Virus record (IMG/VR): IMGVR_UViG_3300042691_023867
Coordinates: 1-27,803 of that record
DNA from: a virus
DNA length: 27,803 nt
Direction: 5' to 3' (one strand)
In this document: positions 1 through 27,803 of the stretch, piece after piece
Position numbering within the stretch: position 1 is the first letter of the stretch
Layout: each line of letters starts with the position of its first letter
Position numbers and translations under genes: made by a program
The notes under the pieces: model-generated
Databases searched by the model: none
What the model was told of the DNA's origin: nothing
What the model saw: only the letters and a program-made list of their open reading frames with translations

Positions 1-38
1 CTCTGGTGCCCGGTGCGCTCGCTCACTGAGCACCAGAG
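1..38 (-). terminator. Edge hairpin, possible terminator of the leftward late operon
   Basis: Positions 1-9 (CTCTGGTGC) and 30-38 (GCACCAGAG) are perfect inverted repeats with a 20-nt loop that contains the stop codon of the last minus-strand gene. In the minus-strand transcript this would fold at the very end of the last visible gene, as a terminator or 3' protective hairpin might. Whether a T-run follows cannot be seen because the window ends there. The loop is long for an intrinsic terminator. Confidence 0.3.
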
Positions 39-244
39 GGAGGCGAGACGCACGGGCAGGGCTCAAGCTCCGGCGTCTTGGGGTCGTCACAGCAGGTGTG
101 ACAGGGCATTGCACAGGGGCCGTTGAGCGCCGGGCAGCCACAGTCGCCGCCCGACTCGGCCCACCGCCGACCGATCTGCGCGACGCCGGCCATGGCGAAG
201 CAGGCGAGCGAGAGACACACGAGCGTGTCTCCGAGGCGCCTCAC
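23..244 (-). CDS. Small Cys-rich exported or membrane protein, lysis region
   Basis: I do not recognise this 73-residue protein. It has a basic N-terminus, one hydrophobic segment (about residues 7-22) and a C-terminal half with many cysteines and prolines, including a CHTCC motif, which looks like an exported disulfide-stabilised domain. I chose the GTG at 244 because it gives a GTGA overlap with the stop of the upstream gene (stop at 241-243), the pattern used throughout this operon; a GTG at 286 is also open. Cysteines within the hydrophobic segment do not make a canonical lipobox. Being nested behind a membrane-anchored coiled-coil gene suggests an o-spanin-like partner, but this is a guess from position. 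The last codons fall within the edge hairpin. Confidence 0.5.
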   Translation of the reverse strand: MRRLGDTLVCLSLACFAMAGVAQIGRRWAESGGDCGCPALNGPCAMPCHTCCDDPKTPELEPCPCVSPPSGAQ

Positions 245-783
245 GACGCGCCGCCCAGGACCTCGCGAGCCCTCTGTGCGAGCCACTCAGGGGCGGGCTC
301 CCATGAGCACTTGGTCTCGCTGTAGTAGTGAACCTGGGGGCCGGTCGGGGGCACCGCGCAGAGATAGGGGCCAAACGTGTCGGACACACCGACGCACGTC
401 CAGCCGAACGGGTGGATACGGGCCGACTCGCGCTCCTTGGCGATACGAATGCACTCGCGCGCCTCTTCGGCCTCCCGCTCCTTGCGCGCCCTGATCCACT
501 CGCGCGCCTCTTCCATGCGCTGCTGGATCTCGGCCTCACGAGTCGCGTCCCACCAGTCGCGCGACTTCTCCAGTCGCGGCGCGGGCTCCCTCGTCTCCGT
601 GACTCGGGTCTCCACTCGTCGGGCCTGCTGTGCTCCCCAGTAGGCCGATCCGTCAGAGGCTCGAGCGGGAGGGAGCGTGTAGGCGGCCCCTCGCCGGCCC
701 CGGAGGACCATGTAGGCCATGACGAGCATCAGGAGGCCCGGGACCAAGAGCACCAGGGCCGAGAGCGCACCCAGGCGGATCAT
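241..783 (-). CDS. Membrane-anchored coiled-coil protein, possible inner-membrane spanin
   Basis: This 180-residue protein has an N-terminal transmembrane helix (about residues 5-28). A long, highly charged Glu/Arg/Ala helix, probably coiled coil, covers about residues 65-120. A small C-terminal domain follows with three cysteines in WTC, YLC and TKCSW contexts. The ATG at 783 is preferred over a GTG at 804 because it follows a strong AGGAGG ribosome-binding site by about 5 nt and makes an ATGA overlap with the upstream stop. One N-terminal anchor followed by a long periplasmic helix is the architecture of Rz-type i-spanins, and the holin-like gene nearby fits a lysis module. No sequence motif proves it. 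Confidence 0.55.
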   Translation of the reverse strand: MIRLGALSALVLLVPGLLMLVMAYMVLRGRRGAAYTLPPARASDGSAYWGAQQARRVETRVTETREPAPRLEKSRDWWDATREAEIQQRMEEAREWIRARKEREAEEARECIRIAKERESARIHPFGWTCVGVSDTFGPYLCAVPPTGPQVHYYSETKCSWEPAPEWLAQRAREVLGGAS

Positions 784-1319
784 GCGGACCTCCTGCGGGC
801 GCACTGTTCACACCTGGTCGAATGCCCGCTAGCCAGGTCGGCGATCCTCCGCGCGCATTCGATTCCGCAGTCGCACCGCACAACTGCGTAGGCCACCATG
901 CGCGTGTAGCCACCCGGGGTCGTGTATGGCCTGTGTTCGTGGCTCACCACCGACAGGCGCCCAAATCGGGAACCCACGGGAGCCTTCTCCAGCATCTTGC
1001 GCCGGCGGTTGGGCCTAGGCCCGCGCCGCGCGTTGCGACGCTGCTCGGACGCCGTCGTCCAGCGCAGGTTGCCCGGTTCATACCCCTGGTCGTTATCGAT
1101 CCGATCGAGACTCAGCCCGGGCTCTCCGGCTCCAGGGAGCGCGGCGATGTATGCGAAGAAGGCGCCGCGATCAGCTACCCACGCAGCGTGCACGGTGATC
1201 CCGCGACCGCCGTAGTCTGCATATTTGGGGCTCGCGTGATTGGTGCAGCGGTTGATCGCGCCGCAGACAGCCCTCTTGATCTTCTTGGGCCCGCCGCACA
1301 CAGCATTGGCCCCGCTCAC
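780..1319 (-). CDS. HNH homing-endonuclease-like protein with Cys-rich C-terminal domain
   Basis: The 179-residue protein has the hallmark of a widespread phage HNH family. A YGGRGI motif (about residues 36-41) is followed by the core LDRIDNDQGYEPGNLRW (residues 71-87), where the Asp/Asn residues form the metal-binding site. The C-terminal third carries VGSRFGRLSVV and an RCDCG motif plus a second CEQC pair, the small zinc-binding or DNA-binding module often fused to such endonucleases. The GTG start gives a GTGA overlap with the holin-like gene upstream, so it is translationally coupled. It is probably a free-standing selfish homing endonuclease or a DNA-nicking packaging helper; the sequence does not decide between these. 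Confidence 0.8.
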   Translation of the reverse strand: MSGANAVCGGPKKIKRAVCGAINRCTNHASPKYADYGGRGITVHAAWVADRGAFFAYIAALPGAGEPGLSLDRIDNDQGYEPGNLRWTTASEQRRNARRGPRPNRRRKMLEKAPVGSRFGRLSVVSHEHRPYTTPGGYTRMVAYAVVRCDCGIECARRIADLASGHSTRCEQCARRRSA

Positions 1320-1543
1320 TTGACGGCCCCCGCCGCCTCGCTCGTGACGCGGTTATCCCGCGCCGCGCCGAGGCCCAGCCCCGTGAGCACCGCGCCGATC
1401 ACCAGGCCCCAGTTGCAGAGGGTCGCCGGATCGTTGTCCAGCGCGTGGGCCAGTTCAGGGGAGACCACCGCCAGCGCGCCCAGGAGGCCCAGGAGCGTCG
1501 TGCGCCACGAACCCTTCGCCACCGCAGCAAGCTTGTCAGTCAT
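1316..1543 (-). CDS. Holin-like small membrane protein
   Basis: This 75-residue protein has two hydrophobic segments (about residues 13-32 and 44-62) separated by a short polar loop with a DNDPAT motif. It ends in a charged tail containing ARDN. Size, two-helix topology and tail resemble class II holin-like proteins found in many phage lysis cassettes. Holins oligomerise in the inner membrane to time lysis. The ATG at 1543 is preferred over a GTG at 1552 because AGGAAGG lies 8-9 nt upstream. It sits between two coiled-coil membrane proteins and an HNH gene in the candidate lysis region. Other small membrane-protein roles remain possible. Confidence 0.6.
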   Translation of the reverse strand: MTDKLAAVAKGSWRTTLLGLLGALAVVSPELAHALDNDPATLCNWGLVIGAVLTGLGLGAARDNRVTSEAAGAVK

Positions 1544-1595
1544 GGTGAGCACCTTCCTCGGGTGTTGTAGTACTTCAGCCCACCGACCGACCGCT

Positions 1596-1898
1596 CTAGC
1601 GGGTCCGATCCCTCACGGCGTCGAGCTCGAGGGCGCGCAGGCGCTTCTCGTGGTCGGCCTGGACCGACTCCACGCGGGCCGCGTTGCGGTTCGTCTCCTG
1701 CGCGCGCGCCTCGAGCTGATCGAAGCGGCCGAGCACTACGGCGCGGAACTCCCGCAGTTCGGCGGCGACGCTCTGCCCGGTAGCAAGAGAGCCGGCCCCG
1801 CCGCCAGCGACAGCCGTGGAGAGCGCCACGAGGGCAGCGGTAATGATCCCGACCTGCTTGGACTCGGCCTTTCGCTCAAGTCGCGCCGTTTCGCTCAC
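1596..1898 (-). CDS. Small single-span membrane protein with coiled-coil tail
   Basis: The 100-residue product starts with a charged segment. One hydrophobic helix follows (about residues 15-35, with a Gly-rich GGGAG end). A heptad-like helix (about residues 45-95, EFRAVVLGRFDQLEAR and on) rich in Arg, Glu and Ala completes it. The GTG at 1898 is chosen because it lies 2 nt after the TAG of the upstream HNH gene, and residues further upstream look like out-of-frame translation of that gene. No family is recognised with confidence. Location beside the holin-like gene suggests a lysis accessory or second spanin-like component. Confidence 0.55.
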   Translation of the reverse strand: MSETARLERKAESKQVGIITAALVALSTAVAGGGAGSLATGQSVAAELREFRAVVLGRFDQLEARAQETNRNAARVESVQADHEKRLRALELDAVRDRTR

Positions 1899-1900
1899 GC

Positions 1901-2458
1901 CTACGCCCCAATCTGCACTGCGCCATGCACGATGGCGCGCGCGAGGCGCATTACGTCCTCGTGGGTGCCCTCGCCCTTGGCTGCGTTGTAGATCCAGCAA
2001 ACAACCTGAATGTTGTCGGGGACATACCCGCGCTGCGGGCTGATGCGGTCAATAGTTGGCGCAAATGGCCCGCGGCCATTGCGCTCAACCACAAAGGGGA
2101 TGCCTGTGACCTCGCATCGTCCACAGAGAACGCGGCGAATGATGTCCCGCACACACAGGGAAAACGGAACGCCTTTGACGGCAGCGCGCTCCCTAGCGCG
2201 ATTAAACATGCTGCGGCCGCGAAGGAAGCCGGCGCGGCAGCGCGCCTGATCCGTCCATGCCATCGCGCACGCAGAGGAGCACGTTCTCCTTACCTCGTCT
2301 GCGTGGAACCTCTTAGCGCAGGCCACGCACCGCAGCCCCTTCGACGCCATGCGGCTCTTAGCGAGGCCGTACGATGTCCGACAGCGCGGACCGCAGTAGC
2401 GCTTGGTGCGACCGCGCCCGGATTGAACCAGCAGCGTTCCGCACCACCCGCACTTCAT
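1901..2458 (-). CDS. HNH-like endonuclease with N-terminal zinc finger
   Basis: The 185-residue protein opens with a CGWCG...YCGPRC zinc-finger-like module (residues 3-26) and a second CVAC...CSSAC module (about residues 44-65). The C-terminal core has TIDRISPQRGYVPDNIQVVC (about residues 135-154) followed by WIYNAAKG, the ID-R-x-GY-PDN signature of a second phage HNH group distinct from the protein at 780-1319. The ATG start overlaps the upstream stop by one base (TGATG). It is probably a mobile homing endonuclease inserted between lysis-region genes without disrupting the reading chain. The canonical HNH first histidine is not obvious, so activity is uncertain. Confidence 0.7.
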   Translation of the reverse strand: MKCGWCGTLLVQSGRGRTKRYCGPRCRTSYGLAKSRMASKGLRCVACAKRFHADEVRRTCSSACAMAWTDQARCRAGFLRGRSMFNRARERAAVKGVPFSLCVRDIIRRVLCGRCEVTGIPFVVERNGRGPFAPTIDRISPQRGYVPDNIQVVCWIYNAAKGEGTHEDVMRLARAIVHGAVQIGA

Positions 2459-3204
2459 CAGGGCACGTCCGTGTAGTTCCCGCCGCTATCGGCGGCTACG
2501 TCTTGGCAGAACTCACGCCACTGGCCTGACGCCTCAATCCCGAACACGTTGATGGTGGCGTGCTGGGCGTTTGCACTACTGATCATGCGGCGGTGGACGG
2601 CCTCGGCGTCGATCTCGCCGCAGCCCGGCGCCCCGTCCGTGAGGAGCGCCAGGGCCTCTACCTGGCGGTCAGAGAGGGCCAGCGCGCACGCCGGGCCGGT
2701 CCCAGTGCCTCCACCAGCCTGGAGGAGCCGCACCCAGCGGATCGCCTCTACCTTGGCCCCGTCACTGGCAGGACGGAGAGTGGGCCAGAGACGGGTCACG
2801 GTGCAGGAGTAGGAGACCGCGTTGAAGCGGATCGACGGCGGTAGGCCCCGGATGCTCCGCTCGGCCTCCACCTTCGCGCGCGGGAGTCGGCGGGAGCGCA
2901 TGGAGCCCGACACGTCGAGCACGTAGACCAGAGTCCCGTTCTCCGACTCGATCTCCTCACCGAAGAAGACCGGAGGGGGCTCGTCGCGCGGGTCGTCCTC
3001 GACGGGCGGGAGTGGGACGACTCCGTCAGGCCGGCGGAAGCGGTCCGGGGCGGTCAGGGTCGTGGACGCGACTGGTGCGTAGGCCGAGGGGTGGACTGGA
3101 AGGTCCAGAGTCGGGTCGGGGAGGTCCTGAGCTCGGGCCACGGTCCAGAGGAGCAGCCCAGCGGTGAGGAGCGCCTCTACCCACCAGCCGCGCCAGGGGG
3201 TCAA
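2458..3204 (-). CDS. Exported von Willebrand factor A (VWA) domain protein
   Basis: The 248-residue protein begins with a signal peptide (residues 1-25, hydrophobic LLTAGLLLW then ARA). A Pro-rich linker follows, then a VWA fold (about residues 90-248). The metal-ion-dependent adhesion site is complete: DVSGS at 97-101, the Thr in GGGTGTG (about residues 165-170) and LTDG at 188-191. The closing GGNY resembles the last VWA strand. VWA domains bind protein ligands through the coordinated metal ion. A TTG start makes a TTGA overlap with the metalloprotease-like lipoprotein upstream, so the two are made together. Such a protein is unusual next to phage lysis genes. Adhesion, protease regulation or envelope targeting are possible roles, all inferred. 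Confidence 0.8.
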   Translation of the reverse strand: MTPWRGWWVEALLTAGLLLWTVARAQDLPDPTLDLPVHPSAYAPVASTTLTAPDRFRRPDGVVPLPPVEDDPRDEPPPVFFGEEIESENGTLVYVLDVSGSMRSRRLPRAKVEAERSIRGLPPSIRFNAVSYSCTVTRLWPTLRPASDGAKVEAIRWVRLLQAGGGTGTGPACALALSDRQVEALALLTDGAPGCGEIDAEAVHRRMISSANAQHATINVFGIEASGQWREFCQDVAADSGGNYTDVP

Positions 3205-3662
3205 TGGCCCGCTCGCGGGTCTTGCGACGTTACGTGGCCCATTTCGTGGACGAGCGCCGGGAGAAGTGGCGTCGTCTCGTGCGGCGCCATGCGGAACGCG
3301 ACCTGAATCCAGCCCTTCATGTCGGTCATTCCGCGCGCCAGTCCAGTGGGGCTCGCGGAAGTGGAGAACGAGCCCGGGTCACGGATCACCACTTCGAAGT
3401 GGGGCGGGACTCCGGCGGCGTCGATCTCCAGTAGTGACTCAGTGAGCAGAGGGTCTCTGAGCCACTTCGGCGCCCAGACCAGCACGCCGCGACTAGTGCG
3501 GACGTGCCGGCCCGGGGAGCGGTCAGCAGTGGGGGCCGAGTAGCACGAGGGCCGGGAGTCGGAGCACCCCAGCGCGAGCAGGCCCACCAGGCACGCCGCC
3601 ACGAGCACGCGGGAGAGCGTGTCGGAGAGGGCGCCGGAGCGGATCTGGTCGCGCTGGGTCAT
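3201..3662 (-). CDS. Zincin-like (HExxH) outer-membrane lipoprotein
   Basis: The 153-residue protein has a type II signal peptide: basic N-terminus, hydrophobic LVAACLVGLLALGC, predicted lipidated Cys33, then Ser at +2, favouring the outer membrane. Near the C-terminus is an HEMGH zinc-protease motif (His139, Glu140, His143) preceded by a hydrophobic PALV helix. The protein stops ten residues later at His153. Asp148 or His153 could be the third ligand; no classic Met-turn is present. The ATG at 3662 lies 4 nt after the upstream TAG and gives a complete signal peptide, better than an upstream start at 3680. It is coupled to the VWA gene. Possible roles include envelope degradation or superinfection exclusion, inferred only. 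Confidence 0.7.
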   Translation of the reverse strand: MTQRDQIRSGALSDTLSRVLVAACLVGLLALGCSDSRPSCYSAPTADRSPGRHVRTSRGVLVWAPKWLRDPLLTESLLEIDAAGVPPHFEVVIRDPGSFSTSASPTGLARGMTDMKGWIQVAFRMAPHETTPLLPALVHEMGHVTSQDPRAGH

Positions 3663-3666
3663 GGCG

Positions 3667-4740
3667 CTAGTTCGTCTCAAAGCGGATGTTGGAGATCAGC
3701 AGTTCCTTGGTGCTGCCGGCCGCCACGTCGTTGACGTGGCAGGCGGTCCCGAGCGCCTGAGTGGCCGTCGGGAGGTTCGTGGTGTGGGTCGCGACGAGAG
3801 TGCCGTTCACGTAGAAGGCGATCGAAGCGCTGTTGGTCGCGTCGATCATGAGCACGTAGCGCGTGCTCACGGCGATAGCCGAAGTGGTCGTGGTCTCAGT
3901 GCCCGTGTCGGCGCCGCCGTCGTTCGTCACCACGCGCCAGAAGGCCGTGGCGTCCACCGTCGGCGCGTAGCGGAAGGCCATGACGTGCGCGCCCGTCGGG
4001 CTGTCCGCTGCCGCGAGCGAGGCGCTGGCCATGCCGACCCACAGGCGCTCCGTCGCGATCGGGAGCACCGCGCCCGTCTTGATGACGAAGGTCACGATCG
4101 GGCCGTTTTCGGTCTTGGTCACTTCGGTCGTCGCGATGTCGATCCCGGCCGTGGCCGTGTCCGCGCTCAACTGAACGTAGTGACCAGTCGAGTCGGAGAC
4201 GTTGGAGGCCGTACCCGAGAGCGTGTGAGTCGGGGTGCCGCCCACCGCCGTGAGGGTCGCGCCCGTGCCGGGCGTCTTGTGGGCGCCGAACACACGGCGC
4301 GGGTAGGAAGCGTAAATTGAGCCGTAGCCGGTTCCGCCGTTGGTGGCCTTGATCCACCCGGCGGCGCTACGGGCCAGGCCGGTATCGTTGGTCCCGGTCA
4401 CCGCGGCAGTCGTGCTCCACGAGATATTCCCGCCGCTAGCAAGAGTCAGGACGCCGCCGCCGATCGCGTTGAGTTGTGCGCTCAGCGTCGCGCCGTCGCG
4501 GGCGCCGATCGTCTGCGCCCTGATCGGCGCGTAGCCAGAGTCATCACCTTCGCGCACATCCATGGTGCCGGTGGCAAGCTCCAGCCTTACGCCGCTCGTC
4601 GTGGCCGCGCCGAGGATCACCGCATCGGGGGCGAGGAGCGTGCCACTCACTGCCGTGGTGGTCTCCGAAGAGGAGCCCACGTTGATCCCGAACTTCGCCA
4701 GGACGGCAGAAGCCAGGGCAAAGACCTTCCCGGGGCCCAC
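3667..4740 (-). CDS. Tail fibre or receptor-binding protein with lectin-like C-terminal domain
   Basis: This protein of about 357 residues starts with a short hydrophobic helix. Ala/Gly/Thr-rich beta-repeat sequence follows up to about residue 150 (ATTSG, GGNISW, GGTGYG motifs typical of phage fibres). The C-terminal beta-sandwich of about 190 residues includes FYVNGTLVATHTTNLP near the end, a signature of concanavalin-A-like domains in phage tail proteins. Such domains bind host glycans or shape the fibre tip. The GTG at 4740 overlaps the upstream TAG by one base (TAGTG); a GTG at 4752 is an in-frame alternative. It is the last of the fibre genes before the lysis region. Structural role is likely; the receptor is unknown. 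Confidence 0.65.
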   Translation of the reverse strand: MGPGKVFALASAVLAKFGINVGSSSETTTAVSGTLLAPDAVILGAATTSGVRLELATGTMDVREGDDSGYAPIRAQTIGARDGATLSAQLNAIGGGVLTLASGGNISWSTTAAVTGTNDTGLARSAAGWIKATNGGTGYGSIYASYPRRVFGAHKTPGTGATLTAVGGTPTHTLSGTASNVSDSTGHYVQLSADTATAGIDIATTEVTKTENGPIVTFVIKTGAVLPIATERLWVGMASASLAAADSPTGAHVMAFRYAPTVDATAFWRVVTNDGGADTGTETTTTSAIAVSTRYVLMIDATNSASIAFYVNGTLVATHTTNLPTATQALGTACHVNDVAAGSTKELLISNIRFETN

Positions 4741-5153
4741 TAGGCCACCCACGTACGGATATCGACCGTACCGGACGAGGGGGCCGCCATGCGGACCTCG
4801 TAGGAGTCGGCCGCGCCCGCGTCGAAGATCAGGACCTGAGTCCAGTAGTCGCCCGACCCGTCGGTGCGGTAGCTCGTGGCCGTAGCGGTCTGAGCACCGG
4901 GGGCCGCGATCCCGATCGGCGTCGCGTCCTCGTCGTAGAGCACGGCCACGAGCGCGACCGTCGCCGCCGCCACGCTCATGCGGCAGTGGACGAAGATCGA
5001 AGTGCGCCCGTGGGTCTCCACGAGGGAGTTGACCGCAGCGTCCAGGGCCGTTGAGTCGGCGCTAGAGCGGTCCGTGACGTAGGCCGTCGCGGCGCGCGCG
5101 TCGGCGCCAGTGTCGGCCTGCTGCCTGTAGACCTCAAACGTGTCCTGGCTCAC
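4740..5153 (-). CDS. Small tail or fibre-associated structural protein
   Basis: The 137-residue protein is mostly predicted beta-strand, with Ala/Val/Thr-rich stretches, a YRTDGSGDYW loop and a C-terminal DIRTWVA end. I do not recognise a family. The GTG at 5153 is preferred because AAAGGGG lies about 8 nt upstream and because the open frame further upstream translates Arg/Ser-rich sequence overlapping the end of the previous gene and an AT-richer gap. It sits between the large fibre protein and the lectin-like fibre protein, so an accessory fibre subunit or adaptor is most likely. Confidence 0.55.
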   Translation of the reverse strand: MSQDTFEVYRQQADTGADARAATAYVTDRSSADSTALDAAVNSLVETHGRTSIFVHCRMSVAAATVALVAVLYDEDATPIGIAAPGAQTATATSYRTDGSGDYWTQVLIFDAGAADSYEVRMAAPSSGTVDIRTWVA

Positions 5154-5220
5154 TGTTGAGCCCCTTTCTGCCCGGGAGTTATCCGGGAAATGTTCTTTGT
5201 TCTTAGCCGGGGGGTCTGAC
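5154..5220 (-). other. Intergenic gap with small hairpin before the small fibre gene
   Basis: This is one of the few non-coding gaps in the tail region and is less GC-rich than its surroundings (a run such as GTTCTTTGTTCTTAG on the plus strand). CCCGG at 5171-5175 and CCGGG at 5183-5187 can form a 5-bp stem with a 7-nt loop upstream of the next gene's ribosome-binding site. No clear promoter boxes are visible. It may hold a weak promoter or insulate the two fibre genes. Confidence 0.25.
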
Positions 5221-7617
5221 TTACCACCCGCTGATCGGCAGCCGAATGTGGACCTGGATGACGTCGTTGGCCCCATACGTGAAAGGAACCGTCGACGAAA
5301 GCTGCGCCATGGCCCCCGCCACGCCACCCGCGTCGTTGGCGACCTTCAGGATTATGTTGTTGGCGGATATGTCGTAGTACGCCAAGCCCATACGGATGAT
5401 GTCTACCGCCGCGTCGTCGATGGTTTCAAATGTTCCCACCAACACGTGGTCGTAGGACGGCCCGGGAACTGTGAGCTTGGCCTCGTCTACCGTCTCGGAG
5501 TTCGGGATTCCCAGCGTGAGGTTGCCACCGACGCCCGGAGCGCCCGAAAGCAAAATGAGGATGTCCGAATACTGCATGTCGTTCACGCGGTGCGTGAACC
5601 CGGTGTAGGTCGTGTTGGTGGTCCAGTTGCCCGTAGGGGTGAACGCGGCCCGGTCCGTGATCGTCCCGCCGCCGACGTCGCTCAGGTAGGCCAGGGTGTT
5701 GTCTGAGTTGTCGTCTGCGCGCTTCCAAATAGGCCGGTGTGAAGTGGCCGAGTCGAAGCGGAAGCCAGCAGTTCCGTCGGGAATGTTGTCCGTGACCGTG
5801 TCGGTGAACTCGAGCGTCGTCGGATCAAGGCGCCCGGTCACCGTGAGCTTGCCGGTGACGACAGTGCCGCCCTCACCGAACGAGAGGCGCGGCGAGGACT
5901 GGATAACACCCGCCGAGTTGGTGGGGTAGAAGTTGACCATGCCGGCCGCCGCGCGCATGACGACGCCGCTCGTGACGGTGCCGTACTGCTGGCTCGGGGT
6001 GCCGAAGCCGATCTGGCTGTGAGAGGGGAAGGCCAGCGTGGCCTTCTGCGCCTCGGTCGTCGAGGCCGTCCCTGCGACGAGTTGCGCCGTGCTCACGTTC
6101 GGCGGCAGGAAGACCACCGAACCCGTGCCCATGGCGTGCGCGTCGGGCGAATTGTACTGGTAGGGGGTGAACCCGGTCCAGGTGCCGTCTCCCGAGGCAA
6201 TGGCCGCGAAGTGGCCCACCTGTGGGGCGTTGGCAATGTTGCGCCGGTCCTCGTCCGTCGGTGTCGCGGTCACCGTCGGGTCGCGCTGCCCGGTCGTCGT
6301 GGCCGTGGCCTTCAGAATGATGTTCGGGACGGCCAGGCAGGTCGTTGAGTGGGGATACTGCGCCTTGCCGTTCTGCCCGCCCACCGTGGGCTGCCGAAGG
6401 ATCGTCCCGCCCTGGAACGTCTTGAGCAGTTCCCCGAGCGGCGGGACGACAACAGGGCCGGGGATCGGCGGCGGCGGGGTGAACGGCCCGGTGTCGCCGG
6501 GATCGCGGCGCACCAGCTCGTCGCCAGGCGGGAGCGGCGGCGGTTGAAGCGGCGGGGGCTGGGGAGGCGGCGGGAAGGGCGGCAGGGGCTTGGTGAAGTC
6601 GCGCTTGACGAGGTACTCGTCAGTCGGGTCGGGCGGCGGAATGAAGAACGAGCAGGACGAGTGGACCTTGAACTCAGACCCGTCGAACCGAATGTGAGCG
6701 GCCACCGGCTGCGGGAGGTCAATGGCTCCCGTCGGGTAGGGCTCGCCGTCGAAGTCGAGCGGTCCGTCTCCCTGCGGGCCACAGAAGTAGGCGCCCGTAG
6801 AGATATGGCCCGGTTTGATCGGGATACCGCCCAGGTTCCGGATCGCGCCGTGGCGACAGAACGGGGTGCCCGTCATCAGTGGGCCGCCGAACCCGGTGGA
6901 GAGGTAGGCGCCCTCGTTCCGCCCGTAGTCCACGACGAGGCCGCCGCCGCCCGTCGCGTCGTTCCTGCCCGCCGCGCCGAACTGCCACGCCGTGTGCCCG
7001 TCCTCGAGCACGGCGAGGAAGGACTGGAGCCGAGCCGAGACGGAGGGCTTGCCCTCGGCGTCGACGTCATAGACGAACGTGCCATAGGAGGGATCGGAGC
7101 CCTCCTCGTTCACAGCGACGAGGTAGCCGAGCCAGTCCGGGTGTAGCGTCTCCTGCTGGCTGTACTCGTCAGTTCCGGCCGTGACGATCCCGGTGTGCCC
7201 CTTCGGGAACTTCGGAGCCCCGCCGCCAAGGTCGGGAATGGCCGGGCTCTTGGACCGGAAGCGGGTGTCTGCGATCGGTTCGGCGCCGGCCTTGAAGATC
7301 GGGAGCCAGCCGCCGCCAGCCGCAGCCTTGTCGGCCTGCGTCTGCGTGCCCGAGCTCGCGGCGGGGGAGCCCTGCGAGACCACGCCGGGGCCGGTGAGAA
7401 ACCAGGTGTGGAGGAACTCGCGCGCGCCGGCCACCTCTTCCCACAGCAGCCCGCCCGAGATATCGCCGTAGGTCTGGCCCGCCGGGGTGAAGTTGTCGCC
7501 CTCGGCCGGGTGGAGCCGCACGGACGCCATGCGCCGACGCCCCTTGACGGAGAACGTCGGGTCATGGTGCTGGAGCGGCCAGATCCCGCCCTCTGTCCAG
7601 TCGGTGATATCGCTCAC
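5221..7617 (-). CDS. Large tail fibre or tip protein with proline-rich hinge
   Basis: The 798-residue protein has an N-terminal half (about residues 1-335) that is Gly- and aromatic-rich with a mixed beta look. A striking proline-rich hinge (about residues 345-400, with repeated PPP and PPL blocks) follows. The C-terminal half is fibre-like, containing GKLTVTGRLDPTTLEFTDT and GTAGFRFDS motifs of the kind seen in phage tail and head fibres, and ends in a beta-rich domain. The GTG start forms a GTGA overlap with the hub-like gene upstream. Length, order after the hub gene and repeats support a host-contact fibre. No enzymatic motif is visible. The hinge may let the distal domain swing. Confidence 0.7.
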   Translation of the reverse strand: MSDITDWTEGGIWPLQHHDPTFSVKGRRRMASVRLHPAEGDNFTPAGQTYGDISGGLLWEEVAGAREFLHTWFLTGPGVVSQGSPAASSGTQTQADKAAAGGGWLPIFKAGAEPIADTRFRSKSPAIPDLGGGAPKFPKGHTGIVTAGTDEYSQQETLHPDWLGYLVAVNEEGSDPSYGTFVYDVDAEGKPSVSARLQSFLAVLEDGHTAWQFGAAGRNDATGGGGLVVDYGRNEGAYLSTGFGGPLMTGTPFCRHGAIRNLGGIPIKPGHISTGAYFCGPQGDGPLDFDGEPYPTGAIDLPQPVAAHIRFDGSEFKVHSSCSFFIPPPDPTDEYLVKRDFTKPLPPFPPPPQPPPLQPPPLPPGDELVRRDPGDTGPFTPPPPIPGPVVVPPLGELLKTFQGGTILRQPTVGGQNGKAQYPHSTTCLAVPNIILKATATTTGQRDPTVTATPTDEDRRNIANAPQVGHFAAIASGDGTWTGFTPYQYNSPDAHAMGTGSVVFLPPNVSTAQLVAGTASTTEAQKATLAFPSHSQIGFGTPSQQYGTVTSGVVMRAAAGMVNFYPTNSAGVIQSSPRLSFGEGGTVVTGKLTVTGRLDPTTLEFTDTVTDNIPDGTAGFRFDSATSHRPIWKRADDNSDNTLAYLSDVGGGTITDRAAFTPTGNWTTNTTYTGFTHRVNDMQYSDILILLSGAPGVGGNLTLGIPNSETVDEAKLTVPGPSYDHVLVGTFETIDDAAVDIIRMGLAYYDISANNIILKVANDAGGVAGAMAQLSSTVPFTYGANDVIQVHIRLPISGW
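6554..6588 (+). other. G-quadruplex-capable G-tract cluster in fibre-gene template strand
   Basis: On the plus strand, which is the template for the fibre gene, runs of five, four, three, three and four guanines occur within 35 bases, separated by 2, 7, 2 and 5 bases. This meets the usual G-quadruplex pattern. It encodes part of the proline-rich hinge (CCN codons on the coding strand), which may be the whole explanation. Confidence 0.45.
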
Positions 7618-9647
7618 GACTCCACCTCATTGGCCAGACGCATGACCACCCGCCGCGTGTTCCCGTCCATGAAGCGCCAGGGATCGGCGGGCCGCCGAAT
7701 CCCGGTGGCCATGACTCGCGTCGTGGTCTTCCCACTGGTGAGCCCGTGGCGAACGTGCCCGACCGAGCCGAAGGGCTTCAGGTCGGGATTCATGTCCACC
7801 GACACCGGACCAGATCGCGTGTCCGGCGTGTCCGAGAGGCCCGCGTAGAACTCTTTGGCGTAGGCAAGCGCGACGTTCTGTACGTCCTTGGCGTTGACGA
7901 GCAGTTCGGACGGGCGCGGGTCACCGCGCAGAATCGAGCCCTTGATTGCCTCGGCCTGCTCGTCCGACCATGCGAACCTAGCCGTCATGATCCCGGGCAT
8001 GACGCGCACGTAGGCAATGGGGCCGTCCCCGTCGGTGCCCGCCTCGCCGGCAGACACAACGACGCGGTGCAGCCGCCCGAGCGTGTTAGGGGACGCGGGC
8101 ACGACCGTGAGCACGGTCGCCACCTGGAAGTCGTCCGTCAGCTTGACGCGCGCCCACTGCGCGAAGGCGTCTACCCCGGTGCGGTTCGCGTCTGCGTCGC
8201 CCGAGTTGCCTGGGACCTGCGTGTTCTCCGGGTAGCCCAGCAGGATTGCGTCGGAGATACCCCACGGGTCGAGCTGGGGCTCAATGCGAATGACGCCAGC
8301 GGTCTCACTGACGACGGATACGGTGGCCGGGGCCGCGACGCAGTCCGCGAGGAGCGTCGAATAGCCGCGGTCGTACCACCCATAATCGCTCGACTCGATG
8401 AAGCCCTTGGCCTGGGGGTTCTTCTTGTTCGGGCGGCGCAGGAAGTCGCAATAGGCTTCCGATCGCGCGCGGGTGCCCGTGACGGGGTTCAGCACGGCCA
8501 CGCGGCTGGCCCGGATCGAGGCGATACGCTGGACGAAGGACTCGTCGATCTGCCAGAGTCGCCGCCACGAGTTCACGGCCGCTCGAGCGCGCCCGCCGCT
8601 GACGGGGTCGTAGGTCTGGCCGCCGGGGCTGCGGCTGTAGAGTTGCTCAATGACCGACGCCGCCGCGCCGTAGTCCGCGAGCTTGGAGAACGAGAGCGCC
8701 TCACTCAGCAGGCCGAACGAGCCCCAGGTATCGAACAGCGTGGAGAGCGCCACGTAGGTCCCGCGCGCGACCGTCTGCCCGGTGGACAGGGTTACCGTGA
8801 GATCCGGGGAGGGCGCGACGTTCACGAGCGTGGGTGTGTCTCGAACGCGCGTCCCGCCCTCAGCCTGGGAGTCGAAGCGGCACTCAACCTCGGGAGTGAA
8901 CAGGACGGCTACGGCCGACGGGCGCAGCGCCTTGCGCGACGTCATGACCATGTCGCCGCCCAGCCCGACGTGCTTGCGCGCGAGGCCCTCGGGCGCTTCC
9001 TGGACGGCCTTGAGCGCGTCAAAGACGACCGCGGTGCCGTCGTAGTCAATGAACAGGTCGGCGCCGGGCAGGTAGCCCAGCACGCGCTCTACGGCGTTGT
9101 GGCCCCAATCCTCGATCTCGAGGTCCTGGATTGGCGTCTCCGGCGGTTCGTCTGCGAATCGGTAGGGCTGCTCAAGCTGCTGGAAGACGAACTCCAGGAC
9201 GCGGCGCGCAGTCCAGACAATCGCCCCGTCGTCGGGCGGGTCAAGGCTCCACTTCGCGTAGCGGATCACCGGATCGAGTTGCGCCAGTTCGATCGGCTGC
9301 CCGGCCTCGGTCTGGAGGCTCGACTCACCCGCGATCCGACGCACGTTGAACGACGACGACACCCAGCGGCGCGCCCACAGCCAGCGCCGGTCGGCCACTC
9401 GCACCACGCGCTGTTGAGGCCGGGACGCCGCGCCCACGTCGAGGGCGTAGACGTGCTCCACCTTGAGCGGCTTGGCTACGTTGTCCGTCTCGAGCGTCAG
9501 CGGGACGCCCAGGGGCAGGTCATGCGCGCGCTCTGCCGTGAGCGTGTAGGACATCTCCGCGTGCCGCGTCCCGCAGACGAGGTCCCACGGGTAGTCGCTC
9601 GCACCACCCAGGACAACGCCGCCCAATCGGACGACGGGCGTGCTCAC
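7614..9647 (-). CDS. Probable tail hub / baseplate-like protein
   Basis: The 677-residue protein has no signal peptide or membrane helix and alternates beta-rich and helical stretches. The N-terminal region (about residues 1-110) has barrel-like strands resembling hub modules of tail tips. A central part (about residues 270-420) has helical segments and an SRSPGGQTYDPVSGG loop. The C-terminal 120 residues include repeated hydrophobic strands. I do not see peptidase or lysozyme motifs. Its size and place between the smaller distal tail protein and the fibre gene match the hub that joins tail tube to fibres. The GTG start gives a GTGA overlap with its upstream neighbour. The family assignment rests mostly on gene order. 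Confidence 0.55.
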   Translation of the reverse strand: MSTPVVRLGGVVLGGASDYPWDLVCGTRHAEMSYTLTAERAHDLPLGVPLTLETDNVAKPLKVEHVYALDVGAASRPQQRVVRVADRRWLWARRWVSSSFNVRRIAGESSLQTEAGQPIELAQLDPVIRYAKWSLDPPDDGAIVWTARRVLEFVFQQLEQPYRFADEPPETPIQDLEIEDWGHNAVERVLGYLPGADLFIDYDGTAVVFDALKAVQEAPEGLARKHVGLGGDMVMTSRKALRPSAVAVLFTPEVECRFDSQAEGGTRVRDTPTLVNVAPSPDLTVTLSTGQTVARGTYVALSTLFDTWGSFGLLSEALSFSKLADYGAAASVIEQLYSRSPGGQTYDPVSGGRARAAVNSWRRLWQIDESFVQRIASIRASRVAVLNPVTGTRARSEAYCDFLRRPNKKNPQAKGFIESSDYGWYDRGYSTLLADCVAAPATVSVVSETAGVIRIEPQLDPWGISDAILLGYPENTQVPGNSGDADANRTGVDAFAQWARVKLTDDFQVATVLTVVPASPNTLGRLHRVVVSAGEAGTDGDGPIAYVRVMPGIMTARFAWSDEQAEAIKGSILRGDPRPSELLVNAKDVQNVALAYAKEFYAGLSDTPDTRSGPVSVDMNPDLKPFGSVGHVRHGLTSGKTTTRVMATGIRRPADPWRFMDGNTRRVVMRLANEVES

Positions 9648-11023
9648 GAGTTGAACCCGAGCGGCGGCGTGGTGCGGACCTGGCTCACGAGCCCGCCGCC
9701 CGACGTGGACGTGCTCGAGATGTTCACCTTGCGGAACACGAAGGTGTGAGTGACGGCCTCAAGCGGGATCTGGTCGCCCGTGATCCCTTCCGCCGTGCGC
9801 GTCTCTCGCCGCTGCTGCTCGATCTCACGGAAGCCCGGGAAGGCAGGGATACCGCGCCGCGGGTCAATCGTCGTGCCCTCGCGGACGACGGTGTCCCGAA
9901 TCACCGTCTTGATATGGACGGCGGGCACCTTGTAGAGATCCACTTCGTAGGGGTCGCCCGACCAGACAGGGGCGAACTCCTCGCCGGGCCGAATGAAGTC
10001 CTCGGCCGTCAGGACGGCGCGGAAGAACTCGGCGCCAGCGTCGGCGGCGCACTCCATGACCGCGGAGATTCCGTTGCCGGTCCGGTCCGGTGCATACCGC
10101 TCGCTGGTCACGACCACCGTGCCGCCGGCCACCAGGTTGGCCTCAGCCAGCATGAGGGGCCGAATCGTGCCGGTGTAGAGCGCGACGAGGTCCGTCGTGG
10201 AGTTCTTGTCGATCTCGGCGCTGTAGTTGACTCGCAGCCGGTCGAGCGGGCGCGAGTTGAACTCCGAGGACGAGTCGTCAGTCGGGATCAGGCGCTCAAT
10301 CGAGAGGTTCGGGCGCTTGATAGCCGCGTTGTCCGTCTCAGAGAGGCTCTGGCGGTAGATGACTTCCTGGTAGACGCGGCGGAAGCTGAGGACGCGGTTC
10401 TGGTCGTCGTACTTGAACCCGGCCGCGGCGGCGATTCCGCTCCCCGAGTTCACCGGGGTGAGCAGCTCGTAGGTCCCGCCCACCGCCGTGATGACCGCGT
10501 CACAGTAGGTCGTGCCGGCAGAGACGTAGACCGCCGTGGCCGTCGGGGTGCCCGACACCGCCGTGTAGGTCCCCTCAATCGTGACCGTGCGCGCACCGTT
10601 GGGGCCGGCGTCCACGCTGACCATGGACGTCTGGCGGCCGCTTCGGCCAGAGAGGTCGGCGGGCAACTGGACCGTAACACTGATGCGGTACCTGGCGGAA
10701 TTCGCGGTGTCTTCTTCGCGGCCAAGCTTCTCGCATGTGGCTCGACTGTTGAAGCCCGTTCCAGATGCTGCCGCGAACGAATGCCGGTTCGTGCCCCCGA
10801 GCTCGACGTCTAGGTCCTGGTCGGGCGCCCGGAAGGCCGCGATGAGCGCTGCCTCTGCGGCCAAAAAGGTCGATCTGGTCGCGGACCTCACCACTACGGT
10901 GGCGGTGAAGTTGAACTCGGTATACCCGTATGCACAGGTGTACTTGTCCGTGAGCGTGATTGAGGCGTCCCCGCCAAGTCCCAGGGTTAGGCCCGCGTAG
11001 GACACCTTAATCAGCCTGGCCAT
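9644..11023 (-). CDS. Distal tail / tail-tip structural protein
   Basis: The 459-residue protein is almost all predicted beta-strand, Thr/Val/Ala-rich, with an N-terminal MARLIKVSYAGLTLGLGG segment. A central Ig-like stretch (about residues 135-195, TVTIEGTYTAVSGTPTATAV and onward) follows, and the tail is Ser/Thr/Gly-rich. It lacks catalytic motifs and hydrophobic membrane segments. It lies between the short tape-measure candidate (with an HNH gene inserted) and the hub-like protein, the usual position for a distal tail protein. The ATG start directly abuts the TAG of the HNH gene. The Ig-like part is inferred from strand pattern only. Confidence 0.6.
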   Translation of the reverse strand: MARLIKVSYAGLTLGLGGDASITLTDKYTCAYGYTEFNFTATVVVRSATRSTFLAAEAALIAAFRAPDQDLDVELGGTNRHSFAAASGTGFNSRATCEKLGREEDTANSARYRISVTVQLPADLSGRSGRQTSMVSVDAGPNGARTVTIEGTYTAVSGTPTATAVYVSAGTTYCDAVITAVGGTYELLTPVNSGSGIAAAAGFKYDDQNRVLSFRRVYQEVIYRQSLSETDNAAIKRPNLSIERLIPTDDSSSEFNSRPLDRLRVNYSAEIDKNSTTDLVALYTGTIRPLMLAEANLVAGGTVVVTSERYAPDRTGNGISAVMECAADAGAEFFRAVLTAEDFIRPGEEFAPVWSGDPYEVDLYKVPAVHIKTVIRDTVVREGTTIDPRRGIPAFPGFREIEQQRRETRTAEGITGDQIPLEAVTHTFVFRKVNISSTSTSGGGLVSQVRTTPPLGFNS

Positions 11024-11779
11024 CTATGGCGCCCCATTGCGGCGCACGTATTCCGGCGCCTCCCGCTCGAGCCGGGCGCGCAACTCTTCGCTCGGGCGGA
11101 ACAGATGGGCAAGGACGTCGTCGTGCTCCATGTAGTGCCGGGCGGCATTCAGTGCCCAGATCACCCAGCGGAGGTTGCCGAGATCGTTGGTCCCACCGGC
11201 GCTCACCGGGATGATGTGATCCACAGACGGCTGCAGTGGGTGGCGGCGCTGGTAGCGAAAGTCGAGTGGGAGCCCCGTAACTGCGCAGCGGAAGCCCTGC
11301 GCCTGAAGAATGGCGTAAAGTTGTTCGCCCGTAACGGGCGTACCGCGACTGCTGACCGCAAAGCGGATGCGCTTGCACGCGGTGAGCGGGTCGCGGCGCC
11401 GCGCCCGCGCATTTTCCAGATCGCGCGCGTGCGCGTCCGGGTCTGCGCGCCGCGCCTTCGCCCACGCCTTCGCCCGCACCTGCTCGCGGGCGCGATATTC
11501 CGGGTCTTGGTAGAGCCTGCGCGCCAGTTCCCGGGCTCGCTTCCTCTCCTTGTCAACGAATTGCGGGTCGGCCCTGCGCTCGCGGTAGGTGGCCCGCTTG
11601 CGCATGCGCTCCTTTGGCCGGTAGTTCTCCTGTTCGCGGCGCATCACCTCGGGTCGCGCGCGGTTGATCCGCTGAAGTTCGTTCTTGCGGTCACGCTCGC
11701 GGCGCCACTCCGTGTGGTTCAGCAAGTCGGCCAACTCGTCCACGCTCATGTCGGAAGAGATAGCGCCCGGGCACGACAT
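11024..11779 (-). CDS. HNH endonuclease with long basic helical N-terminus
   Basis: The 251-residue protein has a very Arg/Glu-rich N-terminal 130 residues (repeated RRADP and REQ-type segments, probably one long helix that could bind DNA). The HNH core follows: CAVTGLPLDF, then SVDHIIPVSAGGTNDLGNLRW (about residues 189-209), with the DH pair of the metal site and the Asn of the NLRW motif. It inserts between the tape-measure candidate and the distal tail gene, overlapping one (TGATG) and abutting the other. It belongs to a third HNH subgroup, different from the two in the lysis region. A homing endonuclease is the likeliest role. Confidence 0.82.
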   Translation of the reverse strand: MSCPGAISSDMSVDELADLLNHTEWRRERDRKNELQRINRARPEVMRREQENYRPKERMRKRATYRERRADPQFVDKERKRARELARRLYQDPEYRAREQVRAKAWAKARRADPDAHARDLENARARRRDPLTACKRIRFAVSSRGTPVTGEQLYAILQAQGFRCAVTGLPLDFRYQRRHPLQPSVDHIIPVSAGGTNDLGNLRWVIWALNAARHYMEHDDVLAHLFRPSEELRARLEREAPEYVRRNGAP

Positions 11780-12447
11780 CAGCGCCTCCCCCCGCGCTCA
11801 CCAGTGGCCAACTGCATTTCGATGCGCTCGAGGACGCCAACGATCGCGTCGAACCCGGCGCCGCCGCCCTTGGGCTTGGCGTCGTTCAACTCGGCCGCGC
11901 TGCCTGCAATGGCGGCGACCTTCGCACGCTCCTCCGTGACTCGCTTCTGCTGGTCCTGGGCCACGTCGAACAACTGGCGGCGGCCCTTGTCGCCAACGTC
12001 GACCCCAATGCGCGCAAGGTCCTCGGTCGTGCTCAGGACGTCGGCGCCGGCCCGCTGGTTGGTGTCCATGGCGGCCGAGATACCCGACAACCCGAGCCCG
12101 AGCGCGCCGACGTCGGTGGACTGAATCGTCCGGAGCACGGCCTGGGTGACCCCCGACGCGAGGGCCTGAGAGCTTCCGGTTGCGGCATATGCCGAGGCAG
12201 CGGGGGTAAGAAAGCGCGCGCCGGCCGCGACGGCGTCAGTAGCAGCGCCAGCGCCGGCCAGGGCGATGCCCGCGGGGCCAGCGGCGGCGAGGAAGCCACG
12301 CCCGCCAGCGAGCCCGCCGACGAGGCCGGCGGCGCTACCGCCCGACCCACCGCCCCCCGCGCCGCCACCGGACGCGGCCCTCAGGTTGGCGTTGAAGCGC
12401 GCGAGGAGTCGGGTCGCCTCGGCAATCTCTTGAGCGAAGCTGGCCAC
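11779..12447 (-). CDS. Short tape-measure-like protein
   Basis: The 222-residue protein has an N-terminal helix (FAQEIAEATRLLARFNANLR). A Gly-rich linker and a long Ala/Gly hydrophobic stretch (about residues 38-110) with membrane-active character follow, then C-terminal helices with heptad character. Tape-measure proteins have helices plus hydrophobic segments that enter the host membrane. Its position, after tail tube and chaperone-like genes and before distal tail genes, matches. It is far shorter than typical siphophage tape measures (often over 600 residues) but close to the roughly 219-residue tape measure of the Rhodobacter gene transfer agent. The GTG start overlaps the upstream TAG by one base. 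Confidence 0.55.
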   Translation of the reverse strand: MASFAQEIAEATRLLARFNANLRAASGGGAGGGGSGGSAAGLVGGLAGGRGFLAAAGPAGIALAGAGAATDAVAAGARFLTPAASAYAATGSSQALASGVTQAVLRTIQSTDVGALGLGLSGISAAMDTNQRAGADVLSTTEDLARIGVDVGDKGRRQLFDVAQDQQKRVTEERAKVAAIAGSAAELNDAKPKGGGAGFDAIVGVLERIEMQLATGERGGRR

Positions 12448-12755
12448 TACTTGGCCTCCCGCAGCGCTTGCGCGACGCCGCGCCCGGCAGCCTCGGCCAT
12501 GAGACGCGCCGCCGTCACCCCGCCGTCAATCTGTGCGTAGGCGCGGGCCGCGTCGATGTCTCGCCCCTGCTCTGCCAGGGCGGTGGCCTTGGCCATGCGC
12601 TTCGCGACGGTGAGCGCCGCGCGGCTCGAGGTGTCCAGCGTGCGCCAGTCCTCGGCCGTGAGCGTGACGCCGTTCTCCACGAGGATCGCGGCGGCCTCGG
12701 CCGTCGAGCAGTCGTCTGCGGAAGCAATGCCCTGGAGCCAGTCGAAGTCGCTCAC
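12447..12755 (-). CDS. Tail assembly chaperone-like small helical protein
   Basis: The 102-residue protein is predicted all-helical and acidic at its N-terminus (MSDFDWLQGIASADDCS), with Ala-rich amphipathic helices to the end. The GTG at 12755 makes a GTGA overlap with the tail tube gene; the frame further upstream is Arg-rich out-of-frame sequence. Tail assembly chaperones are small helical proteins encoded between tail tube and tape measure, and many have a programmed frameshift extension. I see no convincing slippery site here. The assignment rests on size, composition and position. Confidence 0.5.
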   Translation of the reverse strand: MSDFDWLQGIASADDCSTAEAAAILVENGVTLTAEDWRTLDTSSRAALTVAKRMAKATALAEQGRDIDAARAYAQIDGGVTAARLMAEAAGRGVAQALREAK

Positions 12756-13300
12756 AGGGACAGCTCCGAGAACTTGCCGAACTTGCCGAGTCGGTCCGTG
12801 GCGTCTGGGATCGCGATGAGAACGGCGGGGATCTCGAGGAAGCGCCCGGCGGTGCAGGCGAGCTCCTGGTTGACGTCGGGCACCGCGACGGCCTTGTAGA
12901 GCACCCAGCCCTTTCCGTTCGTCGTGTCGTGCGGCGTGAAGACGACGTTGGTCAGCGGCGTGATCGGCGCGCCGGCCGTGTAGTCGCTGCCCGGCCACTC
13001 AATGATCGTCTTGCTGTTACTCGTCCCCGTGTTGGGGTTCAACGCGGCGACGCCGGCCTCGTCCCAGCCCACCATGGTGAGCGCTACGGTGACGTTGCCG
13101 CCGAGCCAGAGCACCTCGACGGCCGAGTTGGTCTCCTCCGCGTCGAGCGCCTTCCACATGCGCTGCGGGAAGAGGAACACCTGGCCGATCGTCCCGAGGC
13201 CCGTCCCGCCCGTGTAGGGCCAGTCCCCAGTGAGGTTGGAACTGCCGTAGGACAACCGCCCCGCGTTGAGTTGCCCGGTATCTGCGTCGGGGGCGCCCAC
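12752..13300 (-). CDS. Major tail tube protein-like
   Basis: The 182-residue protein is beta-rich with loops such as GDWPYTGGTGLGTIG and VGWDEAGVAAL, suitable for a tail-tube beta-sandwich that stacks into hexameric rings. Length is within the usual range for small tail-tube subunits. It precedes the chaperone-like and tape-measure-like genes, the canonical order. The GTG start lies 3 nt after the upstream stop (TAA, CGC, GTG); the ribosome-binding site is weak, suggesting coupling to the gene before it. No other role fits better. Confidence 0.6.
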   Translation of the reverse strand: MGAPDADTGQLNAGRLSYGSSNLTGDWPYTGGTGLGTIGQVFLFPQRMWKALDAEETNSAVEVLWLGGNVTVALTMVGWDEAGVAALNPNTGTSNSKTIIEWPGSDYTAGAPITPLTNVVFTPHDTTNGKGWVLYKAVAVPDVNQELACTAGRFLEIPAVLIAIPDATDRLGKFGKFSELSL

Positions 13301-13303
13301 GCG

Positions 13304-14665
13304 TTACGTCGGCTCGGCAATGACGATCGAGGAAGCGGTGGCCGTGCTCGGGAACCAGCCGCGAATGGCCTGGACCTCGTCGCCGTAGGCCCGCCAGAGC
13401 CAGTAGTTCAACACCGTCGCCGCGCCCTGGGTGTCGCCCGAGAAGATCCGCTGATCCCCACGGAGCCAGGGAGTCGCGCCGCCCGTGCAGGCCCACCAGG
13501 TGCCGTCGAGGTTCGTCATGGGCGCCAGCACCACGTCGTCGATCACGACGGTGCCGGTGGCGAGGGTCGCGACGACGATCTTGACGTCGAGGTCCCCCTC
13601 CTTGAAGTTCTGGTAGTAGCGGCTGCTGTCCAGGTCGAGTTGCAGGACGTTCCAGGCGTCGTTGCTGCCCGTGGAGATATCCACCGCCGTTGACTGCGCG
13701 CCCAGGTGGAGCGTGAGCGTGCCAGTCGCGCTGCTCTTGCGCTGCCAAGCGACCTGGATGTGATACGGGACGTCCTCGTTGAACGAGGCGCCCGGGTTCT
13801 CGGTCTTGACCACCTGCGCGATCTGGTCGGAGGCAATGCACTCCAGGCCGTAGTGAGTCACCCCGGTGTCGTTCTGATAGCCGCGGTACACGTAGGCCGC
13901 CGCGCTGTAGGTCTTCCAGTTCGCCGCCGTCGTGACGTCCCAGCCGGTGATCTGGCCGGTGGACGTCAGCGCGCTGTTGTTCGTCGTCGCGCCCTGCTCG
14001 AACGACGGATTCACGAGGATGTTCGCGGACTTCGCGTTCAGGCTCGTAATGAGCTTCGTCCCGCCCGTGCCGATCCACTGGAGGCCCGACGGGTCGGCGT
14101 CCGCGAACTGGAGTTCCATGACCTCGGCGTGCTTGCTCACGCCGTTGTTCTGGTCGCGAATGCACTCGAAGGTCTTGGACTCGGCCCCGGTGCATTCGAG
14201 GTTGTTGGAGTCCTTGTCGACCGTGAGGCGGGAGAAGGCGCCCGTGCCTACGACCGTGCCCGTCGCGCTCGTGTCGAAGGTCATGGAGCGCGACTTGATG
14301 AGCTGCGCGTTGTCCTCCATGTACTGCCTGATCTCGCGCCAGGCGACGGCGTCCGAGACGTTGGCACCTCGGGCAAGCACCTCGCTCCCGATCGCCCGGA
14401 GCATTTCCAGCGCGAAGGGCCGGAACAGGGCGCGGATCGTGTCCCGCGTGACCATGGCGCTCAGGGGCGCGCGCACGATCTGACGGAGGAGCGGAATGGC
14501 CGCCCCGACGAACTCACCGTCCAGGATCGTGGTGAGCGAGTCCTCGAGGTCGAGGTAGTTGGCGCCCGAGTTGACGCTCCCGAAGTCCTCGATCTCGTCG
14601 AGGAGGAGCGCGACGCGCCCGAGTTGCGCCCAGCAATTCGCGAAACTGACGTCTGATCCGGCCAT
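13304..14665 (-). CDS. Structural protein with carbohydrate-binding-module-like domain
   Basis: The 453-residue protein has a helical N-terminus (about residues 1-125) and a beta-rich middle. A jelly-roll module covers about residues 216-385, opening with NILVNPSFEQG and including TGWDVT, VAWQRKSS and VVIDDVVLAP motifs, the pattern of CBM4/9-type carbohydrate-binding modules. No catalytic residues are evident. ATG at 14665 forms a TAATG overlap with the connector gene, so the upstream in-frame extension to 14704 is rejected. It lies between the head-tail connector and tail tube, where terminators or tail completion proteins usually are. It could be a neck or whisker protein that binds glycans. 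Confidence 0.6.
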   Translation of the reverse strand: MAGSDVSFANCWAQLGRVALLLDEIEDFGSVNSGANYLDLEDSLTTILDGEFVGAAIPLLRQIVRAPLSAMVTRDTIRALFRPFALEMLRAIGSEVLARGANVSDAVAWREIRQYMEDNAQLIKSRSMTFDTSATGTVVGTGAFSRLTVDKDSNNLECTGAESKTFECIRDQNNGVSKHAEVMELQFADADPSGLQWIGTGGTKLITSLNAKSANILVNPSFEQGATTNNSALTSTGQITGWDVTTAANWKTYSAAAYVYRGYQNDTGVTHYGLECIASDQIAQVVKTENPGASFNEDVPYHIQVAWQRKSSATGTLTLHLGAQSTAVDISTGSNDAWNVLQLDLDSSRYYQNFKEGDLDVKIVVATLATGTVVIDDVVLAPMTNLDGTWWACTGGATPWLRGDQRIFSGDTQGAATVLNYWLWRAYGDEVQAIRGWFPSTATASSIVIAEPT

Positions 14666-14985
14666 TACTGCGTGTCCTGCATGCGCGCGCAGCGCAGTTC
14701 CCACATGCCGTCAACGGACTGAACGTCCGCGACTTGGAACACGTCAGAGCCGCTCGTGATCCGGTCGCCACGATTGGGGCTCGTGACGGTCGCGGCAGAG
14801 ACGTGGAACAGCTTGGACGCCTTGTTGTCGAAGATCGCGAAGATCTGCTCGATCTCCACGACCGTGATCGAGCCCAGCGACGTGCCGTCCCGCTGGACGT
14901 AGGTCACGGTCGTGGCGAAGCCATACGACGTGTCCAGGAACACGGCCGAGCGATCGGTGTCCATGTCTTCCTGGAACGTGGCCAC
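14665..14985 (-). CDS. Head-tail joining protein, lambda FII-like
   Basis: The 106-residue protein is beta-rich and starts in a segment with MDTDRSAVFLD. It contains FDNKASKLFHVSAATV and ends with GDRITSG, VFQVADV and MWELRCARM, the pattern of FII-type head-tail attachment proteins (a small beta-barrel that binds the connector). Length is typical. The GTG at 14985 has AAGGAG about 10 nt upstream. It follows the capsid gene after a non-coding gap with a strong hairpin, and is coupled by TAATG to the next gene. These proteins close the portal and provide the docking site for the tail. Confidence 0.65.
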   Translation of the reverse strand: MATFQEDMDTDRSAVFLDTSYGFATTVTYVQRDGTSLGSITVVEIEQIFAIFDNKASKLFHVSAATVTSPNRGDRITSGSDVFQVADVQSVDGMWELRCARMQDTQ

Positions 14986-15004
14986 GACTGGCGGGCTCCT
15001 TTAG

Positions 15005-15040
15005 ACGGGCAGCCCGGGCTGTATGACCCGGGCTGCCCGT
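15005..15040 (-). terminator. Perfect 14-bp hairpin downstream of the major capsid gene
   Basis: Positions 15005-15018 (ACGGGCAGCCCGGG) and 15027-15040 (CCCGGGCTGCCCGT) are perfect complements around an 8-nt loop. The structure lies 47-82 nt downstream of the capsid stop in the minus-strand transcript and immediately before the ribosome-binding site of the connector gene. There is no T-run after the stem, so it may not be an efficient intrinsic terminator. It may attenuate downstream expression or protect capsid mRNA from 3' decay. Confidence 0.65.
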
Positions 15041-15086
15041 GGGAGGTGAAGGAGGAGTGACGAAGGCTAGAGGCGGGAGAGTCGGG

Positions 15087-16052
15087 TTACTCGAGCGTGA
15101 ACTTGAGCGCGTGGGCCCACTCGCCGTAGCCGGCGGCGCGGACGGCCTTCACGCCGAACACATACTGGTTCTTCATGAAGTGGTGGTCCGAGCCCTCGCC
15201 CAGGAACTGCATGGTCGGCGCGACCGCGTCCTGGAGAATGAAGGGCTTCATGGCCGAGTCGGTGCGGAAGAAGTAGCCGACCGTGTCCGTCGAGAGGCGC
15301 GGGTTCGGGATCACCTCGACCGAGAAGTCCTGCGTCTTCATCGCGTTCGTGTTGCCGCCGGCCGAGTCGAGCCGGTCAGCACGGACCGCCGTGAGGGCCG
15401 CGCCCCACATGTTGACGGGCACCATGAGGGCGAAGTTGCGCGCGCCGCCGTTGTAGGGCTCGCTGTAGTTGTCCTTGAACGTGAGCAGGTGCTGGACCAG
15501 CCCAATGATCACGTTCTTCATCTCGTTCGGCGTCGGGTCGTTCGTGTCCGAGACGTTGAGCGCGCCGACCTCGCTGGCCGTGAGCTCGTTCTTGTACGTC
15601 GAGGTGTTGTCGCCGCCGGCCGAGTGGTCGGTGTCGAAGAAGTTCTGGCCGTCGTAGCAGAGGCCGTCCGCGGTGATCAGGTCCGTGACGATCTTCTCCC
15701 AGTGCTGGGAGGCGCGCTTCGCGAGCTCGCTGATGCGGAGCTGGATCTGGCCCGACTTGTCGAACCGGAAGTCCTCGCTGTCCACCGGGAAGGACGCCTC
15801 GTACGTGGCATTCGTGATGGTGTGCGAGTACTTCGGCGGCGCCTTCAGGTGGCGGTGATTGAGCCACTCGCGCAGCTGCGGGGTCTGCCCGAGCCAGCGG
15901 TAGGTCTCCGTCTCCTGGTTGGACGGAATGACCACGCCGAGCTTCGTGGCCCACGAGCCGGCCATCTCGTCCTCGAGGGCCTTGTAGAACGAGCCAATGT
16001 AGCCCTTGGTAGCGAGAGCGCTGAAGTCCGGTCCAGAACGGCCCATGGCCAT
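15087..16052 (-). CDS. Major capsid protein, Mu gpT-like
   Basis: The 321-residue protein carries the signatures of the Mu gpT major head subunit family: YRWLGQTPQLREW (residues 51-63) and LCYDGQNFFDTDH (residues 131-143). Around them are helix/strand patterns expected of an HK97-type fold, and the length fits the family. The ATG at 16052 has GGGAGC 5 nt upstream; a second ATG two codons later is possible. The gene is flanked on both sides by strong hairpins, suggesting it is expressed or processed as a separate, abundant message. It follows the protease-scaffold and decoration genes, the classical capsid order. Hundreds of copies would build the icosahedral shell. Confidence 0.9.
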   Translation of the reverse strand: MAMGRSGPDFSALATKGYIGSFYKALEDEMAGSWATKLGVVIPSNQETETYRWLGQTPQLREWLNHRHLKAPPKYSHTITNATYEASFPVDSEDFRFDKSGQIQLRISELAKRASQHWEKIVTDLITADGLCYDGQNFFDTDHSAGGDNTSTYKNELTASEVGALNVSDTNDPTPNEMKNVIIGLVQHLLTFKDNYSEPYNGGARNFALMVPVNMWGAALTAVRADRLDSAGGNTNAMKTQDFSVEVIPNPRLSTDTVGYFFRTDSAMKPFILQDAVAPTMQFLGEGSDHHFMKNQYVFGVKAVRAAGYGEWAHALKFTLE

Positions 16053-16100
16053 TGGAAGCTCCCAGGCCGGTAGTTACCCGGCGATAGGGGGTTGTTTGGT

Positions 16101-16128
16101 CTAGAGGCCGCCGCGCTGGCGGCCCTAG
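16101..16128 (-). terminator. 11-bp hairpin between decoration and capsid genes
   Basis: CTAG at 16101-16104 pairs with CTAG at 16125-16128, and GGCCGCC at 16106-16112 pairs with GGCGGCC at 16118-16124, leaving one bulged A (16105) and a 5-nt loop. In the minus-strand transcript the hairpin begins only 3 nt after the decoration gene stop and about 50 nt before the capsid start. No T-run follows. It could attenuate, act as a processing or stability element, or insulate capsid translation. Confidence 0.55.
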
Positions 16129-16131
16129 TTA

Positions 16132-16569
16132 CTAGATCGAGCGCAGGCCGACCGACTGGAAGAAGACGGTGGCGAGGTTGTTGGTCGTGTCGTCCACGGT
16201 GATGACCTTGCCGATCTGCGTGTTGGTCGTCGTGGAGGTGAGCGTGAAGGTGTCGTCGTCCGAGGCGTAGACCGCGGCGTCCACGTCGTTGGCGTTGTCC
16301 ACGCCCGTGACCGTGAGCTGGACCAGGCCCTGCTCGATCACGCGGACCTTGATCGCGCTCGCCGCGCCGCTCGCGTTGTCCGCGCGACGGACGCAGAAGC
16401 CGCGGAAGGTGTCCGCGCCAGCCAGCGGGCGGAACGTGCCCGTCGTCGTGGACTCACCGACGGCCGAGCCCTCGTAGATGATGTCCGAGGCGATCACCGG
16501 GACGTCCGAGTAGATCTCGTTGCCGGTGAGGAGGAACTTGCGCGTGATGTCGGAGGAACGGGTGGTCAT
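16132..16569 (-). CDS. Capsid decoration (cement) protein-like
   Basis: The 145-residue protein is a compact beta protein with MTTRSSDITRKFLLTGNEIY, then VIASDIIYEGSAVG, RPLAGADTFRGFCVRRADNA and VRVIEQGLVQLTV. This strand/loop pattern is typical of small capsid cement proteins (DUF2190-like), which often carry an I-G-x-A entry segment. It sits directly upstream of the major capsid gene, the usual place. The GAGGT ribosome-binding site lies at the end of the protease gene, overlapping its TAA stop. Decoration proteins bind three-fold or quasi-three-fold points of mature capsids and stabilise them against internal DNA pressure. Confidence 0.7.
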   Translation of the reverse strand: MTTRSSDITRKFLLTGNEIYSDVPVIASDIIYEGSAVGESTTTGTFRPLAGADTFRGFCVRRADNASGAASAIKVRVIEQGLVQLTVTGVDNANDVDAAVYASDDDTFTLTSTTTNTQIGKVITVDDTTNNLATVFFQSVGLRSI

Positions 16570-16575
16570 GGTTGG

Positions 16576-17622
16576 TTACCTCGCCGCCGGCACGCCGCGG
16601 AGGGCAGCGGCGGCACTGTTGATGACCTTGTCCGGCACGAGGCCCGCGGCCTCGGCCTTGTAGTAGGCGGCCAGCGTCTCGGCGCTGCCGAAGATCTCGC
16701 GGACCATGGGGTCGGCGGCGAACTCGGCCTTGGCGCGCTCGACGGGGGACAGCTTGGAGGTGTCGGAGCCAGCCGGGGCCTCGCGGTCCGGGCCGAAGCC
16801 GAGGCCGGGGTGGTCGGCCTTGTTCTTGAGCGTGTCCAGCGTCGCGCTGGCCGTGGGGGCCGCCGGGGCGACCTTGGCCGCCTTGAGCTCCTCCTGGAGC
16901 ACGGGGACCAGGGCCGCGAGCGCCGCCGTGGCCGTCGCGCCGCTCTTGAACTGCTCGAGCACGAACGCGGGACGGTCGGGGATCGCCGTGAGCAGCGCGC
17001 CCAGGTTGCCCATGAGCGCCTCACGCTCGGCCTTGGCGCCCTCGGCCTTCCAGGCGGTGACCGCCGCGGGATTGGCGGCGGCGAACTCGTCCGCGGTCAT
17101 GAGAGTCTCCTCAGCGAGCGCGGCGGCGCTCGTGTTCTTGTCTGCGGGGTTGGCGGTGACGAAGCTGGTCTCGAACAGCGAGACCTTGCGCCAAATGGTC
17201 AGGGGGCCCGACACGTCGCGGCCGTTGCACTTCGCGGTCTGGCCGTCGTCCAGTTTCTGGACGTCGTCGATGCGCGCGCCGATCGAGGCCGTGAGCGGAA
17301 AGCCTGAGTCGCTCAGGTTGGCGACGCGCTTGCCGGCGGGCTCGTCCTCGATCAGTCGGCCCGAGAGCTCGAGGCCGCGCGAAGTCAGCTCGCACTTGTC
17401 GGCGTAGCCAACCACCGCGTTCTCGTCGTGGTTCAGGAGGATCGGGAGCTTCGTTGGGACCGTGATCCCGTTGAGGTCCGCGACAGCCTTGCCGTAGAGG
17501 CGCTGCACCTCGGCGCCCGTGTAGGCCAGCATGTGGAAGCGACGGGGCTCGCCAGCGGACGCGCCCTTGAGCACGTCCACCGAACCCGTCAGCTTCACTT
17601 CTCGCTCGGCCACGATTGCCAT
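16576..17622 (-). CDS. Prohead protease fused to scaffold-like C-terminal region
   Basis: The 348-residue protein has an N-terminal protease domain (about residues 1-165). The likely catalytic His65 is in ILLNHDENAVVG and Ser113 in PLTASIGA, with an acidic third member in or near LFETSFVTANPADKNT (residues 149-164). The C-terminal half (about residues 170-345) is Ala/Glu/Lys-rich and helical, like an internal scaffold that the protease would later cut. Fused protease-scaffold proteins are well known. The ATG start faces the divergent region; only a weak AGG precedes it. It processes scaffold and capsid before DNA packaging. The catalytic assignments come from motif context. Confidence 0.8.
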   Translation of the reverse strand: MAIVAEREVKLTGSVDVLKGASAGEPRRFHMLAYTGAEVQRLYGKAVADLNGITVPTKLPILLNHDENAVVGYADKCELTSRGLELSGRLIEDEPAGKRVANLSDSGFPLTASIGARIDDVQKLDDGQTAKCNGRDVSGPLTIWRKVSLFETSFVTANPADKNTSAAALAEETLMTADEFAAANPAAVTAWKAEGAKAEREALMGNLGALLTAIPDRPAFVLEQFKSGATATAALAALVPVLQEELKAAKVAPAAPTASATLDTLKNKADHPGLGFGPDREAPAGSDTSKLSPVERAKAEFAADPMVREIFGSAETLAAYYKAEAAGLVPDKVINSAAAALRGVPAAR

Positions 17623-17722
17623 GTTGGAAACCTACGCGCGCGTCGCGAGGTCCCCAACGTTTCGCTTCCCGAACGGGAATCACGGCATAGGGCTACTAGA
17701 GCGGCGCCTCTACTCTGCGTGC
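17623..17722. promoter_or_regulatory. Divergent intergenic region between head gene blocks
   Basis: This 100-nt non-coding stretch separates the leftward protease-scaffold gene from the rightward gpW-like gene and must hold the start signals for at least the rightward pair, since nothing upstream of it is transcribed in that direction within view. I see no confident -35/-10 pair; CATAGG and TACTAG hexamers (17686-17699) are weak candidates for the rightward promoter. A palindrome inside it could be an operator. Confidence 0.45.
17666..17679. promoter_or_regulatory. Operator-like palindrome TTCCCGaaCGGGAA
   Basis: TTCCCG (17666-17671) and CGGGAA (17674-17679) are a perfect inverted repeat separated by two A residues, centred in the divergent region. 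Symmetry and size suit a dimeric DNA-binding regulator that could control both directions. There is no second copy that I noticed in the window. Confidence 0.4.
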
Positions 17723-17956
17723 ATGGCGTTTGAAAATGTGAGCACCTCCGACCTGGAGACGCTCCAAACCAACACGCTCGCTTCCCTGAATCGCTCGCTG
17801 AATGCCGAGGGCTACGGCATTGGCTCGCGCAACCTCCAGCGCGCGAGCATTGGCGCCCTGTCCAAGCTCCTCGCAGAGATCAGCGAGGAACTGGCCCACC
17901 GCACGGACCAGACGGGCGGTATCGGAGTCGTGGAGATCGGAGACGAGCCCTCGTGA
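17723..17956 (+). CDS. gpW-like head-completion protein
   Basis: The 77-residue protein is small, helical and acidic, with LETLQTNTLASLNRSLNAEG, YGIGSRNLQRAS and LSKLLAEISEELAHR. It resembles gpW-type head-tail completion proteins, which consist of two helices and a hairpin and are often encoded just before the portal. ATG at 17723 is the first good start; no strong ribosome-binding site precedes it. GTGA overlap couples it to the portal gene. It is encoded on the strand opposite to the rest of the late genes, as is the portal. Sequence similarity is modest, but size and position support the call. Confidence 0.6.
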   Translation: MAFENVSTSDLETLQTNTLASLNRSLNAEGYGIGSRNLQRASIGALSKLLAEISEELAHRTDQTGGIGVVEIGDEPS

Positions 17957-19434
17957 GCTTTGCCGATCGCCTGGACAGCGCCATTGGCGCCCTGTTTCCC
18001 GCTTGGGCCGCAGACCGGAAGGCGGCGCGCCTCGAGGCCGCCGCCATGGAGACACTCTCCAACTACCGCGGCGCGTTTCACTCGCGCGTTGACCGCTCGG
18101 CCCCGGCCCTTCGCGGCGCCGGCCCCGACTGGACGCTCGAGCGCGAGTATGACCGCCGGGAAATGGTGGACCGCGCCCGCCAGCTCGAGCAGAACTCAAT
18201 CCTTGCTGAAGCCATGCTCTCGCGCGCCACTGAGTCGGTGGTCGGCGTCGGCTTCGCCCTCCAGAGCAAGACGGACGACGACGGCTGGAACGAGGCCGCC
18301 GAGGCGCTCTGGAAGGAGTGGACGCCACAGGCCGACGTGCGCGGGCTCTGCTCGTTCGACGAGCTAATGGCGCTCAAGTACCGCTCTTGGCTCCGCGACG
18401 GGGATGCCGGAACGGTCAAGCTCTCCAGCGGCAAGCTGCGCCTGGTGGAGTCGGACGAGATCGCGAGCCCCGAGGGCTACGGGATTCACGACGGCAGCAT
18501 GGTGGACGGCGTCGAGCTTGACGCCATGGGGAAGCCGCGCGCCTTCCACGTCATTTCGAACCCGCGCAAGTTGATCGTGGAGCGCCGGGCCGAGTTCGAC
18601 CGCATTCGCGTCCCCGCCCAATACGTCGAGTTCCTCGCGCGCCGGCACCGTATCGGCCAGACGCGCGGGCTCTCTGCGTTCAGCGGCACCGCGTGGATTC
18701 TGGACCAGATTGACGGGAACATCGAAGCCGTCACCGTCGCGGCCCGCATGGCCGCCTGCCTCGGGCTCGTCCTGAAGCGCAAGACGCGCATGACGGGCCT
18801 GGCCACGACGACGGGCGCGGATTCTATCGCGCGCAAGAAGCTGCGTCTTGAGCCCGGGTCGTTCATGGAAGTGGAGCCCGACGAGGACATCACCACCGTC
18901 CAGGGTCAGCAGCCTCACACCAACTTCTCGGACTTCATCCACTTGCTGGCGCGCATTGCGTCCGTGGCCTTCGGCCTCCCGGTCGAAATCACGCTGATGA
19001 ACTTCGAGAAGACGAACTACAGCAACGCGCGCGCGGCGCTCCTCCAAGCGTGGAACGTCTGGCGCATCCACCAGCGCATGCTCAAGGGCTACGCCTCCCG
19101 GGTCTACACCTGGAAGCTGATCTCGTGGATGGAGGCCGGCCTACTGCCGGTCCGCGAGGACGCCTTGCGCCACTCGTGGATCGCCCCGGGCTGGCAGTGG
19201 CTCGATCCGGTGGCCGAGGTCCAGTCGAACCTGGCGGCGGTTGACGCCGGGTTCCGCACTCGCGCCGATATCGTCATGCAACTCGGCGGGGACTTCGAGG
19301 AAGTCATGCAGGCCCAGCGCCGCGAGCTGGCCGCCATGGAGGCCGCCGGGGTCAAGGTCGTCCACTCGACGCTGACCCGCGACCCGATCCCGGAGCCCGT
19401 CGAGGCCCCAGGCGAGTCGCCGCCGACCGACTAG
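17953..19434 (+). CDS. Portal protein, lambda gpB-type
   Basis: The 493-residue protein matches the lambda portal family. An N-terminal helical region includes an LEREYDRREMVDRARQLEQN segment (about residues 62-81), followed by SILAEAMLSRATESVVGVGF. The stem/clip part contains GQTRGLSAFSGTAWILDQID (about residues 236-255). An FGLPVEITLMNFEKTNYSNA segment (about residues 339-358) and a tunnel helix follow. Length fits the family. It forms the dodecameric ring through which DNA is packed and the tail attaches. GTG start overlaps the gpW-like gene by 4 nt. Its stop shares the palindromic CTAG with the convergent zinc-ribbon gene. Only this gene and its partner run rightward. Confidence 0.9.
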   Translation: MSFADRLDSAIGALFPAWAADRKAARLEAAAMETLSNYRGAFHSRVDRSAPALRGAGPDWTLEREYDRREMVDRARQLEQNSILAEAMLSRATESVVGVGFALQSKTDDDGWNEAAEALWKEWTPQADVRGLCSFDELMALKYRSWLRDGDAGTVKLSSGKLRLVESDEIASPEGYGIHDGSMVDGVELDAMGKPRAFHVISNPRKLIVERRAEFDRIRVPAQYVEFLARRHRIGQTRGLSAFSGTAWILDQIDGNIEAVTVAARMAACLGLVLKRKTRMTGLATTTGADSIARKKLRLEPGSFMEVEPDEDITTVQGQQPHTNFSDFIHLLARIASVAFGLPVEITLMNFEKTNYSNARAALLQAWNVWRIHQRMLKGYASRVYTWKLISWMEAGLLPVREDALRHSWIAPGWQWLDPVAEVQSNLAAVDAGFRTRADIVMQLGGDFEEVMQAQRRELAAMEAAGVKVVHSTLTRDPIPEPVEAPGESPPTD

Positions 19435-19688
19435 ACCGCCGGCACCTTGAACGTCCGCAGGTTGCCGTGGTCGTCGGTGCAGTCCTGGCAGACGAAGTAG
19501 GCCACCGGGTCTGGCGTCCCGCCGTTCCTCAGCGCGTTGGAGTGACCGCAGTGCGGGCACGTCACTACCCGGCGCTTGACGTAGACCTGCTGCACCACTC
19601 GCACCACCATGGGGGTCGAGGGCTCAGCAGTCACCGGCGGCAGCGGGGCGGGCTTCGCCGCCGGCTTCTTGCGCGCCATGCGGATCAC
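19431..19688 (-). CDS. Zinc-ribbon protein of unknown role
   Basis: The 85-residue protein has a basic, Pro-rich N-terminus and a four-Cys zinc ribbon, CPHCGH then CQDC, separated by about 20 residues. Zinc ribbons of this kind bind nucleic acid or organise protein contacts. The GTG at 19688 gives a GTGA overlap with the coiled-coil gene (an ATG at 19679 also fits). Its 3' end abuts the convergent portal gene, with overlapping stop codons in one CTAG. No homologue is recognised. Confidence 0.6.
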   Translation of the reverse strand: MIRMARKKPAAKPAPLPPVTAEPSTPMVVRVVQQVYVKRRVVTCPHCGHSNALRNGGTPDPVAYFVCQDCTDDHGNLRTFKVPAV

Positions 19689-20257
19689 AGCGCCAGCGCG
19701 GCAGCCATGGCCGCGTTGTAGGCGGCGCGGGCCTTGTCGGCCGTCGCCTTCGCCGCGTCGAGCGCCTCGCGCGCCTTGACCTCGGCCAGTTCCGTGGCCG
19801 CCATGGCCGCCTCAGCACTGGCGATCTCGGTGCGGACGTCGTTCGCGTTGCCAGACCCGGCCGCCAGACGCTCCTTGAGGCCCTGGACGTGGGAGCGCCC
19901 GCTGCGCACTTCCTGAGTGGCGAGTTCGTGCGAGCGCACCGCGGCGCGCTCGGCCCGCTCCGACTCCGACACGGCCATGCGCAGTTCGCGCGCGACGTAG
20001 TCCCGGCGCAGCTCGTCGAGGGCCGCCCCCGCGCGCTTGAGCGCAGAGCGGAGCTTCGCCGCCTCGTTCCGCAGCTTCGCGCTCTCGTCCTCGAAGCCGC
20101 GCCGCCGCCGCTCCTCGGCCTCCTGGCGCTCGCGCAGCTTCACGACGAACGCCTTGAGGTCGGCGTTGGCCTTGTCGTGATTCGCGGCCACCTTGGCCAG
20201 TTCGATCCGCTTCGCTTCCTTCGCACTCGTCGTGGGGGGCGCCAGTTCGGTCGCCAT
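19685..20257 (-). CDS. Coiled-coil protein of unknown role
   Basis: The 190-residue protein is almost entirely charged coiled coil (about residues 15-175) rich in Ala, Glu, Lys and Arg. Segments include LRERQEAEERRRRGFEDESA and SAEAAMAATELAEVKAREAL. There are no cysteines, membrane helices or enzyme motifs. The ATG at 20257 is preceded by a strong GGAGGTGG ribosome-binding site that overlaps the radical SAM stop; an upstream GTG at 20263 is too close to it. It is encoded between the radical SAM gene and the zinc-ribbon gene, so it may be a scaffold-like or structural helper rather than an enzyme. Confidence 0.6.
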   Translation of the reverse strand: MATELAPPTTSAKEAKRIELAKVAANHDKANADLKAFVVKLRERQEAEERRRRGFEDESAKLRNEAAKLRSALKRAGAALDELRRDYVARELRMAVSESERAERAAVRSHELATQEVRSGRSHVQGLKERLAAGSGNANDVRTEIASAEAAMAATELAEVKAREALDAAKATADKARAAYNAAMAAALAL

Positions 20258-20267
20258 AACCACCTCC

Positions 20268-21416
20268 CTAAATGAAGTTCCGGTGTATCCCCGGGTCGTC
20301 CGCAGCGATTGCAGCCACGGATTCCGGTGTCATGGAGATCAGATCAAGGGCGCGCTTGTTCCGCCTCTCGTAGAGGCAGGGCACCTTGCACACTTCGCGC
20401 GCGTCGTGGCCAGCGAACATGGCGCGGACCTCGTCGGACTCCCACAGGTCACGGAACGAGCGGTCAGCGATCGAGCCGACCAGCCCGAGCGGGTTGAAGG
20501 CCAGCGTGCAGCAGTTGTAGACGCGCTGGTCCCCACCGACGACGCACAGGACTTCCTTGGCCGCGCAGAGTTCGTAGTCCTGGACCTGGGCCGCGATGTT
20601 GTTCGCGCGCTCACTCACGAGGTCGTTGACCTGGAGTCGGCCCGCGAAGTCATGCGCCGCCTTCTGTGCCTGCGCGCCGGCCTCCTCGAGCGCGCCCGCA
20701 GGGAAGCGGTTCAGGTGGGCCGGGGTGAACGCGAGTGCTACGCGCACGTTGTCGGCGCCGCGCTCGAGGGCCAGCCGGCACGCCTCATACACGCCGTCGT
20801 AGTTCGTGCGGTCCACGACGTAGCCGACTCCAACCCGCTGCTCAGGGTCGCGCCGCCGCAAGGAGAGACGCTCTACCGCCATCCACGCCTGGTCCCACTG
20901 GATACGGGAGACGCGCCGAGTGGCCACATACTGCTCGCGAGTGCCGGCGTCGATCGAAACGCGCGCCCACTTCCAATTCGTGCGCGCGAAGCGGTTGGCC
21001 CGGTGCTCGGTGAGCGCCGTCCCGTTCGTCACCAGTCCGACGTCTACGCCCCAGTCGGCGGCCAGCCACAGGAACTCGTCAATGTGGGGCCAGATAAGGG
21101 GCTCGCCGCCCCCGGTGATCTCGACGGCCTTGACCCCCATGGCGCGCCAGTCCGCCACGAGCTCGCGCATTTTGTCGGCCGGCATGAAGTCGTCCGACAT
21201 GAGGGCGTGATTCTTCCAGCCACGCTCCTCGGGCGGGTCGCTCTCCAGTCGGTGACCGTAGCTGCAGAAGCCGCAGTGTTGGTTGCATGCCAGTGAGGGC
21301 ATGAAGTGGATCTGAGTCGGGGACTGGTGCCGCCGCGCGCGGAGCGCCTCGAGGGCTTCCGGGTGGTGGACTAGCTTTTGGGTGCTATACGGCTGCGCCG
21401 CCGGGAGGGCCTTCAC
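20268..21416 (-). CDS. Radical SAM enzyme with extra C-terminal cysteines (SPASM/twitch-like)
   Basis: The 382-residue protein has the canonical CNQHCGFC cluster motif (Cys44, Cys48, Cys51), which holds the 4Fe-4S cluster that cleaves S-adenosylmethionine. TGGGEP at 101-106 binds the SAM amino group. Further cysteines at 284, 291, 302, 303, 343 and 347 (CAAKEVLC, NCC, CKVPC) suggest an auxiliary Fe-S cluster of SPASM or twitch type. Such enzymes modify peptides, sugars or nucleotides. The GTG start has little ribosome-binding site and lies 24 nt after the glycosyltransferase stop. It is the only redox enzyme of the cassette. Its substrate is unknown; neighbours suggest a glycan or glycosylated protein. 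Confidence 0.87.
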   Translation of the reverse strand: MKALPAAQPYSTQKLVHHPEALEALRARRHQSPTQIHFMPSLACNQHCGFCSYGHRLESDPPEERGWKNHALMSDDFMPADKMRELVADWRAMGVKAVEITGGGEPLIWPHIDEFLWLAADWGVDVGLVTNGTALTEHRANRFARTNWKWARVSIDAGTREQYVATRRVSRIQWDQAWMAVERLSLRRRDPEQRVGVGYVVDRTNYDGVYEACRLALERGADNVRVALAFTPAHLNRFPAGALEEAGAQAQKAAHDFAGRLQVNDLVSERANNIAAQVQDYELCAAKEVLCVVGGDQRVYNCCTLAFNPLGLVGSIADRSFRDLWESDEVRAMFAGHDAREVCKVPCLYERRNKRALDLISMTPESVAAIAADDPGIHRNFI

Positions 21417-21440
21417 TCTGGGCCAGAGATTACGCCGGTA

Positions 21441-22199
21441 CTACGACAAGGCCCGACGGACTGCGCTCTCTGGCAGGTCATCTGCACAACGAACCCACTC
21501 GTATGGGCGCGACTCTGGAGAGCCCCCATACCAGTGAACCCCGTATTCCCGGGGCTCAATCCGGCCGGGCTGCCATATGGCGCGCACGTCAGGGGCCGAG
21601 GAGCCACGGTAGAATGCCCGGAACGGGATAGATCCCAGTCGAGAGCCCGCCGCGAGTTCTTCCCAGTGCGCCACTAGGAGTCGCGTCCCGTGGCTCTGGT
21701 AGTCGGTGGCGTCATGCGTCCACTCGCACCAATCGGCGGCCCGCAGGAAGAAGCGCGCGTCACCGCGGGCCGGGTGTGCGGCCAGGACTCCAATCGACAC
21801 GCCAGAGGGCCTCTTCCCGAGTGCCGGCCCTTGGTAGGTCCACTTGGCCCCCGGGTAGTAGGTCCCGCCGTCCAAAGTCAGCCATGCGTCGTAGTCGCCA
21901 TCGAAGAGGGGCTCTACGTTGCGCGTGAACAACACGTCGGTATCGGCGTAGAACCCGCCCAGCTTGGCCAGGACGTGGTAGCGCCACCAGTCGGAGCGAG
22001 CTGCTGGCGGGAGCCCGTCTCTGGTCACGTCATCTGGGAGCCACTGGACTCCGGCCGGGAGTGGGCGCGCGGGTGGCTCCGGAGAGCCTATGTAGACTTC
22101 CCAGTCCGGGTGGTGCCGGCGAAAGGTCACCAGGGACTGCTCACGCAGCCAGGACATGGGCGGGCCGGTCCAGTAGAAGAAGGCGCGCCGGGGGATCAG
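21441..22199 (-). CDS. GT32-like glycosyltransferase (DxD sugar transferase)
   Basis: The protein of about 252 residues starts near IPRRAFFYWTGPP, matching the IP-x(2-4)-W opening of DxD glycosyltransferases. It has an AARSDWWRYHVLAKLGG helix followed by FYADTDVLF with the metal-binding DxD (about Asp86 and Asp88). These GT-A enzymes transfer a sugar from a nucleotide-sugar. No ATG/GTG/TTG lies near the conserved start. A CTG at 22199 follows AGAGGG by 4 nt and makes a CTGA overlap with the upstream stop, so I chose it. A GTG at 22289 would add 30 non-conserved residues; ATG at 22157 would remove the conserved IP motif. Confidence 0.75.
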   Translation of the reverse strand: MIPRRAFFYWTGPPMSWLREQSLVTFRRHHPDWEVYIGSPEPPARPLPAGVQWLPDDVTRDGLPPAARSDWWRYHVLAKLGGFYADTDVLFTRNVEPLFDGDYDAWLTLDGGTYYPGAKWTYQGPALGKRPSGVSIGVLAAHPARGDARFFLRAADWCEWTHDATDYQSHGTRLLVAHWEELAAGSRLGSIPFRAFYRGSSAPDVRAIWQPGRIEPREYGVHWYGGSPESRPYEWVRCADDLPESAVRRALS

Positions 22200-23062
22200 A
22201 AAGCCCTCTTCGCCAGTTCCCTGACCGCCCCCACCAGCAGCGGGACCGACTCGGGCTCGGCGCTGAAGCGCTGCCCCGGCGAGGCCCACGAGTAGGCGAA
22301 GTCGCTTCCGCGCCGCTCGAGCGCGCCCCCGTAGCGGTCCAGGTGCGGCCCCATGTCTGAGGCCGGGAAGAAGTAGGGTGCCGTCCCGAGCATGGCCACC
22401 GCGCAGGGGCCGGACGGCGAGCCGATATGGGCCTTGCTCCGGTGGACGAGCGCGAGGTCCTGCAGGAGAGTCGTCCCGTGGTCCTTGGCGAACGCCGCGC
22501 CCGGGACGCCGCGCATTCTCTCGCTGGCCTCGTGGGCCTCACCGACCACCAAGAACGTCAGCCCCAGCGACTCAAGCGCGCGCGAGTCGAGGGCCGCCCA
22601 CCAGGTGCATGGGTCGTGGTTTCGGTGCCTGTGGTGCGAGGCCGTCCGGAGGTTCACCGTGACGACTCGCGGGCCGCACTTCGCCAGGAAGTCGTCGGCC
22701 CACTTGCACAACTCGGGCGAGAAGTTCAGCAGCGCATAGGGCGCGCGGCACTTCGCGATCGTCTGGATTGCCCGGTAGGTCTGATACTGCCCTCGCTCAG
22801 GGCTGCCTCGGGAGTGGATAGAGACCGAGCCCAGGTCATGCACGAGCTCGAACAGCGGAAGCAGCTTCCCCAGGGACTCCATGGGAGCCGCGTGGGCCGC
22901 GCGCATGTTCTCGTCTTCGTGCTGGACTCGGGAGTCAGCGACGAGCACTACGTCTACCCATCTCCCGTCTGCTTCGGCGTTGGCCGCCGCTATGGCCAGG
23001 AGGGTGTCCCCGATTGAGTAGGGCTGGACGCTCATGTCCAGGGTGAGGGTGTGCCTAGGCAT
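22196..23062 (-). CDS. GT-B-like glycosyltransferase
   Basis: The 288-residue protein begins MPRHTLTLDMSVQPYSIGDT, a Rossmann-like opening. The C-terminal part has VVTVNLRTASHH, LTFLVVGEAHEA and a GSPSGPCAVAMLG motif that resembles the nucleotide-sugar-binding half of GT-B transferases of the heptosyl/fucosyl type. There is no DxD, as expected for GT-B. The ATG at 23062 lies just before the TAG of the upstream small gene (ATGCCTAG); translation further upstream looks like out-of-frame sequence. It is coupled to its neighbours by 4-8 nt overlaps. A sugar addition role is likely, but donor and acceptor cannot be read. Confidence 0.6.
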   Translation of the reverse strand: MPRHTLTLDMSVQPYSIGDTLLAIAAANAEADGRWVDVVLVADSRVQHEDENMRAAHAAPMESLGKLLPLFELVHDLGSVSIHSRGSPERGQYQTYRAIQTIAKCRAPYALLNFSPELCKWADDFLAKCGPRVVTVNLRTASHHRHRNHDPCTWWAALDSRALESLGLTFLVVGEAHEASERMRGVPGAAFAKDHGTTLLQDLALVHRSKAHIGSPSGPCAVAMLGTAPYFFPASDMGPHLDRYGGALERRGSDFAYSWASPGQRFSAEPESVPLLVGAVRELAKRAF

Positions 23063-23282
23063 CCTCGGCCCCGGTCTCGAACTCGAGCGCCCACTCCTCG
23101 GGGTTGCCGAACAGCGAGCACGGCTTGCCGACGCGATCAAGGAATGCGTTGACGTGCGGCACGTCCGTGAACGGCTCTGAGGGATATGACTTCATGTACC
23201 ACCCGGTCGACGGGTAGTATTTCGCGATCATCACCTTCTCGCCGGTCGGCTTGTGCAGCAGATACATCCGGTTGTTAGCCAA
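23055..23282 (-). CDS. Small uncharacterised protein within glycosyltransferase cassette
   Basis: The 75-residue protein contains a basic, aromatic-rich N-terminus (YLLHKPTGEKVMIAKYY), a GWYMKSYP turn and an acidic C-terminus, probably a small alpha/beta domain. I do not recognise it. A TTG start at 23282 is chosen because GAGGAGGGGG lies directly upstream and the open frame overlaps the GT2 stop by 8 nt; ATG five codons downstream is possible. It sits between two glycosyltransferase genes and is probably co-translated with them. Confidence 0.55.
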   Translation of the reverse strand: MANNRMYLLHKPTGEKVMIAKYYPSTGWYMKSYPSEPFTDVPHVNAFLDRVGKPCSLFGNPEEWALEFETGAEDA

Positions 23283-23964
23283 GCCCCCTCCTCTTCCTCG
23301 CCTCTGCCTGCCAGTGGTGCGCGTCGAACTCGTGCGCCCGGGTGACCGTCACCCGCTTGTCATGGGCGTTGTACCAGCACAGCGGATAATCGACGCCGAC
23401 GATAGGAAGCCCTCGCTTCCAGCAGACCTCCTCGACGCGCAACCAGTGGTCGTAGTCATGGCTGATCTTCCCTCGGTGCGGGCCCGCCTCGAGCCAGACG
23501 TCCTTGCGAATGAGGAACGCCGGTCCGAAGTAGCAGTTGACGTCCGCGATCAGTCGGGCCGGGTCGTAGGGCTTGAACAGGTATTGCACACGCTCGGGGG
23601 TGCAGTGCCAGAAACCACCATAGGCCACGCCGGCCCCGTCCGCGATCTGGTCGGACAGAATGCCAAGCGCGCACTCGTGCATGACGTTGTCCGACGAGCA
23701 CCAGGTAAGCGCCTCGACGTGGGCCGAGAAGGTATCGACGCCACGGTTGATCGCCCCCGCCGTGCCCTCGTTCTTCCTGGACTCGACGGTCCAAAAGTCG
23801 TCCGGGTAGGCCCGCGCGAAGGTGGCGATCACCTTCGGCGTGGCGTCGGTTGACCCGTCGTCAACGACGCACACGCCGTCATGGTCCATGGCAAGCACCG
23901 ACGCCAGCGCCCCCGGGAGCCACTGGGCCTGGTTGTAGGTCGGCATCACGACTCCGACTCTCAT
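23275..23964 (-). CDS. Family 2-type (GT-A) glycosyltransferase
   Basis: The 229-residue protein starts RVGVVMPTYNQAQWLPGAL, the classic GT2 opening. VVDDGSTDAT (about residues 33-42) binds the nucleotide, SSDN (about residues 90-93) occupies the DxD position, and HDYDHWLRV (about residues 169-177) resembles the acceptor/catalytic helix. It is soluble, with no membrane helices. The ATG at 23964 gives an ATGA overlap with the upstream 71-residue gene, preferred over 23982. GT2 enzymes transfer sugars with inversion to polysaccharides, lipids or proteins. Its company with other transferases suggests a multi-sugar product. Confidence 0.85.
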   Translation of the reverse strand: MRVGVVMPTYNQAQWLPGALASVLAMDHDGVCVVDDGSTDATPKVIATFARAYPDDFWTVESRKNEGTAGAINRGVDTFSAHVEALTWCSSDNVMHECALGILSDQIADGAGVAYGGFWHCTPERVQYLFKPYDPARLIADVNCYFGPAFLIRKDVWLEAGPHRGKISHDYDHWLRVEEVCWKRGLPIVGVDYPLCWYNAHDKRVTVTRAHEFDAHHWQAEARKRRGLG

Positions 23965-24176
23965 GTGCCAGCCTTCGGCCAAAGCACGTCGGCCATCTTC
24001 TGGCGCAGCGCGAAGCGCGCCCTGTCCTCCGCGATGTCGATCTCGATACTCGCCGGCACTGGCTTGACCGACTGGACGCGCTTGATCATACGCAGCGCGG
24101 TGAGCACGGCCTCAGCGTCCTCATCGCGCAGGTCGCAATCCAACGTCACCAAGAACCCCGCCACGCGCTCGCTCAC
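23961..24176 (-). CDS. Small conserved-looking phage protein
   Basis: The 71-residue protein MSERVAGFLVTLDCDLRDED... has a strand-helix-strand pattern (GFLVTLD, then AEAVLTALRMIKRVQSVKP) and a C-terminal helix ending in ADVLWP. This small type, with an opening like SERV-x-GF-V-TL and a central EAV-x-LR-MIK segment, is met in many unrelated phages without assigned function. GTG at 24176 overlaps the upstream stop by 4 nt (GTGA). A role in the cassette itself is not implied. It could be a regulatory or binding subunit. Confidence 0.6.
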   Translation of the reverse strand: MSERVAGFLVTLDCDLRDEDAEAVLTALRMIKRVQSVKPVPASIEIDIAEDRARFALRQKMADVLWPKAGT

Positions 24177-24766
24177 ATCACCCTCTTTCCCGCCCTCACG
24201 TCCCTCGACGCTTGGGTGTGCTCAATCACTGGAGCCCTCGGCCCGCCCCACCTCGGTTCAGCCATGAAGTCTACCCAGCAGTACTCTGCCGGGAGCGAGC
24301 CCACTACCGCCCCTGCGTTCTCTGCGGCCCACTTCGCCGCCCGTCCCATGAGCACCTGATCCCACTCCTCTGGGCACTCTTCGCAGAGCATGGCCCAGCG
24401 GTGCAGGAACGTAGACGCCCCTACGTTCGGGTCAGGCGCGACCCACACCGTTCCGCTCAGCACTTCCTTGGTCTTTGGGACCGTATGGAAGGCCAGAGAG
24501 GCCCCGAGCTCATGGGCCGCGTCGAACAGGTCGGGGACGCTTCGGACGATTGCGTCAGCGTCGATCCACGCCACAGGGCGGCCCGGGTGCGCGGCCCGGG
24601 CCTTAAGGAGCGCCTCGGGCTTGATGTGGCCGTTCTTCGTCCAGTCGCCCGACGAGTCGTATGGCACGGCGAGGAGGTCCACCCCGTGCGCGATACACGA
24701 CGACTCCAGCCGAATTCGGAGGTCGGAGTAGCCCGGGGTATAGGCCGTGACGGCCAGCGTCCGCAC
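24173..24766 (-). CDS. DxD GT-A glycosyltransferase-like protein
   Basis: The 197-residue protein begins RTLAVTAYTPGYSDLRIRL and has a central WIDADAIV motif (Asp69 and Asp71), the metal-binding DxD of a nucleotide-diphospho-sugar transferase fold. A VWVAPDPNVGASTFLHRWA segment and an acidic CPEEWDQ helix follow, as in proteins annotated as nucleotide-diphospho-sugar transferases. GTG at 24766 overlaps TAG of the upstream gene (TAGTG) with a strong GGAGGAGG ribosome-binding site upstream; the longer reading is out-of-frame overlap. Sugar specificity is unknown. Confidence 0.7.
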   Translation of the reverse strand: MRTLAVTAYTPGYSDLRIRLESSCIAHGVDLLAVPYDSSGDWTKNGHIKPEALLKARAAHPGRPVAWIDADAIVRSVPDLFDAAHELGASLAFHTVPKTKEVLSGTVWVAPDPNVGASTFLHRWAMLCEECPEEWDQVLMGRAAKWAAENAGAVVGSLPAEYCWVDFMAEPRWGGPRAPVIEHTQASRDVRAGKRVM

Positions 24767-25428
24767 TAGAGCACCTCCTCCGCTAGACGCTTCTCCCAGC
24801 AGTCCAGCCGACTGCTCCCTTGATACGTCTCTAGGACGACAACACGCGCGCGCACCTTCGTGGCCGCCCACCGGAATGCCTCGAGGTAGCGGTCATACAG
24901 AGACTCATTCGCCGGCTTCGTGTGGGTGTAGCCGTCGTGCCAGTTCGCCGTGACTCCGTTCTCTCCCTTCAGGTCGAACCCAAGGAGGTAGATCGGGTCG
25001 GCGCCCAAGATGTCCGCGAGGTTCAGGGCCGCGAAGCCGCTGTTTCCTCCGCACCCGACTCCCTCTTCTAGAGACCGGCCCCACGCAAGGGCGCTGTGCG
25101 GGTTCGGGACTCCCTTGGCTGCGCACGGGAGGATCAGGTCAACGCTGGGCTTCTTGTCCCCAGTGTCTACCCAGACACGAGGCGCGCCGGACGTTACCCG
25201 CCCACTCGCGTCGGGCAGCCACCGCGCTGGCTGCTTGCGCCAATACACAGAGTCCATGGCCAGCCACAGGTCTGGCTCCAGGAACTCGGCGGCGCGGTTC
25301 ACGGAAATGCACTTCGTCCCCGCGTCACAGAGCCTCTCGGCGCGCGCCCAGTCGAATCCCCTGAGGCTCGGCCCTCCCCCTACGATCACGCAGGGGGAGC
25401 CAGACCACATGCCGTCACGAAGGGCCAT
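24766..25428 (-). CDS. DUF115/MptE-like protein, possible sugar transferase or surface-sugar enzyme
   Basis: The 220-residue protein has CVIVGGGPSLRG at residues 13-24, then the pattern NSGFAALNLADILGADPIYL (about residues 129-148) followed by LGFDL. This is the signature of DUF115 proteins (6-hydroxymethylpterin pyrophosphokinase MptE-like). Related Maf proteins attach nonulosonic acids to flagellin; in phages the function is undefined. ATG at 25428 overlaps the upstream gene by 14 nt; ATG at 25410 is an alternative. Position among transferases supports a glycan role, but a nucleotide-related reaction is equally possible from the family. Confidence 0.7.
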   Translation of the reverse strand: MALRDGMWSGSPCVIVGGGPSLRGFDWARAERLCDAGTKCISVNRAAEFLEPDLWLAMDSVYWRKQPARWLPDASGRVTSGAPRVWVDTGDKKPSVDLILPCAAKGVPNPHSALAWGRSLEEGVGCGGNSGFAALNLADILGADPIYLLGFDLKGENGVTANWHDGYTHTKPANESLYDRYLEAFRWAATKVRARVVVLETYQGSSRLDCWEKRLAEEVL

Positions 25429-25798
25429 CGGAGCACTCAGGCACGCAGTCGGGACCGCCGCAGTTGTCCGCGATGCTCAGTCCAGACGCCTCGATCCAGT
25501 GCGCGATCTCTTTCAGCGTCACCCTGCCGAAGTTGCGGCACTTCAGGTGATACAGGCACACCTTGGAAACGCTCTCCGGGCTGACTTGCCAAAGCCCGTC
25601 CGGACTCATTCGGCCAAACCCGGCACTCTCCAGGCACCTCCCGGCGCGCACAGACAAAGGCCTCCGCTCCCGCGGCGCATCTGGAACCGCAGGGGCGGGC
25701 CACAGGAGATTCGCCACGTTTAGCGCCACCTGCGGTTCCATCTTCGACTCAATGCAAAGCCGCAGCGCTGCCTCTCGAATCCACTCATCGCGCTTCAC
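25415..25798 (-). CDS. Small protein with RNA polymerase alpha-CTD-like helix-hairpin-helix domain
   Basis: The 127-residue protein has a helical N-terminus (about residues 1-35) and a Pro-rich linker. A domain at about residues 48-110 then reads LSVRAGRCL ... KCRNFGRVTLKEI ... GLSI. This matches the RNA polymerase alpha subunit C-terminal domain (E. coli LTVRSANCL, then NLGKKSLTEI): the key Arg is kept, the Asn beside the Cys has become Arg, and Lys-Ser has become Val-Thr. It lacks the alpha N-terminal domain. It may bind UP-element-like DNA or RNA polymerase to steer late transcription. GTG at 25798 has AGGAGG 6 nt upstream and a GTGA overlap with the terminase gene. The C-terminal Cys-rich tail is unexplained. 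Confidence 0.7.
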   Translation of the reverse strand: MKRDEWIREAALRLCIESKMEPQVALNVANLLWPAPAVPDAPRERRPLSVRAGRCLESAGFGRMSPDGLWQVSPESVSKVCLYHLKCRNFGRVTLKEIAHWIEASGLSIADNCGGPDCVPECSDGPS

Positions 25799-27300
25799 CA
25801 CCCACCTCCTCTACCCCTACCGTCCCACCAATCCCCACCGCCGCCCCACGGGCTAGGCTCAATCTCGTACTCAATCCCCCTCGTGCCCAGCATGTCGTTG
25901 AACACTCGGACCGCGTAGGCTACGACGTCAGCGACGTCCTTGTAGCGGCCCGCCGGGAACTGCAAGAGCTCGGCCTCGACGTCCGGGAGCCACGCCGCTC
26001 CCTCTGCGAAGAAGAACCGGCCGCCTTCCATGAACGCGACCGCCGGGTGCGCGCGACTGACCTTGTCCTTGTCTGCTTCCAGCGCCCTCACTGGAATACC
26101 CTGAGACACCGCCACCTGGAGCAGGTGCAAGTGCCATGCGGTCTTCTCGGCGTGGAGCTGGTAGCCGTCCTGGTGGAGCCTCTTGAGCGTCGAGAGGATC
26201 GCCGGCCCGTCCATTTGCCCGCGACTCAGTCCGACCATGAAGAGCCGCTTGTATTGCAAGTCGGCCAGGAAGCACCCGAACGCGCTGGTATCCGCGTACG
26301 TCTTCTCCACTACAGCCAGGTCCGCGGTGACGAACGGGATCAGTCCAGCCCGCGCCAGTGGCTTGGCCCCGCCCGGCACTTCGATATGGTCCGCGAAGAC
26401 GCGGGCGTAGCGGAAGTGCTCCCGCTTGTAGATCGCGCCGTCTGCCCCCGTAGGCCGTCCCTGGTAGAGCGAGGCCCAGGTATGCGCGTCTCGGGCCTTG
26501 ATCCGCTCGAGCTCCTCGAGCGGGAACAACTCCGGGCACAGTGGCTCCCCGGGCTTCCTTCCCATGGGGTCGTCGGCCTCGGCAATGGCCGGGAGGCGAA
26601 TGATCTTCCAGCCCTCCTTATCCAGTCCGCGCGCCTTCCTGTCCTCAAGGCGCCCGATCGGGTCGTCATGGTGCCACCTCGTGGCGATCATTGCGGCCTT
26701 GCCGGTCTTGGTGAGGCGCGTCAAGGCCACCTTCATCAGCCAGTTCCAGGTCTTGTCCCGGATCGTCTGTGACTGGGCCTCCTCGTCGTCCTTCAGCAAG
26801 TCGTCGAGAATGAGCAGTTCGGCCCGCTTCCCGGTCACCGGGCCGCCCCGGCCGACCGCCCGGAGGTAGCCCGACCGCTTCGAGCGCTTCGCTACAGCGT
26901 CCCAACGGTGGACGTCCCACGCCTCCGACTTCGCTCGGGGGCTGACTTCGACTCCGAAGACCTCATTCCCGTGGAGCGCGAGCAGTTCTTTGCTGACTTT
27001 CGACCATTCCAGGGTCAAAGAGGCCGCGTAGCTGGCCTGAATGACTCGCGCGCCCGGGTTGACCCCGAGGAACCATGTCACGAAGAACTTGGAGAGAAAC
27101 TCCGACTTCCCGTGGCCGGGGGGCACCGAAAGGGCCATATAGCGGTCTGGGCCGCGCAAAAACGAGTCAATCTCCTGGCAAAGCCACCGAAGCCAGGCAT
27201 AGGGCACCCAGGCGCCCTCAGAGGCGTAGATCCCCCACAGCGCAGGGTGGCTCTTGGCCGCCTCTGGGGACGGCAAAACGAGGCCTTCGGCTGCCGCCAT
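25795..27300 (-). CDS. Terminase large subunit
   Basis: The 501-residue motor protein contains a Walker A motif VPPGHGKSEF (residues 59-68) and Walker B LLILDD (residues 162-167) with following acidic residues. IATRWHHDD (about residues 205-213) is the coupling motif. The C-terminal RNase H-like nuclease has TADLAVVEKTYADTS (residues 325-339, Asp327) and KDVADVV (about residues 454-460). It pumps DNA into the prohead and cuts it. The C-terminus is Gly/Trp-rich. ATG at 27300 lies 3 nt after the TAG of the small subunit gene. It is followed directly by the alpha-CTD-like gene, the first gene of the accessory cassette. Confidence 0.92.
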   Translation of the reverse strand: MAAAEGLVLPSPEAAKSHPALWGIYASEGAWVPYAWLRWLCQEIDSFLRGPDRYMALSVPPGHGKSEFLSKFFVTWFLGVNPGARVIQASYAASLTLEWSKVSKELLALHGNEVFGVEVSPRAKSEAWDVHRWDAVAKRSKRSGYLRAVGRGGPVTGKRAELLILDDLLKDDEEAQSQTIRDKTWNWLMKVALTRLTKTGKAAMIATRWHHDDPIGRLEDRKARGLDKEGWKIIRLPAIAEADDPMGRKPGEPLCPELFPLEELERIKARDAHTWASLYQGRPTGADGAIYKREHFRYARVFADHIEVPGGAKPLARAGLIPFVTADLAVVEKTYADTSAFGCFLADLQYKRLFMVGLSRGQMDGPAILSTLKRLHQDGYQLHAEKTAWHLHLLQVAVSQGIPVRALEADKDKVSRAHPAVAFMEGGRFFFAEGAAWLPDVEAELLQFPAGRYKDVADVVAYAVRVFNDMLGTRGIEYEIEPSPWGGGGDWWDGRGRGGGW

Positions 27301-27303
27301 GCG

Positions 27304-27723
27304 CTAGGCCAGCTTGATCCCGAAGCGCTTGGCGGCCTCGGCCGGCGTCTCTCGGGACTTCGGCGGCGCCACTTCGGTCGGGTCTTGAGTGGTCGGCACC
27401 ACCGTCTTTGGCCCTCGCCGCTTGTCTACTCGGTCCAGCAGGAGCTTTGCTGCCGCCACTCGAGCGGTTCCTGGCTGCTCCTCGTCGTCCACAATCGCCC
27501 GCGCCGCCTCGAGGGCTCTCTCCTCGTCTGGGTCTGCCGGCCCCGGCGGTGGGAGTGCGGCCCTGCGCCGCTCGAGCTCGCGCACGAACGCCGGGTCTTT
27601 CACCAGCTCCTTGACGTGCTTCCTGCTGTAGCCGCTTGCCTTGGCGGCCTTGGTGTTGTTCGGGTCTTCCAGGAGCGCCCGGAGCAACTTTTCACGCTTC
27701 GTTGGGTCTACGTCACCAGCCAA
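27304..27723 (-). CDS. Terminase small subunit-like DNA-binding protein
   Basis: The 139-residue protein has an N-terminal HTH-like region (about residues 8-45, KAAKASGYSRKHVKELVKDP). A helical oligomerisation middle contains ARAIVDDEEQPGTARVAAAK, and the C-terminal tail is Pro/Lys-rich. Small terminases recognise the packaging site and load the large subunit. TTG at 27723 has GGAGGTG about 5 nt upstream; no ATG/GTG/TTG lies further upstream in the frame, which stays open to the window edge. The gene lies immediately before the large subunit gene. Repeats just upstream could be its binding sites. Confidence 0.75.
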   Translation of the reverse strand: MAGDVDPTKREKLLRALLEDPNNTKAAKASGYSRKHVKELVKDPAFVRELERRRAALPPPGPADPDEERALEAARAIVDDEEQPGTARVAAAKLLLDRVDKRRGPKTVVPTTQDPTEVAPPKSRETPAEAAKRFGIKLA

Positions 27724-27803
27724 GGTGGCACCTCCATGGCACCAAGGTATACGTAACCCACGACAGCCCAGATTCTCCCGGTGGCACCTATTGGCCGGGG
27801 AGA
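27724..27803 (-). promoter_or_regulatory. Right-edge non-coding leader with TGGCACC repeats
   Basis: The last 80 bases hold the leader of the small terminase gene. TGGCACC occurs at 27726-27732, 27737-27743 and 27782-27788; the first and last copies extend to a 10-base direct repeat GGTGGCACCT (27724-27733 and 27780-27789). A TACGTATACC segment (27748-27757 region on either strand) contains overlapping palindromes. This may be a terminase recognition site or operator; no firm promoter boxes are seen and the upstream side is cut off. Confidence 0.35.

Follow-up and report, generated by a model that had tools for sequence, protein, structure and literature searches.

What would a phage make with a radical SAM (rSAM) enzyme and several glycosyltransferases (GTs) encoded together between its terminase and portal genes, and to what would the product be attached? 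The question arises from a viral DNA of 27,803 nucleotides (IMG/VR record IMGVR_UViG_3300042691_023867), analysed whole and referred to here as the window. The usual assumption is that phage glycosyltransferases modify O-antigen or DNA. The initial annotation of this locus took production with the virion to suggest that a virion protein or the host surface is modified, a reading from gene content and position that fits the data. The interval between TerL and portal comprises an overlapping minus-strand string with genes for twitch-type rSAM, GT2, GT32, DxD GT-A and DUF115/sialyltransferase-like proteins, given here with its flanks:

25795..27300, minus strand: TerL, the upstream border (phrog_38, 4.4e-80)
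25415..25801, minus strand: 128-aa protein with a 7-nt overlap with TerL (weak RNAP-alpha-CTD-like matches, all below cut-off)
24766..25428, minus strand: DUF115/MptE-like, GT42-sialyltransferase-like protein with GGGPSL (PF01973 1.9e-5, below cut-off; phrog_4603 1.7e-16)
24173..24766, minus strand: DxD GT-A glycosyltransferase with IDADA, GTG start at 24766 (homology to loci L034 and L096)
23961..24176, minus strand: small 71-aa protein, without relatives
23275..23964, minus strand: GT2 glycosyltransferase (PF00535 1.9e-18)
23055..23282, minus strand: small 75-aa protein, without relatives
22196..23062, minus strand: 288-aa ORF, earlier called GT-B-like, without family matches
21441..22199, minus strand: GT32-type glycosyltransferase with ADTDV (PF04488 4.6e-8)
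20268..21416, minus strand: twitch-type rSAM enzyme, 382 aa (PF04055 2.4e-15)
19685..20263, minus strand: 192-aa coiled-coil protein (weak coiled-coil matches only)
19431..19688, minus strand: 85-aa zinc-ribbon-like protein (weak zinc-ribbon matches, below cut-off)
17953..19434, plus strand: lambda-type portal (phrog_21, 1.3e-68)
17723..17956, plus strand: gpW-like head-tail adaptor (phrog_118, 0.0054; weak match to L096 gpW)
16576..17622, minus strand: head maturation protease (phrog_3244, 1.3e-16)

Neighbouring minus-strand genes overlap or lie no more than 24 nt apart, as confirmed from ORF ends and candidate start codons, in keeping with the short overlaps first described. TerL, the major capsid protein (MCP) and the protease are all encoded on the minus strand, and single-strand gene agreement is common in phages. 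The earlier placement of everything in one late operon from terminase to portal thus holds for a co-oriented late-region cassette but not for gpW and portal (17723-19434), which run on the plus strand and converge on it. The rSAM and portal genes share a strand in all 19 related contigs that have both, so the opposite-strand portal of the window is best read, from this comparison, as either a derived inversion or an assembly fault; at the DNA level, the inversion junction had no counterpart elsewhere. The window portal is 34% identical to that of L096, and gpW lies just before portal in the window, L034 and L096 alike. Terminator and promoter scans gave background levels only. The late operon is also a usual site of morons, so the position of the cassette is no proof of a virion target.

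The rSAM enzyme matches PF04055 (E=2.4e-15) and narrowly exceeds the SPASM cut-off (PF13186, 21.7 vs 21.5 bits). The CX3CX2C motif of the SAM-binding 4Fe-4S cluster, at residue 44 in the window protein, is kept in 26 of 26 rSAMs examined. The extra cysteines seen at the outset form an auxiliary four-Cys motif, C284-X17-C302-X40-C343-X3-C347, likewise present in all 26, with the first spacing of X17 lengthened in four sequences; the only invariant cysteines past residue 200 are C284, C302 and C347, together with the C343 position. This is the BtrN-like arrangement of a twitch domain, a truncated SPASM in which four cysteines serve one auxiliary cluster (PMC6231123, PMC9012708). The seven-cysteine SPASM motif, with two auxiliary clusters, was absent from the rSAMs examined, which have no conserved AuxII cysteine set. 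An AlphaFold (AF2) model of the enzyme (pLDDT 89) lies nearest to SkfB (Z 27.2), BlsE (26.5) and DesII (24.1), and also matches BtrN (17.7). The window enzyme has the fold and rSAM motif in common with BtrN, BlsE and DesII, and with BtrN one four-Cys auxiliary site as well, at 16-18% identity across the aligned part. It scores far below the NCBIfam equivalog cut-offs for BlsE, DesII, PqqE and MoaA, the best score of any family being 63 against 265 bits.

Among these folds, the sugar-acting BlsE and DesII and the aminocyclitol dehydrogenase BtrN point to a sugar substrate. SkfB, a peptide modifier and RiPP maturase, argues against a sugar substrate as the top match, with BlsE tied. It is improbable, in our estimation, that the enzyme modifies a ribosomal peptide or a virion or other small protein, in RiPP-like fashion or during maturation, with the GTs then glycosylating that peptide and the 71-, 75- or 85-aa genes supplying substrates. 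The small ORFs do sit between enzyme genes, as such a pathway would have them, but they have no relatives beside related rSAMs, BlsE and DesII are about equal fold matches to SkfB, and the rSAM core starts at about residue 30 of the model, with no N-terminal RRE-like domain. The "small partners" of the initial annotation fare poorly: the 71-, 75- and 192-aa proteins have no relatives in phage records or in the fetched related loci. Structure prediction, proposed there for each protein, was informative for the rSAM and not for the 22196-23062 ORF, whose single-sequence AF2 model reached pLDDT 34. The GT-B-like call on this ORF (as 22196-23140) gains no backing, as Pfam, PHROG, NCBIfam and the phage records gave no match. 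Profile comparison of the ORF with an HLGD-motif GT-like family (A3) gave a probability of 0.3%, and the ORF had no viral relatives.

The remaining transferase calls stand. GT2 scores 67.4 bits against PF00535 (gathering cut-off 23.3), is 44% identical to the GT2 of L111, and alone in the cassette resembles GtrB families (phrog_841). GT32 scores 34.1 bits against PF04488 (cut-off 23), with its DXD motif present as ADTDV; it is 26% identical to the L034 GT32, and its start is probably the CTG at 22199, judging by that alignment. The DxD GT-A protein matches PF03407 weakly (0.18) and is homologous (1.3e-22) to a fused L034 protein that itself matches PF03407 at 5.5e-4, with 33% identity to the C-terminal half of this DUF115+DxD protein and 36% to L096. 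The DUF115/MptE-like protein, of 220 aa and a single domain, scores 25.0 bits against PF01973, below the gathering cut-off of 34.6 (L137 reaches 28.0), matches the "alpha-2,3-sialyltransferase" phrog_4603, and is 27-34% identical to Caulobacter and Brevundimonas phage proteins. The two domains are fused in both orders, DUF115+DxD in L034, where the DUF115 half was assigned by sequence and position without a Pfam match, and DxD+DUF115 in L085. Maf flagellin glycosyltransferases (PF01973), whose DUF115/Maf_flag10-type domain resembles the sialyltransferase Cst-II, O-glycosylate protein Ser/Thr with nonulosonic acids (PMC11339370); the window protein differs in being single-domain and below the family cut-off. 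The catalytic-type motifs DTD, DAD, DDG and GGGPSL are found in the cassette proteins, none of which has a hydrophobic segment (KD19 maximum 1.29), so they are probably cytosolic.

DNA is one conceivable acceptor, since phage GTs can act on DNA and DNA modification clusters can include rSAM enzymes. We nevertheless give very little credence to a glycosylated or hypermodified base that shields the phage genome: of the thymidylate-synthase-type or base-hydroxylating enzymes that would mark a DNA hypermodification cluster, no thymidylate-synthase type occurs among the window genes scanned, one (PF00303) occurs in 1 of 21 related records, themselves incomplete, and GT32, DUF115 and DxD families are not known as DNA glycosyltransferases.

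The initial annotation had asked whether these genes keep company elsewhere, and named their dispersal in related phages as the contrary outcome; they are conserved together. Relatives of the rSAM were encoded on 296 viral stretches in one scan. For genome scanning alignment A4 was used, the 24-row alignment A2 being too diverse. Close-relative scans returned only L002 with the single rSAM, three distant loci with TerL and none with the window portal; L002 was rejected as a relative, being a QueE-like protein that matches at superfamily level only. An ordered core of [DUF115-]DxD-GT, then GT2, other genes, then rSAM is common to four phage types (the window, L034/35, L096 and L111), at the TerL/portal site in the window and L034/35 and at the MCP/neck site in L096 and L111. 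In many phages, other rSAM relatives have GT, methyltransferase and structural genes around them: in the TerL-portal interval with different sugar enzymes (L011, L013/23, L081/82), in the portal-neck interval (L028) or in the MCP-tail interval (L009, L039). The tendency of GT2 to lie near rSAM is modest (13 of 25 lie within 6 kb where 8.0 would be expected; P=0.016), and the proximity of rSAM to portal shows no enrichment beyond the contig-length expectation (11 observed, 10.6 expected). Taken together, the conserved neighbourhoods indicate that the gene grouping is more than chance. The great variation in partner genes between phages would suit a general moron island whose sugar genes are unrelated, yield no single product and persist through chance gene flow; the ordered core in four phage types, the fusions in both orders and the intact catalytic motifs make this quite improbable.

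The closest described systems temper the initial impression of a wholly new phage system. The hypervariable "host recognition cluster" of pelagimyophages and cyanomyophages is likewise a GT-rich island in the structural region, with rSAM cassettes gained and lost (PMC7029224), so the window cassette varies a known kind; HTVC008M encodes a distant rSAM match. Those are T4-like phages of 150 kb with the island between VrlC and gp14 beside tail fibres, whereas the window has a compact TerL-adjacent cassette in a lambda-portal phage. Podophage isolate ctQWt234 (MW202801) carries a same-family rSAM directly followed by GT2, then PhyH, methyltransferase, NodB and GT genes, in the MCP-tail interval; unlike the window, it has dioxygenase and deacetylase partners and no DUF115-DxD pair.

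The pelagimyophage survey authors read their island GTs as host-surface modifiers (PMC7029224). The main rival, which we consider unlikely, is that the cassette remodels a host surface glycan, through cytosolic LPS, capsule or glycoprotein precursors, and so blocks adsorption of competitors or re-adsorption to debris. Cellular rSAM relatives lie in surface-sugar loci, near wecB and near PseB/PseC (for one Magnetococcales relative near both PseB and PseC, each over cut-off); the Magnetococcales neighbourhood also counts in favour of the preferred reading below. Against it, virion-timed late expression would be late for exclusion, and the cassette, on an incomplete contig, has no GtrA-type flippase, undecaprenyl-linked transferase or other membrane protein; it is thus unlike a Gtr O-antigen conversion cassette, with its GtrA flippase and membrane GtrC.

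Our preferred reading, at a little under an even chance, is that a cytosolic pathway builds and radically tailors a glycan on a virion protein. What the sequences show is the enzyme families, motifs, core order, domain fusions, late-region position and absence of membrane segments; no acceptor was recognised. Soluble glycan-assembly and tailoring enzymes would be made late in infection alongside virion proteins, and the DUF115/GT42-like, DxD GT-A, GT2 and GT32 enzymes would build a short glycan from host nucleotide-sugars. The twitch rSAM would oxidise, epimerise or otherwise rewrite one sugar, either as a free nucleotide-sugar or within the growing glycan. Most likely the acceptor would be one of the structural proteins of the virion, receiving its glycan before assembly or in the course of it, and the benefit may be particle shielding or altered host binding. 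We know of no rSAM enzyme or DUF115 protein in the virion glycosylation of mycobacteriophages. That system offers a precedent for phage capsid glycosylation, with glycans on virion proteins (Freeman 2023, as cited in PMC12691614), where for the window phage glycosylation is only predicted.

A more specific version, which we regard as doubtful, is that a mobile, order-conserved module (DUF115/GT42-like, DxD GT-A, GT2 and twitch rSAM, often with GT32) hops among late-operon sites of unrelated phages and attaches to a virion protein a sugar that is radical-tailored and otherwise unknown; if true, this would be a novel type of glycoprotein chemistry in viruses. As the same gene set occurs in many unrelated phages, these phages probably add an unusual sugar to some target, the likeliest being their own coat proteins. 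Overall, the conserved GT and rSAM set in the virion operon, present in many phages that are unrelated, points to a widespread and so far unrecognised making and attaching of unusual sugars. If the virion is the target, this would bear on host range, on how the immune system recognises phage particles and on the discovery of enzymes.

The minus strand of the window (27,803 b, 67.6% GC, an IMG/VR virus record) carries TerS, TerL, a protease, a capsid accessory protein and the MCP. A cassette of sugar-enzyme genes (about 19431-25801) separates TerL from the head genes; its ORFs are joined by overlaps or gaps of ≤24 nt. From TerL onward the ORFs, followed by gpW and portal, are:

(-), 128-aa protein, next to TerL
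(-), DUF115/MptE-like, sialyltransferase-like protein
(-), DxD GT-A
(-), 71-aa ORF
(-), GT2
(-), 75-aa ORF
(-), ORF labelled GT-B in the initial annotation, kind unproven
(-), GT32
20268..21416 (-), radical SAM enzyme (rSAM), 382 aa
(-), coiled-coil protein
(-), zinc-ribbon-like protein, last in the string
17723-19434 (+), gpW and portal, convergent with the cassette

The DxD protein has a weak Pfam match of its own (PF03407, 0.18), and its GT-A assignment follows from homology to a fused protein in L034, a locus encoding an rSAM relative. An Endonuclease VII/HNH-like protein lies among the tail genes at 11024-11779 (-).

A scan with six rSAMs identified relatives in 296 viral stretches and kept the top 80, without dereplication. 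The neighborhoods closest to the window's are those of L034/L035 (which share 99.97% identity), L096 and L111. L034/L035 feature TerL, a DUF115+DxD fusion, GT2, a DNA methyltransferase-like gene, GT32, rSAM, gpW-like, portal, protease and MCP, all co-stranded. In L096 the order is TerL, gpW, portal, protease and MCP, then DUF115-type, DxD GT, GT2, GT-like and rSAM, then neck genes; L111 runs TerL, gpW, portal, protease, DxD GT, GT2, GT-like and rSAM, with a DUF115-type piece after rSAM, and has neck genes. The DUF115-type halves of L034, L096 and L111 were read from sequence and position, without a Pfam match. These placements indicate that the ordered core moves between late-operon sites. Identity to the window reaches 44% for GT2 (L111), 36% for DxD (L096), 30-36% for rSAM and 34% for portal (L096). 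Fused proteins occur with DUF115 before DxD (L034) and with DxD before DUF115 (L085). The methyltransferase-like gene, also present in L035, occupies 5046-6326 of L034 in the GT2/GT32 interval, with a DPPYG motif by eye.

The gpW-portal segment of the window is inverted relative to every neighboring late gene; rSAM and portal are co-stranded in 19/19 related contigs. No long, well-matched inverted repeats were found at the ends of 17723-19434, and the junction is absent from the other contigs searched. This orientation reflects either a real inversion or a misassembly. The rSAM-portal distance is not shorter than chance (11 observed vs 10.6 expected from contig sizes), and GT2 lies ≤6 kb from rSAM in 13/25 cases (8.0 expected, P=0.016). 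Thymidylate-synthase genes occur in 1/21 related records.

The rSAM features CX3CX2C plus a C-X17-C-X40-C-X3-C site, and these four auxiliary-type cysteines are kept in all 26 sequences examined. In four of the automatically matched sequences the first spacing is longer (X24 in L031, which additionally holds a Cys pair 17 apart; X22 in L043, L044 and L046). The pattern is that of twitch enzymes with a single auxiliary cluster, such as BtrN (PMC6231123, PMC9012708), rather than a seven-Cys SPASM. When an AF2 model from 24 sequences (pLDDT 89, pTM 0.89) was compared by VIA-align, SkfB (Z 27.2) and BlsE (26.5) ranked together, followed by DesII (24.1), with BtrN at 17.7. The substrate stays undecided on fold grounds, as these four comprise one peptide-modifying enzyme and three that act on sugars or a sugar nucleoside. 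The rSAM reached none of the NCBIfam equivalog cut-offs.

Hint/intein domains lie inside CX3CX2C of three phage rSAM genes, at the second Cys in L133 (8702-11011) and the third in L029 (8771-10894) and L142 (9650-11611), a placement that suggests a functionally constrained active site. Long other-frame ORFs inside the L029 (9036-9869) and L133 (8991-10031) inteins have no Pfam match and are possibly out-of-frame homing endonucleases; by eye, their 'NPDFR...KKxIE' stretch resembles a nuclease motif.

Further relatives accompany other sugar genes. In L081/L082 (rSAM 46/44% identical to the window's) the layout is TerL-[GTs, MTs]-rSAM-portal, and different sugar genes neighbor rSAM in L011, L013/L023, L028/L033, L009, L039, L017, L025, L038 and huge phage LR756501. 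Split E1-type thiamine-diphosphate enzyme pairs (PF00676 matched; PF02779 near cut-off in L013) and HLGD-motif GT-like proteins flank rSAM in the L013/L023 group, L029, L031, L040 and L041. We read L013/L023-type loci as a putative different phage sugar or ketoacid pathway built around the same rSAM. L059, a bacterial MAG contig, carries DUF115-GT-rSAM-MT-rSAM-GT32-GT2 between MCP-like and neck-like genes, these flanking phage calls resting on sequence appearance. A Magnetococcales relative lies near PseB and PseC, both on the opposite strand.

All cassette proteins were scanned and none has a membrane-like segment, which points to cytosolic chemistry. The rSAM would alter a sugar, and the GTs would attach a short glycan. 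The acceptor is most likely a virion protein, since the genes adjoin virion genes in phage after phage, an argument weakened by morons, which likewise settle there. The main rival is host-surface modification, the reading given for structural-region GTs in a pelagimyophage survey (PMC7029224), which also noted GT and rSAM genes in a structural-region island. Maf, a DUF115-type protein similar to the sialyltransferase Cst-II, attaches nonulosonic acids to flagellin by O-glycosylation (PMC11339370). Glycosylation of phage virions, as proposed here, is known (Freeman 2023, as cited in PMC12691614); within the open-licence literature searched, an ordered DUF115-DxD-GT2-rSAM core recurring at different late-operon sites seems new.
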